From positions 2,480,001 to 2,544,000 of the forward strand of contig NZ_CP054587.1 in NCBI RefSeq assembly GCF_002025255.2: a stretch of DNA of 64,000 bases, given 5' to 3'. Made by a program: the position numbers and the translations under genes. Under the pieces are notes generated by a model. It was not told where the DNA came from. It saw only the letters and a list, made by a program, of their open reading frames with translations, and did not search any database. This DNA is from Halolamina sp. CBA1230. Its GTDB lineage: Archaea; Halobacteriota; Halobacteria; Halobacteriales; Haloferacaceae. Positions 1 through 64,000 of the stretch are shown piece after piece; within the stretch, counting starts at the first letter, position 1; the number at the start of each line of letters is the position of its first letter.

Positions 1-993
1 CCACTCCAGCGACCCCCCGGATCGGTACTCCGTCACCTGCGTCTCGAAGAAGTTCTTCTCGCGGTTGAGGTCGGCGGCCTCCGAGAGCCACGGGAACGGG
101 TTCTCGGTGCCGTACGCCTCGTCCATCCCGAGCTGGGTCAGCCGGCGGTCCGCGACGTACTCGACGTACTCAGCGAACTGTTCCGGCCCCATGCCGAGGA
201 TTTCTTCCGGGCAGGCCTCGCGGGCGTACTGCTGTTCGAGGTCGACGGCGTCGAGGATGAGCTCGCGGATCTCATCCTCGAACTCGTCGGTCCAGGCATC
301 GGTCTCGGCCCGGATCGCGTTGATCAGTTCGATGCCGAAGCCGAGATGCAGCGACTCGTCGCGCATGATGTACTCGAACTGCTCGCCGATGCCCTCCATC
401 TTCCCCTGTCGCTTGAGGCCGAGCATCATCGCGAACCCGGCGTAGAAGAAGATCCCCTCCATGATCACGTAGAAGCCGATCAAGTCACGGAGGAACGCCC
501 GCACGTCGTCCTCGTCGTCGATGGTGAACTCGGGGTCGTCGACGACCCTGGTGAGGTCGACGACGAACTCGTCTTTGGCCTCGATCGCGGGGATACGGTC
601 GTACATCCCGTAGAGGTACTCGGGGTCGAACCCCAGCGAGTCACAGCAGTAGATGAACGTGTCCGTGTGGATCGCCTCCTCGTACGCCTGCCGCAGGAGG
701 TACTGCCGGCACTCCGGCGCCGTGACGTGGTCGTACACCGCGAGCACGATGTTGTTCGCGGTCAGCGACTCCGCCGTCGAGAAGAAGCCGAGGTTCCACT
801 CGACCAGCTGTCGCTCGGCGTCGGTGAGCTCGTCGCCGTTCCACTGCTTCACGTCGTTGCCCATCGGGATCTCCTGGGGGACCCAGTTGTTGTCGACGCC
901 GGCCTCGTAGTACTCGCGGGCCCACTCGTAGTCGACGGGGAGGATCTTGTTCGGGTCGTGCGTGTCGCCGTCGGTGAGGTAGCTGATCGGCAT
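1..993 (-). CDS. nrdB: Ribonucleotide reductase small subunit, class Ic type (3' end at window edge)
   Basis: Radical-generating R2 subunit that works with NrdA to make deoxyribonucleotides. 331 codons are visible; the last seen residues are GSLEW, where related R2 proteins end, so probably only the stop lies outside the window. Metal ligands read as Glu75, Glu106, His109, Glu179, Glu213 and His216. The position of the E. coli radical tyrosine (E-x2-H-x3-Y) is Phe113 (EAIHTDTF), and the first ligand, Asp in E. coli, is Glu75. Both changes match Chlamydia trachomatis R2, at a constant offset of 14 residues from its Glu89 and Phe127, as I remember that sequence. This points to a Mn/Fe class Ic enzyme rather than a tyrosyl-radical one. 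The ATG overlaps the nrdA stop by one base (TAATG), so translation is coupled. Confidence 0.95.
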   Translation of the reverse strand, partial: MPISYLTDGDTHDPNKILPVDYEWAREYYEAGVDNNWVPQEIPMGNDVKQWNGDELTDAERQLVEWNLGFFSTAESLTANNIVLAVYDHVTAPECRQYLLRQAYEEAIHTDTFIYCCDSLGFDPEYLYGMYDRIPAIEAKDEFVVDLTRVVDDPEFTIDDEDDVRAFLRDLIGFYVIMEGIFFYAGFAMMLGLKRQGKMEGIGEQFEYIMRDESLHLGFGIELINAIRAETDAWTDEFEDEIRELILDAVDLEQQYAREACPEEILGMGPEQFAEYVEYVADRRLTQLGMDEAYGTENPFPWLSEAADLNREKNFFETQVTEYRSGGSLEW

Positions 994-3533
994 TACTGAC
1001 AGGCCTCGCAGGTGGGGTCCTCGACGCTCGGGAGCTCCGAGTCGTCGCTCGCGTCGCAGGCGTCGCCGCCGTCGGCTCCATCGGACGGCGGCGACGTCCG
1101 GCCGCCGTCGGCGGCCGCCTCGCCCTGTTCGTCAGTCGCGTCGTCGCCCGCATCGCCGTCCGCGTCCCGGCGCTGTGTCCGCCCGTACTCGTCCATGTCC
1201 AGCGTCGACTTCTCGAACTGGCTGGCGCCGAGCGTGCGCAGGTAGTACGTCGTCTTCAGCCCGAGCTCCCACGCGCGCTGGTACACGTCGTCGAGCAGCG
1301 TGCCGTCCGTGGAGGGGAAGAACACGTTGTGGCTCTGGGACTGGTCGACCCAGATCGCCCGCCGGGCGGTGAGTTCCAGCTGGTGGCGCGGGTCGATCTC
1401 GAAGGCGCCGCGGTGGCGCTCCCGCAGCGCGGGCGGGATCGACTCGATCTCCTGGATCGCGCCGTCGTGGTACTTGATCCGGTCCAGCATCTCGTCGGTC
1501 CAGAGCCCCAAGTCGTCCAGTTCCTCGACCAGATGCTCGTTGACGACGGTGAACTCGCCGCTCATGTTCGACTTCACGTAGAGGTTCGAGTACCGCGGCT
1601 CGATCGAGGGTGTGGTGCCCGCGATGGTGGAGATGGTCGCCGTCGGCGCGACCGCGGTGGTGTTGGAGTTGCGCATCCCGTGTTCGGCGACGTGGTCGCG
1701 CACTTCGCCCCAGTCGAGGCGCTCCTCGGGGTCCACGTCGACGGGCTCGCCGCGCTCCTCCTCCAGCAGTTCGACGGTGTCCTGCGGGAGCAGCCCGCGA
1801 TCCCACTTCGACCCCTCGTAGGAGTCGTACGTGCCGCGCTCCTTCGCCAGCCGCGACGAATTGAGGATCGCGTGGTAGGCGACCTGTTCCATCGTCCGGT
1901 CGGCCACCTCCAGCGCCTCGTCGCTGGCCATCCCGACGCCGCGTTCGGTCAGCATCTCGTGGAACCCCATCACGCCGAGGCCCACGGGGCGGTGCCGGGT
2001 GTTCGCGCGCTCGGCGCGGTCGGTGGGGTAGAAGTTCAGGTCGACGACGTTGTCGAGCATCCGCATCGCCGTCTCGACGGTGTCAGAAAGCGCCTCGCGA
2101 TCCAGTTCCTCGCCGTCGACGTGCTTCGCGAGGTTGACCGAGCCGAGGTTACAGACCGCAGTTTCGTCCTGCGAGGTGTTGAGGGTGATCTCCGTACAGA
2201 GGTTCGAGCTGTTGATCGTCCCGTAGTGGTCCTGCGGCGAGCGGACGTTACAGGGGTCCTTGAACGTGATCCACGGGTGGCCCGTCTCGAACAGCCGGGT
2301 GAGCATCGTGCGCCACAGCTCCGCAGCCTCGACGCGCTCGTACTGCCGGAGCTCGCCGTCGTCCGCGGCCTGCTCGTACCGCTCGTACAGCTCCTCGAAC
2401 TCCTGGCCCGTCGCCTCGTGGAGCTCCGGGACCTCGTCCGGCGAGAACAGCGTCCACTGCTCGCCGGCGCGGACCCGTTTCATGAACAGGTCCGGCACCC
2501 ACGCCGCAGTGTTCATCTCGTGGGTGCGCCGGCGCTCGTCGCCAGTGTTGCGCTTCAGGTCGAGGAACGCCGGGAAGTCCAGATGCCACGCCGCGAGGTA
2601 CGCACAGGCCGCCCCGCGGCGCTTCCCGGAGCGATTGATCGCGCCGGTCACGTCGTCGGAGATGTTGAGGAACGGGATCACGCCCGTCGACTCGACGCCG
2701 GTGGACTCGATCAGCGAGCCCTCGGCGCGGACGTTCGTCCAGTCGTTGCCGAGCCCGCCGGACCACTTCGAGAGCTTCGCGTGGGCCTTGTAGGAGTCGA
2801 ATATGTCCTCCAGATCGTCCTGCACCGTCGTGAGGTAGCAGGAGGAGAGCTGTGGGTGGGTGGTGCCGGCGTGGAACAGCGTCGGCGTCGAGTGGACGAA
2901 CCGCAGCGTCGACAGCGCGTCGTAGAACTCGACGGCGCGGGCCTCGCGGTCCTCCGGGTCCTCCGCGAGCGCGACGCCCATCGCCACGCGCATCCAGAAC
3001 GCCTGCGGGAGTTCCAGTGGCTCGTCCTCCTCGACGGTCCGGAGGAAGTAGCGCTGCACCAGCGTCGAGACGGCCATGTAGCCGAACTCCTCGTCGCGCT
3101 CTGGCACGAGCGCGTGCGAGAGCGACTCAAGGTCGTACTCGGCCATTCGGTCGTCGAGCAGGTCGCGCTCGACGCCGCTCTCGATCGCCTCCACGAACGA
3201 CGCGCGGTACGTCTCGCCCGAGAGCGGGCCGTCGGTGCCGGTCACGTTGCGGGCGTGGCGCCAGCGCGCGACCCGTGCGGCCGCGTCGTCGTGCGCGGGG
3301 TCGCGCTCGGTGCGCGCGGTCAGCACGCCGATCAGCGCCTCGTCGATCTCGTCAGCGTCGGCGTCCTCGTAGCTGTCGCGCTCGGCGGCGCGGGCGAGCT
3401 CCTCGCGGTCGCTCGCGAGGTCGAAATCCGCCGTCGCCGCGGCGAGTCGGTCCTCGATTCGGTCGGTCGTCGGTGGGGTTGCCTGAGTCATGTCCACGGC
3501 GGGCCCGTCGGGAGCGACCGACAGCGTCGCCAC
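993..3533 (-). CDS. nrdA: Ribonucleoside-diphosphate reductase large subunit
   Basis: Catalytic subunit of class I RNR, 846 aa. Visible motifs: SSCYLTT (first active-site Cys), NLCTEI (Asn, thiyl-radical Cys and Glu), CNLGSVNLA (second Cys of the redox pair), the tyrosine pair in TTYYLRT, and a C-terminal CEACQ with the CxxC that is re-reduced by thioredoxin/glutaredoxin-type donors. A highly acidic tail of about 60 residues links the core to that CxxC. No clear ATP-cone is seen at the N terminus, so dATP feedback of the classical kind is doubtful. An internal ATG at 3491 (MTQATPP) could be the real start. It is first in an operon with nrdB. Confidence 0.95.
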   Translation of the reverse strand: MATLSVAPDGPAVDMTQATPPTTDRIEDRLAAATADFDLASDREELARAAERDSYEDADADEIDEALIGVLTARTERDPAHDDAAARVARWRHARNVTGTDGPLSGETYRASFVEAIESGVERDLLDDRMAEYDLESLSHALVPERDEEFGYMAVSTLVQRYFLRTVEEDEPLELPQAFWMRVAMGVALAEDPEDREARAVEFYDALSTLRFVHSTPTLFHAGTTHPQLSSCYLTTVQDDLEDIFDSYKAHAKLSKWSGGLGNDWTNVRAEGSLIESTGVESTGVIPFLNISDDVTGAINRSGKRRGAACAYLAAWHLDFPAFLDLKRNTGDERRRTHEMNTAAWVPDLFMKRVRAGEQWTLFSPDEVPELHEATGQEFEELYERYEQAADDGELRQYERVEAAELWRTMLTRLFETGHPWITFKDPCNVRSPQDHYGTINSSNLCTEITLNTSQDETAVCNLGSVNLAKHVDGEELDREALSDTVETAMRMLDNVVDLNFYPTDRAERANTRHRPVGLGVMGFHEMLTERGVGMASDEALEVADRTMEQVAYHAILNSSRLAKERGTYDSYEGSKWDRGLLPQDTVELLEEERGEPVDVDPEERLDWGEVRDHVAEHGMRNSNTTAVAPTATISTIAGTTPSIEPRYSNLYVKSNMSGEFTVVNEHLVEELDDLGLWTDEMLDRIKYHDGAIQEIESIPPALRERHRGAFEIDPRHQLELTARRAIWVDQSQSHNVFFPSTDGTLLDDVYQRAWELGLKTTYYLRTLGASQFEKSTLDMDEYGRTQRRDADGDAGDDATDEQGEAAADGGRTSPPSDGADGGDACDASDDSELPSVEDPTCEACQ

Positions 3534-3632
3534 TCACGGAGCCGCCCTCGGTCGTTTTCGGCTCGCTCCCGCGAACCGAGCCCTGCCGTCTGTTCGGTTT
3601 TCGGCGACCGGGTTAAGGCTTTCCCAGTTTGA

Positions 3633-3646
3633 TTGTAGTAGTACAA
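3633..3646. promoter_or_regulatory. Inverted repeat upstream of nrdA (candidate operator)
   Basis: The sequence ttgtagtagtacaa is an inverted repeat TTGTA-N4-TACAA about 100 bp upstream of the nrdA ATG, in the gap between nrdA and the metallophosphoesterase gene. The surrounding 3601-3660 stretch is less GC-rich than its neighbours and holds a possible TATA-like ggttaaggctttcc at 3610-3623. A role in nrdAB control is inferred from position only. Confidence 0.3.
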
Positions 3647-3742
3647 CTTCGTTTGTTCTCCGCCGCACAGACGGTCCGACGCGCCGCTGTTCGGGCGGTA
3701 CTGACGACAGAGAACGATCGGTTCGGTCGGCGGGAATCGGTG

Positions 3743-4402
3743 CTATCGGCCCTCACGGAGCCGTTCGCCGATCTCGGACGGGAGGTCCGTCCCCGCGACG
3801 GCGTCGACGACCCGGTCGATATCGTAGCTCACGCGGTGCTCCTCGACCGACTGGTCGTCGAGGTCGACGACCGCGTACGCCGCGTCGGGGTCGCGGTCAC
3901 GCGGCTGGCCGACGCTGCCGGGGTTCAGCACGATCCCGTCACCGAACACGGCGTGGTGCTGGACGTGCGTGTGGCCCATGATCAGCAGTTCCTCTTCGTC
4001 GAGCAGGCCGGCGGCGAACTCTCGCGGGTAGGTGTAGTGGTCCGGATCGTCCGGGTGGCCGTGGACGATCTTCACCCGATCGTCGACGACGTGGCGCTCG
4101 ACCGGGAGCGCGTCCAGCCAGTCGATCGCATCGGCGTCGAGCTGCTCGCGGGCGTAGTCGACGCCGGCTTTCGCCATCCCGTTGAAGCCGGCGACGTCGT
4201 CGCTGGCGACCGCGCGGTCGTGGTTCCCCTGTACGGTCGGGATCTCCCGCTCGCGGACGATCTCGACACACTCGGCGGGCCAGGGGTTGTAGCCGACGAC
4301 GTCGCCGGCACAGACCAGCCCGTCGACCGACGGCATGTCCTCGAGCACCGTCTCTAGCGCGGGCAGATTGCCGTGGATGTCCGAGATGACGCCGAGTTTC
4401 AT
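3743..4402 (-). CDS. YfcE/MJ0936-type metallophosphoesterase
   Basis: Calcineurin-like phosphoesterase of 219 aa. The start is the ATG giving MKLGVISDIHGN, where the first metal-binding D-x-H block begins. Further blocks are GDVVGYNP, GNHDRAV, VHGHPDD and GHTHVQH, followed by NPGSVGQPRD near the C terminus. This is the full metallophosphatase signature, with ligands Asp, His, Asn and several His for a dinuclear centre. Family members hydrolyse phosphodiesters, but the substrate here is unknown. The same frame stays open upstream through purO, but that part is out of frame with purO and is not coding. It sits between nrdA and purO on the same strand. Confidence 0.9.
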   Translation of the reverse strand: MKLGVISDIHGNLPALETVLEDMPSVDGLVCAGDVVGYNPWPAECVEIVREREIPTVQGNHDRAVASDDVAGFNGMAKAGVDYAREQLDADAIDWLDALPVERHVVDDRVKIVHGHPDDPDHYTYPREFAAGLLDEEELLIMGHTHVQHHAVFGDGIVLNPGSVGQPRDRDPDAAYAVVDLDDQSVEEHRVSYDIDRVVDAVAGTDLPSEIGERLREGR

Positions 4403-4440
4403 GGCCGGCGGAAACGGGGCGATGGGGAAAAGGACCGTGG

Positions 4441-5025
4441 CTACTCGCCGTTGTGGATCGCCGTCTCGACGCCGCCGTCGACGGACACCCCCGCAGCACA
4501 GACGGCGTGTTCGAACGCGTGGTCGTACAGCTCCCGGGCCGCCGCGGTGGCCCCGTCGGCCTCGAGCGCGAACGGCTCGGGGTCGTCCTTCTCGTAGGTG
4601 GCGACCAGCGTCGGCTCCGTGACCTCGCGGACGAGCAGTGCGTCCCGACGCACCGTGCCGACGGACGCGGTCTCTTCCCCCACGACCGCGGCGATACGGG
4701 GCGTGTCGTAGTCGTCCTTCTCGAAGTCCAGCGCGAACAGCGCGGTCGCGAGCGCGTCGCGGGGCGGGTAGCCGAGTTCGAGTTTCTCCGCGACCGGGTC
4801 GACGTGGGAGCCGTTGCCGACCGCGGCCATCGCGTCGCCGTCGCGTTCGACGCGCCGGACGCAGTTGTAGGAGACGTAGGGGTTGTCCGTGGGCTCGGCG
4901 TCGTCGGTCGGGACGACGGTGAGCCCTGCGTCGCGCTCGATCACCTTCCGGTTCGGGAACGAGCGCGAGGAGACGCGGTAGGCTGCCAGTCCTGGCGCGG
5001 CGACGAGGAAGCGACCGACGTACAT
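4441..5025 (-). CDS. purO: IMP cyclohydrolase, archaeal PurO type
   Basis: Last step of de novo purine synthesis: closes FAICAR to IMP. The 194-aa product begins [12 protein letters not shown] and contains [21 protein letters not shown] and GNGSHVDP, all typical of the archaeal PurO family (unrelated to the PurH cyclohydrolase domain). The ATG at 5025 was chosen over an in-frame ATG nine codons upstream because the conserved family N terminus starts there. It is divergent from the doxX-like gene. The gap between them holds a cataagg element near 5125, probably the doxX promoter. Confidence 0.93.
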
Positions 5026-5153
5026 GGTGGTTTTGGAGCGGCAGGACGCCAAGTAGGTGGTGGTTCCCGACGATCGAGAACGACGCTACGACGATTCCCA
5101 CCCGTCGGGAACGACCGTCGGGGCATAAGGCCGGCGCGCCCGGACCTCCAGAT

Positions 5154-5708
5154 ATGGCAACGAGAGAGGTCACACTCAGAAGTACAGTGGCAGGGTTCAC
5201 CGCGGAGGGGAAGCTCCACACGCTCAGCGTCTGGTTCATCCTCGCGCTGCGGCTGATGATGGGGCTGGCGTTCCTCCAGAGCGGTGTGGACAAAGTGCTC
5301 TCGGGGAGCTTCTCGGCGGCGGGCTACCTCCAGAACGCGCCGCGGGCGAACGGCAGCCCCGTCGCCGGGCTGTTCGAGGCGATGGGGTCGTCGCCGTTGT
5401 TCGTCGACTTCGTGAACGTCGCCGTTCCCTGGGGGGAGGTGCTGATCGGGCTGGGTCTGCTCGTCGGCGGCCTCACCCGACTGGCCGCGTTCTGGGGCGC
5501 GCTCATGATGCTGCTGTTCTACCTGGGTAACTGGGAGATCTCCCACGGCTACATCAACGGCGACTTCGCGTACATGCTCACGTTCCTCGCCGTCGCCGCC
5601 TTCGGCGCGGGCAGGATCCTCGGGCTCGATCAGTACATCGAGCAGTACGAGATCGACGGCCAGCCGCTCGTCGAACGCTACCCGTGGATGCGGTACTTCC
5701 TGGGGTAG
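5154..5708 (+). CDS. DoxX family membrane protein
   Basis: 184-aa integral membrane protein with about four hydrophobic segments (roughly residues 24-42, 88-108, 112-128 and 138-155). The first segment carries LRLMMGLAFLQSGVDKV and the second GEVLIGLGLLVGG, both typical of DoxX/DoxD proteins (thiosulfate:quinone oxidoreductase small subunits and relatives). Whether this member acts on thiosulfate is not known; many haloarchaea carry such proteins without a DoxA partner, and none is seen here. A TATA-like element about 25-30 nt upstream suggests a leaderless mRNA. Confidence 0.85.
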   Translation: MATREVTLRSTVAGFTAEGKLHTLSVWFILALRLMMGLAFLQSGVDKVLSGSFSAAGYLQNAPRANGSPVAGLFEAMGSSPLFVDFVNVAVPWGEVLIGLGLLVGGLTRLAAFWGALMMLLFYLGNWEISHGYINGDFAYMLTFLAVAAFGAGRILGLDQYIEQYEIDGQPLVERYPWMRYFLG

Positions 5709-5755
5709 CACCGCGGCCGCGAACTTCTTTCCGTGAAGCCGCGTGGAACCGACAC

Positions 5756-6304
5756 GTGGCGAGCGAACAGGACTGCATCGACGCGCTCCGCGAAGCCGCG
5801 CGGGAACTGGGCGCGTCGCCGACGAAAGCCGAGTACGAGCAACTCGGGCTGACGCCGGCCTCGGCGACGATCATCCGGACGATCGGCGGCTGGAACGACG
5901 CGAAAGAGCAGGCGGGGCTGGCGACCAACGTCTCGACCGGGAGCCGAGTCGGGCCGCCGCCGGAAGGCGTCGACGACGACGTTCGCGAGCGGTGGGCGGA
6001 GCTGTCGGTCGACCAGCGCTGGCACTACCGGAACCGGGAGTGGAACACCGAGCGGACGCTGAACCGCCGGGCGGAGCTCCAGTCGTGGGTGGACGAGCGG
6101 AGCGCCGACGCCGGGTGTGCTCGGTGCGGCGAGTCCGCCCCCGCCTGTCTCGATTTCCACCATCGCGATCCCGGCGAGAAATCGAGGAGTGTCAGTCGGC
6201 TGATCGTCGACGGCGTCTCACGGGAACGGCTCCGGGAGGAGATGGAGAAGTGTACGGTGCTCTGTGCGAACTGCCACCGGAAGGAACACGACGAAGAGCC
6301 GTGA
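5756..6304 (+). CDS. HNH endonuclease with homing-endonuclease-associated repeat
   Basis: 182 aa from the GTG at 5756; an ATG at 5684 would add 24 residues and overlap the doxX-like gene by 25 bp. Residues 4-60 resemble a HARE repeat (CIDALREAARELG, SPTKAEYEQLGLTPASATI, GGWNDAKEQAGL), a DNA-binding helix module. The C-terminal half is a zinc-stabilised HNH nuclease: CARCGE, then LDFHHRDPGEKS with the catalytic His pair, then CTVLCANCHRKEH. Metal-dependent nuclease activity is expected from the family. It lies 86 bp before tRNA-Gln. I cannot tell whether it is a domesticated host protein or a remnant mobile gene. Confidence 0.8.
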   Translation: MASEQDCIDALREAARELGASPTKAEYEQLGLTPASATIIRTIGGWNDAKEQAGLATNVSTGSRVGPPPEGVDDDVRERWAELSVDQRWHYRNREWNTERTLNRRAELQSWVDERSADAGCARCGESAPACLDFHHRDPGEKSRSVSRLIVDGVSRERLREEMEKCTVLCANCHRKEHDEEP

Positions 6305-6389
6305 TCGACTCCGAAACACTCATACCTCCCAACGGACTACGAGGGATTGCTGAGAAATCGCCGTCAAGCGAGACGGTGGTAGATATGTC

Positions 6390-6462
6390 AGTCCATTGGG
6401 GTAGTGGCCAATCCTGAAGCCTTCTGGGGGCTTCGACCCTGGTTCGAATCCAGGATGGACTA
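6390..6462 (+). tRNA. tRNA-Gln (anticodon CTG)
   Basis: 73-nt cloverleaf. The acceptor stem AGTCCAT pairs with ATGGACT, with discriminator A. The D-arm is GGGT/ATCC with a short loop. The anticodon stem AAGCC/GGCTT encloses TTCTGGG, giving anticodon CTG for Gln codon CAG. The T-arm is CCTGG-TTCGAAT-CCAGG. No intron, and CCA is not encoded. The 248 bp that follow, up to the cgi121 stop, hold no credible gene. Confidence 0.96.
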
Positions 6463-6710
6463 CTTCCTCGCAGTTTTCGATCGGCGAGCGGCCGCCGTAT
6501 CAGTCGAAATTCGCCGCGATCACTCCGACTCCACGAGTCGCTTCACCTTCGACCAGTGCCCGTGCCGCAGCGCCACTCGTCCTCGACGCCCTCCTTTCGG
6601 GCTCCGCCGAGACTGACCAGCTGACCACAGACGATTGGGGTCACTGCCCTGGAGCGTGACTGTCTCCTCGTCCACGCGTGCCAGACCGGGAAGGTGCCGC
6701 GAGGAACGGA

Positions 6711-7214
6711 CTACTTCTCGACGTCCAGCAGCGCCACGCGCTCCAGCACCAGGTCCGCCAGCCCGCCGTCGACGGCGTCGAGTTCGGCGTCCGAGACGTC
6801 GAAGAACGCCCGAACGGTCACCTCGTCGTACTCGCCCAGCACCGACGCCTCGTCGACGTGCTCCCGGAGCATCTCGATCGCGTCCGCCTCGGCCTCGGCG
6901 TCGCCGGCCGGCGAGTCCACGAGCACGACGACGCGGTTCTCGCCCTCGGCGACACCCATCTCCAGCGCGCGGTTGATCTGTCGGCGCCCAGCCGCGTAGC
7001 AGAGCACCTCGACCGCGCGCTCCCGAGCGACGTTCTCGCCGCGGGCGATCGCACGGTCGGCGCGGTCGAGCGCACGTCGGAGATGTGCCTCGGAGACGAC
7101 GTAGTCGGCGTCGAACGCCTGGACGGTCGTCCCGGTCGCTTCGGCCACGTCGTCGAGCGTCGCGAGGAACGAATCGAGGTCGTCGACCGTGACCGTCCCG
7201 TCGAGCAGCCGCAT
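6711..7214 (-). CDS. cgi121: KEOPS complex subunit Cgi121
   Basis: 167-aa protein of the Cgi121/TPRKB family, the KEOPS subunit that binds tRNA and helps Kae1/Bud32 make N6-threonylcarbamoyladenosine at position 37 of ANN-decoding tRNAs. Family traits seen: an N-terminal beta strand start (MRLLDGTVTV), QAFDADYVVSEAHLRRAL, and the helix ENVARERAVEVLCYAAGRRQINRA (shown only in part here as VLCYAAGRRQI), followed by VVVLVDSP. Its ATG directly follows the hel308 stop (TGAATG), so the two are co-transcribed and probably translationally coupled. Confidence 0.9.
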   Translation of the reverse strand: MRLLDGTVTVDDLDSFLATLDDVAEATGTTVQAFDADYVVSEAHLRRALDRADRAIARGENVARERAVEVLCYAAGRRQINRALEMGVAEGENRVVVLVDSPAGDAEAEADAIEMLREHVDEASVLGEYDEVTVRAFFDVSDAELDAVDGGLADLVLERVALLDVEK

Positions 7215-9620
7215 TCAGAAATCACCCAGCGACGCCTGTCCGCCGTCTTCCTCGCGGCCGACACGCTCCGCGTCGGCGTCGGCCGTCACGCCGTCCATCG
7301 AGGGGTCCTCGCGGCCGACGTTCTCGAGGACGTTCTCGGCGGTCTTCTGCCCCCGCAGCGCACCAAGCACGACCGACTTGTCGGCCTCGCGGAGATCCGC
7401 GCGGGACTCGATCCCGGCCTCGAACAGCCGCCGTGCGCGTTTGCGCCCGACGCCGCGGACGCCAGTGAGGTCGAGCAGCTCCTCCCGGACGCCGTCCTCG
7501 ACGCGCTTCTTGGCCTCGCGGACCGCGACGACGTTCGAGAGGTCGAGTTCGCCCGCCAGCCGCTCGGCGGCGTTGAGCAGCCACTCCGCGGTGTCGACCT
7601 TCCCGCGGATGTCGCCCGGCCCGACCCCGTAGCGCTCGGCGATCCGGCCCTCGTCGACCTCGCTGGCCCAGTCCTCGAGCATTCGGGCGGTTTTGAGCGC
7701 GGCGAGCCACTCCTCGAACGCCACGTCGTCGTACTCCGAGGGCGTGCGCCCGAGCAGCTCCTCCTCGCGCTCGAACAGCTCCTCCTCGTACTCCTCGCGG
7801 TCGCCGGACTTCAGGTAGAGCTGGTACATATCCGGCGTGCGGGAGACGAGATGGTAGAGCCCGAGCGCGGAGACGTCGTCGGCCTCTGCTTCGGACTCCG
7901 CGTCTTCCGGTTCTCCTTCGTCCTCGGCGTCGGCCAGCGCGTCGTCGTCGAGCAGGTCGTTCCCGGAGACGAACCCCGCCGACTCGTCGGCCTCGTCAGC
8001 GTCGGGGTCGCTCAGCCCGCCTCGGGAGCCGTACTGCCCCGCCGACCGGTCGCCGCCCTCGGCGTCGCGCAGGCCGTCGATGATCTCGGCGGCGCTCATC
8101 GGGTCGAGGTAGAGCCGCGAGACGGTGTGGCCGATCTCGGTCGCGGTGATCTGCCCGTCCTCGCGGTCGACGAACTCGTTGGCGTCGAGGTAGTCGAGCA
8201 CGGTGTCGGTCACCGACTCCAGCTGGGCGCTGCCCGCGCTCTGGACGGCGTACAGCGTGTTGTCGAGGAACTCGAGGATCTCCTCGCGAGTGTTCGCGAA
8301 GCCGGAGGCGACGGTCGCGAGCAGGTGCGTTCGGAGGGCGGGCTCCGCGGCGAGCTTCGAGCGTACTGGTTCGGGTTCGCCGTCGATGTACCGCTCGAAC
8401 AGCTCCTCCTTCGTGTCGACGTTCGGGGCGAGCAGTACCGCCTCGCCGTAGGGGTCGAGCCCGGGGCGACCCGCCCGGCCCATCATCTGGTGGATCTCGA
8501 GCGTGTCCAGGGGTTTCATCCCGCCGAACTCCGGGTCGTAGCGCCGCCAGTCTCGGACGATCACGCGACGGGAGGGCGTGTTCACACCCGCGGCGAGCGT
8601 CGGCGTCGCCGCGATCACCTTGATCAGCCGGTCGCGGAACGCTTCCTCGACGAGGTCGCGGTGTTCGCTGGAGAGGCCGGCGTGGTGGAACGCCGCCCCC
8701 TTCGCGACGCAGTCGGCGAGATCGTCGCTGGTCGCGGTGTCGGAGACGTCCCGGATCGCCGTCGCGAGTTCGCGGAGTTCACCGCGTTCCTGGTCAGTCA
8801 GGTGATCGCTCGTGACGCCACCCAGTCGGCTAGCGGCGGACTCGGCGTTCCTGCGGGAGTTGACGAACACTAGACTGGATCCGCCTTCGTCGAGCGTGTC
8901 GTCGACGAGTGCGGGCGTCTGCTTGCCGCCGCTGTCGACCGGCACCTCGCGCTGGGAGCCGTCGGCGAAGCTGATCGCGTTGCCGAAGTGGACGCCGGTC
9001 CGGAGGTCGATCGGGCGCCAGTCGGAGTCGACCAGTTCGGCGTCGAGCCAGTCGGCGATCTCGGGGGCGTTGCCGACCGTCGCCGAGAGCGCGACCGTCT
9101 GGAGGTCGTGGTTGATCCGTCGGAGTTTCGCGAGCGTGACTTCGAGCGTGGGCCCGCGCTCGCGGTCGTCAACGAGGTGGACCTCGTCGGCGACGACACA
9201 GGAGAGGTCGTCGATCCAGGGCGCGCCGTTCCGGACCAGCGAGTCCACCTTCTCGCTCGTCGCGACGATGATGTCCCGCGAGGCCAGCCACTCGCCGTCG
9301 GACTCGTAGTTGCCCGTCGAGACCCCAACGTCGACGCCGTACTCCTCCCAGCGCTCGAACTCGGTTTTCTTCTCGCTCGCCAGCGCGCGCAGCGGCACGA
9401 TGTACAGTGCGGTGCCGCCGCGCTCGACGGCGGAGAGCATCGCGAGCTCCGCGATCAGCGTCTTCCCCGAGGCGGTCGGGACCGCGGCGACGACGTTCTC
9501 GCCGTCGGCCACGCCGCAGTCGACAGCCGCCTCCTGGGGCGGGTAGAGCTCCTCGACGCCCTCGCCTTCGAGGTGTTCCCCGACGCCCTCGGGGAGGCCC
9601 GACAGCTCCGTCGGCTTCAT
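7215..9620 (-). CDS. hel308: ATP-dependent DNA helicase Hel308
   Basis: 801-aa superfamily 2 helicase that acts at stalled replication forks with 3'-5' polarity. Motifs in order: Q-motif region YPPQEAAVD, motif I PTASGKT, motif II ADEVH, motif III LSATVG, then [11 protein letters not shown] and motif [13 protein letters not shown] winged-helix/ratchet region follows, and a C-terminal helix-hairpin-helix [18 protein letters not shown]. Between the RecA core and the ratchet domain there is an Asp/Glu-rich insert of about 70 residues (roughly residues 510-580), probably a halophilic surface loop. It heads the hel308-cgi121 operon. Confidence 0.96.
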
Positions 9621-9671
9621 TGGGAGAAGGTTGCCCGCTCTCGGGTTTAAGTTTCAGGGTCCGTACTGGCC

Positions 9672-11072
9672 TCACTGATCGGCCAGATCGGACGGATCGG
9701 CGTCACGGGGCAGCGGCGACTCGTACTCACGGTCGCCCCTGCGCTGCTCGAACTCCGCGCGGGCCGCCGCGAGCAGCTCCTCGTCGGACAGCAGGTCGTA
9801 CAGCGACCCCGCGACGACCTTCCCCGCGAACAGCATCCCCGCGGTGCCGAGATCCTTCCCGGCCGCGACGGCCTGCCAGGAGTGGGGTGACGTGCCCGTC
9901 GGCCACGTCGCCGCGCGGAACCGCCCGAGCGGGACGTTCCAGGACACGTCGCCCGTGTCGGTGGAGTAGGCGGCGGTCTCCCCCTCGTCGGGCGCGTCGA
10001 GGGGGCCGGTCAGCATCGTCGCGTCGGCGGCCTCGTCGTGGTACTCCGGGGGGAGGGCCGAGTAGGACGGGTCGTCGATCGTCGCCTTCAGATCGGCCGC
10101 GAACGACTCCTGCTCCGCGGAGAGCGGGAACTCCGCGGCGGCCATGTTCTCGCGGATCGAGTCCGCGAGCGTGCCGTTCGGGAGGACGCCGTACATCCCG
10201 GTGGTCTGGGTCACGTCGGCGTCGGTGCCGGACATCAGCGCCGCCCCCTCGGCGGCGTCGCGCACGCGATCGGACACCCGCTCGACGGCCGCGCGGTCGG
10301 GCGCTCGGACCATCACCTCCATCGCCGCTTCCTCGGGGACGATGTTCGCGGCTTCCCCGCCGTCGGTGACGACGTAGTGGATCCGGACCGGGTCCGGGAC
10401 GTGCTCGCGCATGTACTCGATCCCGGTGCCGAGCAGCTGGACCCCGTCGAGCGCGCTCCGGCCCGCCTCCGGATGTTTCGCTGCGTGGGCGCTCTCACCC
10501 ACGAACCGCACGTCGAAGGCGTCCATCGCGAGCGTGGAGCCCTCGTTGGGTGCGTTGAACCAGTCGGGGTGCCACGTGATCACGGCGTCCACGTCGTCGA
10601 ACGCGCCGGCCTGGATCATGAACACCTTGCCGGCGCCGATCTCCTCGGCGGGCGTGCCGAGGTAGACGACCGACCCCTCGACCTCGCCGCGTTCGATGGC
10701 GCGCTTGACCGCGATCGCACCCGCGAGGCTGCCGACGCCGAAGAGGTTGTGCCCGCAGCCGTGGCCGGGGGCGCCCGCCTCGACCGGTTCGCGCTCGGCT
10801 GTCGCCCGCTGGCTCATCCCCGGCAGCGCGTCGAACTCCCCCATCGTCCCCACGACGGGGTCGTCGTCGCCGTAGCGCGCGACGAACGCGGTGTCGATGC
10901 CGGCGACGCCGGACTCGACGGTGAACCCTTCCTCGCGGAGCGCGTCCTGCAGCGCTGCTGCGGAGTCGTGCTCCTGCAGCGAGAGCTCGGGGTTCTCCCA
11001 GAGCCGCGTCGAGAGCTCGGTCAGCCAGTCGGCGTCGTCGGCGACGTCGTCGAACAGCGCCTGTTTGCTCAC
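9672..11072 (-). CDS. M20 family amidohydrolase, AbgB-like
   Basis: 466-aa metallopeptidase-family hydrolase resembling AbgB, which with AbgA cleaves p-aminobenzoyl-glutamate. Seen: GTMGEFDALPG, the metal site GHGCGHNLFG, GTPAEEIGAGKV, ITWHPDWFN and a late TGTSPHSWQAVAAGKDLG. The GTG at 11072 (VSKQALFDDV) is the best start, because the upstream in-frame sequence overlaps other genes and has no family match. No abgA partner is nearby, so the substrate may be another N-acyl amino acid or dipeptide. Confidence 0.87.
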   Translation of the reverse strand: MSKQALFDDVADDADWLTELSTRLWENPELSLQEHDSAAALQDALREEGFTVESGVAGIDTAFVARYGDDDPVVGTMGEFDALPGMSQRATAEREPVEAGAPGHGCGHNLFGVGSLAGAIAVKRAIERGEVEGSVVYLGTPAEEIGAGKVFMIQAGAFDDVDAVITWHPDWFNAPNEGSTLAMDAFDVRFVGESAHAAKHPEAGRSALDGVQLLGTGIEYMREHVPDPVRIHYVVTDGGEAANIVPEEAAMEVMVRAPDRAAVERVSDRVRDAAEGAALMSGTDADVTQTTGMYGVLPNGTLADSIRENMAAAEFPLSAEQESFAADLKATIDDPSYSALPPEYHDEAADATMLTGPLDAPDEGETAAYSTDTGDVSWNVPLGRFRAATWPTGTSPHSWQAVAAGKDLGTAGMLFAGKVVAGSLYDLLSDEELLAAARAEFEQRRGDREYESPLPRDADPSDLADQ

Positions 11073-11118
11073 GGCTGTTCGGTGTTCTTGCGGCGCGAAA
11101 AACGTTCCTCCGCCGTCG

Positions 11119-11355
11119 TCACTCCTCGTCGCCGAGTTCGACCCGGACGTGGTCGTCGGTGACCTCGACGACCTGTTCGGGCTCGATCGCCAGCGCGTCC
11201 TCGTCGGCTGCGGCGGCCGCCTCCATCCGTGACTCGACACCGCTCGCCGGTTCGAGGCGGGCTTCGCCGTCCTCGACGCCGGCGACCCGGCCGAGTCGTT
11301 CGCCACGCGCGTCCACGACGGGCATGTTCGCGTGCTCCTGCGTGAAGTGCTGCAT
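11119..11355 (-). CDS. Small acidic protein, PRC-barrel-like
   Basis: 78 aa, beginning MQHFTQEHANMPVVDARGER. The pattern VVDARGERLGRV and VEDGEARLEP, ending in a short beta-rich VTDDHVRVELGDEE, resembles one PRC-barrel or DUF2171-type module, often linked to RNA processing or membrane association. The match is by eye only. The gene lies between the amidohydrolase and the GYD gene on the same strand, 46 bp from the former. Confidence 0.65.
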   Translation of the reverse strand: MQHFTQEHANMPVVDARGERLGRVAGVEDGEARLEPASGVESRMEAAAAADEDALAIEPEQVVEVTDDHVRVELGDEE

Positions 11356-11411
11356 GGGCGAACGGTGGGGCGCGTGACTGAAAAGCCTACTCGCCGTCGT
11401 CCGGTTTCGGC

Positions 11412-11699
11412 TCAGATATCCTGAACGAGCTCGCCGAGATCCTCGACAGGGATGATCTCCATCGTCTGGGTGTCGAGCCCGTAGCGTTCGATCGAGACCG
11501 AGGTCTGGAACGCCTCGTCGCGCCCGTCGGCCTCGAAGATGACGAGGTAGTCGTGCTCGCCCAGGATCGCGTAGGCGTCGATCAGCTCGCCGCCCAGCGC
11601 CTCGATGTCGCCGGTGAGGTCGCCCCAGACGGTGGCGAGATCCTGCACGTTCTGGACCGTCTCGTCGGTCACGTCGACCAGCGCCATGTACGTACCCAT
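11412..11699 (-). CDS. GYD domain-containing protein
   Basis: 95 aa with the ferredoxin-like GYD fold: ALVDVTDETVQNVQDL, LGGELIDAYAILGEHDYLVIFEA, then ETVSIERYG-like strand (seen as QTSVSIERYGLDT) and TMEIIPVEDL. The name-giving GYD motif is replaced by GEHDYL. Function of the family is unknown; a small-molecule or dimerisation role is usual for this fold. Confidence 0.82.
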   Translation of the reverse strand: MGTYMALVDVTDETVQNVQDLATVWGDLTGDIEALGGELIDAYAILGEHDYLVIFEADGRDEAFQTSVSIERYGLDTQTMEIIPVEDLGELVQDI

Positions 11700-11804
11700 A
11701 CTGTGCGCGTTTGACGGCGTCCGTCGAAAAGGTTCGGGCCGGGGGACTCGGCGTCGAGACTACGGACGCGCTGCTGGCTGCCGCCCGTCGACCCACGCGG
11801 GCAC

Positions 11805-12572
11805 TCACCAACGGAGCGACACGTCGTCGCCGACCCCGAGACCGAACGCGTCGTCGCCACGACCCTGGTTCACCGCCAGTTCGACGTTGCCGTGGCTGCC
11901 GACGGTGACGAGACGCTCGCCCGACTCCATCTCGGCGTAGGCGTCCCGAACGGGCGCGGACTCGCCGTTCACCGTCACCGACTCGTGGTCGTCGAGCACG
12001 TGACCCGGGATATTGGTGATCGTGTTCCCGAAGCCGTCGACGACCAGCACCTCGCCGGTCGCGCCGTCGTCACGGATCTCCGGATCGGGGAAGGAGAGGT
12101 CGACCCACTCGTCGGTCGGCGCGACGCGGTCGGCGTCGGCGACCGACTCGACCTCGTGGACCCGTGCGGCGGCGGGCGCGAACACGTCCCGACCGTGGAA
12201 CGTGTTGCTCGCGGTCGAACTGTCCTCGTACGCGATCTCGTAGACGCGGATCTCGGGATCGTCGTCTGCCCGCGCCGCGATCTCGCGGGCCGCCGGGAGC
12301 GCGACGCCGTTGTCCGGCGCGACGATGCGGTGGCCGCCGGCCTCGACGACGATCGCTGCTCGGTCGGTGCCGACCCCGGGGTCGACGACGACGAGATGAG
12401 TGGCGGGCGGGAACTCCGGGAGCACCTCCCCGAGCCAGAACGCCGCCGCCCGGACGTCCTGCCGGGGGAAGTCGTGGGCGATATCGACCAGTCGCGCATC
12501 GCACTGCCGGAGGATGACGCCCTTCATCGCCGCGGGGTACGGCGTGCCGAAGTCGGAGGCGAGCGTGATCAT
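11805..12572 (-). CDS. SAM hydroxide adenosyltransferase (DUF62 family)
   Basis: 255-aa member of the fluorinase/chlorinase-like family. Archaeal members use a water-derived hydroxide to split S-adenosylmethionine into adenosine and methionine. Signatures: ITLASDFGTPYPAAMKG, VVDPGVGTDRAAI (the catalytic Asp and Arg that accompany hydroxide use), APDNGV, TFHGRDVFAPAAA (His of the triad), and a C-terminal GFGNTITNI and GSHGNVELAVNQG. The Asp-Arg-His set distinguishes it from true halogenases. It lies 39 bp downstream of the ABC ATPase gene on the same strand. Confidence 0.9.
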   Translation of the reverse strand: MITLASDFGTPYPAAMKGVILRQCDARLVDIAHDFPRQDVRAAAFWLGEVLPEFPPATHLVVVDPGVGTDRAAIVVEAGGHRIVAPDNGVALPAAREIAARADDDPEIRVYEIAYEDSSTASNTFHGRDVFAPAAARVHEVESVADADRVAPTDEWVDLSFPDPEIRDDGATGEVLVVDGFGNTITNIPGHVLDDHESVTVNGESAPVRDAYAEMESGERLVTVGSHGNVELAVNQGRGDDAFGLGVGDDVSLRW

Positions 12573-12611
12573 AGGGGAGGGAAGGAGCGGCAGGAGGCTG
12601 AAAGCGTCGGT

Positions 12612-13655
12612 TCAGAGGACAGTGGCATCTTCGGGCGCGAACCCGACCTCGATCGAGTCGTCCGCGGGCGGTTCGGGCAGTCGGAGCACGATGTCGGTCC
12701 CGCTCCACTCGCCGTACAGCCGGGTCGTCCCGCCGAGATACTCCGCCGTCCCGAGCGCGACCGGGAAGCGGTTCGTCCCGGCGTCGGGCGAGAGCTTCGT
12801 GGGGCGGACACAGAACGTCACTCGGTCGCCATCGACGGTCGCAGCGTCGTCGACGGCGACGCGGAAGCTGCGGTCCCCGGCGTCGACGGCGACGGTCAGT
12901 TCGTCGCCGTCGCGGTCGGTCACGCTGCCCGAGAACACGTTGTTCTCGCCGACGAACGAGGCGACGAACTCCGTCGCGGGCCGTTCGTACACCTCGACCG
13001 GCGTGCCGACCTGCTCGACGCCGCCGTCGTGCATGACGGCGAGGCGGTCCGACACCGCCAGCGCCTCCTCCTGGTCGTGGGTGACGTAGATCGTTGTCAC
13101 GCCGAGCTCCCCCTGGATGCGCTTGATCTCGCGGCGGAGCCGTTCCCGGAGCCGGGCGTCGAGCGCGCTCATCGGCTCGTCGAGCAGCAGCACGTCCGGC
13201 TCGGGGGCGAGCGCGCGGGCGAGCGCGACGCGCTGCTGCTGCCCGCCGGAGAGTTCGTCCGGGTCGCGGTCACCCATCCCCGGCAGGTCGACCAACTCGA
13301 GCAGTTCCTCCACGCGCTCGTCGGGGGTCAGCCCCCGCGGCGGGTCCGTGAACCGCAGGCCGTAGCGGACGTTCTCCGCGACGGTCATATGCGGGAACAG
13401 CGCGTAGCTCTGGAACACGACGCCGACGTTGCGGTCCTCGACGGGGACGTCGCTCACGTCCTCGCCGTCGAAGCGGACGGTCCCCTCGGTGGGCGAAGAG
13501 AGGCCGGCGATGGTCCGCAGCGTCGTCGTCTTCCCACAACCGGAGGGACCGACCAGCGTGAAGAACTCCCCCTCCTCGACCGACAGCGACACGTCCCGGA
13601 GCGCGACCGTGTCGTCGAACGCCTTCCGGACGCCGTCGAGTTCGATGGCGACCAC
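12612..13655 (-). CDS. ABC transporter ATP-binding protein (thiamine/iron type)
   Basis: 347 aa. Walker A GPSGCGKTT, Q-loop VVFQSYALFP, signature LSGGQQQR, Walker B VLLLDEPMSALD, switch His YVTHDQEEAL. The C-terminal third is a TOBE_2-like domain (FVGENNVFSG onward), as in the PotA/FbpC/ThiQ group of importers. GTG start directly after the permease TAG stop (TAGGTG), so it is coupled to the permease. No substrate-binding protein gene is adjacent, so the substrate stays open among thiamine, iron(III), sulfate-like and polyamine compounds. Confidence 0.9.
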   Translation of the reverse strand: MVAIELDGVRKAFDDTVALRDVSLSVEEGEFFTLVGPSGCGKTTTLRTIAGLSSPTEGTVRFDGEDVSDVPVEDRNVGVVFQSYALFPHMTVAENVRYGLRFTDPPRGLTPDERVEELLELVDLPGMGDRDPDELSGGQQQRVALARALAPEPDVLLLDEPMSALDARLRERLRREIKRIQGELGVTTIYVTHDQEEALAVSDRLAVMHDGGVEQVGTPVEVYERPATEFVASFVGENNVFSGSVTDRDGDELTVAVDAGDRSFRVAVDDAATVDGDRVTFCVRPTKLSPDAGTNRFPVALGTAEYLGGTTRLYGEWSGTDIVLRLPEPPADDSIEVGFAPEDATVL

Positions 13656-15464
13656 CTACATCCCCCTCCCCTCGCCGAAGTAGTCGATGACGAGGAAGCT
13701 GACGGCGGTGACGACCAGCAGGACACAGCCCATCGCCGTCGCGGGGCCGAGTCGCCGCCCGAGGAACCGCTCGATGGCCACCGGCATGGTGTACGCGGAG
13801 CTCCCGCTGGCCAAAATCACCGTCGAATCGAACTCCCCGACGCTGATCGCGAACGCGAAGGCCGCGCCCGCGAGCACGCCGGCGAACACCTGCGGGAGTT
13901 CGATGTCCAGCAGCACTCGCGTTCTGGAGGCGCCGAGCGTTCGAGCGGACTCCACGATCGAGCGGTCGATCGTCGCCAGCAGCGGCGCGACGTTGCGCGT
14001 CACGAACGGGTAGGCGGCGACGGCGTGGGCGGCGACGACCGCGACGGCGCCGGTGACGGTGAACCGGTAGCCGAACAGCGTCGTGCCGAACACCAGCCCC
14101 TGGAGCAGGCCGATGCCGACGACGACGCCCGAGACGGCGAAAGGCGCCATCGACAGCGTGTCGATCAGTTTGCTCCCGGGGAACTCCCGGGTCGAGACCA
14201 CCGCCAGCAACACCCCCATCGGCACCGCGAGCGCGAGCGTGCCGGCGCCGTACAGCAGCGAGTTCACGATCGCCGTCAGCGGCTTGATCTGGAACGCCGC
14301 GCCCGTCGTCTGACGCTCGATCAAGAACCGGTAGTACGCGAGCGTGAACCCGTCCGGGCCGGTCAGGCTCGCGATCACCATGCTCGCCATCGGCGTCACG
14401 AACACGACCGCCACGACGGCGACGTACCCCCAGACCGCCAGCCGGTCGGCGTTCAGCCGGCCGAACAGCGGTTTCCGTTCGGGCGGCCGGGCGGCGCTCT
14501 CGGCACGCTGGCGCGCCTCGTACCGGAGGTACGCGTAGGTCAAAAGCAGCGAGAACAGCATCTCGAGCGTCGCCAGCGCCGACGCCGTCTCGTAGTCGAG
14601 CTGGGAGACGCGCTGGTACACCCAGACCTCGACCGTCGCCAGCGAGAGCCCGCCCAGCGCGAGCACGATAGCGAACGACATGAACGAGAAGATGAACGTC
14701 AGCAGCGCGCCTGTGAGGATCGCCGGCAGGAGTTGGGGGAGCACGACGTCGAAAAAGGCCCGGCGCGGCGAGGCGCCGAGACTTCGGGCGGTCTCGGCGG
14801 TGCCGGCGTCGACGCTCTCCCACGCTGTCGCCGTCACTCGCGCCACCAGCGGCGCGTTGTAGAACGCGTGGGCGAGCACGATCACCGGCAGCGTGTACAG
14901 CACCTGGATCGGCTGGAGCCCGATCCCGGTCAGCACCGTGTTGACGACGCCGTTGCGGCCGAACGTCGCGATGAAGCCGATCGCGACCATGATCGACGGC
15001 ATCACGAACGGCACCGCGGTCAGCGACCGGATCGTCCGCCGGCCGGGGAACTCGAACCGCGCGAGCACGTACGCGCCCGGCAGCCCGAGCGCGACGCTCG
15101 CCAGCGTCGACAGCAGCGCCTGGTACGCCGTGAACCCGAACAGCCCCAGCCGGTAGTCCGGGAACGGGTAGGTGACCGCGATCCCGAGATCCGTCAGTGG
15201 GAGCGAAAGGCGGAGGACGTGTGGCTCGAAACTCCGCCACAGCACCGCAGGGTTCTCGGCGGCCTGTGCGAGCACGCCGAAGAAAAAGGGGTCGGTGAGC
15301 ACCTCAGCGATCGGTTCGGCGGTGGCCGCACCGTCGCGCCAGACCGCCTCGGAGAGCACCCGACCCACCGGGTAGTAGAACAAAAGCGTCAGCAGGAGCA
15401 GGGTGATCAGCCCGGCCAGCGGGAGCGCGACGGCCTCGACGCGCTGCCTGATGGTCGAACTCAT
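13656..15464 (-). CDS. Fused ABC transporter permease (ThiP/FbpB type)
   Basis: 602-aa inner-membrane permease with two BPD_transp_1 halves and about twelve hydrophobic segments. Each half carries an EAA-type coupling loop: TAETARSLGASPRRAFFDVV and VESARTLGASRTRVLLDIEL. The first half resembles ThiP (FATFGRNG-like, HAFYNAPLVAR, LALGGLSLATVEVWVYQ). The stop abuts the ATPase GTG. The usual leading binding-protein gene is missing: upstream lies the unrelated SPFH gene, after a 96-bp gap. I saw no thiamine riboswitch in that gap. Confidence 0.87.
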   Translation of the reverse strand: MSSTIRQRVEAVALPLAGLITLLLLTLLFYYPVGRVLSEAVWRDGAATAEPIAEVLTDPFFFGVLAQAAENPAVLWRSFEPHVLRLSLPLTDLGIAVTYPFPDYRLGLFGFTAYQALLSTLASVALGLPGAYVLARFEFPGRRTIRSLTAVPFVMPSIMVAIGFIATFGRNGVVNTVLTGIGLQPIQVLYTLPVIVLAHAFYNAPLVARVTATAWESVDAGTAETARSLGASPRRAFFDVVLPQLLPAILTGALLTFIFSFMSFAIVLALGGLSLATVEVWVYQRVSQLDYETASALATLEMLFSLLLTYAYLRYEARQRAESAARPPERKPLFGRLNADRLAVWGYVAVVAVVFVTPMASMVIASLTGPDGFTLAYYRFLIERQTTGAAFQIKPLTAIVNSLLYGAGTLALAVPMGVLLAVVSTREFPGSKLIDTLSMAPFAVSGVVVGIGLLQGLVFGTTLFGYRFTVTGAVAVVAAHAVAAYPFVTRNVAPLLATIDRSIVESARTLGASRTRVLLDIELPQVFAGVLAGAAFAFAISVGEFDSTVILASGSSAYTMPVAIERFLGRRLGPATAMGCVLLVVTAVSFLVIDYFGEGRGM

Positions 15465-15560
15465 CGAGGCGTCGACGCCGCGCGATCGGTCACCCGTCGG
15501 TACACGGTCGTCGGTAGCTATTCCCCGGTTATATACCCGGCGAAAGAGCGGGGGCGGGAG

Positions 15561-16703
15561 TTAGTTGGACTCCTCGGTTTCGACTTCCGCGTCGTCGACG
15601 AACTCGGACTCGTCGGCGTCGGCGACCACGTCGTCGGCCGACTGGATGTCGGGCTCGGTGTCGCCGGACATGATCTTCTCGGCCTCCTGCTCCATCGCCT
15701 CGGTGTCGAGTTCGGCGGCCTCGTCGATCTGGCCGAGGATGTTCTCGATGTCGTCGAGGCCCAGCATCTCGCGGGTCTCCTCGTCGAAGTCGAGCGAGCC
15801 GAGGCTCTCCTTGCTCTTCACGTCGCTGCCGGTGAGATGCTCGCCGTAGCGGCCGACCAGCGAGGTGAGCTCCTGGGGCAGGATGAACGTCGCGGAGTCG
15901 CCCTGGCCGATGTTCTCCAGCGTCTCCATCCCCTTGTCGATGATCGCGCGCTCGCCCATCGACTCGGCGGATTTCGCGCGGAGGACGGTGGAGATCGCGT
16001 CACCCTGCGCCTCGAGGATCTGGGACTGCTTCTCCCCCTGAGCGCGGATGATGTTGGACTGCTTCTCCCCCTCGGCCTCCTCGACGGCGGAGCGTCGCTC
16101 CCCCTGCGCTTCGAGGATCATGGCGCGGCGGCGGCGCTCGGCGGAGGTCTGCTGCTCCATCGCCTGCTGGACGTCCTTCGAGGGGTTGACCTCGCGGACC
16201 TCCACGCTCTCGACGCGGATCCCCCACTCGTCGGTGGGTTCGTCCAGCTCCTTCCGGATCCGGGCGTTGATCTCCTGGCGCTTGTTGAGCGTGTCGTCGA
16301 GCTCCATGTCGCCCAGTACGGCACGGAGGGTGGTCTGGGCGAGGTTAGAGACCGCGGTCTTGTAGTCGTCCACTTCGAGGTACGCCTTCCGGGCGTCCAT
16401 CACCTTGATGTACACCACCGCGTCGGCGGTGACCGGGGAGTTGTCCCGCGTGATCGCCTCCTGTCGGGGGACGTCCAGCGTCTGCGTTCGCATGTCGAAC
16501 GCGTGGGTCTGGGAGACGAAGGGGGGGATGAAGTTGATCCCCGGTTCGAGCAGCTTGCGGTACTCGCCGAACACGGTGAGAGCTTTCTTCTCCGTCGCGT
16601 CGACGATCTCCACGGCCTGCCAGACCGCGGCGATGACGACGAAGAGGAACAGCAGGCCGACGACGCCGGTGACGGCGCCCGCCTGGAGGGGTGCGATAAC
16701 CAT
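15561..16703 (-). CDS. SPFH/band 7 (stomatin-like) membrane protein
   Basis: 380 aa. One N-terminal membrane segment (about residues 8-30), then a band 7 domain with TVFGEYRKLLEPGINFIPPF, DVPRQEAITRDNSPVTADA, and WGIRVESVEVREVNP. A coiled-coil follows, with repeats of EAQGE and RAQGEKQSQI typical of flotillin/stomatin oligomers, then an acidic tail. Family members build membrane microdomain scaffolds and often control membrane proteases. It is paired with the nfeD gene 73 bp upstream, the classic partner arrangement. Confidence 0.92.
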   Translation of the reverse strand: MVIAPLQAGAVTGVVGLLFLFVVIAAVWQAVEIVDATEKKALTVFGEYRKLLEPGINFIPPFVSQTHAFDMRTQTLDVPRQEAITRDNSPVTADAVVYIKVMDARKAYLEVDDYKTAVSNLAQTTLRAVLGDMELDDTLNKRQEINARIRKELDEPTDEWGIRVESVEVREVNPSKDVQQAMEQQTSAERRRRAMILEAQGERRSAVEEAEGEKQSNIIRAQGEKQSQILEAQGDAISTVLRAKSAESMGERAIIDKGMETLENIGQGDSATFILPQELTSLVGRYGEHLTGSDVKSKESLGSLDFDEETREMLGLDDIENILGQIDEAAELDTEAMEQEAEKIMSGDTEPDIQSADDVVADADESEFVDDAEVETEESN

Positions 16704-16776
16704 ACCACGGGGTTGGGGTGTTGGTGGTTTAATTGTTTCCCGCCAAAAAACCGCGAGGCGACGGGTTCGGTCGGCC

Positions 16777-17475
16777 TCAGTTCTTCTCGGTCTCGCGCTC
16801 CGTCTCCTCGTCCTCGGCGTCCGGCCGCGAGGTCCACCCTGAGTCGTCGTCCGCGCTGTCGTCGCTCCCGGCGTCGTCGGACGTGGGATCTCCTTCGGTT
16901 TCGACGTCCTCGGCCACGTCGTCAGGCCGCTCGTCGGCCTCCTTGCGGGCGTTCTCGGCGCGGGCGCGTTCGAGTTCCCGGTCGATACTCCCCTCGACGG
17001 CACCCAGCGACTCGACGGTGATCACGTTGCCGCCGCCGGGGTCGATCACCATCACCTCCTCGCCCTCGGGGATCTCCCCCTCGATGGTGCGGGCGGAGTA
17101 GTAGGGGTTGAAGCCGCCGTTGTCGACCTTGACCTCGCCCTCGCTGGGTGTGACCCGCGAGGTGACGCGGGCGGTCTGGCCCTTCAGGTCGCTGGAGGAG
17201 CTGGTCTGGGCCTGTCCCTTCCCGCCGTAGATGTCGAGTTCGCGGTAGCCGTACAGCGTGACGATCCCGAACAGCAGCACGAGGCCGGCGAGCACGAACG
17301 GCGTCGCGATCGGGCCGAGTAGCAGGCCGACGAGGCCCGCCCCGAGCAGCGAGACGCCGACGACGACGAAGTGGGCGCCCGGCGCCAGCGCCTCCGCGAT
17401 CGACAGCGCGATCCCCGCCGCGACCAGCAGCAGGGGGAGCATCTCTGGGCTGAGCAGCCCGGACTGGAGCAGCAT
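16777..17475 (-). CDS. NfeD-family membrane protein
   Basis: 232 aa from the ATG at 17475 (MLLQSGLLSPEM); an ATG eight codons upstream is possible. Three to four hydrophobic segments in the first 95 residues (LLLVAAGIALSIAEALAPG, VVVGVSLLGAGLVGLL, FVLAGLVLLFGIVTLYG) precede an OB-fold domain (KGQTARVTSRVTPSEGEV, EVMVIDPGGGNVITVE). The C-terminal tail of about 70 residues is very acidic. NfeD OB-folds interact with SPFH proteins, which fits the gene pair. Confidence 0.88.
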   Translation of the reverse strand: MLLQSGLLSPEMLPLLLVAAGIALSIAEALAPGAHFVVVGVSLLGAGLVGLLLGPIATPFVLAGLVLLFGIVTLYGYRELDIYGGKGQAQTSSSSDLKGQTARVTSRVTPSEGEVKVDNGGFNPYYSARTIEGEIPEGEEVMVIDPGGGNVITVESLGAVEGSIDRELERARAENARKEADERPDDVAEDVETEGDPTSDDAGSDDSADDDSGWTSRPDAEDEETERETEKN

Positions 17476-17585
17476 CGTACTACGTATAGACCCGGCCACG
17501 TATCAACGTTGGCTCCGTGCCGTGTCGGCAGCCCGCCCGGAACGGTAAGAGAAGGCTTATTCGGCACGCGTGGGGAACCCGCGGT

Positions 17586-17615
17586 ATGAATCAGTTCGTC
17601 CGGGAGGTGAGATGA
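17586..17615 (+). other. Nine-codon leader ORF in frame with secF
   Basis: ATG at 17586 opens MNQFVREVR followed by TGA at 17613-17615, and the secF GTG is the very next codon. A strong Shine-Dalgarno match, ggaggtga at 17603-17610, lies inside this mini-ORF and serves the GTG. It may be a translated leader, or the trace of an ATG-started secF cut by a nonsense change. A TATA-like gcttattc lies near 17554-17561. Confidence 0.4.
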
Positions 17616-18494
17616 GTGCCGAGCGTGGATCTCCCCTTCGGGCTCCCGGAGGTCGACTACGCCGAGTACTCGAACCGACAGCTGATCGCGGTCCCGCTCG
17701 CGGTGCTGCTGGTGGCCCTCCTGATCATCGGCGGCGTCTGGCTCACGACCGGCGCGCCGGTCGGTCTCGGGGTCGAGTTCACCGGCGGCACGGAGATGCG
17801 CCTCGGCGTCGACGGCGAGAACCCACAGCAGCAGATCCGCGACGAGATCGACGCCCAGCCCGCCAACATCCAGCCGGTAGCGAACAGTGATCGCTTCATC
17901 GTGACCTACGGTCCCGACACAGACAGCGCACGACTGGAGCAACAGGCCGAGGCTGCCGGCTTCGACGTGCAGTCGGTCGACGGGACCTCCCCCACGTTCG
18001 GGAACGAGGCCCAGATCCAGGCGATCGGCGGCATCATCGTCGCGTTCGCGGGGATGAGCGCGCTCGTGTTCGCGATGTTCCGGACGTTCGTACCGAGCAT
18101 CGCTGTCGTGCTGTCGGCGTTCTCGGACATCGTCGTCCCGCTGGCGCTGATGAACGTCCTCGGGATCCCGCTCACGCTGGGCTCGGTCGCCGCGCTACTG
18201 ATGATCATCGGGTACTCCGTCGACTCGGATATCCTGCTCAACAACCACGTCCTCCGGCGACAGGGCGGGTTCTACGAGTCGGCGTACCGCGCGATGGAGA
18301 CCGGGATCACGATGACGCTGACCTCCATCGCCGCGATGATCGTGATGACTATCGTCGCGACCGCGTTCGGGATCGGGCTGCTCTCCTCGATCGGGCTGAT
18401 CCTCGTGTTCGGGCTCGTGACCGACCTGCTGAACACCTACATGCTCAACATGTCGCTGCTTCGCTGGTGGAAGTTCGAGGGGGTGAACCGCTGA
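17616..18494 (+). CDS. secF: Protein translocase subunit SecF
   Basis: 292-aa RND-type membrane protein that, with SecD, uses the proton/ion gradient to help Sec-dependent export. TM1 is about residues 24-46. The first external domain contains GVEFTGGTEMRLGV. Five further membrane helices follow, with the conserved IGYSVDSDILL (Asp pair of the ion path) and RAMETGITMTLTS. Start is GTG with a near-perfect Shine-Dalgarno sequence (ggaggtga). The stop overlaps the secD ATG (TGATG). The secF-secD order is typical of archaea. Confidence 0.95.
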   Translation: MPSVDLPFGLPEVDYAEYSNRQLIAVPLAVLLVALLIIGGVWLTTGAPVGLGVEFTGGTEMRLGVDGENPQQQIRDEIDAQPANIQPVANSDRFIVTYGPDTDSARLEQQAEAAGFDVQSVDGTSPTFGNEAQIQAIGGIIVAFAGMSALVFAMFRTFVPSIAVVLSAFSDIVVPLALMNVLGIPLTLGSVAALLMIIGYSVDSDILLNNHVLRRQGGFYESAYRAMETGITMTLTSIAAMIVMTIVATAFGIGLLSSIGLILVFGLVTDLLNTYMLNMSLLRWWKFEGVNR

Positions 18495-20095
18495 TGGCCC
18501 GCGACGAGGGCGGCACGTGGACGAAGATCAAGGCGAACTGGCGGGTGGTGCTGCTGGTCGTCATCGTGCTCGCGAGCGTGTTCGCGCTGTTCTCGCCGAT
18601 GCTCGAACCCACGACCCGGGCTGGCGGCGAGGGCGGCGACGTTGCCGAGAGCACCGGGATGACCAACCTCCAGTACGGGATCGAGCTCTCCGGCGGGACG
18701 CGCATCCAGGCGCCGCTGGTCGGCGTCCACGCGACGGGCGTCGACGTCTCGAACGGTACCGAGACGAGAACGATACGCGAGGAGGTTGCAGCCGGACTCG
18801 CCAACGCCACCACGGAGGACATCGCGGTGCGCTACCCCGGCGAGTACGGTGACATCACCCAGCGGACGACCGTGGTGGAGGTCCGGACCACTAACGTCAC
18901 CGCGGCCCAGCTCCAGAGCGCGCTGAACGAGGCGGGCTACGAGCCCGACAACACGTACAACCGCGTCTCCGAGGTGACGCAGGCGACCGCGGTCACCGTC
19001 CTCCGGCAGAAGGTGAACGAGGCCGGGCTCTCGGGCGGGACCGTCAGCACCGTCGGCGGCAACGTGATCGTCGTCGAGGTGCCCAACGCCAACCAGACCG
19101 CGGTGCGTGACCTGATCGAGTCCCGCGGGCAGGTGCTGGTCCAGGCGTACCACCAGAACGAGAACGGTAGCTACGTCCGGACGACCGTGATGGATGCCGA
19201 GGACCTCGCACAGGTCGGGAACGCCGAGCGGATCGAGGGGAGCGAGTTCGCCGAAGTCGGCGTCGTCGTGGCCGACGGCAGCGCCCAGGATGTCCAGCAG
19301 CGGTTCGTCGACACCGGGCTGGCACAGGAGGGGGGCACCGACTGCCGCTACCGTGAGACACCCAACGACACCGACCCGTGTATCCTGATCGTGCAGGACG
19401 GCCAGGTGCTGAACTCCTTCGGCGTCGAGGAGGGGCTGGCTCGCCCGATGCGCAACGGCGAGTGGGCCGACGACCCCCGCTTCCGGCTGACGACCGGGAA
19501 CCTCTCGACGGCCCAGGAGGTCGCGATCAACCTCCGCGCCGGCGCGCTGCCGACCCAGCTCGACCTCGACTCGAACTCGATGCTGTACGTCGACCCCTCG
19601 CAGTCCGATCGGTTCAAGACCGACTCGCTGATCGCCGGGATCGCGGCGGTGCTGGCGGTCAGCGGCGTCGTGTTCGCCCGCTACCGGCGCGTCGAGGTCG
19701 CGGGGCCGATGATCGTCACCGCGCTCTCGGAGGTGGTGGTGCTGATGGGCGCCGCCGCCGCGATCGGCTACCCGATCGATCTCTCGGTGATCGCCGGCTT
19801 CGTCGCGGCGATCGGGACCGGGGTTGACGACCTGATCATCATCGCCGACGAGGTGATGAGCGAGGGCGAGGTGAGCAGCCAGCGGGTGTTCCAGAGCCGC
19901 TTCCGCAAGGCGTTCTGGGTGATCGGCGCCGCGGCGGCGACGACGATCATCGCGCTCTCGCCGCTGGCGGTGCTCTCGCTCGGCCAGCTCCGCGGGTTCG
20001 CGATCTTCACGATCATGGGCGTGCTCGTGGGTGTGCTGATCACCCGGCCGGCGTACGGCGACATCCTGCGCTCGCTGCTGACCGGCGAGCACTAG
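18494..20095 (+). CDS. secD: Protein translocase subunit SecD
   Basis: 533 aa. TM1 (about residues 15-35), then a large external domain with LQYGIELSGGTRIQAPLV and two alpha/beta regions, then five C-terminal helices from about residue 380. These carry GFVAAIGTGVDDLIIIADEV, the SecD counterpart of the SecF Asp motif, and FRKAFWVIGAAAATTIIAL. The ATG overlaps the secF stop by one base. Coupled expression keeps the SecD:SecF ratio balanced. Confidence 0.95.
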   Translation: MARDEGGTWTKIKANWRVVLLVVIVLASVFALFSPMLEPTTRAGGEGGDVAESTGMTNLQYGIELSGGTRIQAPLVGVHATGVDVSNGTETRTIREEVAAGLANATTEDIAVRYPGEYGDITQRTTVVEVRTTNVTAAQLQSALNEAGYEPDNTYNRVSEVTQATAVTVLRQKVNEAGLSGGTVSTVGGNVIVVEVPNANQTAVRDLIESRGQVLVQAYHQNENGSYVRTTVMDAEDLAQVGNAERIEGSEFAEVGVVVADGSAQDVQQRFVDTGLAQEGGTDCRYRETPNDTDPCILIVQDGQVLNSFGVEEGLARPMRNGEWADDPRFRLTTGNLSTAQEVAINLRAGALPTQLDLDSNSMLYVDPSQSDRFKTDSLIAGIAAVLAVSGVVFARYRRVEVAGPMIVTALSEVVVLMGAAAAIGYPIDLSVIAGFVAAIGTGVDDLIIIADEVMSEGEVSSQRVFQSRFRKAFWVIGAAAATTIIALSPLAVLSLGQLRGFAIFTIMGVLVGVLITRPAYGDILRSLLTGEH

Positions 20096-20136
20096 GCGGG
20101 ACAACGCTTTTCTCCCGTTCCCGCCAACGGGGGCGT

Positions 20137-20406
20137 ATGTCCTCCACGAACGGCGACGCCGGCGAAGCCGGTCTTGACCCGGAGACCGAGTCGGCGGTCC
20201 GGCGTATCGTCCGCGAGGAGCGCGACTCGCCGCTGTGGGCGATCATGCAGGTGCTCGGCGGCGCGCTGTTCGCCATATTGGTCGTCCCGGCCGTGCTGGG
20301 ACTGCTGCTCGTCGTCGGGGTTCCCTTCGTCGTCGTCGCCGGGCTCGCGCTGGTGGGTCTGCTCGGGGCGATCGCCTACGGCTGGGCGCTCCCCCCGTTC
20401 CGTTGA
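20137..20406 (+). CDS. Small membrane protein, unknown function
   Basis: 89 aa. A charged N-terminal half with SAVRRIVREERDSPLW is followed by two hydrophobic segments (LGGALFAILVVPAVLGLLLV and VPFVVVAGLALVGLLGAIAYG). I do not recognise a named family; several haloarchaeal short two-helix proteins look like this. It lies 41 bp after secD on the same strand, which suggests it could be co-transcribed, though an independent promoter is possible. A T-run (gacctttttg) just after the stop could end transcription. Confidence 0.65.
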   Translation: MSSTNGDAGEAGLDPETESAVRRIVREERDSPLWAIMQVLGGALFAILVVPAVLGLLLVVGVPFVVVAGLALVGLLGAIAYGWALPPFR

Positions 20407-20449
20407 CGGACCCGACCTTTTTGCACACCGGCGCGTTCCTCCCCGGTAG

Positions 20450-20851
20450 ATGCGTGTCGAGATCCACGGCGACGCTTACGACCTCGACGCCGACCGCGTC
20501 GCCGAGGGGGAGGCAGAGATCCGCCGCCAGCTCGACGCGTACGCGGCCGGCGACCGCGAGACGTTCGACCTGACCGTCGACTACCCCGAGAGCCATCTCG
20601 GCGACGTGATGCGCGCGATGGCCGCGATTCCCTACGGCGAAACCCGCACGTACGGCGACCTCGCAGCCGACCTCGACTCCGGCGCCGTCGCGGTGGGGCA
20701 GGCCTGCGGCGCCAACCCGCTCCCGATCGTCGTCCCCTGTCACCGCGTGGTCGGTAGCGACGACCACGGCGGCTTCTCCGCGGCGGGCGGCGTCGACGCG
20801 AAGCGGCGGCTGCTGGCGTTCGAGCGCGGCGAGACGCTGGAGCGCTTCTAG
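20450..20851 (+). CDS. ogt: Methylated-DNA--protein-cysteine methyltransferase
   Basis: 133-aa suicide DNA-repair protein that transfers alkyl groups from O6-alkylguanine (or alkyltransferase-like relative). The helix-turn-helix with the arginine finger reads IPYGETRTYGDLA. The active site is PCHRVV, so the acceptor Cys is present and this is not an ATL protein. C-terminal GGFSAAGGVDAKRRLLAFE completes the fold. The N-terminal domain is shorter than in E. coli Ogt, as is common in archaea. Its stop overlaps the stop of convergent rnhB (ctag). Confidence 0.93.
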   Translation: MRVEIHGDAYDLDADRVAEGEAEIRRQLDAYAAGDRETFDLTVDYPESHLGDVMRAMAAIPYGETRTYGDLAADLDSGAVAVGQACGANPLPIVVPCHRVVGSDDHGGFSAAGGVDAKRRLLAFERGETLERF

Positions 20852-21498
20852 AACTCCCCCAATCCGGACTGCTCGGCGGCCGCGAGCGCGTCCTCGCAGG
20901 TCGACCACGTCGCCCGCGCACACGCGGGCAGTTCGCCGTACTCCGCGACGTAGTCGGCCAAGAACGCTCGCGTCGTCGGATCCGACGGGTAGCCGCTTCC
21001 CACGTCGTGGTCGTACTGTCCGTCGATCTCGACCATCCGGCGGTCGCGTTCGACTTTCGCGACGACGCTCGCCGCGGAGACGATCGCGTGGGTCTCGTCG
21101 GCGCCGTGTTCGGCCGTCACGTCGACCTCGATCCCGGCCTCTGCGACCGCCTCCCGGAGCCGCCGGGCGAAGCGTGCCTCGTCCGTGTCGGCGGCGTCGG
21201 CGATCACCGCCTCGTTCTCCTCGGCGACCACCGCGACCGCCTCCGCCTGCGCGGCGACGCCGAGGCTGTTCATGTCCGTGTCGGGCGCGTCGATTCGCTC
21301 GGGCGGGATCGCGGCCGTCGCGACCGAAATATCGGGATTGTCGCGGAGTTCGGCGGCCAACTCCTCCCGGCGCGTCTCGGTGAGCTGTTTCGAGTCCGCG
21401 AGCCCCTCGGGGAGGTCGTCGGGGTCGGCACGGACCGCGCCGGCGACCATCGGCCCAAGCGCGGGCCCCTTGCCCGCCTCGTCGGCGCCGACGGTCAT
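20848..21498 (-). CDS. rnhB: Ribonuclease HII
   Basis: 216 aa; cleaves the RNA strand of RNA-DNA hybrids and single ribonucleotides in DNA. Conserved blocks: GADEAGKGPALGPMVAGAV (catalytic Asp, Glu), LADSKQLTETRREEL, HAIVSAASVVAKVERDRRM (Asp) and GSGYPSDPTTRAFL (final Asp region). Its ATG overlaps the pus10 stop (TGATG), forming a pus10-rnhB operon. Confidence 0.95.
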   Translation of the reverse strand: MTVGADEAGKGPALGPMVAGAVRADPDDLPEGLADSKQLTETRREELAAELRDNPDISVATAAIPPERIDAPDTDMNSLGVAAQAEAVAVVAEENEAVIADAADTDEARFARRLREAVAEAGIEVDVTAEHGADETHAIVSAASVVAKVERDRRMVEIDGQYDHDVGSGYPSDPTTRAFLADYVAEYGELPACARATWSTCEDALAAAEQSGLGEF

Positions 21499-22781
21499 CA
21501 GTCCCGGAAGAACGATGCGTTCTCGAACGGCTCGGACTCGCCGTCGACCCGGAGCACGTCGAGCGCGGTCACCTCGGCGTCGATGCCGAGCAGGCCCGCG
21601 AGCGAGGGGGTTGTTCGTCCTTCGTCGCTCGAAATGAGCTCCTTGATGTAGAGGCCGCCCTCGCCGTGGACCTCGACGGTGGCGGTCCGGGAGCCCTCGA
21701 GTTCACCCTCGATCTCGTACACGTCGCGGGTCCGGACCTTGCTCGCGCGGCGGTGGTCGACGCGGTTCGGCGTCTCCTGTTCGATCGTCGCGCCGTCGAG
21801 CTCCGCGAGCGCGTCGGCGAAGGCGTCGGCGTCGACCGGCTCGTCGAACGCGACCTGTGCGCTGTAGCGCTTGGAGGCGTCGTGGCGCTTGACACGCTCG
21901 ACCATCTCGTGGGTGGCGAGGCGCAGCCCCTCGACCTCGACTTTCCCCTCCGCGAAGGCGTTGATGTCCGCCTGCAGGCGGTCGGTGTCGACCGTGCGCC
22001 GGCGGGGCTCCTCGACTTCGATCACGAACGGCCGACCGGTGCCGAGCATCCGCGCGTCCACGTCCTCCCGGCCCGCGCCGTGGAACGTCGCGCCGACGCC
22101 GTCCATCACGTCCTCGACGACGGGGGCAGTGAGCTGTTCGACGCTCTCAGGGTAGCGGTAGCCCAACCCGTCACACTCCTCGCAGGGCTCCCGGCCCTGT
22201 CGCCCGCTGCCGTTGCAGGCCGAGCAGGGCCACTTCGTCTGCGGGATGCCACGCTCCAGCTTTCGGTAGCGGCCGTAGACGAACGCGGAGTTGACCTCGG
22301 CGACCACCGCGTCGTCCCCGAGATCGAGCAGGAACTGCACGTCGGGGCGCCCGAAGTCGACCTCGGTGTCGGTGAGTCGGCCGACGCGCTTGCCGACCTC
22401 GCGGTTGAACTCGCTTTTGAACGCCTCGCCGGCGTCGGCGTCGAGACCGGCGTCCTCTCGGAGCATGCGCTCGTTCTCCTCGATCAGGGCGGGCGGACGG
22501 GTGCCGACCTGGTAGCTCTCGAACTCGACGTCCTCGACCTCGCTGGCGGCGCGCTCGGCCCACACGTCGAACTCGCCGCAGTAGCCTTCACACACCCAGC
22601 AGTCCGCGGGGTCGACGTAGTCGGGCGGCTCGTCGTCGTCGAGGCCGATAGTGGTCCGCAGCGCCCGGCCCCGTTCGCGGTTGGTGAGGCCGTGGCTCCG
22701 GTCGGCGAAGGCGCGGCCCAGACAGGCGTCGCAGACGCCGCCGACCGCGATCACGGCGCGGGCGTCCTCGAGTACGCTCAT
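21498..22781 (-). CDS. pus10: tRNA pseudouridine(54/55) synthase Pus10
   Basis: 427-aa archaeal Pus10, which makes pseudouridine 54 and 55 in the tRNA T-loop. N-terminal zinc-binding Cys pairs are CDACLGRAF and CWVCEGYCGEF. A second Cys set, CSACNGSGRQGREPCEECDG, lies in the middle. The catalytic block is GREDVDARMLGTGRPF, with the conserved Asp. The C-terminal half includes YSAQVAFDEPV and GGLYIKELISSDEGRTTPSLAGLL. It precedes rnhB, with overlapping stop and start. Confidence 0.94.
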   Translation of the reverse strand: MSVLEDARAVIAVGGVCDACLGRAFADRSHGLTNRERGRALRTTIGLDDDEPPDYVDPADCWVCEGYCGEFDVWAERAASEVEDVEFESYQVGTRPPALIEENERMLREDAGLDADAGEAFKSEFNREVGKRVGRLTDTEVDFGRPDVQFLLDLGDDAVVAEVNSAFVYGRYRKLERGIPQTKWPCSACNGSGRQGREPCEECDGLGYRYPESVEQLTAPVVEDVMDGVGATFHGAGREDVDARMLGTGRPFVIEVEEPRRRTVDTDRLQADINAFAEGKVEVEGLRLATHEMVERVKRHDASKRYSAQVAFDEPVDADAFADALAELDGATIEQETPNRVDHRRASKVRTRDVYEIEGELEGSRTATVEVHGEGGLYIKELISSDEGRTTPSLAGLLGIDAEVTALDVLRVDGESEPFENASFFRD

Positions 22782-22904
22782 GGCCGGAGTCGGGGGCGGA
22801 ACGGGTAACTACCTTACCCTTCCCCGACGGCGTCGCTGGTCGGTTGGGGACGGAGAGAAGGGTGGCTGGAGCGCGATCGGCGCCGATTTCGTCGGCGGCG
22901 GTCA

Positions 22905-23161
22905 CGCGCCGTCTTTGGGCTACGCACAGCCACGGCGTCGTCTCCGTGGCTGGCGCCCGGAGGTCGTCACCAGAACGCGTCGCGTTCTGGTTGGCAGACG
23001 AGAGCGACGCTCTCGTCTACGCCAGCAGGTCGTGCGCCGTGGCTGGCTACACAAAGGCACGGCATACGCTCCGTCGCGACAGCACGGAGGTCGTCGGCGG
23101 TCGCGCGCCGTTTGGGGCTACGCACAGCCACGGCATAGGCTCCGTGGCTGGCGCCCGGAGG
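22905..23161. repeat. Palindrome-rich intergenic repeat cluster
   Basis: The 408-bp gap between pus10 and the next gene contains three related segments: about 22905-22965, a diverged copy at about 23031-23095, and 23104-23161. The two good copies share ggctacgcacagccacggc followed by tccgtggctggcgcccgga, which can fold (ccacgg against ccgtgg). No coding frame is convincing on either strand. Confidence 0.75.
22966..23018. repeat. Double-palindrome module, copy 1
   Basis: Two perfect palindromes in tandem, ccagaacgcg-t-cgcgttctgg and gacgagagc-gac-gctctcgtc, separated by ttggca. The same layout recurs at 63061-63113 with compensating changes in both arms, which means the fold, not only the sequence, is kept. 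Confidence 0.8.
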
Positions 23162-23189
23162 CGCCAGCCGGTCGCGCGCCGTGCCTTCG

Positions 23190-23498
23190 TTACGGCGGCC
23201 CGGTTCGTAACTCCACCTCCACGTCACTGACGCCGAACCGCTCCTCCAACCGCGTGCCGACGTCGCCCGTGTCGTCGACCAGCAGCGACGCCGAGACGTT
23301 GACCGTCAGGTCGTTCAGGCCGGGACGGATGCCTTCGAGGTCGACGGCCTCGACGGTGTCGACGCCGTCGGCGTCGCCGAGGCGGTCGCGGACCCCGGTT
23401 TCGAGGTCGCCGGCAGCGTTTCGTGGGACGCTCACTGTACAGGTCACGCCGATGGGCTGGCGGCGAACCGCCGAGCCCTCGGAGCTTTTGGTGCTCAT
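23190..23498 (-). CDS. Conserved-looking hypothetical protein
   Basis: 102 aa starting MSTKSSEGSAVRRQP. Alternating strand/helix pattern: IGVTCTVSVPRNAAGDLE, VEAVDLEGIRPGLNDLTVNVSA, and VGTRLEERFGVSDVEVELR. This looks like a small alpha/beta sandwich, but I do not recognise a family. Acidic composition and codon use match the neighbours, so it is probably real. It ends beside the palindrome cluster; its promoter would lie in the structured gap at 23499-23921. Confidence 0.6.
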   Translation of the reverse strand: MSTKSSEGSAVRRQPIGVTCTVSVPRNAAGDLETGVRDRLGDADGVDTVEAVDLEGIRPGLNDLTVNVSASLLVDDTGDVGTRLEERFGVSDVEVELRTGPP

Positions 23499-23921
23499 CG
23501 CACGCTCCCACCACGACTCGAACGTGCTGGGGGGACCAGCTCCCGTGGGAGTTGGCCCACAGCGTGAACAGACGGCTCCAGGAGAGTGCAGGTTCGCACC
23601 GACCGGGCCGCCGTGAACCGATTCACGCTGCGAGCCGACCGGACCGAACCTGCGGGCGTACGATGGCAATAATCCCGACATACCCGAACCGGTCCGCTCC
23701 GGTAGACCCAAGCCCACAGCTATTGGACGCTGTGAGCATTGAGTGGGATGTCGGGATGCGCATCGTTCGTCCTGTCAGAGCGTCTGTCGGCGCACTACTT
23801 AACTTTACCCCGACCGTGAGTGGCTGTGGCATAGACAGCTCGTGGCCCCCTGCGACCTCGGCCCCGCTCCACAGCCTGCTTCGAACCGAAATCATTTGTC
23901 TCCGCGGCGCAACCCGCGGGT
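23499..23921. other. Intergenic region with interleaved inverted repeats; possible structured RNA
   Basis: No gene is credible here. Inverted repeats interleave: agcgtgaa (23561) with ttcacgct (23622), cggctc (23573) with gagccg (23632), and gcaggttcg (23588) with cgaacctgc (23645). The order A-C-B-A'-C'-B' would allow a pseudoknot. A hairpin ccagctccc/gggagttgg precedes them at 23536-23555. Promoter-like aaatcattt at 23890-23898 sits about 30 nt before the broken amidohydrolase start. I found no SRP RNA or RNase P RNA signature. Confidence 0.35.
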
Positions 23922-24952
23922 ATGCGAGTCATCCGGAACGGGATCGTCCACACCCAGACCGAACGCGGAACAGTCGAGGGCGACGTGCTGATCGAGGACG
24001 GGAAGATCGCCGGCGTGGGTGCGGTGGACGCGCCGAGCGATGCTGCGGAGCTCGACGTCGACGGCGCTCACGTCACGCCGGGTCTGGTCGACGCCCACTC
24101 CCACGCGGGCATGGCTGAGTGGGGCGAACCCGAGGACGGTGACTTCAACGAGGGCACGTCGGCGACCACGCCGACGAGATGCTGATCAAGGAGGACGGGA
24201 TGAAGGCCGCGATGGGCGAGAACCCCAAGCGCTTCCACGGCGAGCAGGAGGGACGCCAGCCGTCGACCCGCCCCGGCGTCGCCGCGACGCTTCGGGAGCA
24301 GTTCATGGCCGCCGAGGACTACCTCGACCGGAAGGGGAACGCCGACGAGGAATTCGAACGCGACCTCGGGATGGAGAACCTCTCTCGCGTACTCACGGGC
24401 GACCTCCCGCTGCGGGTTCACGCCCACCGTGCCGACGACATCCGGACCGTGTTCCGGATCGCCGACGAGTTCGGCATCGACGACCTCTCGATCGAACACG
24501 CCACGGAGGGCCACGTGATGGCCGACGAGTTCGTGAAACGCGACGTGCCCGCCGTCGTCGGTCCGTCGATCTCCTCGGCCAGCAAGTACGAACTTCGGAA
24601 CATCACGTTCGAGACGCCGGGGATCCTTCACGACGCCGGCGTGAAAATCGCGATCCAGACCGACGCGCCGATCCTCCCCCAGCAGCACCTCGACGTCTGT
24701 GTCGGTCTCGCGGTGCGGGAGGGGCTACCCGCCGAGGCTGCACTCGACGCCGTCACGATCAACGCGGCGGAGATCCTCGGCGTCGAGGACCGCGTGGGCA
24801 CGCTCGAACCCGGCACCGACGCCGACGTGGCGGTCTGGAACGGCGAGTTCTGGCGCGTCGACACGCGCACCCAGCACGTGTTCGTCGACGGCGAGCACGT
24901 GTTCGACCGCGAGGCGGACGCGACCGACCCGCGCGAGGAGTACGCCTGGTAA
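23922..24952 (+). pseudogene. Amidohydrolase (imidazolonepropionase-like), broken by internal deletion and frameshift
   Basis: The 5' part reads MRVIRNGIVHTQTERG through VTPGLVDAHSHAGMAEWGE, an intact N-terminal metal-binding D-x-H-x-H block. At about 24158-24163 the frame breaks and ends at TGA 24183. In another frame the sequence resumes with ADEMLIKEDGMKAAMGENP and continues to the true C terminus at 24952, including VHAHRADDI, IEHATEG, and IQTDAPILPQQ. Compared with intact COG1228-type amidohydrolases (about 380-410 aa), some 40-60 central residues are missing at the joint. The rest shows no decay, so the lesion is recent or an assembly error. A MFS gene follows directly. Confidence 0.8.
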
Positions 24953-24955
24953 CGC

Positions 24956-26236
24956 GTGCGGTTCCCCACCCCCTCGAAGCCGGCCATCGACGACGAGAAC
25001 CCCAGCGTCCCGGTCGTCGTCGGCGCGGTCATCGCCGGCGTGTTCTTCGGCGGTGTGGGTGGCGGTGTCGCGTTCCCGACGCTGCCGACGCTGAAGACCG
25101 TTCTAGGCATCTCCTCGTTCGTTGTCGGACTGATCCTCTCGGTCAACCGCTTCACCCGCCTCCTGCTGGCGACGCCGGCGGGACAGGTGCTCGACAGCGT
25201 CGGCACCCGGCGCCCGATGCTCGCCGGTCTCTTCGTCCAGGGGCTGGTTCCCTTTGGCTACGTGGTCGGCCTCGACCCCGGGCCGCTCCCGCTGTCCAGC
25301 GCTGCGGTGTTCTTCCTCTCACGGGCGCTGTGGGGTGTGGGCTCGGCGTTCGTGTTCGTCGGCGCGTTCAGCACGGTCACCCACGTCACCACCGCGGAGA
25401 ACCGCGGGAAGTGGGTCGGCTACATGCGCGGCGGCCAGAGCCTTGGCTTCCCCGCCGGGCTGATCCTCGGGGGGCTCCTGACTGACCTCTACGGGTACAG
25501 TGAGGCGTTCACCGTCGCCGGGGCCGCCGGGCTGTTCGCGGCCGTCGTCGCGTTCGTCGTGCTGCCGAACGTGGAGGGGGCAGCGGCGTCGACGACGCGG
25601 CTCCGGGACCTGCCGGCGGTCGTCCGTGCCGACGCGCGCGTGCTCGGCATCGGCGCGACCAACCTCGCGGTTCGCTTCCTCTATGCGGGGATCCTGCTCT
25701 CGACGGTGGTTCTGTACACCCGCGAGTTCGACATCGGGCTGGGATCGCTAGCGTCGACGGGCGTCAGCGGGATCGTGATGGCCATCTCCGTGCTCGCGAT
25801 GTCGGTGACGACGCTGCTGGTCGGGCGGCTTTCGGACACGCTGCCCTCACGAACGTACACCGTCATCCCGTCGCTGGGGCTGCTCGCGGGCGGGTTCGCG
25901 CTGCTCGGACTGTTCCCCTCCGTCGAGAGCACGGTCGTCGGGGTGGCGCTCGTTGGGATCGGCGTCGGCGGCACGGGACCACCGCTGCTCGCGTACCTCG
26001 GCGACATCGCGCCCGGCGGCGACGTGGGGAAGCTCGGCGGCGTGTACAACGTGTTCGGTGACCTCGGGTCGACGATCGGACCACTCGTCGCACTACCGCT
26101 CGCGTCCACGGTCGGCGTCGGTGTGGAGTACCTGGTCTGTGCCGGTCTCGCGGTGCTGACGGCGGCGATGGTGCTCGCGACGCTCGACGGCGACCCCGAA
26201 CCGCTGCGCTCGCCCGAGGTCGTTCCGGACGACTGA
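24956..26236 (+). CDS. MFS transporter
   Basis: 426 aa, GTG start three bases after the amidohydrolase stop. About twelve hydrophobic segments. The loop between helices 2 and 3 reads GQVLDSVGTRRPM, the MFS motif A, and a second-half counterpart is VGRLSDTLPSRTY. A loop with RGGQSLGFPAGLILGGLL fits helices 5-6. The substrate is unknown. Tight linkage to the amidohydrolase suggests it once imported, or exported products of, that enzyme's substrate. Confidence 0.88.
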   Translation: MRFPTPSKPAIDDENPSVPVVVGAVIAGVFFGGVGGGVAFPTLPTLKTVLGISSFVVGLILSVNRFTRLLLATPAGQVLDSVGTRRPMLAGLFVQGLVPFGYVVGLDPGPLPLSSAAVFFLSRALWGVGSAFVFVGAFSTVTHVTTAENRGKWVGYMRGGQSLGFPAGLILGGLLTDLYGYSEAFTVAGAAGLFAAVVAFVVLPNVEGAAASTTRLRDLPAVVRADARVLGIGATNLAVRFLYAGILLSTVVLYTREFDIGLGSLASTGVSGIVMAISVLAMSVTTLLVGRLSDTLPSRTYTVIPSLGLLAGGFALLGLFPSVESTVVGVALVGIGVGGTGPPLLAYLGDIAPGGDVGKLGGVYNVFGDLGSTIGPLVALPLASTVGVGVEYLVCAGLAVLTAAMVLATLDGDPEPLRSPEVVPDD

Positions 26237-26240
26237 GGGG

Positions 26241-26403
26241 CTCACGGCTCATTCCGTTCGCTTCACGAGGGCGTTTGCCTCCGCTCGCTATTGCTCGCGG
26301 AGTTTCCTGGTCCCGCTACCGCTGCTCACGGCTCACTTCGTTCGCCGTTCGCTTCACGAGGGCGTTTGCCTCCGCTCGCTATCGCTCGCGGAGTTTCCCG
26401 CCC
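26241..26403. repeat. Intergenic direct repeat, two copies
   Basis: Copy 1 at 26241-26307 and copy 2 at 26325-26399 share tcacgagggcgtttgcctcc and gctcgcggagtttcc. Copy 2 has about 8 extra bases. A third copy lies inverted at 31840-31889. The repeats fill the gap before the RecJ-like gene and contain no gene. Confidence 0.75.
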
Positions 26404-26452
26404 TCGCAAGCGAGAGTTTAAACCCGAGAGCGAACCCACTCCCACCAGAGCG

Positions 26453-27889
26453 ATGAGCGACCCCGTCCCCGTGATGGCCGAGCGCGCGACCGCCTGTGCG
26501 GACCGCCTGCTGGCCGCCGACTCCGTCGTGCTGGCCTCCCACATCGACGCCGACGGCCTCACCAGCGGCGCGATCGCCGCCAGCGCGCTGGAGCGGGCGG
26601 GGATCCCCTTCGAGACCACCTTCGAGAAGCAGCTGGACGCCGAGGCGATCGACCGGATCGCCGCGACCGATCACGAGGTCGCGCTGTTCACGGACTTCGG
26701 CAGCGGCCAACTTGACGACATCCTCCCCCACCATCGCAACAGCGCGTTCGACGCCGTCGTCGCAGACCACCACCAGCCGGCCACCGGCGAGGAGGGTGAG
26801 GATCCGCCCGAGATCGACCACCACCTCAACCCCCTGCTGTTCGACATCGACGGCGCATCCGAACTCTCGGGCGCCGGCGCGACGTACGTGCTCGCTCGCG
26901 CGATGGAGCCAGACGACGTCGACAACCGCGACCTCGCGGCGCTGGCAGTCGTCGGCGCGGTCGGCGACATGCAGGACACCGACGGCGGCCTGATCGGCGC
27001 GAACGAGGGGATCGTCGCCGAGGGCGTCGCGGCCGGCGCCATCGAGGAGGTAACGGATATCTCGCTGTACGGTCGGCAGACGCGACCGCTGCCGAAACTC
27101 CTCGAGTACGCAAGCGAACTTCGGATCCCGGGCATCTCGGGCGACGAGGAGGGGTCGATCCGCTTCCTCTCCGACCTCGACGTCGACCTGAAAGTCGACG
27201 GCGACTGGCGGCGCTGGGTGGATCTCTCCTTCGAGGAGCGTCAGACCGTCGCGAGCGCGCTGATGCGCCACGCCATCTCGCGGGGCGTTCCTCCGGAGCG
27301 CGTCAACGGCGTCACGACGACGACGTACGTCCTCTCCGCGGAGGAGGTGGGGACGGAGCTCCGTGACGTGAGCGAGTTCTCGACGGTGCTGAACGCCACT
27401 GCGCGCTACGAGCGGGCGGACGTCGGGCTGGCGGTCTGTCTGGGCTATCGCGACGAGGCGCTCGAGGAGGCGCGGCGGCTCCTCCGCACCCACCGCCGGA
27501 ACCTCTCGGAGGGACTGGAGTGGGTAAAAACCGAGGGCGTCGAACAGGCCGACAACCTCCAGTGGTTCGACGCCGGCACACACATCCGGGAAACCATCGT
27601 CGGCATCATCGCCGGCATGGCGCTGGGCGCGTCGGGGATCCGCCGCGATCAGCCGATCGTCGCGTTCGCCCAGGAGGACAGCGACGAGCTGAAAGTGTCG
27701 GCGCGGGGGAGCGGATTCCTCGTCCGTGACGGCCTGGACCTCTCGGTCGTGATGTCCGAAGCCGCGGACGCGGTCGGCGGCGGCGGTGGGGGCCACGACG
27801 TGGCGGCTGGCGCGACGATCCCACGGGAGCAGCGGGACGCGTTCCTCGACGAAGCGGACCGGATCGTCGGCGAGCAGCTCGGCGACTAG
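26453..27889 (+). CDS. RecJ-like DHH-family single-strand exonuclease
   Basis: 478 aa from the ATG giving MSDPVPVMAERATACA. DHH-family motifs: SHIDADGLTSGA (motif I), ALFTDFGSG, VADHHQP and IDHHLNP (DHH), AVVGAVGDMQD, and the C-terminal DHHA1 motif GGGGGGHDVAAGA. This is the archaeal RecJ/GAN family. Relatives degrade ssDNA or RNA and some associate with the GINS replication complex. The upstream in-frame extension runs through the repeats and is not used. It ends 4 bp inside the convergent regulator gene. Confidence 0.92.
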   Translation: MSDPVPVMAERATACADRLLAADSVVLASHIDADGLTSGAIAASALERAGIPFETTFEKQLDAEAIDRIAATDHEVALFTDFGSGQLDDILPHHRNSAFDAVVADHHQPATGEEGEDPPEIDHHLNPLLFDIDGASELSGAGATYVLARAMEPDDVDNRDLAALAVVGAVGDMQDTDGGLIGANEGIVAEGVAAGAIEEVTDISLYGRQTRPLPKLLEYASELRIPGISGDEEGSIRFLSDLDVDLKVDGDWRRWVDLSFEERQTVASALMRHAISRGVPPERVNGVTTTTYVLSAEEVGTELRDVSEFSTVLNATARYERADVGLAVCLGYRDEALEEARRLLRTHRRNLSEGLEWVKTEGVEQADNLQWFDAGTHIRETIVGIIAGMALGASGIRRDQPIVAFAQEDSDELKVSARGSGFLVRDGLDLSVVMSEAADAVGGGGGGHDVAAGATIPREQRDAFLDEADRIVGEQLGD

Positions 27890-28494
27890 CTGCCGATATC
27901 CTCGAACAGCTGTCGGTAGTCCTGGGTGTCGAACCGTTCGGTGATCCGGTCGAGTTCGTCGTCGAGCTCGTCGAGCTCGTCGGTCAGCTGCTGGTACTGC
28001 TCGTTGCGCTCGAGCGCCTCCCGGGGTTTCTCGGCTTCGAGCGTCGCCCGCTTGGAGGCCAGCGACGCGGTTCGCTGGAGCCGGTCGTCGTACTGGCTCC
28101 GCGCGCCGAGGCGTTCGACGGCGTCGAGCAGGTCGCCCTGTGAGAGCGGCTTGAGCACGTAGAGGTCGAACCCCATCTCCACGATGTCGAAGTCGGGCTC
28201 GACAGCTGTCACCATCCCGACCCGGATGTCGAGCTCCCGGTCGCGGATCTCCGCGAGCAGCTCCTCGCCGTGTCCGTCCGGGAGCCGCCGATCGAGCAGC
28301 GCGATGTCGTACTCCCCGCCCACCATCGCCGACGCCTCGTCGAGCCTGTTCGCGACGTCGACGTCGTACCCCTCGGCCGCGACGGTGGTGGAGTAGAGCT
28401 CCGCCACGTCCGGTTCGTCTTCGAGGATCAACACTCGCGTGTCGTCCTCCCGCTCGTCGGTTCGGCCCCCCGCGCCGGTGCCCGCCTCGCTCAT
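27886..28494 (-). CDS. HalX-domain response regulator
   Basis: 202 aa. Receiver domain about residues 19-130: acidic pair LILEDEPDV, phospho-acceptor Asp in LLDRRLPDGHG, switch Thr in MVTAVEPD, and conserved Lys in VLKPLSQGD. The C-terminal helix-rich segment (ASKRATLEAEKPREALERN and DELDELDDELDRI) is the HalX domain of haloarchaeal regulators. It has no DNA-binding domain, so output is probably by protein interaction. No histidine kinase is nearby. The promoter probably uses tttagttaactttac at 28516-28530. Confidence 0.9.
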   Translation of the reverse strand: MSEAGTGAGGRTDEREDDTRVLILEDEPDVAELYSTTVAAEGYDVDVANRLDEASAMVGGEYDIALLDRRLPDGHGEELLAEIRDRELDIRVGMVTAVEPDFDIVEMGFDLYVLKPLSQGDLLDAVERLGARSQYDDRLQRTASLASKRATLEAEKPREALERNEQYQQLTDELDELDDELDRITERFDTQDYRQLFEDIGS

Positions 28495-28667
28495 AGCCCT
28501 AACCCATCGGCCGCCTTTAGTTAACTTTACCGTCGTCCCCCGGCCGCTCGATCCCTCGCCTTCCCGCGTTCGCGCGGTCGGGAACGTGCTGCGAACGGGA
28601 GCCGTATCCTAGGGGGAGTTCGCCTCGCAAAAGTTAATCCCCTCCGCGACGCTACCTCTCCCTACTC
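28495..28667. promoter_or_regulatory. Divergent promoter region, HalX regulator / KaiC-like ATPase
   Basis: Two TATA-like elements face outward: tttagttaactttac (28516-28530), 22-36 nt before the regulator ATG, and aaaagttaatcc (28629-28640), about 28-39 nt before the ATPase ATG. Both distances fit leaderless haloarchaeal transcripts. The shared aagttaa core could allow joint control. Confidence 0.5.
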
Positions 28668-29396
28668 ATGGTCGACGTGACCGAGACCGGCGTTGACGGT
28701 CTCGACTCTATTCTCAACGGCGGTATCGTCGAGAACTCGACGGTTCTGGTCAGCGGCAACCCCGGGACGGGCAAGAGCATCTTCGGCATCCAGTACCTCC
28801 ACACCGGCGTCGAGGAGTTCGACGAGAAGGGGATCTACATCTCCTTCGAGGAGAACGCCGAGGACATCAGAGAGGCCGCGGAGTCGATCGGCTTCGACGA
28901 CTGGGGCGAGATGGTCGATCGCGGCGACATCAAGGTGTACGACAAGTCGACGATGCTCCGGGAGGAGGACTTCAACACCGCGATCGACCGCCTGCTGCAG
29001 GATTTCGCCGGCACCACGTACGACCGGCTGGTGCTCGACTCGCTGACGATGTTCAGCCTCTTTTTCGACGACGAGAAGGAGAACCGCACCTACCTGCTGA
29101 AGTTCTCGGACATCCTCAAGAAGAACGGGCTCACCTCGCTGCTGATCAACGAGCAGGGCGCGGTGTTTCCCGAGACCGAGATCGGGCTGGAGAACTTCCT
29201 CACCGACGGCAACATCTACTTCATCCAGACGCCGACGGACAACGGCGTGAACCGCTACGTCTGGGTTGCGAAGATGCGCAAACAGGATATCAACACCGAC
29301 ATCTTCCCGATGGAGATCGGCGACGGCGGCATCACCGTTTACGAGCGCGCCGGCGGCTTCTCGATGATGGGTAGCGAGGAGCAGCCGGGGTTCTAG
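28668..29396 (+). CDS. KaiC-like RecA-superfamily ATPase (single domain)
   Basis: 242 aa with one KaiC/RadA-like domain. Walker A is GNPGTGKS (residues 30-37), the catalytic Glu pair is in YISFEENAEDI, Walker B is DRLVLDSLTMF, and the tail has MRKQDINTDIFPMEIGDGGI. Archaeal single-domain KaiC proteins act in signalling with kinases, regulators or archaellum systems. It lies between a divergent HalX regulator and a convergent winged-helix gene, with a 4-bp overlap at the latter. Its partner is unknown. Confidence 0.88.
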   Translation: MVDVTETGVDGLDSILNGGIVENSTVLVSGNPGTGKSIFGIQYLHTGVEEFDEKGIYISFEENAEDIREAAESIGFDDWGEMVDRGDIKVYDKSTMLREEDFNTAIDRLLQDFAGTTYDRLVLDSLTMFSLFFDDEKENRTYLLKFSDILKKNGLTSLLINEQGAVFPETEIGLENFLTDGNIYFIQTPTDNGVNRYVWVAKMRKQDINTDIFPMEIGDGGITVYERAGGFSMMGSEEQPGF

Positions 29397-29734
29397 CTCT
29401 GTCCCTGTGACATCCGACGCCAGACCTCGTCGAGTTTGTTGGTCACGTCCGAGCGCTGTTCGAGTTCGACGCTCAGCCCGTCCCGGAAGTCGATCGACAC
29501 CTCGTCGACACAGCGGCGGTACACCTTGATCCGGCGGTGTTCCTCCGAGAGCGGCCGGTCGTGGAGCTCCAGCAGGTCAGCCTCGGTCAGCTCCTCTATC
29601 CGACGGTAGCAGGTCGCGATCGGCACGTCGAGCTCCTCGGAGAGCTCCTGTGCGGATTTCGGCTCGCCCGCTGCCTCGAGAATCTCCGGGTTGTACTTGT
29701 TCCCGAGCACCTCGATGATCTCGTCCGAGGCCAT
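29393..29734 (-). CDS. ArsR-type winged-helix transcriptional regulator
   Basis: 113 aa. Helix-turn-helix: SAQELSEELDVPIATCYRRI, followed by the wing ADLLELHDRPLSEEHRRIKVYRR. The start MASDEIIEVLGNKYNPEILEA is typical of haloarchaeal ArsR-like proteins. No metal-binding Cys pair is seen; one Cys lies in the recognition helix. The remaining C-terminal helix may dimerise. The target is unknown; it overlaps the end of the KaiC-like gene. Confidence 0.85.
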   Translation of the reverse strand: MASDEIIEVLGNKYNPEILEAAGEPKSAQELSEELDVPIATCYRRIEELTEADLLELHDRPLSEEHRRIKVYRRCVDEVSIDFRDGLSVELEQRSDVTNKLDEVWRRMSQGQS

Positions 29735-29820
29735 TCGTTATCGCTGTTGAGACGGCGTTCCAAAAACGTACCGCCATACGTAACCGACGAGGCGTGCCGG
29801 GAATCAGTTCCGAGAACTGA

Positions 29821-30240
29821 CTACTCTTCGGTTATCGTGCGGTCCTTCTCGTCGAGTTCGCCGCGGTAGAGCTTCGCGCCGTCCTGGGCGATCTGGCGGG
29901 CGAGCACCGCACACTTGATCCGCATCGGCGAGATGTCGACGCCGAGCATGTCGACGATGTCGTCGGTGTCCATCGCCTGCAGCTCCTCGATGCTGTTGCC
30001 CGGGAGCTCCTGGGTCAGCAGCGATGCCGCGGCCTGCGAGATGGCACAGCCGTCGCCGGTGAAGGAGACCGCCTCGATCGTCTCGTCGTCGTCGGCCAGC
30101 TTCACGTCGACCTGGATCGTGTCGCCACAGGAGGGGTTCTCGCCCACGTGGGAGAAGTCGGGGTCCTGCATCTCCCCGTAGTTGCGCGGGTTCTTGTAGT
30201 GGTCGAGGATCTGCTGGCGGTACATGTCCGAGCCACTCAT
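29821..30240 (-). CDS. sufU: Fe-S cluster assembly scaffold SufU/IscU
   Basis: 139 aa from the ATG giving MSGSDMYRQQILDHYKNPRN. Cluster/zinc ligands read as Cys38, Asp40, Cys65 and Cys110. The 45-residue spacing between the second and third Cys is close to IscU and shorter than in Bacillus SufU, so it may be a true scaffold rather than only a sulfur acceptor. It lies downstream of sufS on the same strand, which would donate sulfur. A 287-bp GC-rich gap with no gene separates them. Confidence 0.93.
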   Translation of the reverse strand: MSGSDMYRQQILDHYKNPRNYGEMQDPDFSHVGENPSCGDTIQVDVKLADDDETIEAVSFTGDGCAISQAAASLLTQELPGNSIEELQAMDTDDIVDMLGVDISPMRIKCAVLARQIAQDGAKLYRGELDEKDRTITEE

Positions 30241-30527
30241 GGCTCGAAACAGACGGTTTCGGGGGAAAAGGGTTCCGGGGTATTCGGCCGATTCTGCGAG
30301 CACGAACGGAGAGTGGACGAGTGCAGACGTCGCTGTGGGTGGTTTCTAGCGTGAACGGCGACCGCAACAGCATCTCGTTCGTAGACCACTTGTAACCGCA
30401 TCGCCCCGCACAGCCCACACGCCTCCCCAGCCGATTCGCTCGTTCGCGTTGCTCACTCGCTCATCCCTCGCGCCCGTCGCGCGACGGAGCGCGCTCCGCA
30501 TTCGCGCCACCGCGACCCCAGAGCCGA

Positions 30528-31802
30528 TCAGGCGAACAGTTCGCGCGCCGTATCGACGGCCTCGATCAGTTCGTCGATCTCGTCTTTGCGGTTGTAGAGG
30601 TAGAACGAGGCCCGCGTCGAGGCGGGGACGCCCAGCACGTCGTGCAGCGGCTGGGTGCAGTGGTCACCCGCGCGGACCGCGACGCCGTGATCGTCGAGGA
30701 TCGAGGAGAGGTCGTGGGCGTGGACACTCTCGAGGTTGAACCCCACCAGCCCGCCGCGCTCCTCGCGGGGGCCGTAGATCTCGATGTCGTCGAACTCGTT
30801 CAGGCGGTCGTAGGCGTACCCCGCGAGTTCGGCCTCGTGCTGGGCGATCGCGTCCATCCCCACGTCCTCGAGGTAGTCGATGGCGGCAGTCAAGCCGACG
30901 GCCTCGGCGATCGGCGGCGTGCCGGCCTCGAACTTCCAGGGAAGGTCCTCCCACGTCGAGTCCTCGAACTCCACGCGGCGGATCATCGACCCGCCGACGA
31001 GGAACGGCGGGAGTTCTTCGAGCAGGTGTTCCTTCCCGTAGAGTACGCCGATCCCCGTCGGGCCGAGCATCTTGTGGCCCGAGAACGCGTAGAAGTCGGC
31101 GTCGATCGCGTCCACGTCGACCGGGCGCGTGGGGACGGCCTGTGCGCCGTCGACGAAGGAGAGCGCGTCGTGCTCGTGGGCGATGTCCGTGATCTCGGCG
31201 ACGGGGTTGATCGTCCCGAGCGTGTTCGAGATGTGGACCGTACTCACCATCGCGGTGTCGTCGTCGACCTTCTCGCGCAGGTCGTCCATGTCGAGCCGCC
31301 CGTCGTCGTCGATCTCGACGTAGCGGATCTCCGCGCCCGTTTTGGCACAGAGCTGCTGCCACGTCACGAGGGAGGCGTGGTGCTCCATCTGCGTGGTGAC
31401 GACGTTCTCGCCCGGTTCGAGCTCGGTTAGCCCCCAGGTGTAGGCGACGAGGTTGAACGCCTCGGTGGTGTTCTTGGTGAACACGATCTCCTCGCGACCG
31501 TCGGCGCCGACGAACTCGGCGGCGCGGTCGTGGGCCTCCTCGTAGGCGACGGATGCCTCCTGACTCAGGCTGTGGATGCCGCGGTGGACGTTGGAGTTGT
31601 ACTGGTAGTAGTACTCGGTCATCGCCTCGACGACCTGCTTCGGCGTGTGGCTGGTCGCGGCGTTGTCGAGGTAGTACAGCGTCGTGTCGTCACCCTCGTC
31701 CGGGCCGGGAACGGTCACGTCGCCGCCGACTTTCCGGTCGAGGATGGGGAAATCCTCCCGGATGGCGTCGACGTCGAGCGCGGTCGTCTCGTGGGTAGCC
31801 AT
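30528..31802 (-). CDS. sufS: Cysteine desulfurase SufS
   Basis: 424-aa group II cysteine desulfurase: PLP-dependent release of sulfur from cysteine for Fe-S clusters. Seen: YYLDNAATSHTPKQV, NTTEAFNLVAYTW, MEHHASLVTWQQL (PLP-stacking His), VDGAQAVPTRP, the PLP Lys in FSGHKMLGPTGIG, GGSMIRRV and the catalytic Cys in RAGDHCTQP. An N-terminal insert of about 20 residues (DVTVPGPDEGDDTTL region) is acidic. sufU follows on the same strand. The 467-bp upstream gap holds several repeats that may control it. Confidence 0.94.
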   Translation of the reverse strand: MATHETTALDVDAIREDFPILDRKVGGDVTVPGPDEGDDTTLYYLDNAATSHTPKQVVEAMTEYYYQYNSNVHRGIHSLSQEASVAYEEAHDRAAEFVGADGREEIVFTKNTTEAFNLVAYTWGLTELEPGENVVTTQMEHHASLVTWQQLCAKTGAEIRYVEIDDDGRLDMDDLREKVDDDTAMVSTVHISNTLGTINPVAEITDIAHEHDALSFVDGAQAVPTRPVDVDAIDADFYAFSGHKMLGPTGIGVLYGKEHLLEELPPFLVGGSMIRRVEFEDSTWEDLPWKFEAGTPPIAEAVGLTAAIDYLEDVGMDAIAQHEAELAGYAYDRLNEFDDIEIYGPREERGGLVGFNLESVHAHDLSSILDDHGVAVRAGDHCTQPLHDVLGVPASTRASFYLYNRKDEIDELIEAVDTARELFA

Positions 31803-31839
31803 TACGAGATACTGGGGGTTGGAGGGGGAAGGGGTCTTC

Positions 31840-31889
31840 GGTAGCGGGGTCGGAAAACGCCGCGAGCGACAGCGAGCGGAGGCAAACGA
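31840..31889 (-). repeat. Third, inverted copy of the 26.2-kb intergenic repeat
   Basis: Read on the minus strand it matches cgtttgcctccgctcgct, gctcgcgg and a final cccgctacc of the copies at 26241-26403. It sits 37 bp before sufS. The next bases (31895-31950, minus strand) resemble the 79-bp repeat unit at 44.1-44.4 kb (ctcgcgggtc and ccccgctcgct). Confidence 0.65.
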
Positions 31890-32269
31890 CCCCGGAAAAG
31901 CGAGCGGGGAGCGAAGCGACCCGCGAGCAACGCGATCTGCCCGGAAAAACGCCGCGAGCCACTGCCGGACCAGAAACCGTCGGGAACGAACCGACCGAAG
32001 TGGTGTATCTGTATAGCCCCACCGCTATCGGACGGTAATATGTATAGCCGTCAGGGGGATACATGCGGAGCGATCACCCTGATCGCTGGGAGGCGGTCAG
32101 CCACCGACGCATTCCGGCATTCCCCCACATCCACATTCCGGCACACCCACAGCTGACCGCGCTCCCTTCTCGATTCCCGGTCGTCCCGCAACGATCGGGG
32201 TCCGCTTTTTCACCGACAGCGCAGCAGTCGCTGGTCGGTCGAGCGAACGGAACGGGAGGAGTTCCCGGC
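31890..32269. promoter_or_regulatory. sufS upstream region with direct and inverted repeats
   Basis: No gene is seen. Direct repeats tgtatagcc at 32010-32018 and 32041-32049 lie 31 bp apart, about three helical turns, with accg-ctatcgga-cggt between them. A perfect palindrome agcgatcaccctgatcgct is at 32069-32087. The AT-richer 32000-32065 stretch probably holds the sufS promoter (ggctatacatattacc on the minus strand). The palindrome could instead be a hairpin ending the upstream TPR-DUF424 transcript. Confidence 0.4.
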
Positions 32270-32569
32270 TTAGAACTGCAACAGCTGTGCGTGGCGGGTC
32301 TCCCCGACCTCCAGCACCGTCGCCTCGTCGATGATGCCCGCTTCGACGGCGACGCCGACGCACTCCTCGCCGACGAGGTTCGCGACTGAGGCCCGGCGCA
32401 GGCCGTCGACGACCGCGTCGGCGTCGGCCTCGACGGCGCCGTCGCCGCCATAGAACGACTCCTCGACGGTGATCGAGACCTCCCCGTTCTCGAACGTGCG
32501 GCCGAGCAGGTCGGCGTCACACACCGAGACGAGCAGGCCGCGTTCGGTCTCCCGTTCGCGCAGCAGCAT
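32270..32569 (-). CDS. DUF424 family protein
   Basis: 99-aa archaeal protein of the DUF424/COG2412 family, function unknown. Seen: GLLVSVCDADLLGRTFENGEV, VVDGLRRASVANLVGEECV, and AGIIDEATVLEVGETRHAQ. The ATG overlaps the upstream TPR gene stop (TGATG), so the two are translationally coupled. Confidence 0.85.
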   Translation of the reverse strand: MLLRERETERGLLVSVCDADLLGRTFENGEVSITVEESFYGGDGAVEADADAVVDGLRRASVANLVGEECVGVAVEAGIIDEATVLEVGETRHAQLLQF

Positions 32570-33312
32570 CAGTACTCCTCGACCATCTCCTGTTCGGCCT
32601 CCTCACGCATCTCCTCGGCACGCTGGCGGACCTCCTCGGCCTCCTCCTCGCGGCCGACCTCCTCGAGCGCGCGGACTTTCTCCTCCAGCACCTCGGCGTT
32701 GTTCATGCCGAGGCGTTGGGCGTTCTCGAAGCAGTCGACGGCGTCCTCGGCGAGCCCGCGTTCGAGCATGAAGAAGCCGCGGTTGTACCAGGCCTGCGCG
32801 AACCGGGGGTCGATCTCGACGGCGTTCTCGGCGTGGCGCAGCGCCTCCTCGCTCTGGCCGAACTCCCAGAGGGCGTAGGCGAGGTTCGTCTCGGCGGTGG
32901 CGGCGTGCTCGGAGTCGTCATCGATGTCGATCGCCTCCTTGTACGCGCCGATCGCCTCGTCGTACTCCTCGAGTTCGGCGTGGGCGGCGCCCTTGTTCAC
33001 CCAGGCCTCCTGCTCCTTCTGGGGGTCCTCGGCGAACTGCGCGGCGCGCTCGAACGTCGCCGTCGCCTCCTCGAAGCGGTTGATCTTCGTGTAGGAGACG
33101 CCGACGTCGATCAGTTGGTCGGTGTCGACCTCCTCCTTCGCGATGTTGCGCTCGTCGAGCAGGTCCGACAGCACCCGGGTGTCGACGGGGTCGACCTCGC
33201 CGGGGTCGACTTTCAGTTCGGGCGGGTCGATGTCGAACTCCTCGAACTCGTCGGGGAGCCCCTGCCCCTCCGAGAACTGGTGGTCACGGTCCTCACGGGG
33301 GTTGTCACTCAT
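32569..33312 (-). CDS. TPR-repeat protein
   Basis: 247 aa. After an acidic N terminus, about four to five tetratricopeptide units run from about residue 65: IDVGVSYTKINRFEEATATF, AWVNKGAAHAELEEYDEAIG, ETNLAYALWEFGQSEEALRH, AWYNRGFFMLERGLAEDAV, with the usual 34-residue period. The C-terminal 50 residues are a charged coiled-coil. It should act as a protein-protein scaffold. It is first in an operon with the DUF424 gene; 124 bp separate it from divergent aconitase. Confidence 0.88.
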   Translation of the reverse strand: MSDNPREDRDHQFSEGQGLPDEFEEFDIDPPELKVDPGEVDPVDTRVLSDLLDERNIAKEEVDTDQLIDVGVSYTKINRFEEATATFERAAQFAEDPQKEQEAWVNKGAAHAELEEYDEAIGAYKEAIDIDDDSEHAATAETNLAYALWEFGQSEEALRHAENAVEIDPRFAQAWYNRGFFMLERGLAEDAVDCFENAQRLGMNNAEVLEEKVRALEEVGREEEAEEVRQRAEEMREEAEQEMVEEY

Positions 33313-33436
33313 TACTCGCGGTTCGCGGTCGTCGGGGGTAAGGGTTACGCGTCGCGCAGTTCCGACTCCCGTATCGCTCCGTGTTCACACATCTCGGAGG
33401 CGAAAGCCTTACCCGCCGTATCGGAGAGTCGCCAGT

Positions 33437-35404
33437 ATGGCCGGCACAGTCACCGAGCAGATACTCGAGGCACATCTCGTGGACGGGAGCCTCACCCCGG
33501 GCGAGGAGATCGGGATCGAGGTCGATCAGGCGCTGCTCCACGACACGACGGGGAACCTCGTCTGGCTCCAGTTCGAAGCGCTGGATCTCGACGAGGTCCA
33601 GACCGAACTCGCGGCGCAGTACTGCGACCACCACGCCTACCAGTACGACTTCCGGAACACCGACGACCACCGGTTCCTCCGCTCGGCGACGGGCAGCTTC
33701 GGCGCGCACTTCTCGGAGCCCGGCAACGGCATCTGCCACCAGGTCCACACGGAGCGGTTCGCGGCGCCCGGGAAGACGATGCTCGGCAGCGACTCCCACA
33801 CCGCCACACAGGGCGGGCTCGGGCAGTTAGCCATCGGCGCCGGCGGCCTCGACGTTGCCGTCGCGATGGGCGGCGGCGCCTACTACGTCGAAATGCCCGA
33901 GATCGTCGAGGTCCGGCTGGAGGGTGAGCTGCCCGGATGGGCGACCGCCAAGGACGTGATCCTCGAGCTCCTGCGCCGACACTCGGTCAACTACGGGGTC
34001 GGGAAAGTGTTCGAGTACACCGGCCCCGGCGTCGAGACGCTCACCGTCCCCGAGCGCACCACGATCACGAACATGGGGACGGAGTTGGGGGCGACGAGCT
34101 CCGTCTTCCCGTCCGACGACGCGACGCGGGCGTACCTCGAACGGCTGGGCCGGGAGGACTGTTACATCGAGATCGCCCCCGACGACGACGCTGAGTACGA
34201 CGACGAGCTCGTCGTCGACCTCTCGGCGATCGAGCCCCTGATCGCGGAGCCGTCGATGCCCGACAACGTCGTTCCGGTCGCGGAGGTGGCGGGAACGAGC
34301 GTCGATCAGGTGCTGATCGGCTCCTGCACCAACGGCGGCTACGAGGACGTTCTCCCGGCCGCGAAGATGCTCGAGGACCGAACGGTCGATCGCGGGACCG
34401 AGATGATCGTCGCGCCGGGGTCCAGACGAACTACCGAGATGCTCGCCCGCGAGGGGTGGACGGCCGAGCTGATGGCCGCCGGCGTGAACGTCTCCGAGGC
34501 GACCTGCGGCGCGTGTGTCGGTATCGGCCACGTCCCCGCGTCGGACTCCGTCTCCGTGCGGACGTTCAACCGGAACTTCCGGGGGCGCTCCGGGCTCGAA
34601 GACGACGCCGTCTACCTCTGCTCGCCGGAGGTCGCGACCGCCGCGGCGATCGAGGGGGAGATCGTCGACCCCCGGACGCTGGCCCGGGAACCGGACGGGC
34701 CGACACCCCCCGGAGTCGAACTCCCGGAGCGCTACCCTGACTCCGAGGCGGGGCTCATCGCGCCGGAGGAGGCCGTCGACGACGAACTCATCAAGGGGCC
34801 GAACATCGGCGAGGTTCCACTGAAAGCGCCCCTCGGAAGCGACCTGTCGGGGACGGCGCTGCTGAAGATGGGGGACAACGTCACGACGGATCACATCATC
34901 CCGGCGACGGGGGACGTGTCGATCTACCGGTCGAACATCCCCGAACTGAGCAACTTCACGCTCTCGCGGATCGACGAGGGGTTCGCCGAGCGGGCGCTCG
35001 CGACCGACAGCAGCGTGCTGGTCGCCGGGGAGAACTACGGGCAGGGAAGCTCCCGGGAGTACGCGGCGCTGTGTCCGATGTATCTCGGCGTCGAGGCCGT
35101 GCTGGCCCGGAGCTTCGCCCGCATCCACGAGGCGAACCTGTTCAACTTCGGACTGCTCCCGCTGACGATCGACGCGGCGACGTACGACCGCATCGAGCAG
35201 GGCGACGAGGTCGCGATCGTCGGCGACGTCGACGAGGGGGTGACCGCGGGCAGGGAGGCGTTCACGATCCGCGTGAACGACGAGTGGACCGCGACCACGC
35301 GACTGGACGCCTCCGAGCGACAGCGCGACCTCCTCTCCGCCGGCGGGAAGCTTCCCTACACGAAGCAGCACGGTGAGGGTGGCCACGCGCCCGCGGACGA
35401 CTGA
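33437..35404 (+). CDS. acn: Aconitate hydratase
   Basis: 655-aa TCA-cycle enzyme isomerising citrate and isocitrate through a 4Fe-4S cluster. The cluster Cys are in IGSCTNGGYEDV and ATCGACVGIG. Other signatures: LGSDSHTATQGGLGQLAIG (active-site His), and in the swivel domain GDNVTTDHIIPATG, VAGENYGQGSSREYAAL and FARIHEANLFNFGLLPL. The length fits the short archaeal type rather than the 890-residue AcnA. ATG 33437 was chosen because the family N terminus (MAGTVTEQILEAH) starts there. Confidence 0.95.
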   Translation: MAGTVTEQILEAHLVDGSLTPGEEIGIEVDQALLHDTTGNLVWLQFEALDLDEVQTELAAQYCDHHAYQYDFRNTDDHRFLRSATGSFGAHFSEPGNGICHQVHTERFAAPGKTMLGSDSHTATQGGLGQLAIGAGGLDVAVAMGGGAYYVEMPEIVEVRLEGELPGWATAKDVILELLRRHSVNYGVGKVFEYTGPGVETLTVPERTTITNMGTELGATSSVFPSDDATRAYLERLGREDCYIEIAPDDDAEYDDELVVDLSAIEPLIAEPSMPDNVVPVAEVAGTSVDQVLIGSCTNGGYEDVLPAAKMLEDRTVDRGTEMIVAPGSRRTTEMLAREGWTAELMAAGVNVSEATCGACVGIGHVPASDSVSVRTFNRNFRGRSGLEDDAVYLCSPEVATAAAIEGEIVDPRTLAREPDGPTPPGVELPERYPDSEAGLIAPEEAVDDELIKGPNIGEVPLKAPLGSDLSGTALLKMGDNVTTDHIIPATGDVSIYRSNIPELSNFTLSRIDEGFAERALATDSSVLVAGENYGQGSSREYAALCPMYLGVEAVLARSFARIHEANLFNFGLLPLTIDAATYDRIEQGDEVAIVGDVDEGVTAGREAFTIRVNDEWTATTRLDASERQRDLLSAGGKLPYTKQHGEGGHAPADD

Positions 35405-35457
35405 CTCCCGTCGACCGAGCCCCAACGCTTAGCGGCCGCCGGCCCCTGCCGCCCGGT

Positions 35458-36033
35458 ATGCGACTGTTCTTCGCGATCGACCTGCCCGACGACCTCCGCG
35501 AGCCGTTCGCGGCGCTACAGGACGACCTCGCGGCTGCGGAGGGGCTGAACTTCACCGACCCCGACCAGGCGCACTTGACGATGAAGTTTCTCGGGGATAC
35601 CCCCACGGAGGACGAGGCCGACGAGGAGCCGACGGTCGGCGACGCGAAAGCCGCCGGCGCGGCGGCGGTCAACGCGGCCGATCTCGACCCGTTCGAGATG
35701 GAGGTCGGCAGCCTCGGCGCGTTCCCGTCCGAGGAGTACATCTCGGTGGTCTGGGCGGGCGTGCGCGACGGCGCCGCCGACCTCGAATCACTCGCGGCCG
35801 CACTCGAAACGGAGGCCACCGACAGAGGGTTCGAGGAAGCGGACAACCCCTTCACGCCCCACGTCACGCTCGCCCGCATGAACGACGCTCGCGGGAAGGA
35901 CCTCGTGCAGGACCGAATCCGGAACACCGATCCGACGGTCGGCCGCTTCACGGCCGAGGAGCTCCGCCTGAAGCGCTCGGTCCTCGGCGACGACGGCGCG
36001 GAGCACGAGACGATTGCGCGGTTCTCGCTCTAA
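35458..36033 (+). CDS. thpR: RNA 2',3'-cyclic phosphodiesterase ThpR
   Basis: 191 aa of the 2H phosphoesterase superfamily: opens 2',3'-cyclic phosphates on RNA ends, once called 2'-5' RNA ligase. It starts MRLFFAIDLPDDLREPF. The two catalytic H-x-T motifs are AHLTMKFLG and PHVTLARM. The insert between them is acidic. It lies 53 bp after aconitase on the same strand. Confidence 0.93.
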   Translation: MRLFFAIDLPDDLREPFAALQDDLAAAEGLNFTDPDQAHLTMKFLGDTPTEDEADEEPTVGDAKAAGAAAVNAADLDPFEMEVGSLGAFPSEEYISVVWAGVRDGAADLESLAAALETEATDRGFEEADNPFTPHVTLARMNDARGKDLVQDRIRNTDPTVGRFTAEELRLKRSVLGDDGAEHETIARFSL

Positions 36034-36112
36034 CGGGCGCCGCCGGAGCGAGCGTGCGAACTCCTGTCCTTTCGCACGCAACAGTTATCTCCGCTGACAG
36101 CGGAGGAGGAGT

Positions 36113-36376
36113 ATGGAACTCAGCAACGTCCAGCGCGGTATCGACAGCGAGATGGCTGCAGAGCAGCTCCGGCGCCGCTACGAGGCGCTTCGGGCCCGGG
36201 CAGCCGAGAGCGAGGAGGCCGCCGCGGCGCGCCACCAGCTCGCCGAGCGCACGCTCGACCTGACGGAGGAGTACTTCCCAGCAGAGGTGGCCGCGCGCCG
36301 ACGGAAAGTCGCCGCAGCGGGGTTCGCCGCGGGTGTGGTTGTGGGCGCCGCCGCGGACGCGGCGCTCCGACGGTAG
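36113..36376 (+). CDS. Small helical protein with C-terminal membrane segment, unknown function
   Basis: 87 aa, no family recognised. A charged helix (RRRYEALRARAAESEEAAAA) leads to a C-terminal hydrophobic stretch VAAAGFAAGVVVGAAADAAL, which could be a single membrane anchor. A good Shine-Dalgarno (gcggaggagg) lies just before the ATG. The position 79 bp after thpR suggests co-transcription or its own promoter. Confidence 0.6.
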   Translation: MELSNVQRGIDSEMAAEQLRRRYEALRARAAESEEAAAARHQLAERTLDLTEEYFPAEVAARRRKVAAAGFAAGVVVGAAADAALRR

Positions 36377-36412
36377 AACGATCGGACCGAAGGCGGTAGG
36401 CGAAGAATCGAG

Positions 36413-37171
36413 CTACGCCGCGTCGAGATCGACCGCCGCGTCGACGGGCTCGAACGCCGTCTCACACGGCGACCCGTCGGCGAACTCGAACCTGACTTCT
36501 CCGTCGTCGCCCAGCGAGAGCAACGACGCCGACACAGTCCCGTAGCCGTTCTGGTGGACGCAAACGCCGTAGTCGTGATCGCCGAGCACCGCCTTCGCGC
36601 GGTCGAGCCACGCGTCGCTGTCCTCGTCGGGGTCGGGGAGGAGTTCGGTCCGGACGGCCGCGGCGTCCTCGGCCTGCTCCTGCCCGCGTTCGGGTTCGGA
36701 AAACGGGATCGCGGGCGCGTCGCTGGCGCCGACGTTGACGACGACGTGGACCCCCGGCTCCAGTTCGCGGACCAGCAGTCGGCCGTCCCACTCCAGCAGG
36801 TACGCCGCGTCGGCGTCGGCGAGCACGAGGTTGAACCCCGCGTACTCGTCCGCTTCGACGGCGTTCTCGACCATCGTGACGGCCTCCGTCGCGGAGGGCT
36901 CCCGCAGCGCGTCGCGGGTGAGCAGCCCCCGCGAGCGCTCGCCCGCGAGGTCGGCGTCGGTCCAGCGGTTCGTGATCCCGACGAACAGCCCGGACTCGTT
37001 GTACCCCAGCCAGGTCCCTCCAGCTTTCGCGTCTCGGGGCGCGATCACGGTCGGCTCCGTCCCGAGCCGCGCAGGCGGCTCTGAGGGCCGGTCACGTTGC
37101 TCGTCGCGGTTCGCGGCCACGGCCACGGGCGCGTCGTCGAAGGTCTGCCAGGCGAGCGTCAGCGTACACAC
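36413..37171 (-). CDS. NRDE/TANGO2 family protein
   Basis: 252 aa from GTG 37171; the product begins M-C-TLTLAW. The family name motif NRDE is present in AVAANRDEQRDRP, then GGTWLGYNESGLFVGITNR and GFNLVLADADAAYLLEW. The Cys at position 2 would be the N-terminal nucleophile if the protein is an Ntn-type hydrolase after Met removal. TANGO2 relatives have been linked to haem or lipid handling in eukaryotes; the archaeal role is unknown. It is divergent from coaBC. Confidence 0.88.
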   Translation of the reverse strand: MCTLTLAWQTFDDAPVAVAANRDEQRDRPSEPPARLGTEPTVIAPRDAKAGGTWLGYNESGLFVGITNRWTDADLAGERSRGLLTRDALREPSATEAVTMVENAVEADEYAGFNLVLADADAAYLLEWDGRLLVRELEPGVHVVVNVGASDAPAIPFSEPERGQEQAEDAAAVRTELLPDPDEDSDAWLDRAKAVLGDHDYGVCVHQNGYGTVSASLLSLGDDGEVRFEFADGSPCETAFEPVDAAVDLDAA

Positions 37172-37226
37172 GGATCCGAGTAGGCGCGGGCGGTGTTTAA
37201 GCCCCCGGCGTCCCACCGGTCGGTCG

Positions 37227-38390
37227 ATGCTCGAAGGCGTCAACGTCGCGCTCGGTGTCACCGGCAGTATCGCGGCGGTGAAAGTCGTCGAACTCGCCCA
37301 CGAACTCCGCCGGCAGGGCGCCGAAGTCCGCGGCGTGCTGACCGAGAGCGCACAGGGAATCGTCCACCCCTGGGCGGTGGAGTTCGCCACCGGCCGCGAA
37401 CCGATCACCGAACTCACCGGGGGAGTCGAACACGTCGAACTCTGTGGCCGTGACGGCTGGGCGGACGTGCTCCTGATCGCGCCCGGCACCGCGAACACCG
37501 TCGGGAAGATCGCTGCCGCCATCGACGACTCGCCGGTGACGACGACCGCGACGACCGCACTCGGCGCGGACGTGCCGGTCGTGATCGCGCCCGCGATGCA
37601 CGAACCGATGTACGACCATCCGGGCGTACTGGACGCGATCGACCGCGTGGAGTCCTGGGGCGTCGAGTTCGCCGACCCGCGGATCGAGGAAGGGAAAGCC
37701 AAGATCGCGACCGAGGAGGCGATCGTCACCGAGGTCGCCCGCGCAGTGACGCCGGACTCTCTGGCCGACCAGCACGTCGTTGTCACCGCGGGCGCGACCA
37801 GCGAGCCGATCGATCCGATCCGGACGCTCACCAACCGCGCGTCGGGGAAGACGGGGCGAGCAGTCGCGAAGGCCTGCTACGTTCGCGGCGCCGACGTGAC
37901 GCTGGTCCACGACGGCGGCGACGTGCCCTACGCCGCAGTTCGACAGGTCGAGCAGGGGGCAGAGATGCGTGACGCCGTGCTGGAGACGCTCTCGGTCGGC
38001 GGCGACGCACTGATCTCCGCGGCCGCGATCTCGGACTTCACCGTCGACACCGCCGCGGAGAAGATCAAATCCGGCGAGGAGCGCACGCTGACGCTCACTC
38101 CGGCGCCGAAGCTGATCGACGACGTTCGGGACGGCCATCCCGACCTGCCGATCGTCGGCTTCAAAGCCGAGACCGCCGGCGACGACGAGGCACTGGTCGA
38201 CGAGGCGAGGCGGATCATGGACCGCGCCGGGCTCTCGTTCGTCGTCGCCAACGACGCGAGCGTGATGGGCGGCGACGAGACACGGGCGTTGCTGGTGCGC
38301 GGCGAGGGGTACGTGGAGTTCACCGGCAGCAAGGCGGAACTGGGGGCGTACGTTGCCGAGGAGTTGGCGGACGTGCTGAGTGAGGAGTAG
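37227..38390 (+). CDS. coaBC: Bifunctional phosphopantothenoylcysteine decarboxylase / synthetase
   Basis: 387-aa CoA-synthesis enzyme. N-terminal CoaC flavoprotein half: ALGVTGSIAAVKVVELAHEL, VEHVELCGRDGWADVLLIAP with the catalytic His, GTANTVGKIAAAI and APAMHEPMYDHP. C-terminal CoaB half from about residue 185: HVVVTAGATSEPIDPIR, TNRASGKTGRAVA, SAAAISDFTV and IKSGEE with the active-site Lys. Length and order match archaeal CoaBC (Dfp). Confidence 0.95.
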   Translation: MLEGVNVALGVTGSIAAVKVVELAHELRRQGAEVRGVLTESAQGIVHPWAVEFATGREPITELTGGVEHVELCGRDGWADVLLIAPGTANTVGKIAAAIDDSPVTTTATTALGADVPVVIAPAMHEPMYDHPGVLDAIDRVESWGVEFADPRIEEGKAKIATEEAIVTEVARAVTPDSLADQHVVVTAGATSEPIDPIRTLTNRASGKTGRAVAKACYVRGADVTLVHDGGDVPYAAVRQVEQGAEMRDAVLETLSVGGDALISAAAISDFTVDTAAEKIKSGEERTLTLTPAPKLIDDVRDGHPDLPIVGFKAETAGDDEALVDEARRIMDRAGLSFVVANDASVMGGDETRALLVRGEGYVEFTGSKAELGAYVAEELADVLSEE

Positions 38391-38497
38391 CTACTCGCGG
38401 CGACGTTCATCGTGCCCGACGCCGCCTCCTATCGCCGGCGTCCGCCGTGCCCGACGCCGCCTCGGTCCGTTGACGGCGACACGAGAGTCGCCGTCCG

Positions 38498-40831
38498 TTA
38501 CTGCCGGCGTCCGCCGTGTCCAGGGTAGTCGCGCTCGAACCGCTCACCGATCTCCTCGCCCGAGATCTCCACGATCACGGGGCGACCGTGCGGGCAGGCG
38601 TACGGGTTCTCGCAGTCGTCCAGCGCCGACAGCAGGTCGCTCACCGAGCCCTCGGTCAGCGAGGTGTTCCCCGTCACCGAGGGGTAGCAGGCCAGATCCG
38701 CGAGCAGATCGTCGACGGCGTCGTCGACCGCCGCCTCGCCATCGCCCTCGGTGACGAACGCCGAGAGCACGTCCCGCAGGAGTTCGGGGTCGAGCGTGGC
38801 GTCGAACACCGCCGGGACCGCCGTCACCTCGACCGTGCGGTCGTCGCCGGCGCCCGGCCGACCGTCGCCGGTCGTATCGTTTCCGGCGCCCGCCCGACAA
38901 TCGCCGGTCGCACGTTCGGCCTCGAAACCGATCTCCCCGAGCGCGTCGGCGTGGCTCGCGAACAGTTCGGCCTCGCGAGCGGTGAGTTCGAGCGGCACCG
39001 ACTCCGCGAGCGCCTGGCTCGCCATCCCGTCGGCGAACTGCCGGCGGAGGCGCTCGTAGTTCACGCGCTCGTCGGCGGCGTGCTGGTCGATCAACACCAG
39101 CCCGTCGTCGGTCTCCGCGACGACGTAGGTGTCCTGTAGCTGCCCGAGCACACGCAGCGTGGGTAGCGAGTCGAACTCGCCGCCGGCTTCCGCGGTGCCG
39201 CCGCCGAGCGCCTGCTGGGTCGCCGTGGAGAACGAGCGGTCGCGGTTCGGGGTTGAGGACGATTCAGTCGTGGAGTCCGCGCGGTCCGACTCGTCGACCG
39301 AGCCACCGCCGGACTGGTCCGTTCCGGACTCCGTGCTTGACGCCGAGCCGACAGTCGACCGCGACTGCCCTGCCCCCGATTCGCCCGTCGACGCCGACGA
39401 GCCCCCGGAGAGGTCGACCGACCAGTCGTCGTCGCTCGTGGAGTCGGTGGTCGTCCCCTCGTCGACCGTCGACTCCGCCTCCCGGGCAGCATCGTCGTTC
39501 CAGTCGTCGAGATCGCTCTCCGTCGCGACGTCAGTGTCCCGCACGCCGGCCGAGGAGTCGGCCGGGGTTGACGAGCCGCGTTCGTTCCCGGACCGATCCG
39601 AGGACTGCCCGAGCCCGGACCGCTTCTCGGCGCCGGTATCCCGCGCTTCTCGCCGGTCTGCCACGCCGCTGGCTTCCTCGTGCTGCGTGCCCGCCCCGCC
39701 GACGACCTCCTCGTCGTCCTGCCCGGGGCGGACCGGCGTCTCGTCGGCCTGCGATCGCCCGCGGGGGGCGGAGGTGCGGATCAGCCCCTCCGCCAGCAGC
39801 GCCTCCTTCACCGCCTCGGTGACCGACTCGCGGACGCCCTGCTCGTCGTCGAAGCGGACTTCGAGCTTCCGAGGGTGGACGTTCACGTCGACCGTCGCGG
39901 GGTCGAGTTCGACGAACAGCACCGCGAAGGGGTAGCGATCCGGCGCCAACTGGCCGCCGTAGGCGTCGAGCACCGCCTCCCGGAGCGTCGAGGCAGTGAC
40001 GTAGCGGTCGTTCACGAACGTCGAGAGGTACTCCCGGCCCGCGCGGGTCGTCTCGGGGTGGGAGACGAGTCCCTGTACCGAGTGAACAGGCTCGTCGTCC
40101 TCGTCCGCCGACCACTCCACGTCCACCATCGACTCCGCCACCTCGCGGCCGTACGTCGAGAGCACCGTCGAGCGGAGGTTCCCCGTCCCGTCGGTCGCGA
40201 ACACCTCGCGGTCGTCATGCTCCAGCGAGACGGCGACGCCGGGGTTTGCCAGCGCGTACTGCGTGGCGACGGTGTTGACGTGGTCGAACTCCGTCGCGTC
40301 GGTTTTGAGGAACTTCCGTCGGGCGGGGACGTTGTAGAACAGGTCCTCCACCTCGACGACCGTCCCCTCCGGGCAGCCAGCCGGCGTCGGCTCGCCGATG
40401 TCGCCGCCGGTGACGGTGAGCTCGTGGCCCATCTCGCCCCCGCGAGGCTTCGAGCGGACGGTCATCCGCGAGACGGAGCCGACCGCCGCGAGCGCTTCCC
40501 CTCGGAACCCCAGCGTCCCCACGCCGGTTTCGAGGTCCGCGATGTCGCCGATCTTGGAGGTGTGGTGGTCGCGGACGGCGAGGTCGAGTTCGTCGGCGGT
40601 CATGCCGACGCCGTCGTCCCGGACGCGGATGCCGTCCTTGCCGCCACGCTCGACCGCGACGGAGACGCGAGAGGCGTCGGCGTCGATGCTGTTCTCGACC
40701 AGCTCCTTCACCACCGAGGCGGGGCGTTCGACCACCTCGCCGGCGGCGATCCGCTGGACCGTCTCGTCGTCGAGCGCGGTGATGTTCGGCGTATCCGCGC
40801 CGCCCGGCTCGCTTTCGTCGTTCTCGGCCAT
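38498..40831 (-). CDS. mutL: DNA mismatch repair protein MutL
   Basis: 777 aa. N-terminal GHKL ATPase: QRIAAGEVVERPASVVKELV, ENSIDADA, IRVRDDGVGM, TSKIGDIADLETGVGTLGFR. The transducer domain has FVNDRYVTASTL and VDVNVHPRKLEVRF. A very acidic Ser/Thr/Gly-rich linker spans about residues 340-570. The C-terminal dimerisation domain contains LVLIDQHAADERVNYERLR and ends ACYPSVTG and NPYACPHGRPVI. I did not find a clear DQHAxxE(x)4E endonuclease motif; DQHAADERVNYE is a close variant. It is third in mutS-nudix-mutL. Confidence 0.94.
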   Translation of the reverse strand: MAENDESEPGGADTPNITALDDETVQRIAAGEVVERPASVVKELVENSIDADASRVSVAVERGGKDGIRVRDDGVGMTADELDLAVRDHHTSKIGDIADLETGVGTLGFRGEALAAVGSVSRMTVRSKPRGGEMGHELTVTGGDIGEPTPAGCPEGTVVEVEDLFYNVPARRKFLKTDATEFDHVNTVATQYALANPGVAVSLEHDDREVFATDGTGNLRSTVLSTYGREVAESMVDVEWSADEDDEPVHSVQGLVSHPETTRAGREYLSTFVNDRYVTASTLREAVLDAYGGQLAPDRYPFAVLFVELDPATVDVNVHPRKLEVRFDDEQGVRESVTEAVKEALLAEGLIRTSAPRGRSQADETPVRPGQDDEEVVGGAGTQHEEASGVADRREARDTGAEKRSGLGQSSDRSGNERGSSTPADSSAGVRDTDVATESDLDDWNDDAAREAESTVDEGTTTDSTSDDDWSVDLSGGSSASTGESGAGQSRSTVGSASSTESGTDQSGGGSVDESDRADSTTESSSTPNRDRSFSTATQQALGGGTAEAGGEFDSLPTLRVLGQLQDTYVVAETDDGLVLIDQHAADERVNYERLRRQFADGMASQALAESVPLELTAREAELFASHADALGEIGFEAERATGDCRAGAGNDTTGDGRPGAGDDRTVEVTAVPAVFDATLDPELLRDVLSAFVTEGDGEAAVDDAVDDLLADLACYPSVTGNTSLTEGSVSDLLSALDDCENPYACPHGRPVIVEISGEEIGERFERDYPGHGGRRQ

Positions 40832-40833
40832 CG

Positions 40834-41223
40834 TCAGCGCAGCCCCGTCCGCTCGATCGCACGTTTCTGGGTGCTGTTCAGGTCGCGTTCGACGGCCTCC
40901 TCGGGGGCGAGCCACACCGCCCGGACGTGATCGCCCGAAAGCGTCGCGCTCTCGGTCGGGCTGTGGGCGCGGTAGATCGACGCGAACGCGCCGCCCCCGT
41001 CGATCTCCCAGGCCGTGTTCAGCACGGGCCCGTCGACGTCGATGTCGAGCCCGGTCGTCTCCCGGATCGCGCGTTTCAGCCCCGGGATCGGCTGCTCGCC
41101 CACGCGAAGCTGCCCGCCGGGGAGCTCCCAGACGCCGTTCTCGTTCTCCAGCAACAGCAGCCGCTGCTCGGGTTCGGGGCCGAGCAGCACCGCCTTCTGC
41201 GTGACTGCGAACTGGTGGGTCAC
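40834..41223 (-). CDS. NUDIX-family protein with degenerate Nudix box
   Basis: 129 aa. The fold is clear: AVLLGPEPEQRLLLLENENG, VWELPGGQLRVGEQPIPG, and LNTAWEIDGGG. The Nudix box reads G-x5-E-x7-RAIRETTGL instead of REUxEExGU, so two of the three metal-binding glutamates are replaced (Ala and Thr). Activity as a pyrophosphohydrolase is therefore doubtful. It ends 2 bp before the mutL ATG and lies 115 bp after mutS, so it is part of the mismatch repair operon. Confidence 0.85.
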   Translation of the reverse strand: MTHQFAVTQKAVLLGPEPEQRLLLLENENGVWELPGGQLRVGEQPIPGLKRAIRETTGLDIDVDGPVLNTAWEIDGGGAFASIYRAHSPTESATLSGDHVRAVWLAPEEAVERDLNSTQKRAIERTGLR

Positions 41224-41338
41224 GGGCGACCCTCCGCGTCGACTCGCTGCGCTCGGTGCATGCGCGGACCCACAGGCCGCGTCGCAAAGAACGATGCGCT
41301 CGGTTACTCGTCCTCGCCGCCTCCGTGTGCCGGCGAGA

Positions 41339-44026
41339 TCAGTCCTCCAGCCGTGACTGCCACTCCTCGACGCGCTGCATCAGTTCGACCGGCGATATCT
41401 CGGCGACGTCCGTCTCGTCGAGTTCGTCGAGCACGTCGACCGCCTCCTCGTCGACGGTCGAGCCCGCACCGTCGCCGACCGCTTCTGCAGTCGTGTCGGC
41501 GTCGACGGACTCCCGGGTCGAGCCCTCCGCGCCGCCCCCAAAGCTGCCCGAACTCAGGTCGAAAACGGCCTGTTCCGTGTCGCCACCCCCGCCCGAGCCG
41601 CGAGCCTCGATGGCTTTCTCCTCGCGCAGGCGGTCGAGCACGTCGCCCGCACGGTCGACCACGGGACCGGGCACGCCCGCGAGATCCGCGACGTGGATCC
41701 CGTAGGAGCGGTCTGTCGGGCCGTCGCGGACGGTCCGGAGGAACGTCACGTCGTTCTCCTCGCCCGGTTCGCCGTCGACGGCGACGTGGACGTTCGCGAC
41801 GCCGTCGAGGTGGTCAGCGAGCGTCGTGAGTTCGTGGTAGTGTGTCGCAAACAGCGTCTTCGCGCGGACCTCGTTGTGGAGGTACTCCGTGGCGGCCCAC
41901 GCGATCGAGATCCCGTCGTACGTCGCGGTTCCCCGCCCGACCTCGTCCAAAATGACGAGGGAGTCCTCCGTCGCCGAATGGAGGATGTTCGAGAGCTCCT
42001 GCATCTCCACCATGAACGTCGAGCGCCCCTGGGCGAGTTCGTCCAGCGCGCCGACGCGGGTGTAGATGCCGTCGACGAGGCCGACCTCGGCCGCGCGGGC
42101 GGGGACGAAGCTCCCGGCCTGGGCGAGCAGGGTGATCAGCGCGGCCTGGCGCATGTACGTCGACTTCCCGCTCATGTTCGGCCCCGTGACGATCAGGAAC
42201 CGCCGATCGCGGTCGAGGTGGAGGTCGTTGGGGACGAACTCGGTCGTGGTCTCGACGACGGGGTGGCGGCCGGCCTCGACGTGCAGCGCGTCGCCGTCGG
42301 TGAGTTCCGGCCGCGTCCAGTCGTTGCGCGCGGCGTGGTCCGCGAGCGAGGCCAGCGCGTCGACCTCGGCGACCGCACGGCCCGCGTCCTGCAGGAGTTC
42401 GGCGTGGTCGGCGACGTGCTCGCGGAGCTCCTCGAACAGCTCGTATTCGAGGTCGCCGCGGGCCTCCTCGACGCGCATGATCTCCCGCTCCTTCTCCTCG
42501 AGTTCGTCGGTGACGAACCGCTTCGAGTTCTTGAGCGTCTTCACCTCGCGGTAGTGTTCGGGCACCTGGTCGGCGACGCTCTTGCCGACCTGGATGTAGT
42601 AGCCGTCGGTCTTGTTCCGGTCGACGGTGACGTGTGAGAGCCCGTGTTCGCGCTTCTCGCGGTCGGCGAGCGTGTCGAGGAACTGCTCCAGTTCCTCGTG
42701 GCGCTCGATCAGTTCGTCGAGTTCCTCGTCGTACCCCTCGCGGAAGATGCCGCCCTGGGTGACGGTCTTGGGTGGGTCCTGCCGGAGCGCCGCGTCGAGT
42801 TCGTCCCGGAGGTCGGCGGCAGTGTCGCGATCCGGCTTCGCGAGCACGTCCGGCAGCGGCGAGGTCGCGAGCGGCGTGCCGTCGATCGCCTCTTCGAGCG
42901 CGGGCAGCACCGCGAGCGTGTTCTTGACCGCGAGTAGGTCGCCCGCGTCCGCGGAGCCGGAGGCGGCCCGCGACGCGAGGCGTTCGAGGTCGTAGGCGTC
43001 GTCGAGGCAGTCCCGCAGGGCCTCGCGGGCGAGCGCCGCGCTCGCGAGCGACTCGACGGCGTCGTGGCGGCGTGCGAGCAGTTCCTGATCGCGGCGGGGA
43101 CGCGTGATCCACTCCCGGAGCAGCCGACGCCCGGGCGAGGAGACCGTGGCGTCGATCGTGTCGAACAGCGACCCCTCGCTGCCGCCCTGCATCGTCTCGA
43201 CCAGTTCGAGGTTGCGCTGCGTGGTCGCGTCGAGGTCGAGGTGGTCGTCCGGACGATAGTGCTGGAGCCGGCTCATCGCCGCCGAGACGCCGAGGCCGGT
43301 GTCCTCGACGTACGCGAGGATCGCACCCGCAGCCTGGACGGCGGGGGAGTCCTCGTCGAGGCCGATGCTCTCGAGCGTGGACTCGCCGAACCGCTCGCGG
43401 ACGCGGTGGCGCGCGCGTCCGGGCCCGAACTCGTCGCTCGGGCGGAGCGTGTGCGTGGCGTCGAGACGTTCCTGCAGGCGCGAGAGCAGCGCGTCGTCGT
43501 TGCGCACGTCGGGGCCGGGCAGGAGTTCGCTGGGGGCGAAGCGGTAGAGTTCGGCGCTCGCGGCGTCGGCGCCGTCGACGGCCGTGACGAGGAAGCGGCC
43601 GGTGGTGATGTCGGCGAACGCGAGCCCGTACCCGCTCTCGCCGTTCCCGGTGGAGTCTTCCACAACTGCGGCGAGATACTGCGCGTCGTCGTCGGTCGTC
43701 TCGACGAGCGTTCCCGGGGAGGCGAGCCGGGTGATCTCGCGGTACTTCGAGCCGTCGTCGGCGTCGAACTGATCGGCGACGGCCACGCGGTAGCCGCGTT
43801 CGACCAGCGCGGTCAGGTAGGGGGTGAGCTCCGAGAGCGGGACGCCCGCCATCGGGTAGGAGGAGCCGTGGGAGGACTTCTGGGAGATCGTGAGGTCGAG
43901 CTCGTCGGCGACGGTCTCGGCGTCGTCGGCGAACAGCTCGTAGAAGTCGCCACACTGCATCATCAGCAGATCCGCGTCGGTCTCGGACTTCAGAGAGAGG
44001 AACTCTTCGACGATTCCCTGCGACAT
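41339..44026 (-). CDS. mutS: DNA mismatch repair protein MutS
   Basis: 895-aa mismatch sensor. The mismatch-binding Phe-x-Glu is in MQCGDFYELF near the N terminus. ATPase motifs: GPNMSGKSTYMRQAAL (Walker A), STFMVEMQELSNIL, LVILDEVGRGTATYDGIS (Walker B) and FATHYHELT. An acidic C-terminal tail of about 90 residues replaces the bacterial dimerisation tail. It heads the mutS-nudix-mutL operon. A tandem repeat starts about 60 bp upstream of its ATG. Confidence 0.96.
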   Translation of the reverse strand: MSQGIVEEFLSLKSETDADLLMMQCGDFYELFADDAETVADELDLTISQKSSHGSSYPMAGVPLSELTPYLTALVERGYRVAVADQFDADDGSKYREITRLASPGTLVETTDDDAQYLAAVVEDSTGNGESGYGLAFADITTGRFLVTAVDGADAASAELYRFAPSELLPGPDVRNDDALLSRLQERLDATHTLRPSDEFGPGRARHRVRERFGESTLESIGLDEDSPAVQAAGAILAYVEDTGLGVSAAMSRLQHYRPDDHLDLDATTQRNLELVETMQGGSEGSLFDTIDATVSSPGRRLLREWITRPRRDQELLARRHDAVESLASAALAREALRDCLDDAYDLERLASRAASGSADAGDLLAVKNTLAVLPALEEAIDGTPLATSPLPDVLAKPDRDTAADLRDELDAALRQDPPKTVTQGGIFREGYDEELDELIERHEELEQFLDTLADREKREHGLSHVTVDRNKTDGYYIQVGKSVADQVPEHYREVKTLKNSKRFVTDELEEKEREIMRVEEARGDLEYELFEELREHVADHAELLQDAGRAVAEVDALASLADHAARNDWTRPELTDGDALHVEAGRHPVVETTTEFVPNDLHLDRDRRFLIVTGPNMSGKSTYMRQAALITLLAQAGSFVPARAAEVGLVDGIYTRVGALDELAQGRSTFMVEMQELSNILHSATEDSLVILDEVGRGTATYDGISIAWAATEYLHNEVRAKTLFATHYHELTTLADHLDGVANVHVAVDGEPGEENDVTFLRTVRDGPTDRSYGIHVADLAGVPGPVVDRAGDVLDRLREEKAIEARGSGGGGDTEQAVFDLSSGSFGGGAEGSTRESVDADTTAEAVGDGAGSTVDEEAVDVLDELDETDVAEISPVELMQRVEEWQSRLED

Positions 44027-44088
44027 AGCACGCTCTCGGCGTGTCGTCGGCTAAAGCCCTGCGGGTCGCCGGCGAGCGCCGCGGCTCG

Positions 44089-44450
44089 CGTTTGCCGTGA
44101 CTCGCGGCTCGCGTTTGCCGTGACTCGCGGCTCACGGGACACTTCGTTCCCCGCTCGCTAATCGAGACGGTTTACCGCTCCCTCTGGTCGCGTTTGCCGT
44201 GACTCGCGGCTCACGGGACACTTCGTTCCCCGCTCGCTAATCGAGACGGTTTACCGCTCCCTCTGGTCGCGTTTGCCGTGACCCGCGGCTCGCGGGTCGT
44301 TCCACTCCCCGCTCGCTAATCGAGACGGTTTACCGCTCCCTCCGGTCGCGTTTGCCGTGACCCGCGGCTCGCGGGTCGTTCCACTCCCCGCTCGCAATCG
44401 AGACGGTTTACCGCTCCCTCCGGTCGCGTTTGCCCGTCTCGCGATAAACG
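44089..44450. repeat. 79-bp tandem repeat, four copies plus partial ends
   Basis: Units 44112-44190, 44191-44269, 44270-44348 and 44349-44426 (78 bp, one T lost), with partial units at 44089-44111 and 44427-44450. Units 1 and 2 are identical; units 3 and 4 are identical to each other except the lost T, and differ from 1/2 mostly in the centre. Each unit begins cgtttgccgtgac and contains aatcgagacggtttaccgct. The period is not a multiple of three and no gene spans it. The rest of the gap to 44605 holds no gene. Confidence 0.92.
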
Positions 44451-44605
44451 ATGCCGCCGTGGGTGACCGGCCACGTCTGGCCGACCGCACGGCGATGCGC
44501 GCATCGCCGCGGTGTCGTCCCGGTAAGGCCCCTACCCCGAACCGGGGCGACATCGCGACATCGGATCGAACGGAGTCGAGGTATAAGTGCTTCGTGGGAT
44601 TCGTG

Positions 44606-45274
44606 TCAGTTCTCTCCCTCGATCAGGCGTTCCAGCTGCTCGGGCGGCACCGCGCCGCGGGCGGCGTGGCCGTCCGCCGCGAACGTCGGGACGCCCGTGA
44701 CGCCGCGGTCGCGAGCTTCCTGGAACTGCTCCGCCAAACGGTCGGCCCACGACTCGTCCGTCGCGGCCTCGCGGACTTCCTCGGCGTCGAGGTCAGCTTC
44801 CTCCGCTACGTCGGCGATCACGTCGAGGTCGCCGATGTCGCGGTGGTCGTCCCAGTACGCCACGAACAGCGCGTCGTCGAACGCCGCGAACTGCTCGGGG
44901 TGTTCTTCGCGGACGTAGAACGCGGCCTGCTGGGCGTTCCAGGAGTCGGTGTCGGGCACCGCGTCGATGTCGAGTTCGACGTCGTACTTCTCGCCCAGCC
45001 GCTCGACGTTCTCCCGGACCTGCTCGAAGTAGGAGTCGTCCTTCCCGTCGTCGACGTCCGCCCGGATCTCGCGGTTCTCGTCGCGCTTGTGGCCCCGGAG
45101 GTCGAAGGGGTGCCACGCCACGTCGAGCGGTGCGTCCCGCTGCTCCCGGTACCGTTCCAGCGACTCGCGACCCAGATAGCAGAACGGACAGACGTAGTCG
45201 CTGAACACTACCACCTCGTCGGCCTCGGCGTCGAACACGTCCGCCGTGTCGACGACGCCGTCGGATTCGGACAT
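44606..45274 (-). CDS. DsbA/FrnE-family oxidoreductase
   Basis: 222-aa thioredoxin-fold protein with an alpha-helical insert. Active site Cys29-Pro-Phe-Cys32 in FSDYVCPFCYLG; cis-Pro loop GVTGVPTFAADG. DsbA-like FrnE proteins act in the cytoplasm as thiol oxidoreductases or in polyketide-type isomerisation; no signal peptide is seen here, so a cytoplasmic role fits. ATG 45274 was chosen because the 36-codon upstream extension is Arg-rich and unlike this proteome. Confidence 0.9.
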   Translation of the reverse strand: MSESDGVVDTADVFDAEADEVVVFSDYVCPFCYLGRESLERYREQRDAPLDVAWHPFDLRGHKRDENREIRADVDDGKDDSYFEQVRENVERLGEKYDVELDIDAVPDTDSWNAQQAAFYVREEHPEQFAAFDDALFVAYWDDHRDIGDLDVIADVAEEADLDAEEVREAATDESWADRLAEQFQEARDRGVTGVPTFAADGHAARGAVPPEQLERLIEGEN

Positions 45275-45324
45275 AGCGGTTCCAGAGGCTGAACCGGGAA
45301 AAGCTCCGGGGTAGCGGTGTGGCG

Positions 45325-46671
45325 CTACGTCGACAGCCCGAGCGCGTCGGCGTGGTCGTCGAGCAGGCCGGCGACGCTCCACCCCGTCGGCTCGACCCGG
45401 TAGCGCACTCGGACCACCGGCACGTCGACGTCCACGACGCGGCCGAGGTCGTGGGGCGTCCCCGCGAGCACGAGGTCCGGGTCGGCGTTCTCGATGGTCG
45501 CTTCGAGGTCGGCCACCTGCCGGTCGCTGTACCCCATCGCGGGCAGCACTCGGTCGAGGTGGGGGTACTCCGTCAGCGTGTCGGCGACCGCCCCGACCGC
45601 GTGTGGTTCGGGGTCGATCCGATCGGCGGCGCCGAACTGCTCCGCCGCGACCGTGCCGGCACCCGTGCTCGCGTCGCCGTGGGTGAGTGTCGGCCCGTCC
45701 TCGACGACCAGTACCTCGGCGCCCGCGACGGCGTCGGGATCCTCGACGCTCACCACCGAGTCGGCGTGCAGAACCTGTGCATCGGGGTTCACTTCCTCGA
45801 CGTTCTCGACGACCTGCTCGATATCGGCCTCGTCGGCGCTGTTCTCCTTGTTCACGAGCGCGTAGTCGGCCAGTCGGAGGTTCGCCTCGCCGGGGTGGTA
45901 GCGCGTCTCGGCGCCGGCCCGGAGCGGATCACAGAGCACGACATGGAGATCCGGGTCGACGAACGGGAGTTCGTTGTTGCCGCCGTCCCAGAGCAGCACG
46001 TCGGCCTCGGCGGCGGCCTGCTCGATCACGTCAGCGTAGTCCACGCCGGCGTAGACGACGTGGCTCCGCTCGATCTGCTGTTCGTACTCCTCGCGTTCCT
46101 CGATCGTCACGCCCGCCCCGTCGAGGTCGGCCATCGTCTCGAAGCGTCGAACGCGTCCCTCGACGAGATCGCCGTACGGCATCGGTTCGCGAACGACGAC
46201 CGGCTCGACACCACGGGACTGAAGTTCGTCGGCCAGTGCGCGGCTGACCTGTGACTTCCCGCAGCCAGTCCGGACGGCGTCGACGGCGATCACTGGGACA
46301 GGGGCGTCGAGCATCGCGGTCTCCGGCCCCCTGATCTCGAAGTCCGCACCGGCGGAGATCGCCCGTGAGCCGGCGTGCATCACCGTCTCGTGGCGCACGT
46401 CGGAGTAGGAGAACACGACGGTGTCGACGTCCTTCTCGCGAACGAGATCCTCCAGTTCGGACTCCGGGTAGATCGGAATCCCCTCGGGGTATCCCTCGCC
46501 CGCGAGTTCGGGCGGGTAGCGCTCGTGGCTGCCCGCGGCCGTCTCGCCGAGGTTCTGCCCCGGCGCCGCAGTGAACGCGACCACGCGGGCGTCGTCGCGG
46601 CCACGATAGGCGGTGTTGAAGTCGTGGAAATCCCGTCCCGCCGCACCCATGATGAGCACGCGCTCGGTCAT
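45325..46671 (-). CDS. Cyclic 2,3-diphosphoglycerate synthetase-like GTPase (COG2403)
   Basis: 448 aa. N-terminal Rossmann-like part RVLIMGAAGRDFHDFNTAYR, then a P-loop AVRTGCGKSQVSRALADEL around residue 135, and ADVLLWDGGNNELPF with a Walker-B-like Asp. The family includes the Methanothermus fervidus cyclic 2,3-DPG synthetase, but most members are of unknown function. Haloarchaea use KCl and are not known to store cyclic DPG, so the exact reaction is open. The gap to the dsbA-like gene is 50 bp; the upstream neighbour is divergent. Confidence 0.85.
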   Translation of the reverse strand: MTERVLIMGAAGRDFHDFNTAYRGRDDARVVAFTAAPGQNLGETAAGSHERYPPELAGEGYPEGIPIYPESELEDLVREKDVDTVVFSYSDVRHETVMHAGSRAISAGADFEIRGPETAMLDAPVPVIAVDAVRTGCGKSQVSRALADELQSRGVEPVVVREPMPYGDLVEGRVRRFETMADLDGAGVTIEEREEYEQQIERSHVVYAGVDYADVIEQAAAEADVLLWDGGNNELPFVDPDLHVVLCDPLRAGAETRYHPGEANLRLADYALVNKENSADEADIEQVVENVEEVNPDAQVLHADSVVSVEDPDAVAGAEVLVVEDGPTLTHGDASTGAGTVAAEQFGAADRIDPEPHAVGAVADTLTEYPHLDRVLPAMGYSDRQVADLEATIENADPDLVLAGTPHDLGRVVDVDVPVVRVRYRVEPTGWSVAGLLDDHADALGLST

Positions 46672-46751
46672 TCGCCCCGAGGTTGGTGGAGCAGGCCGAA
46701 AAGCGTACTCGCCGCCGAAGCTTGAAGCGGTCCCCCGCCGAGCGCCGGGAT

Positions 46752-48215
46752 ATGGACACGCTCGTCACGAACGCGACGCTGCTCACGATGCGGGGAGAGC
46801 GACTCGGTATCGTCGACGGAGACTCGCCGGCACAGGGAGCCGGCGAGGGCGGCGGGGCCCTCGCGGTCGACGACGGCCGGATCGAGTACGTCGGCCCGGA
46901 GAGCGAGGCTCCGGACCCGAGCGACGCCGACGAGCTCGTCGACGCGGCGGGTGGTGTCGTGATGCCGGGGCTCGTGAACGCTCACACCCACATGGCCCAT
47001 ACGCTGCTCCGCGGTGGCGCACAGGACGTGCCCGAGATCGAGTGGATGAACCGCGCACTCGGGCCGCTGTCGGCCCACGCCGACGTGGGAGACCGCGTCG
47101 CGGGCACACGACTGGGCGTGCTGGAAGCCGTCCGGGGCGGCGCGACGACGATCTGTGAGTACGCGGGCGAGGTCGGGGCGCTCGTCGAGGCGGTGTACCA
47201 GCCCCTCGGCGTCGACGTGGTCGCCGTCGAGACGATCAACGAGGTGCCCGACGAGCGCGACGATCTGGGTCCGAGGGAGCTCTACCCGTTCGACCGCGAT
47301 CAGGGCGAGCGCGCGCTCTCCCGCGCGGACCGACTGTTCGAGCAGTTCGGGGACGACCCGCTCGTGACCCCCGCGTACGGCCCGCAGGCGCTGGACATGG
47401 TGTCGCCGGAGCTGCTCCGGACGGTCCAGCAACACGCCCGCGAACGCGGCGCGAAGCTCCACCTCCACACTGCACAGGGCGAGCGAGAGGCGATTCAGAT
47501 CGAGGAACGCTACGGGGAGGACGAATCGACCGTCTCGGTGCTCGACGATCTCGGGATCGTCGACGACTCGCTGGTGGCGGTCCACTGCCACGGCGCGACG
47601 CCCGAGGAACGCCGGCAGCTCGCCGACGGCGGGGCGGCGATGCTCGGCTGCCCCTCTTCGATCGCGGGGATCGACGGGGTCGTCCCGCCCGTGGCGGAGT
47701 TCCGGGAGTACGGCGCACCGGTCGGGATCGGTACGGATCAGGCGCCCGGGCCGGGCCACCACTCGATGTTCCGCGAGGCCCGCACGGCGGCGACGCTCTC
47801 GAAAGTCGAGCACACCGACCCCACCGCGCTCACGGCGCCGGCGGCGCTGCGGCTGGCGACGGTGGGTGGTGCGGCGGCGCTGGGGATCGACGACGAGGTG
47901 GGAACGCTGGAAGCAGGGACGCGCGCGGACTTCATCGTCGTCGACACGGACCGACTCTCCACCGCGCCGGCGGTCGAGTCACCGCTGCACACGGCGGTGC
48001 CGAACCTCGTCTACTCGACGACGGGTCGGGAGGTCCGGGACGTGTTCGTCGCCGGCGAGTCGATCCTGCGGGACGGCGCGTTCGTCGACGCCGATCCCGA
48101 GGCCGTCGTCGCGGAAGCGACCGACCGAGCGCGGGCGCTGTACGACCGTGCGAGCGAGGACTGGCGCGCCGCGGGGTCGGAACTGGTGGAGGCTGTGGAC
48201 GACGGCTGGCTCTGA
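46752..48215 (+). CDS. Amidohydrolase, S-adenosylhomocysteine/methylthioadenosine deaminase family
   Basis: 487 aa, family also called TrzA/AtzA-like. Metal ligands: VNAHTHMAHTLLRGG, LHLHTAQGE, VAVHCHGATPEER and GTDQAPGPGHHS (catalytic Asp). The C-terminal beta-sandwich contains VGTLEAGTRADFIVVD. An insert of about 15 residues at 25-40 is Gly/Ala-rich. Deamination of SAH or MTA is likely for the family; other amidines are possible. ATG 46752 starts the family N terminus MDTLVTNATLLTM. Confidence 0.88.
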   Translation: MDTLVTNATLLTMRGERLGIVDGDSPAQGAGEGGGALAVDDGRIEYVGPESEAPDPSDADELVDAAGGVVMPGLVNAHTHMAHTLLRGGAQDVPEIEWMNRALGPLSAHADVGDRVAGTRLGVLEAVRGGATTICEYAGEVGALVEAVYQPLGVDVVAVETINEVPDERDDLGPRELYPFDRDQGERALSRADRLFEQFGDDPLVTPAYGPQALDMVSPELLRTVQQHARERGAKLHLHTAQGEREAIQIEERYGEDESTVSVLDDLGIVDDSLVAVHCHGATPEERRQLADGGAAMLGCPSSIAGIDGVVPPVAEFREYGAPVGIGTDQAPGPGHHSMFREARTAATLSKVEHTDPTALTAPAALRLATVGGAAALGIDDEVGTLEAGTRADFIVVDTDRLSTAPAVESPLHTAVPNLVYSTTGREVRDVFVAGESILRDGAFVDADPEAVVAEATDRARALYDRASEDWRAAGSELVEAVDDGWL

Positions 48216-48233
48216 GCTGGGCGACCGGGGCGT

Positions 48234-48746
48234 TCAGTGGTCGTGGCCGCCGTCGCTCTCGGCGTCGCCGCTCGCGGCCTCTGTGTCCTCACTCTCGCCC
48301 TCGCTCTGGCCCGAGAGCGGTCCGAGTCCCGACGCCGGGTCGAAGCCGTCGACGGGCGTGACCGAGTAGTCGACGGTGAGCGTGTCGCGGGTCGCGCGGA
48401 TCTTGCCGACGAACGTCGAGACTTCCTCGAGGGTCCCCTCCAGCACGAACAGCTCCATGCAGTGGTGTTCGCCGACGTGGGAGTGGAAGTTCGACGCGAC
48501 CAGCCCCTCGTGTTCGTGGCGCAACTGCATCATGCGCTCCTCGACGCTGGTGGTCTCGTACTCGAAGAGGACGGTGACGACGGCCATGAGGTCGCGGTCC
48601 TCCAGCCGGCGGTCCTCGAACTCGCCCAGCAGGTTCCGGGCGGCCTCGCGGATCACCTCGCTGCGGCCGGTGTACCCGTGCTCCTCGGAGAAGCTGTCGA
48701 TGCGCTCGAGCAGTTCCTCGGGCATCGAGACGCTGACGACGGTCAT
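48234..48746 (-). CDS. nikR: NikR-like nickel-responsive regulator
   Basis: 170 aa. N-terminal ribbon-helix-helix: [20 protein letters not shown] and [16 protein letters not shown]. The ACT-like metal domain carries [10 protein letters not shown], matching the NikR nickel set H-x-H-x5-C, with an earlier His in LRHEHE. Beyond the family domain there is an acidic tail ending [10 protein letters not shown]. No nickel transporter or nickel enzyme is in the window, so it acts on distant genes or on itself. It is transcribed divergently from the ABM gene. Confidence 0.93.
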
Positions 48747-48836
48747 GTAGTAACCAAGAGGCCGTTCGTTAATAATCCTTAGTAAACGAGCCCCCCGTCC
48801 CAAACGTGTAAATCGAGTGACCCCGAAGGATGGCCG

Positions 48837-49142
48837 ATGCTCGTCGTTCACGCCACGTTCCCGATCGACCCTGACAAGCGCGAGGAAGCGCTCGACCGCG
48901 CCGCCGACCTCGTCGAGGCCACCCGCGAGGAGCCCGGCGCGATCGAGTACGACGCCGCGACCGACCTGCAGGAGCCGACCCTGCTGCGGTTCACCGAGGT
49001 GTACGAGGACGCGGACGCCTTCGCCGCCCACGTCGAGAGCGACCACTTCGGGGCGTTCGAGGCGGCGCTCCCCGACCTGCTCGCCGGCGAACCCGAGGTG
49101 ATGCGGTACGAAGTCAGCGACGCGACCGAACTGGACGTCTGA
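48837..49142 (+). CDS. ABM-domain protein (putative quinol monooxygenase)
   Basis: 101 aa with the dimeric ferredoxin-like antibiotic-biosynthesis-monooxygenase fold: [56 protein letters not shown] and [13 protein letters not shown]. The conserved His in the AHVESDHF segment is present. Such proteins oxidise quinols or simply bind small ligands. It is divergent from nikR. Confidence 0.85.
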
Positions 49143-49190
49143 GGCGGGCCGACACGTCAGGAATATCGCCGTGGCGCCGCAAGCGGCCTC

Positions 49191-49988
49191 ATGACCGAAC
49201 AGCGCCACGGGCCGCGGACGGGGGTCAGGCAGGTCTGGTCGACCGGACGGTACCCCTCGCTCGCGCCGAACCTGCTCCCGGCCGTCGCGCGGCTTGTCAA
49301 CGCCGCGAACGTCACGACCGGCGACCGAACCCTCGACGTGGGCTGCGGAACCGGGAACGCCTCCATCGCCGCCGCGCGGGCCGGCGGCGACGTGATCGGG
49401 CTCGACGTCACGCGGTCGATGCTCGAGGAGGCACGGGAGAACGCCGCCGTCGCCGGACTTGACGGTATCGAGTGGCTCGAGGGCGACGCCGAGAGCCTCC
49501 CCTTCCGGGACGGCAGCCACGCCGTGACGCTGTCGAACTTCGGCCACGTGTTCGCGCCCGACCCCGACCGCGCGACGGCGGAGCTGATCCGCGTGACGGA
49601 GTCCGGCGGCTGTGTCGCGTTCACGGCGTGGTCGCCGGACGGCCTCGTCGGCGAACTGACCGACGTGCTGGCGGACCACCTGGGCGAAGGCGCCGGCGGG
49701 TCGCGGCGCCACCTCGAATGGGGCGACTCGGCCTACGTCCGGGAGCACGTCCCCGACTCCTGTGACCTCTCCTTCGAGCGACAGGTGCTCCCGTTCCGCT
49801 ACGCCTCGCCGGAGCATTTCTGGCAGTCCGTATCGGAGGCGGGGCCGCTCTCGCCGGTCGTGTCGACCCTCGACGATCCGGAACTCAGGGCCGACATCCG
49901 CCGGGACGCGCTGGACTGTCTGAGCGAGTGGTTCGTCGACAACGCGGTCCGTGTCGAGTACCTGCTCGTTCGCGCGACCGTCGAGTAA
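49191..49988 (+). CDS. Class I SAM-dependent methyltransferase (UbiE/Methyltransf_11 type)
   Basis: 265 aa. SAM-binding motif [20 protein letters not shown], motif [19 protein letters not shown], then [20 protein letters not shown] and the post-motif [15 protein letters not shown]. The C-terminal substrate region resembles small-molecule methyltransferases. The substrate is unknown. It lies 48 bp after the ABM gene on the same strand and converges on ppsA. Confidence 0.88.
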
Positions 49989-50011
49989 CCGAAAAAGGAC
50001 CGTCGGGTGGG

Positions 50012-52276
50012 TTAGCGCACCGAGTCGAGGATCAGCTGCTGCTCGACGCGCTTGACCTCGTGCTGGACGTCACGCACCGCGTCGATGTTCGCCGAGATGC
50101 TGCTGATCCCCTCCTCGACGAGGAAGTTCACCATCTCGGGCTTGGAGCCGGCCTGCCCGCAGATCGACGTGTTCACGTCGTGTTCGCGGCAGGTCTCGAT
50201 GGTCTCACTGATGAGCTCCAACACTGCAGGATGGAGCTCGTCGAACCGGTCTGCGACGTGCTCGTTGTTGCGGTCGACCGCCAGCGTGTACTGGGTCAGA
50301 TCGTTCGTGCCGAAGGAGGCGAAGTCGATCCCCTCCTCGGCCATCTCCTCGACACAGAGTGCGCTCGCGGGCGTCTCGATCATCACACCCCAGTTGCGCT
50401 TCTCGATGTCGATACCGGCCTCCCGCATCAGCTCCTTCGCCGCGATCACGTCCTCGACGTCGTTGACCAGCGGCAGCATGAGCTCGACGTTGTCGTAGCC
50501 CATGTCGTACAGCTTGCGGAACGCCGCGAGCTCGTGCTGGAACACGTCGGGCTTGGAGAGGCTGCGCCGGATTCCCCGCCAGCCGAGCATGGGGTTGTGC
50601 TCGTTGGGCTCGTCCTCGCCGCCCTCCATCGAGCGGAACTCGTCGGTCGGCGCGTCGAGCGTGCGCACGCGGACGGGCCGGGGGTAGAACTCCTCGGCGA
50701 CGCCCTGGATCCCGTCGACCAGCTGGTCTTGGTACGCCTCGCCACCCTCCTCCTCGATGTAGCGCTCGGGGGTCTTCCCCAGCGTGAGCACCATGTGCTC
50801 CATCCGGAGCAGCCCCACGCCGTCGGCGCCGGTCGCAGCTGCGCGCTCGGCGGCCTCGGGGATGGAGACGTTGACCTTCACCTCGGTCGCGGTCATGGGC
50901 TTGACGGGCGTCTTCGGGCGGACCTCCTCGACGGGCTCGTGGTCCGGTTCGGCCGGCTCGGTCCGGCCCTCGATCACGGTGCCGCGGTCGCCGTCGATGG
51001 TGACGACCTGATCGTCGACGAGCTCGCGCGAGCCGCTGCCCGTGCCGACTACCGCGGGCACGCCGAGTTCGCGGGAGACGATCGCCGCGTGGCTGGTCAT
51101 CCCGCCCTCGTCGGTGACGATCCCCGCCGCGCGCTTCATCGCGGGCACCATGTCCGGCATCGTCATTTCGGTGACGAGGACGTCGCCGTCGCCGACCTTG
51201 TCGAGTTCGTCGAGTTCGGTCACGACACGGACCTCGCCCGAGACGACACCCGGCGAGGCGCCGAGCCCCCGCAGGAGCACGTCACCCTCGTCGCCGTTCT
51301 CGGTCTCGCGCTCCTCCTCCAGGTCGGCGTCGTCGTCGATCGTGGTGATCGGCCGCGACTGGAGCATGAAGATCTCGCCGTCGACGATCGCCCACTCCAC
51401 GTCCTGTGGCTCGCCGTAGTGGTCCTCGACGCGCTCGCCGAGTTCGACCAGCTCCTCGATCTCGTCGTCGGAGAGCACGCGCTCGTCCCGGCGATCCGGC
51501 GGCACCGACTCCTCGACGGTCTCGCCCGTCTCGGGGTCCTTGATCATCTTGACCTTCTTGTCGGCGACGGTCACGTCCTCGACCGAGTCGCCGTTCCGGT
51601 CGTACACGTAGTTGTCCGGGGAGACCGTGCCGGAGACGACCGCCTCGCCCAGCCCCCACGCGGCCTCGATGATCAGGCGGGGCTCGCCCGTCGAGGGGTG
51701 GGAGGTGAACATCACGCCGGACTTGTCGGCGTCGACCATCTCCTGGACGACGACCGCGATGTCGACCGCGTCGTGGGGGAAGTCCTTACGCTCGCGGTAG
51801 TAGATGGCGCGCTGGGAGAACAGCGACGCCCAACACTCCTTGACGCGTTCGAGCAGGTGCTCCTCCGTGACGTTGAGGAACGTCTCCTGCTGGCCGGCGA
51901 AGGAGGCGTCGGGCAGATCCTCCGCGGTCGCCGAGGAGCGGACGGCGACGAACGCCTCGCCGTCGTCGAGGTCGCCGTAGGCGGCGAGGATCTCCTCGCG
52001 CACCTCCTCGGGGAACGGCGTGTTCAGGATCAGGTCGTGTGCGGTCTCGGAGGCCTCCTTGAGCGCGGCGGAGTCCTCGGGGTCCACGTCCATCGCCGCG
52101 AACAGCTCCTCGTCTATCCCGGCCTCCTCGATGAACGCCCGATACGTCCCCGCCGTGACCACGAACCCCGGCGGTACGGGAAGCCCTGCCCCGGTGAGTT
52201 CACCGAGGGAAGCGCCCTTCCCGCCGACTGTCTCCAGGTCCGCGGCGCGAACGTCGTCGAGCCAGAGTACTCCCAT
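50012..52276 (-). CDS. ppsA: Phosphoenolpyruvate synthase
   Basis: 754-aa gluconeogenic enzyme making PEP from pyruvate and ATP. N-terminal ATP-binding domain: [31 protein letters not shown], and [20 protein letters not shown]. The phosphohistidine domain has [19 protein letters not shown] with the swinging His. The C-terminal PEP/pyruvate TIM-barrel has [34 protein letters not shown] and [10 protein letters not shown] with the catalytic Cys. ATG 52276 was preferred to a TTG one codon upstream. Confidence 0.95.
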
Positions 52277-52351
52277 CAATTGAGGATGCCGGTCTATTGA
52301 TAAAGAAGGTTCCGGAGAAACGGGAGGAGCGACGTTCGGTCGCGAACCGCA

Positions 52352-53452
52352 CTACTCGAACACCGCGTCGAACGCTGACGCCCCGAGCGGGTCGAACGTT
52401 CCGGCGGCCAGATCCTCCCGGACGTGGCTCGGCCGGCCCATTCCCACCAGCGCGGACGCGACCGCCGGCGCCGAGCGCGCGAAGTTGATCGCCCGCTGGG
52501 CCGGGCTGTCGCCAGCCAACTCCGCCGAGATATCCTCGGGCAGCCCCGCGGTCAGTTCGCCGCCCATGAGCGCTGCACTCGCGAACACGGACAGCCCTTC
52601 GCGGTGGGCGAACTCGAGCGCGCTGACCGCCTCGCCGCTCTCGGGGTCCTCGTGGTGGGCGCTCGTGAACGCGTCGGCCATATGGACGTTGAACGGCAGT
52701 TGGATCGCCGCGAACCCGTGGTCGTCGGCGTCGCCGCCGACCGACTCCGCGGCCGACCGTGCGCAGTCGAGCACGCGCGCAAGCGAGAGGTACTGGTCGT
52801 GCTCGGGCGGCACGCGGAACGCCTCCCACGAGGCGACGCCGTAGCGACCGACCCGGCCCGCCGCGACCTCCCGTTCCAGGAGCTCGAAAGCAGTCTCTAG
52901 CTGGTCGTACACTGCCTCACGGGATCGTTCCGCCAACTGCGTCTCGGGGTTGTGCACGTAGTAGCAGTCGACCGCCTCGACCCCGAGAGCGTCGAGCGAT
53001 CGGTCCAGCATCGCGTCGAGGAACTCGGGCGCGATCGTGTGGCTCCCCCGCGAGAGGTCGGCCGGGTCGACCAGCCCGGGCTCGACGAACTGCTCGCGGA
53101 CGTACGCCGCCGGGTCGGCGGGGCGCTCGCCGTCGAACGGGACGAACCCGCCCTTGGTCGCGAGCATCACCGCGTCGCGGTCGATCTCGGCCGCCTCCAG
53201 CGCGTCGCCGACGACGCCCACCGCGCGGCCACAGCGGTAGTCCGGTGCGGTGTCGACGACGTTACAGCCGTTCTCCAGTGCCGTCACGACCGCGTCCCGA
53301 TGGCGCTCGTCGACGGCACTGGTCGGCTCGCCCTGATAGCTGCCGGCGCCGATCGAGGAGATCACGCCGGGGCCGAACCGTCGGAAGAAGGTGCGCCCGT
53401 ACCGATCGCCGAAGCGGTCGCGGTAGCGCCACGTCGCGTCGCGGGTCGCCAT
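52352..53452 (-). CDS. Aldo/keto reductase
   Basis: 366 aa with an alpha/beta-barrel. The catalytic tetrad is readable: Asp and Tyr in VVDTAPDYRCGRAVG, Lys in VMLATKGGF, and His in DCYYVHNPE. A C-terminal NAD(P)-binding region has SALVGMGRPSHVREDL. The protein is longer than a typical AKR (about 320 aa) because of an insert around the MADAFTSAHHEDPESGE segment. Substrate unknown. An upstream extension to 53536 is not supported. Confidence 0.88.
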   Translation of the reverse strand: MATRDATWRYRDRFGDRYGRTFFRRFGPGVISSIGAGSYQGEPTSAVDERHRDAVVTALENGCNVVDTAPDYRCGRAVGVVGDALEAAEIDRDAVMLATKGGFVPFDGERPADPAAYVREQFVEPGLVDPADLSRGSHTIAPEFLDAMLDRSLDALGVEAVDCYYVHNPETQLAERSREAVYDQLETAFELLEREVAAGRVGRYGVASWEAFRVPPEHDQYLSLARVLDCARSAAESVGGDADDHGFAAIQLPFNVHMADAFTSAHHEDPESGEAVSALEFAHREGLSVFASAALMGGELTAGLPEDISAELAGDSPAQRAINFARSAPAVASALVGMGRPSHVREDLAAGTFDPLGASAFDAVFE

Positions 53453-53543
53453 TGTCGGAGCGAGGGCGCGGGCCGGGATATGACTGCCGGACGAGGGGCC
53501 GCATGCGGGGTCGACGCCGGCCCATCGCACCGTCAACCGCCCG

Positions 53544-54689
53544 CTACACGTCGCCTTCGAGGCTGTCGAAGATCCGCTCGACTAGCGCCTCGCGGGAGTC
53601 CTCCTCGGTAGCGGGGATCCGACCGCCGCCCATCCGAGCGTGGCCGCCAGCGCTGGCTTCCCCGATCCCCTCGACGGCGTTCTCCAGCGCGCGACCCATG
53701 TGGACGCGGTCGTCGCGGGATCGCCCCGAGAGGTGGACCGCGTCGTCGCGTTCGCCGACGACGACGACCGCGGTGATCCCCTCGAGCGTGATGAGTTCGT
53801 CCGCGGCCTGTGGGATGGCGTCGGCGTTGGAGAGCGTCCCCACGTCGCTGACCGCGAAGGAGCCCTCGACCTGTCGCCCGGCGATGGCCCGGGCCTTCAC
53901 GTCGAGCGTCTCGCCGCTGACTTGCGGGTTCGCGATCCGGTCGAGCGAGTCCTCGTCGACGCCGGGCGCGAGCGAGGCGGCGGCGCTGAAGTCCTCGGCC
54001 GCCGCACCCGTGGTGAGGTGACGAGTGTCCGCGAGGATGCCGTACAGCAGGCCGGTACACTCCCGCGATGGGAGCGTGAACCGCGCGTCGACCTCGCTCT
54101 CGTGAACGTCCGGCGGGACGGGCTTGCCGCCCACGTCGCCGAAGTACTCCGCGACGATGCTGGCGCTGGCGCCGTAGTCGGTCCGTACGTCGGTGAACTC
54201 CTCGCCGGTCCCCTCTCCGGGGTGGTGGTCGACGACCGCGAACGGAAGGACGCCGTCGGCACCCTCGAACCCGCGGGGCTGGTTGTGGTCGACCAGCACT
54301 ACCGATTCGGCGGCGAGCTCGGAGACGTGCTTGATCCCCTCGATGTCGAGGTCGAGCACGTTCCTGAACGCGCGGTTCTCCTGGTGTCGGATCTGCCCGG
54401 AGAACTGGATCGTCGGTTCACACGCCACCTGCTCGGCGAGGCGAGCGATGCCGATCGCGGCCGCCATCGCGTCAGGGTCGGGGTCGGGATGCATCAGCAC
54501 CGCGACCCGATCACGGTCCGCGAGCGCCTCCTTGAACCGGACGCCCATCGGGCGGCGGTAGCGCAGCAGCGCCAGAACGGCGACGACCGCCAGCACGGCC
54601 AGCGCCGCCGCGGCGGCGACCAGCTCGGGGTTCGCCCGGGCGAACTGCTCGCCCCTCGAGAGCGCCTCCGCGTAGCCGGCGGTCTGCAT
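53544..54689 (-). CDS. Membrane-anchored DHH/DHHA1 phosphoesterase
   Basis: 381 aa. One N-terminal membrane helix (about residues 24-42, LVAAAAALAVLAVVAVLALL). Then DHH motifs: VLMHPDPDPDAMAAA, VVLVDHNQPR, and AVVDHHPGEG. ADTRHLTTGA follows, and the C-terminal DHHA1 motif is GGHARMGGGRIP. The arrangement recalls GdpP, which degrades cyclic di-AMP, but no GGDEF or PAS part is present. Alternatives are nanoRNase-like or RecJ-related activity. Confidence 0.87.
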   Translation of the reverse strand: MQTAGYAEALSRGEQFARANPELVAAAAALAVLAVVAVLALLRYRRPMGVRFKEALADRDRVAVLMHPDPDPDAMAAAIGIARLAEQVACEPTIQFSGQIRHQENRAFRNVLDLDIEGIKHVSELAAESVVLVDHNQPRGFEGADGVLPFAVVDHHPGEGTGEEFTDVRTDYGASASIVAEYFGDVGGKPVPPDVHESEVDARFTLPSRECTGLLYGILADTRHLTTGAAAEDFSAAASLAPGVDEDSLDRIANPQVSGETLDVKARAIAGRQVEGSFAVSDVGTLSNADAIPQAADELITLEGITAVVVVGERDDAVHLSGRSRDDRVHMGRALENAVEGIGEASAGGHARMGGGRIPATEEDSREALVERIFDSLEGDV

Positions 54690-54775
54690 GGGTGGGTCTC
54701 TCCGGCCGGGAACGGAAGTAGTTTCGGCAAGACCCCGCCGAACGTCCTTTATCCGTGCCGCTCGAAAACCAAGGT

Positions 54776-55405
54776 ATGGAGTTCGATCGACGCCGTGAGC
54801 GGCTCGTCGAGCAGCTCCGGGACCGCGGGGTCGTCGAGGACGACGCGACCGCCGAGGCGCTGCAGGCAGTGCCGCGCCACGAGTTCGTCCCCGAGGAGCG
54901 ACGAGGGGACGCCTACCGCGACCAACCGCTCCCGATCGGCGAGGGGCAGACCGTCTCCGCGCCACACATGGTGGCGGTGATGATCGAACGCCTCGGACTC
55001 GAGCACGGGGACCGAGTGCTGGAGATCGGTACGGGGTGTGGCTACCACGCCGCGGTCACCGCCGAAGTCGTCGGCGAGGGGAACGTGTTTTCGGTGGAGT
55101 ACGTCCCCGAGCTGGCCGACCGCGCCCGGGAGACGCTCGACCGACTGGGGTACGACATCTCGATCAGGACCGGCGACGGCCACGAGGGCTGGCCCGAACA
55201 CGCCCCCTACGACGCGGCCTACCTGACCTGTGCGGCTGAGCAGGTGCCGTCGGCCGTCGTCGAGCAGGTGCGACCCGGGGGACGCGTGCTCGCCCCGATC
55301 GGCGGCGCGCGCCAGCAGCTCCTGCGGTTGACGGTCCGTGAGGCCGGTCGAACCGAACGCGAGACGTTCGGCGGCGTTCGGTTCGTCCGGATGCAAGGCG
55401 GGTAG
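54776..55405 (+). CDS. pcm: Protein-L-isoaspartate O-methyltransferase
   Basis: 209 aa; repairs isoaspartyl residues in aged proteins. N-terminal PIMT region AVPRHEFVPEERRGDAYRD, the active-site block PLPIGEGQTVSAPHMVAVMI, and SAM motif I VLEIGTGCGYHAAVTAEVVG. Then VFSVEYVPELADRARETL, TGDGHEGWPEHAPYDAAYLT and LAPIGGARQQ. It is first of three co-directional methyltransferase-type genes. Confidence 0.94.
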   Translation: MEFDRRRERLVEQLRDRGVVEDDATAEALQAVPRHEFVPEERRGDAYRDQPLPIGEGQTVSAPHMVAVMIERLGLEHGDRVLEIGTGCGYHAAVTAEVVGEGNVFSVEYVPELADRARETLDRLGYDISIRTGDGHEGWPEHAPYDAAYLTCAAEQVPSAVVEQVRPGGRVLAPIGGARQQLLRLTVREAGRTERETFGGVRFVRMQGG

Positions 55406-55440
55406 GATCCAAACTGCTTTCACGCGAATTCCCCATCTGG

Positions 55441-56376
55441 ATGACGATGCCGACCGCAGGAGACGCAGATCTCGACATGCCGGCGCTCGCACTGCTGTGG
55501 GCAGCTCGGGAGACGGGACTGCTCGCAGCACTTGTCGACGAACCGGGCGGCGTGAGGGAGGCCGCCGACTCGGCAGGGATCACCGAGCGTTCGGCCCGGA
55601 TCGTCGTCGACGCGCTGGTCGACCTCGATTTCCTCCGCCGTGTGGACGACGGCATCGAGCCCGCCAACCGCGCGCTGGGGCTGCTCGCGACCCGGGACCT
55701 GCGTTCGGTCGGGGCGGTCCCGGCCACGCTGGATCGCTTCGACGCCTACGCCGAACTCCCGCGGACGATGGAGAGCGGCGTCCCGCCCGTCGATCCCGAC
55801 GAGCGCGTCCGCCATCGCCTCGGCGCCGCCGAGGCGGTCGACGATGCGAGCGTCGAGACGACCGTCGACGCCGCGCTCGCCGCGAACCCCGACGCGGAGC
55901 GAGCGCTCGTGATCGCCGACGGCCCCGGCCGACACGCCCGCGCCCTCGCCGAACGGGGGCTCGACGTGACGCTGCTCGACGGGCCGACCGTGATCGAGGC
56001 CGTCGAACCGCTGCTCGATCCGACGCCCGTCGAACCCCGAGCAGGAAGCCTCGCCGACGTGGGGATGACGTTCGATCTCGTGCTCACGGTCGACAGCGCG
56101 TGGCGCCAGCCGGCCGAAGAGAACCGCTTCACCGTGCTGGCGGCCGCGAACGTGCTCGCCCCTGGCGGCGCCATCGTGCTCGCCGAACCGCTCCGGGACC
56201 GGTCCGCGGCCGCGGTCGAGGTGGCGGCGGCGGCGCTCGCGACCGGGAGCGGCGAACCCTACCCGGAGTCGACCGTTCGGGAGTGGTTCGCCGACGCCGG
56301 CCTCGCGAGGATCGAGGCGAGCGACGTGCCCGAGACACCGTATCAGGCGGTCGTCGGCCGACGGCGGGGCGACTGA
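55441..56376 (+). CDS. Winged-helix plus SAM-methyltransferase fold protein
   Basis: 311 aa. The first 90 residues look like a winged-helix dimerisation/DNA-binding unit (ALLWAARETGLLAALVDE, REAADSAGITERSARIVVDAL, LVDLDFLRRVDDG), as in O-methyltransferases of the hydroxyneurosporene type. The Rossmann part is weak: ALVIADGPGRHARALAERGL replaces the usual GxGxG, so SAM binding is uncertain. ANVLAPGGAIVLAEPLRDR follows. It lies between pcm and a pcm paralogue, 35 bp from the former. Confidence 0.75.
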   Translation: MTMPTAGDADLDMPALALLWAARETGLLAALVDEPGGVREAADSAGITERSARIVVDALVDLDFLRRVDDGIEPANRALGLLATRDLRSVGAVPATLDRFDAYAELPRTMESGVPPVDPDERVRHRLGAAEAVDDASVETTVDAALAANPDAERALVIADGPGRHARALAERGLDVTLLDGPTVIEAVEPLLDPTPVEPRAGSLADVGMTFDLVLTVDSAWRQPAEENRFTVLAAANVLAPGGAIVLAEPLRDRSAAAVEVAAAALATGSGEPYPESTVREWFADAGLARIEASDVPETPYQAVVGRRRGD

Positions 56377-56432
56377 CCGGACCTCCCCGCACCACCGCCG
56401 AGTTCAAATAGCCGCATCCCGATTTCGCGAAT

Positions 56433-57233
56433 ATGGACCCCGCGGTGCTCCGGGACGACATGGTCGACGGGCTGGAACACGCCCTCGGCCGGCCGCTCCC
56501 GGAGGGAATCGGGCTCGCGATGCGGACGGTGCCGCGCCGCGAGTTCGTCGAGGACGCACCATACGATAACCGACCGTCGACGGTCGACGGCGCCGTCACG
56601 CTCGCGCCCGGCACGGTCGCACGGCTGCTGACCGCACTCGACCCCCGGGAGGGCGACGAGGCGCTCGTCGTCGGCGCCGGCGCCGGCTACACGGCCGCCG
56701 TACTGGCGGAGCTGCTCGACGGTCGCCGCGTCCACGCGCTCGACATCGCCCGCCCGCAGGTGTACCGCGCCCGTTCGAACCTCGAAGCGGCCGGCTACGG
56801 CGAGGTGCTCGTGGACTGTCGGGAGGGGTCGTCCGGCCTCCCGGAGTACGCCCCCTACGACCGAATCCTGATCGAGGCGGGCGTCGTCGAACCCCCCCGG
56901 CCCCTGCTGGAGCAGTTGGCCGAAGACGGACGGCTGGTGTTCCCGAAGGGGAACGGCGACCAGACGCTCGTCGCCGTCACGCGTGACCCCGACGCACCGG
57001 ACGGCTACCGACGCGTCGACGAGCGTGGCCCGGTCCAGTTCGCGCCGCTGCTCGTCGACGGCGAACAGCCCGGCGTCACCCGTAACCGAACCCAGCGCGA
57101 GGACCGCGAGCGCGCCGAGCGTGGCCCCTCTCCCGGCTGGGAGCACGAGTGGCTCGACTGGGGCGAGCGGCTCTCTGGACGCGAGCGACGGTCGGGCGCG
57201 CCCGATTACGGCGACTACGGCGACCGGCGGTAG
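56433..57233 (+). CDS. Divergent PIMT (pcm) paralogue
   Basis: 266 aa. It shares the PIMT frame (RTVPRREFVEDAPYDNRPST, then SAM motif I LVVGAGAGYTAAVLAELL, and REGSSGLPEYAPYDRILIEA) with the upstream pcm. The catalytic block G-Q-T-x-S-x-P is replaced by VDGAVTLAPGTVARLL, so isoaspartate repair is doubtful. A C-terminal extension of about 60 residues is rich in Arg/Glu and ends GDYGDYGDRR-like repeats. It probably arose by duplication. Confidence 0.82.
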   Translation: MDPAVLRDDMVDGLEHALGRPLPEGIGLAMRTVPRREFVEDAPYDNRPSTVDGAVTLAPGTVARLLTALDPREGDEALVVGAGAGYTAAVLAELLDGRRVHALDIARPQVYRARSNLEAAGYGEVLVDCREGSSGLPEYAPYDRILIEAGVVEPPRPLLEQLAEDGRLVFPKGNGDQTLVAVTRDPDAPDGYRRVDERGPVQFAPLLVDGEQPGVTRNRTQREDRERAERGPSPGWEHEWLDWGERLSGRERRSGAPDYGDYGDRR

Positions 57234-57351
57234 GGCGACGCGCGTATCACCTCCCGCGCCGTGACGCCGGCGAGCGCCGGCCTGACGAGTGGATACTGCT
57301 GGAGTGGTCGTCGTGCCGACGGCGAGTCGGTGTCCCGCCGCTCCGAACGGC

Positions 57352-57834
57352 TCATTCGCCGATCACCAGGACGTGACTGTTCTCGCGTCGGTCGACGTAC
57401 GACCCCCCAGCCGGCGGCTTCACGTCGAGCGTGAGCGTCCCCTCGGCCTGGTTCGCGGTGAGTGACGGGTCGATCGAGACGGTCGCGTTGCCGTTCGCCC
57501 CGGTTTTCGCGGTGGCGACGCCGTCGAGGGTGGCGGTCCCCCCGTCGACGATCACCGTTGCGCCCGAGACGGCGTTCCCGTCGGCGTCGACGACCCGCAG
57601 CGTCAGTTCCTGCGGCCCGGTCTCCACGACTTCGGGCGTCGGGCGAACGTCGACCTCCGACGCCGCCAGCCCCCCGACGCCGTTGACGAGGTTCAGCATC
57701 ACGCTCAGACACGCGGCACCGACGACGAGCGAGACGACGAGACGAACGGGGAGCCCCTCGATCGCCCGTTCGTCCTCCCGCAGCTCGGCGACACCGTCGG
57801 CGATCCTCTCACGAACTCGGCTCGGATCGAGCAT
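57352..57834 (-). CDS. Membrane-anchored Ig/CarboxypepD_reg-like protein
   Basis: 160 aa. A cytoplasmic N terminus (LDPSRVRERIADGVAELRED) is followed by one membrane helix (about residues 31-53, LVVSLVVGAACLSVMLNLVN). The outer domain is a beta-sandwich with GPQELTLRVVDADGNAVSGA, TVIVDGGTATLDGVATAKT and ANGNATVSIDPSLTANQ, like bacterial Ig-like or carboxypeptidase regulatory repeats. The substrate or partner is unknown. It is divergent from the HerA-like gene, with 74 bp between starts. Confidence 0.78.
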   Translation of the reverse strand: MLDPSRVRERIADGVAELREDERAIEGLPVRLVVSLVVGAACLSVMLNLVNGVGGLAASEVDVRPTPEVVETGPQELTLRVVDADGNAVSGATVIVDGGTATLDGVATAKTGANGNATVSIDPSLTANQAEGTLTLDVKPPAGGSYVDRRENSHVLVIGE

Positions 57835-57908
57835 GGGCACGGTGGTCCCGTCATCCCACTTGAAGGAGCGGACGAACACTCAAGGGCGATAGCGCGACCA
57901 CCCTCGGT

Positions 57909-59051
57909 ATGCACGTCGTCGGTCGTGAGACGGAAGGCGCGGACGGGAACGGAGCGGCGAGCGAGCAGCCACGGATGGCCGGCCGCCTCGGCCGCTATCT
58001 CGCCCGAGACGGGAGCCTCGGCGCTCCCGTGGGGATCGACATCGACCGCCCGCACGCGGGGATCGTCGTCGGCAAGCGCGGCGCCGGGAAATCACACACG
58101 CTCGGCGTGCTCGCGGAGGCCACCGCACGAGCGTCCGGCGTCGCGCCGGTCGTCGTCGACCCGATGGGCGCGTTCGCGGGGCTCGCCGCCGAGTCGGGCG
58201 CCGAGACCGCGGCTGTTCCGGCACGCGTGATCGAGGCGCCGACGATTCGGGCCGACGCGCTTCCCGCGGCGGAGTGGCCAGCGTTGGTGGGTCTCGACCC
58301 TGCGAGCGGTCCTGGCGGACTGATCTGGGAGGCCGCCGCCGCGGCGTCGACGCTCGCGGGGATGCTCGCCCAGACCCAGGACGCCGACTGTTCAGGCGAG
58401 GTCCGACGGATCGCGAGTAACCACCTCCGCCGGGCGCGGGAGTGGGACGTGTTCGACCCGGGCGGGCTCGACGCCGACGAGCTCCTCGGTCCGGCGGCGA
58501 CCGTGCTCTCGCTGGCGGGCGTCGACGACGCGCCGACGAGCGCCGTCGTGACAGCGGTGGCCCGGCTGCTCTACGACGCTCGAACGGGTGACGCCCCGCC
58601 TGCCCGACTGCCGTGGCTGTTCGTCGACGAGGCGCACGTCGCCGTCGACGGCGTCGCGGGTGCAGCGCTCCGGACGCTTCTCACTCGCGGGCGCGCGCCG
58701 GGCGTCTCGCTCGTGCTGGCGACACAGCGACCCTCCGCGCTCCCGGCGGTCGCCGCCTCGCAGGCCGACCTGCTGATCGCCCACCGACTCACGAGCGAGG
58801 CCGATATCGACGCTCTCGCGGCTGCGAGTCCGACGTATCTCTCCGGGACGCTCGCGGGACGGCTCCCGAACGGGCGTGGCGAGGCGCTGCTGGTCGACGA
58901 CGCGACGGAGTCGACACATACGGTGCGGATCCGCGAGCGCCACACCCCACACGGCGGCGACACCCCCCGGGCCAGCGAGGTAGCAGCGGGAGCGTCGGCC
59001 GGCGGTCGAAGGGAAAACGACAGGTACGAGCGCTCGAAGGGGGAGGTGTGA
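57909..59051 (+). CDS. HerA/FtsK-like ATPase
   Basis: 380 aa. Walker A VVGKRGAGKSHTLGVL (core residues about 55-62), Walker B LPWLFVDEAHVAVDG, and sensor LVLATQRPSALP, all of the HerA group of hexameric P-loop ATPases. A C-terminal Arg finger region follows (TYLSGTLAGRLPNGRGEALL). No NurA nuclease gene is nearby, so it is not the canonical HerA-NurA pair. A small membrane protein gene overlaps its stop, which suggests a membrane-associated complex. Confidence 0.86.
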   Translation: MHVVGRETEGADGNGAASEQPRMAGRLGRYLARDGSLGAPVGIDIDRPHAGIVVGKRGAGKSHTLGVLAEATARASGVAPVVVDPMGAFAGLAAESGAETAAVPARVIEAPTIRADALPAAEWPALVGLDPASGPGGLIWEAAAAASTLAGMLAQTQDADCSGEVRRIASNHLRRAREWDVFDPGGLDADELLGPAATVLSLAGVDDAPTSAVVTAVARLLYDARTGDAPPARLPWLFVDEAHVAVDGVAGAALRTLLTRGRAPGVSLVLATQRPSALPAVAASQADLLIAHRLTSEADIDALAAASPTYLSGTLAGRLPNGRGEALLVDDATESTHTVRIRERHTPHGGDTPRASEVAAGASAGGRRENDRYERSKGEV

Positions 59052-59347
59052 GCCGACCAGACGATCGGAGCGAGGAGCGGGCGTGGGACGACGGCGCGCC
59101 GACGTTCAAGCAACGCCTGCGGCTCGCGATCCGGCAGAGCCCGGTGCGGGGGCTGGTCATCGTCGGGCTGTTCCTGCTCTCGCTCGTGTTCCTCGTCGGC
59201 GGACTGCTCGAGTTCCGCGACGCGGTCTGGGGAGCGATCGTCGGTTTCACGTCGGCGCTTTCGGACGGGGACCCCACGGCGATACTGTCGGTCGTGGTGG
59301 TGCTGGTCGCCGTCGGCACCGTAACGCTGCTGCTGCGACGCGCCTGA
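59048..59347 (+). CDS. Small two-helix membrane protein
   Basis: 99 aa from GTG 59048, overlapping the HerA-like stop (GTGA) and directly behind a ggggaggtg ribosome-binding site. A charged start (RPDDRSEERAWDDGAPTF) leads to two hydrophobic segments: GLVIVGLFLLSLVFLVGGLL and ILSVVVVLVAVGTVTLLL. No known family is recognised. Coupling to the ATPase suggests a functional link. It ends abutting the stop of the convergent DHPS-like gene. Confidence 0.72.
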   Translation: MSRPDDRSEERAWDDGAPTFKQRLRLAIRQSPVRGLVIVGLFLLSLVFLVGGLLEFRDAVWGAIVGFTSALSDGDPTAILSVVVVLVAVGTVTLLLRRA

Positions 59348-60598
59348 CTACAACCGTTCGCGGTCGATCGCCCCGCGGATCGCCGCGGTAAGCGTCTCCA
59401 GCCCGGCTGTTCCCGAAAGCTCCGGGAGCGCGTCCTCGTACGCTGCGACCGTTCCCGAGACGAACGTCCCCTCGCCCGCCGGCCGGTCGCCGTTCCCGCC
59501 CTCGGATTCGTCGCTCGCGGCGTCGACGTGGTCGTTCGGAACCGTCGCATCGGCGTCGCCAGCAGCGACGAGCAGGCCGTGTTCGCTGCCGATCTCCATG
59601 AGTTCCGCTCGGGCTTCGGCGGGGAAGCCGCCGGCCGCGAACGTCAGTGTCGTCGCCAGCGCCGGGTCGACACCGTCGTCCTCGCGGATGGTCGTGTTGC
59701 GTGCGACCTCGCGGGGCGTAACGCCGGTGAGTTCCGAGGCGGCAACATCAGCTTCGTCGTCGCCCCCGGAGCCCGTCTCGACCGCGCGCCGGTCGCCGAG
59801 GAAGTGGGCGACGGCAGCCACGTCTGCGGTTTCGGGCACGTCGTGGGTGCGGACGATGTCCGCGCCGCGTTCGACCTCCATCGTCGCCGCCGCGAGGCTG
59901 ACCGCGAGCTGGTCCTCGGTCTCGGGCCGGTCGGCGATGTCGCCGAGGAAGTCCTCGCGGTTGGTCGCGGTCAGCATCGGCCGGTTGAACGCGCGGAACT
60001 CCCGGAGCCGGCGGAACATCTCCCAGTTGTCCTCGTACGTCTTCTCGTCGTACCAGCCACCGAAGGCGGGGTCGACGATCGTCTTCTCGGTGAAACCGCC
60101 CCGGGCCAGCGCGGCGAAACAGTCGTCGATGGAGCGGAGATGCCCCGGCAACTGGATGTCCGGCGGCGACGCCATCTTGACGACCGCGGCGTCGTGTTTC
60201 CGGCAGACGCCGGGCATCTCGGGATCCGCGAAGCCGCAGACGTCGTTCACCATGTCGAAGCCGCGGGCGAGCGCCTCGTCGGCGACCTCGGCGTAGCGCG
60301 TCTCGATCGACCAGACCGCGTCGCAGTCCGCGCGGTCGAGGACTTCGAGCGCGCGCTCGAGTCGTTCGAGTTCCGTATCGACAGCTTGCCACGGATTCTT
60401 CGGGTTCGAGGACTGCAGCCCGACGTCGATGATGTCGGCGCCCTCGGCGGCCATCCGCTCGGCGTGCTCGACCGCGCCCTCGACGTCGCCCCAGGTGCTG
60501 GGGTCGTAGTTCGACTCGACGCTCATGTTCAGCACGCCCATGATCCGCGGCGGGTGGCCGTCCCCGACCGGGAGGCCGGCGACGTCGACGGGGTTCAT
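59348..60598 (-). CDS. Dihydropteroate synthase-like protein
   Basis: 416 aa. Residues about 15-275 form a DHPS-type TIM barrel: RIMGVLNMSVESNYDPSTWG, GADIIDVGLQSSNPKNP, VNDVCGFADPEMP and a late HDVPETADVAAVAHFL. The usual DVGGESTRPG is changed to DVGLQSSNPK, so the pterin site differs from bacterial FolP. A C-terminal domain of about 140 residues (TGVTPREVARNTTIREDDG, LTFAAGGFPAEARAELMEIG) is of unknown function. It may work in pterin or folate synthesis. Confidence 0.82.
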   Translation of the reverse strand: MNPVDVAGLPVGDGHPPRIMGVLNMSVESNYDPSTWGDVEGAVEHAERMAAEGADIIDVGLQSSNPKNPWQAVDTELERLERALEVLDRADCDAVWSIETRYAEVADEALARGFDMVNDVCGFADPEMPGVCRKHDAAVVKMASPPDIQLPGHLRSIDDCFAALARGGFTEKTIVDPAFGGWYDEKTYEDNWEMFRRLREFRAFNRPMLTATNREDFLGDIADRPETEDQLAVSLAAATMEVERGADIVRTHDVPETADVAAVAHFLGDRRAVETGSGGDDEADVAASELTGVTPREVARNTTIREDDGVDPALATTLTFAAGGFPAEARAELMEIGSEHGLLVAAGDADATVPNDHVDAASDESEGGNGDRPAGEGTFVSGTVAAYEDALPELSGTAGLETLTAAIRGAIDRERL

Positions 60599-60724
60599 GG
60601 TTCCAGGTCCGGCGGCGCGGGCTAAAGCGTGCTGAAACCGGGTCCCGGGCCCGGGATGGTCGGGGTAGATCAACCGTCTGCCGGTCCCGATGGGTTCAAC
60701 TCCGCCCGGCGACCACGACCGGGC

Positions 60725-62260
60725 GTGATCGACGACGCGCTCGGCGACCGCTCGCTCGTGGTCGTGTCGAACCGCGAGCCGTACGTCCACGAGTACGCCG
60801 ACGGCGAGCCGACGGTCGAGCGCCCCGCGGGTGGGCTCGTCACGGCGCTCGACGGCGCCGTCGCCGAGACCGGCGGCACGTGGGTCGCGTGGGGGAGCGG
60901 CGACGCCGACTTCGACCCCGCAGTCGCGCCCGACGGCGAGGTCGAGATGCCGCCCGGCGCGGCCGACGGCGACGACCCGGGCTACACGCTCTCCCGGATC
61001 GACCTCCCCCGGCGGCTGGTCGAGAACTACTACTACGGCTACAGCAACCAGGTGCTCTGGCCGATCTGCCACCTCGAAGCCGATCCCGTGAACGTCGACC
61101 CCGAGTTCGCGCCGGCGTACCGCGAGGCCAACCGCCGGTTCGCCGAGCGCGCGGTCGACGCCGACCCGGACGTGGTCTGGTTCCAGGACTACCACCTCGC
61201 GCTGGCGCCGCGGTACGTCCGCGAGGCTCGCCCGGACGCGCGGCTGGTGCAGTTCTGGCACGTCCCGTGGCCGACGCCGGACTTTTTCGAGATCTGCCCG
61301 CAGGCGACCGAACTGCTCCGCGGCCTGCTCGGCAACGACGCGCTCGGGTTCCACCTCGACCGCTACGCCGCGAACTTCCGGGACTGTGTGGCCCGGTTCG
61401 TCCCCGACGCCGAGGTGACGGGATCGACGATCCGCTACGACGGCCGGACGATAGAGACGTACGCCTCACCCATCGGCGTCGACGTCGAACGCGTCGCCTC
61501 GAACGCCCGTAGCGACGCGGCGACCCACTACTGGGACCGAGTCACCGACCGCTACGACCTCGACCCCGACCGCCCGGTCGTACTGGGCGTCGACCGCCTC
61601 GACTACACGAAGGGCGTGGTGGAACGCCTCGACGCGCTCGCCCACCTGCTGGAGACGAACCCCGACCTCGCGGGCGAGTTCACCTACGTCCAGAAGGGCA
61701 CTCGGACCCGCGAGGGGATTCCCGCCTACCGGCGCTACTACGACGAGGTGCGCGAGCGGATCGCCGCCCTCGATCAGGCGCACGGGACGGAGGACTGGAC
61801 GCCCGCGGTGTATATCGAGGAGGAGATCGACGACCGCGAACTCGCGGGGCTGTACCGCCACGCCGACGTGGCGGTGGTGAGCTCCCGGCGCGACGGGATG
61901 AACCTCGTCGCCAAGGAGTTCGTCGCCGCACAGGGGCAGCCGGCGCCGACTGCCGGCCTCGCGCAGTCGAACGGCCGCGACGAGCCCGCCCGCGACAGGG
62001 TGCCGGGCGCGCTGGTGCTGAGTCGCTTCGTCGGCGCCGCCGAGTCGCTCTGTCCCGCGGCGCTGTCGGTGAACCCCTACGACGCGGCGGGGTTCGCCGA
62101 GACGATCCGCGAGGCGCTGGCGATGGACGAACCCGAGCGCCGCGAGCGGATGGCGTCGCTGCAAACGTCAGTGCAGGAGGAGGACATCGACGCGTGGCTC
62201 TCCGCGCAAGTGGACGTGCTGACGGACGGGAAGCAGGTGGTGGCGGCGGACGACGACTGA
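60725..62260 (+). CDS. otsA: Trehalose-6-phosphate synthase (GT20)
   Basis: 511 aa from GTG 60725; an ATG at 60656 would add 23 residues. Signatures: VVVSNREPYVHEY, PAGGLVTALD, VWFQDYHLALAPRYVR, FWHVPWPTPDFFEICPQ, YASPIGVDVERV, GVDRLDYTKGVVERLDAL and SSRRDGMNLVAKEFVA, the UDP-glucose and glucose-6-phosphate sites of OtsA. It contains an insert around QGQPAPTAGLAQSNGRDE. Product is trehalose-6-phosphate, a route to an osmolyte. No OtsB phosphatase is in the window. Confidence 0.93.
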   Translation: MIDDALGDRSLVVVSNREPYVHEYADGEPTVERPAGGLVTALDGAVAETGGTWVAWGSGDADFDPAVAPDGEVEMPPGAADGDDPGYTLSRIDLPRRLVENYYYGYSNQVLWPICHLEADPVNVDPEFAPAYREANRRFAERAVDADPDVVWFQDYHLALAPRYVREARPDARLVQFWHVPWPTPDFFEICPQATELLRGLLGNDALGFHLDRYAANFRDCVARFVPDAEVTGSTIRYDGRTIETYASPIGVDVERVASNARSDAATHYWDRVTDRYDLDPDRPVVLGVDRLDYTKGVVERLDALAHLLETNPDLAGEFTYVQKGTRTREGIPAYRRYYDEVRERIAALDQAHGTEDWTPAVYIEEEIDDRELAGLYRHADVAVVSSRRDGMNLVAKEFVAAQGQPAPTAGLAQSNGRDEPARDRVPGALVLSRFVGAAESLCPAALSVNPYDAAGFAETIREALAMDEPERRERMASLQTSVQEEDIDAWLSAQVDVLTDGKQVVAADDD

Positions 62261-62446
62261 ACCGCCGGAGAGGACCGCTCGATCGGCGGTCGGACAGGTA
62301 GCCGGATCGTTCGATACCGTGTAGATATCGTTGGGTTTCCCCAACCAACCGCCGAAAATGGGTCACTCTCGATCCGGTCGTCCTCGCAGCTTCAGCGTTT
62401 CAGTAGCAGGTTGGTTCAATAGAGTCGAACGTCTAGAGTGTATGAT

Positions 62447-62890
62447 ATGGAGACGCTACGTTTCGATCATGTAGGTGTTGTCGTCGATGACCTCGACGCC
62501 GTGGCCGCGTTCTTCCTCGACCTCGGATTCGAGCGCGAGGGCGGGGCGTCGGTCGAGGGCGAGACGGTCGATAAGATCAACGGACTCGACGGCGTCCGGG
62601 CGGAGGTGGTGATGATACGAGCGCCGGACGGCAGTGGCAGGCTCGAACTCGTCAAGTACCACGCGCCGATCGACGATGAGGGCGCACACCGCTTTCCTGC
62701 GAACCGGATGGGCTTCCGGCACATCGCCATTGAGGTCGATGGCCTCGATACGATCGTTGATAGACTACGAGACAACGGCTTTGACACCGTCGGCGAGGTT
62801 CGTGATTACGAGGGCATCTACCGACTCTGCTATGTCCGCGGTCCGGAGGGTTTGATCGTCGAACTCACCGAACAGCTCGACTCCTCATAA
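62447..62890 (+). CDS. VOC family protein (glyoxalase-like)
   Basis: 147 aa from ATG 62447; a GTG three codons earlier is possible. Two beta-alpha-beta-beta-beta modules: FDHVGVVVDDLDAVAAFFLD and GFRHIAIEVDGLDTIVDRL. Metal ligands are likely the His of FDHVG, the Glu of GRLELVKYH, the His of FRHIA and the Glu of LIVELTEQ. Enzymatic role unknown (glyoxalase, epimerase or resistance). Codon use is less GC-biased than in neighbours. A hairpin gttgggtttccccaac lies about 100 bp upstream. Confidence 0.87.
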   Translation: METLRFDHVGVVVDDLDAVAAFFLDLGFEREGGASVEGETVDKINGLDGVRAEVVMIRAPDGSGRLELVKYHAPIDDEGAHRFPANRMGFRHIAIEVDGLDTIVDRLRDNGFDTVGEVRDYEGIYRLCYVRGPEGLIVELTEQLDSS

Positions 62891-63060
62891 CCGAACCGGC
62901 CTGTCCACCGGACACGTGCGGGATAGGAATGGTGAGTCCCTGTGTTAACTAAGCAATAGCTACCTGCCAGACGTTTCGCTTCCACCGCTGGGGAATCGAA
63001 CACGGCTGCGAGGAGAGAACGATTTTCTGGCAGTCGTTCTCGGATCGCGGTTCCCTCGTC
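62891..63060. other. Gene-free stretch at start of the repeat region
   Basis: Between the VOC gene and the palindromes. It is mixed in GC, contains ctgtgttaactaagcaatagc and no credible ORF or RNA gene. It forms the left part of an 880-bp gene-free interval up to 63771. Confidence 0.5.
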
Positions 63061-63113
63061 GTCATCAGAACGCAGCGCGTTCTGATTGGCTCACGAGAGC
63101 AAAGCTCTCGTGA
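63061..63113. repeat. Double-palindrome module, copy 2
   Basis: tcagaacgc-agc-gcgttctga and cacgagagc-aaa-gctctcgtg, separated by ttggct: the same two-hairpin layout as 22966-23018. Differences between the copies (cca/tgg versus tca/tga; gac/gtc versus cac/gtg) change both arms together, which preserves pairing. Confidence 0.8.
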
Positions 63114-63150
63114 ACGCTGTCGCTCCTCACTCACTTGTTCGCGGAAGAAG

Positions 63151-63174
63151 CGCCCGGAGCGGGATTTGAACCAC
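63151..63174 (-). repeat. tRNA-Asp 3'-tail-like repeat, copy 1
   Basis: On the minus strand this reads the T-arm 3' part and acceptor end of a tRNA-Asp (ttcaaatcccgc then tccgggcg). No 5' half of a tRNA is attached. About 70 bp upstream on that strand an inverted gggatttgaa (63208-63217 on the complementary reading) could pair with it. Confidence 0.7.
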
Positions 63175-63245
63175 GGTCGGACGTGCTCGCTCACTTCGTT
63201 CGCTGCCCACGACCTCCCTGCTTCAAATCCCTTCGTCGGCGTTTC

Positions 63246-63298
63246 GTTGCGACCGGACTCGCGCCTCGCAAGCTCGGCGCTCGTCGGTTGGTCGCAAC
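63246..63298. repeat. Inverted repeat between tRNA-tail copies 1 and 2
   Basis: gttgcgacc at 63246-63254 is the exact complement of ggtcgcaac at 63290-63298, enclosing gcgcctcgcaagctcggcgc, itself partly palindromic. It directly abuts copy 2. Confidence 0.7.
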
Positions 63299-63304
63299 AG
63301 AAAG

Positions 63305-63328
63305 CGCCCGGAGCGGGATTTGAACCAC
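63305..63328 (-). repeat. tRNA-Asp 3'-tail-like repeat, copy 2
   Basis: Identical over the 24 bp to copy 1, spaced 154 bp from it. Again no 5' tRNA half. An inverted partial match (gggttcagaatccc, about 63353-63366) lies beside it. Confidence 0.7.
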
Positions 63329-63380
63329 GAGAACTCGCTACACTCGTTCTCTGGGTTCAGAATCCCTCGTGGTCGTTTCG

Positions 63381-63432
63381 CTGGACTCAGGGCTCGCTCG
63401 AAGCAAGCTTCTCGCTCGCCAGTTGAGTCCAG
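63381..63432. repeat. Inverted repeat between tRNA-tail copies 2 and 3
   Basis: ctggactca at 63381-63389 is the complement of tgagtccag at 63424-63432, with gctcgctcgaagcaagcttc in the loop. Same architecture as the 63246-63298 repeat but unrelated arm sequence, so the structure is what recurs. Confidence 0.7.
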
Positions 63433-63439
63433 CAGAAGA

Positions 63440-63535
63440 CGCCCGGAGCGGGATTTGAACCCGCGTCACAACCGTGACAGACGGCAGCTCACTTCGTTCG
63501 CTGTCGTCGGACTATGACGGCAACATCATCCGGGA
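63440..63535 (-). pseudogene. Degenerate tRNA-Asp (GTC)
   Basis: The minus strand has an anticodon loop ctgtcac (GTC, Asp), variable tgac, T-arm gcggg-ttcaaat-cccgc and acceptor tccgggc with discriminator G. The 5' acceptor tcccgga pairs at six of seven positions. The D-arm (tgatgttgccgtca) lacks about five loop bases, and about 20 bases (gacagcgaacgaagtgagct) are inserted in the 5' anticodon stem, so that stem cannot form normally. A TATA-like gtttaagac lies upstream. An intron is less likely, since it would normally sit 3' of the anticodon. Confidence 0.55.
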
Positions 63536-63771
63536 GTCCGCAATTTCACCCGTGCTACCCCACACTAACCGCCAATCTGTCTTAAACCCTCGCCCCCCAC
63601 CCACCAGTTATCCGCGCCACGGATTACACGTTGGCCGAAAAAATCCTCTGCCAGATAGTCTGATAAATTACACACCTTCGAGACCCAGTAGCAGAGGCCC
63701 TAATTCAGCGAGAAGGTGGTGGGTTCGGAAAAGGAGGCAATGGTAGATACAGGTGAACTACGGATTGATTC
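63536..63771. other. Lower-GC intergenic DNA, no gene seen
   Basis: Base composition falls clearly here, with stretches such as gataaattacacacc. Stop codons are frequent in all frames. It separates the tRNA-tail repeats from the small membrane protein gene. Confidence 0.6.
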
Positions 63772-63981
63772 CTAGATGAGAAATCCAGTGAATATTATCA
63801 TCAAACCGAGAACGACTCCGAATATTCCTATACCTCGTTGCACAAGTCCACCCTGCTCTGACAGCTCAGAATCCTCAAATCTGTGTTCAGCCCTTACATC
63901 AACCAATCTCTGAGGATGTACAATGCTATACCCCCCAAGTGCCGATAACCCAAGTCCGAGGGCGACAAGAAGGATATTCAT
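63772..63981 (-). CDS. Small membrane protein in low-GC segment
   Basis: 69 aa with two hydrophobic segments: NILLVALGLGLSALGGYSIV and GIGIFGVVLGLMIIFTGFLI. Between them is a short charged stretch (QRLVDVRAEHRFEDSE). No function recognised. Codon use is far more AT-rich than the rest of the window (for example many ATA/TTG/AAT), which marks it as part of a different, probably acquired, segment. Confidence 0.7.
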   Translation of the reverse strand: MNILLVALGLGLSALGGYSIVHPQRLVDVRAEHRFEDSELSEQGGLVQRGIGIFGVVLGLMIIFTGFLI

Positions 63982-64000
63982 TATTCTGGTTATCTCACCA

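Follow-up and report, generated by a model that had tools for sequence, protein, structure and literature searches.

Two places in a 64,000-nucleotide stretch of the Halolamina sp. CBA1230 genome (hereafter the window) carry copies of one interspersed repeat, in which a body of the form TCA-hairpin 1-TGGC-hairpin 2-A stands between two CG dinucleotides. Units of this kind are interspersed through the order to which the organism belongs, are present or absent at exact points, mostly between two CGs, and keep both hairpins paired while the inner arms and loops change. We regard the element as probably a non-autonomous mobile DNA repeat of haloarchaea, arranged as a head-to-head dimer of tagged REP palindromes, which would depend on a mover acting in trans and on palindrome-restoring repair.

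The two modules in the window (about 22966-23021 and 63061-63116) each consist of two perfect 23-nt palindromes, with arms of 11 and a loop of 1 in copy 1 and arms of 10 and a loop of 3 in copy 2 (Table 1). The original prediction had described two hairpins in the same order at both loci, separated by ttggc, with arm changes occurring in pairs. Both points hold, except that the linker, counted outside the stems, reads TGGC in both copies, the first T of ttggc being the last base of hairpin 1. The paired changes from copy 1 to copy 2 are C.G to T.A in hairpin 1 and AG..CT to TC..GA in hairpin 2. Within the window, exact matches to each hairpin pattern are confined to copies 1 and 2. When up to three mismatches are allowed, each hairpin has three window matches, against chance expectations of 0.60 for hairpin 1 and 1.33 for hairpin 2; since 2 and 15 of 100 shuffles, respectively, also reach three, the count for one hairpin alone is not decisive. 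The decisive evidence is the exact hairpin pair in the same order, together with the further genomic copies described below.

Table 1. Positions of the two element copies and of the repeat array around copy 1, numbered along the window.
Feature	Position	Strand	Remark
CG, left border of copy 1	22965..22966	+	target or tag dinucleotide; CG repeated on right
Copy 1, element body (TCA-H1-TGGC-H2-A)	22967..23019	+	
Hairpin 1 of copy 1	22969..22991	+	
Hairpin 2 of copy 1	22996..23018	+	
CG, right border of copy 1	23020..23021	+	
CG, left border of copy 2	63060..63061	+	
Copy 2, element body	63062..63114	+	
Hairpin 1 of copy 2	63064..63086	+	
Hairpin 2 of copy 2	63091..63113	+	
CG, right border of copy 2	63115..63116	+	
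Array of ~71-bp nested palindromic units housing copy 1	22914..23190	+	same-place arrays in G132, G210, G294, G295
Unoccupied paralogous unit of same array (GGCTGGCGCCCGGAGGCGCCAGCC)	23112..23190	+	90% identical over 70 bases to joined flanks of copy 1

Both copies lie next to other complex repeats, as had also been noted: copy 1 within the 71-bp array, and copy 2 beside a region at 63148-63470 that resembles tRNA 3' ends. The units of the array have a TTCCGT..ACGGAG-like core plus a variable palindrome of 8-10 bp, the arms of which change together between units and congeners (L172, L174, L175, L178; read by eye), and the two stems of a unit overlap in a pseudoknot-like manner. Beside copy 2 there are three tRNA-3'-end-like copies (CGCCCGGAGCGGGATTTGAACC) with palindromic inserts between them; no tRNAs were called at 63148-63470. 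Strong congener matches in this region are confined to 63275-63480, and a piece near 63161-63231 matches many other places.

Within the 3.47-Mb genome of CBA1230, a 64-base query gave 58 aligned stretches, a number that includes opposite-strand palindrome matches. A covariance model built from 23 own-genome copies found no fewer than 42 places with a score of 50 bits or higher, two of which overlap slightly; the figure is a lower bound, as 150 of 4437 candidates were scored. In a sample of the order that counts the own genome, 260 of 293 genomes gave a match at E <= 0.001, with 15 candidates scored in each. At the stricter cutoff of E <= 1e-8, matches came from 74 of 392 genomes across the phylum, each of them within the order of the window; here 11 candidates were scored per genome, a depth at which weak copies outside the order could escape. 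Numbers differ widely among congeners: at E <= 1e-8 on both strands there are 62 matches in the own genome, 51 in G132 and 102 in G296, versus 15, 10, 6 and 5 in the others. The exact pattern occurs in at least 120 stretches of named genomes, and the genera among the matches listed include Halorubrum, Halolamina, Natronocalculus, Halogranum, Halobellus, Halostagnicola, Natronosalvus, Halarchaeum, Halopenitus, Haladaptatus, Halocatena, Halovenus and Halobaculum. Copy 2 matches 35 plasmid records, all from haloarchaeal genera, and has no match in a phage collection of 50,697 records.

Most counts on the anatomy of the element come from 191 copies, 125 of which come from 120 public loci retrieved by a pattern that fixed the outer arms, the linker and the GTC/ACG borders; because of that pattern, conservation in the public loci, the CG count included, is partly imposed. 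The left part of the consensus reads CG-TCA[C/T]CAGAA-inner arm-loop-inner arm-TTCTG[G/A]TTGGC-NN and the right part continues ACGAGA-inner arm-loop-inner arm-TCTCGT-NN-A-CG. The body, counted from TCA to A, measures 51-57 bp, with 184 of the 191 copies at 53 or 55 bp. Its constant pieces, which we call feet, are TCA, TTRGC and A. Viewed from both ends, the element consists of two hairpins that each carry an outward-facing CGTC or CGTY tag, with TTRGC as the inner linker. The left tag is CGTC in 163/191 copies (125/191 being from loci fetched with the pattern fixing GTC); the right tag is CGTT in 140/191 and CGTC in 41/191, hence one of the two in 181/191. Stems are about 10 bp long. The first pair of hairpin 1 is A.T in every one of the 191 copies and the second is C.G or T.A, while hairpin 2, read from its own tag, begins otherwise in many copies. 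In 21 of the 23 aligned own-genome copies, hairpin 1 is followed by a TGGC tail. Inner segments are of odd length, giving loops of 3 or 1, in 190/191 copies for hairpin 1 and 188/191 for hairpin 2. The two ends of the element are weakly alike when read by eye.

Double hairpins were also collected by architecture only, and 54 of these 246 fail a letter test for CAGAA/CGAGA. Some of the 54 are reverse readings of ordinary copies or have one changed arm base; L013, L021, L168 and L169 have other arms and the same feet, L168 comprising three such units in tandem. Half-module matches at 195124, 1321432 and 2324946 were considered as possible transposon ends; the one at 2324946 was rejected, being on reading an unrelated palindrome. 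An outer stem closing a three-way junction, formed by the bases outside CGT/ACG, was suspected at first, as each of the three outermost pairs forms in 11/23 cells, and was likewise rejected: in 64 non-redundant copies, one of ten positions (-10/+8, p 0.0075) lay above shuffles, and there were 5 runs of at least three outer pairs versus 4.0 expected. CGT..ACG is a border with no covarying stem.

Comparison among congeners revealed occupied and uninterrupted versions of the same sites. At L024 in the own genome the element splits a gene that we take, from its reading frame, to be of the glyoxalase type; orthologues in G132, G296 and G293 are gapless across the junction, and in G210, G294 and G295 the match is limited to the part right of it. 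At L059 in Halolamina salifodinae (G296), a net 55 bp separates LLTNDD from GIDAPG and splits surE. The gene is uninterrupted in G293 and G132, the joined L059 product is SurE by Pfam, and the other four genomes gave no match to the locus at E <= 1e-15. At the locus of copy 1, the array holds the element in the own genome and in G132, the arrays of G210, G294 and G295 are without it, and there is no array in G296 (gap of about 84 bp) or in G293, where another stretch of coding appearance, which looks like a DMT-type transporter gene (L176/L182), replaces it. No empty site is readable at the locus of copy 2, because strong congener matches (E below 1e-30) begin at window position 63275 or further right. 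Elsewhere, the element lies in an ABC transporter gene whose frame is long solely with the element removed (L058) and in a shikimate dehydrogenase gene whose frame is open with or without it (L077). Copies can be lost as well as gained, and absence does not always equal an empty site. By these alignments, the element is an insertion, mobile in the evolutionary sense. The earlier suggestion that the module might be a transposase target is thus turned around, since at sites uninterrupted in sister species the module is itself the inserted piece.

CG is found on both sides in 160/191 copies, a count partly imposed by the fetch pattern of the public loci. The gain per insertion is one CG, for which a 2-bp duplication and an element-borne CG are indistinguishable. 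The copy at L024 is bordered by GG on its left and CG on its right. The corresponding site in G132, the closest relative, is GAGGAT, as would be expected if the GG came from the target and the right CG from the element, with no target duplication; in G296 it is GACGAC, which fits a duplicated CG.

The GAGGAT site bears on another possible origin, in which the hairpins would be the left end and the right end of an IS200/IS605-type transposon, fused into a PATE-like relic that is moved by the TnpA of that transposon. Insertion without target duplication would suit it, as would the lack of a clear terminal inverted repeat and the existence of terminal-only PATEs of 52 bp in Haloquadratum, described in the part of that paper considered here (PMC3119063). 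We nevertheless find this origin unlikely. The 18 TnpA loci of the genus held three single tagged hairpins and no outward dimers, and several genomes rich in the element lack TnpA (PF01797) or have it only in fragments: G044, G004, G104 and G245 have no TnpA match at E <= 1e-5 yet contain 9-13 copies among 15 candidates scored, and G293 has 15 element matches and no TnpA match. On the same grounds TnpA was rejected as the mover, several element-rich genomes having no match to it. The loci searched contained no convincing gene-bearing version either; the sole weak candidate for such a "REPtron", L086, was discarded, as its two halves do not match each other.

Pairing is maintained in both hairpins. 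Among the 23 own-genome copies, 90.4% of cells are paired, as compared with 32-42% when partners are slid. In the same copies 56 cells are changed on both sides versus 24.4 +/- 3.4 in shuffles, with none of 500 shuffles reaching 56; these copies were collected for their resemblance to the copy in the window, and their relatedness inflates the shuffle test. "Further pair types" showed no excess over shuffles in the 23 copies (219/500 reach the observed value). The inner arms vary greatly, with CGC, ATC and CTC in hairpin 1 and GC, GCC, ATC, CGC, GTC, CAC and ACC in hairpin 2. Among 1047 inner pairs from the 191 copies, 1011 are Watson-Crick, 15 are G-T and 21 are mismatches. The expectation that the fold is kept is upheld by these counts; copies differing freely without regard to pairing were not what we found.

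The loops also carry a signature. When each loop is assigned 3 nt, its sequence is RRA or the complement TYY in 155/191 copies for hairpin 1 and 138/191 for hairpin 2, as compared with 222/665 other hairpins with arms of at least 7 (a set in which divergent element copies are unmasked) and 80/907 four-pair hairpins from 40 loci. GNA loops form very stable DNA mini-hairpins. The loops are found in both orientations, and in both of the two orthologous copy pairs identified the hairpin 1 loop is reverse-complemented. Between the own genome and G132 at the locus of copy 1 the loops are GTC and GAC, a change that one central substitution would also give; between G132 and G296 they are TTC and GAA, with TTT and TCT in hairpin 2.

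Strong pairing covariation would also be produced by a structured RNA, with the fold kept as a 3'-UTR stabilizer, as a regulatory RNA or within the guide RNA of TnpB. Selection on RNA would be expected to leave more G-T pairs than mismatches, and the opposite is seen in the element. As the inner pairs are Watson-Crick with few G-T, the pattern points to the DNA rather than the RNA level. The original prediction had ascribed the kept fold to selection or gene conversion, either of which may apply; the inverted loops of orthologous copies and the low number of G-T pairs speak for a process acting on DNA. The element is most likely kept palindromic at the DNA level. An RNA function is also at odds with the occurrence of both loop orientations, with the interruption of protein genes by copies and with the absence of any Rfam match in the window at gathering scores. 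The genomic setting lends it some support, in that a TnpB-type zinc-finger motif precedes 10 of the 132 copies in public loci by no more than 240 bp (identified by a signature other than the strict CxxCG, which missed most copies). The 3' coding end of tnpB overlaps TnpB guide RNAs, and hairpins at that end may be part of a TnpB guide RNA. As an account of the element as a whole we judge an RNA function very unlikely.

One tnpB lineage in several genera accounts for nine of these ten copies and has the element at its 3' coding end (L032, L069, L109, L118, L125, L127, L135, L138, L147). L069 and L108 have the TnpB-type domain PF07282 by Pfam, and the frames at L069, L108 and L109 stay open whether or not the element is included.

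A bidirectional transcription terminator had been another suggestion of the original prediction, and it is the least probable of the alternatives, to the point of being hardly tenable. Two hairpins would suit a terminator, and the element is often outside annotated genes: 34 of the 35 best plasmid matches are under no annotated feature, the 35th record having no annotation, in a gene table that is incomplete. Two of these plasmid matches (L315, L319) nevertheless lie in open frames, ahead of a DDE transposase domain (PF13610), and other copies are inside genes. In all 191 copies the 12 nt that follow each stem are free of TTTT on both strands, so that the element does not qualify as an intrinsic terminator.

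Returning to a mobile repeat moved in trans, we envisage a transposase that would ignore the arm sequence and recognize instead TCA, TTRGC and A, the conserved feet, together with both hairpins in their folded form. A structure-reading transposase acting in trans seems the likeliest mechanism, given that the feet, unlike the arms, are constant. It would insert the unit next to a CG, such that one CG of the bordering pair would be target-derived. Hairpin-templated repair or cruciform exchange could then answer each arm change with the complementary change in the opposite arm and could invert the loops, which would allow the arms to drift and yet remain palindromic. Neither live transposition nor a moving enzyme was seen in the material analyzed. 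A bolder version, which we put forward tentatively and hold to be rather doubtful, is that REP-type dimers throughout the haloarchaeal order share a mover that reads the fold and the three feet, not the arms, that the arms mutate freely under DNA-level restoration of the palindromes, and that the mover is an unrecognized enzyme other than TnpA, which may act on bacterial CGTC REPs as well.

Many copies are found within longer repeats. The own genome has a longer composite repeat with a GGGGGGAGGGGTGGGGA-like flank that carries the element (L003, L005, L009, L022, L023, L027, L028, L151-L153, L156, L157, L160, L162), and some alignments have another variable palindrome at the matching place. 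Throughout Halorubrum (L031-L150), many loci have the element within a longer repeat of the form GGTGCTTACGTC-element-CCTGCGCCC...CTGCCCCTTTGA. In much of the family the element thus rides in larger repeats, which may move as a whole. Host sites that are themselves palindromic were recognized by eye at the locus of copy 1, L007, L010-L013 and L113/L122, and the insertions at L113, L122 and L080 are apparently in what we take to be IS605-type end hairpins. Insertion into palindromes as a rule was rejected, with a score of 4.21 versus 3.89 +/- 0.15 and a maximum of 4.36 in permutations (58 non-redundant flanks, 300 permutations).

The family occurs in many haloarchaea and has exact unoccupied sites, so that the question of what moves such repeats becomes open to test. 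Palindrome repair in DNA may have left a natural record in the pairing, with its few G-T intermediates, and in the loops that are inverted between orthologous copies. The element also serves as a warning that covariation alone is no proof of a functional RNA.

MITEs have terminal inverted repeats in common with a DDE transposon and duplicate their target; the two ends of the element are weakly alike by eye, and the loci searched held no parent transposon. No published description of the element was recognized from titles and the starts of abstracts in the part of the literature covered. Among haloarchaeal repeats, SMR-A of Haloquadratum walsbyi is about 110 bp long, has prominent inverted terminal repeats and strongly prefers palindromes of IS605-type elements and PATEs; the mobilization of haloarchaeal SMRs was termed enigmatic (PMC3119063). 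SMR-A and the element are both short, coding-free, haloarchaeal and in some cases sited in palindromes, but the element, at about 55 bp with weakly similar ends and two internal hairpins, is set apart from SMR-A by description. With PATEs, one form of which matches it closely at 52 bp, the element shares near-terminal palindromes and the lack of a clear terminal inverted repeat (PMC3119063). PATEs share their ends with IS605-type transposons, whereas no such parent was found for the element at the 18 TnpA loci of the genus and its arms are hypervariable.

Alternating REP hairpins form the dispersed unit in REPINs and BIMEs, which are associated with RAYT transposases, as they do in the element (PMC3116915, PMC2817692); TnpA-like endonucleases have been surveyed (PMC6006769). 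RAYT-linked REPs are GTAG-tagged (PMC3733652). No RAYT-like TnpA was seen at the ends of the element in the TnpA loci of the genus. The closer parallel is with the CGTC-tagged REPs of Di Nocera et al. (2013, PMC3733652), which are bacterial, occur in five phyla mostly as head-to-head dimers, and are reported to lack a dedicated transposase; in the portion of that paper considered here, the word "archaea" is confined to the reference list. They are defined by an unpaired CGTC (or TGTC/CCTC) at one end of a 20-40 bp palindrome, the stem being 8-9 bp long and opening with two A/T pairs (PMC3733652). The element has in common with them the unpaired outer CGTC on a short palindrome, head-to-head pairs with the tags outside, a first stem pair of A.T, complementary stem changes, no transposase of its own, and some units inside genes and other palindromes (PMC3733652). 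The two differ in the loop, which is 4-5 nt in the CGTC REPs and 3 nt or less in the haloarchaeal element, and in the tail, which is mostly CCA in the former as opposed to a TGGC/TTRGC linker in the latter (PMC3733652). The haloarchaeal element thus resembles the CGTC REPs in the way it works, a resemblance that need not imply descent, and we read it as a new haloarchaeal variant of REP-type miniature mobile DNA.
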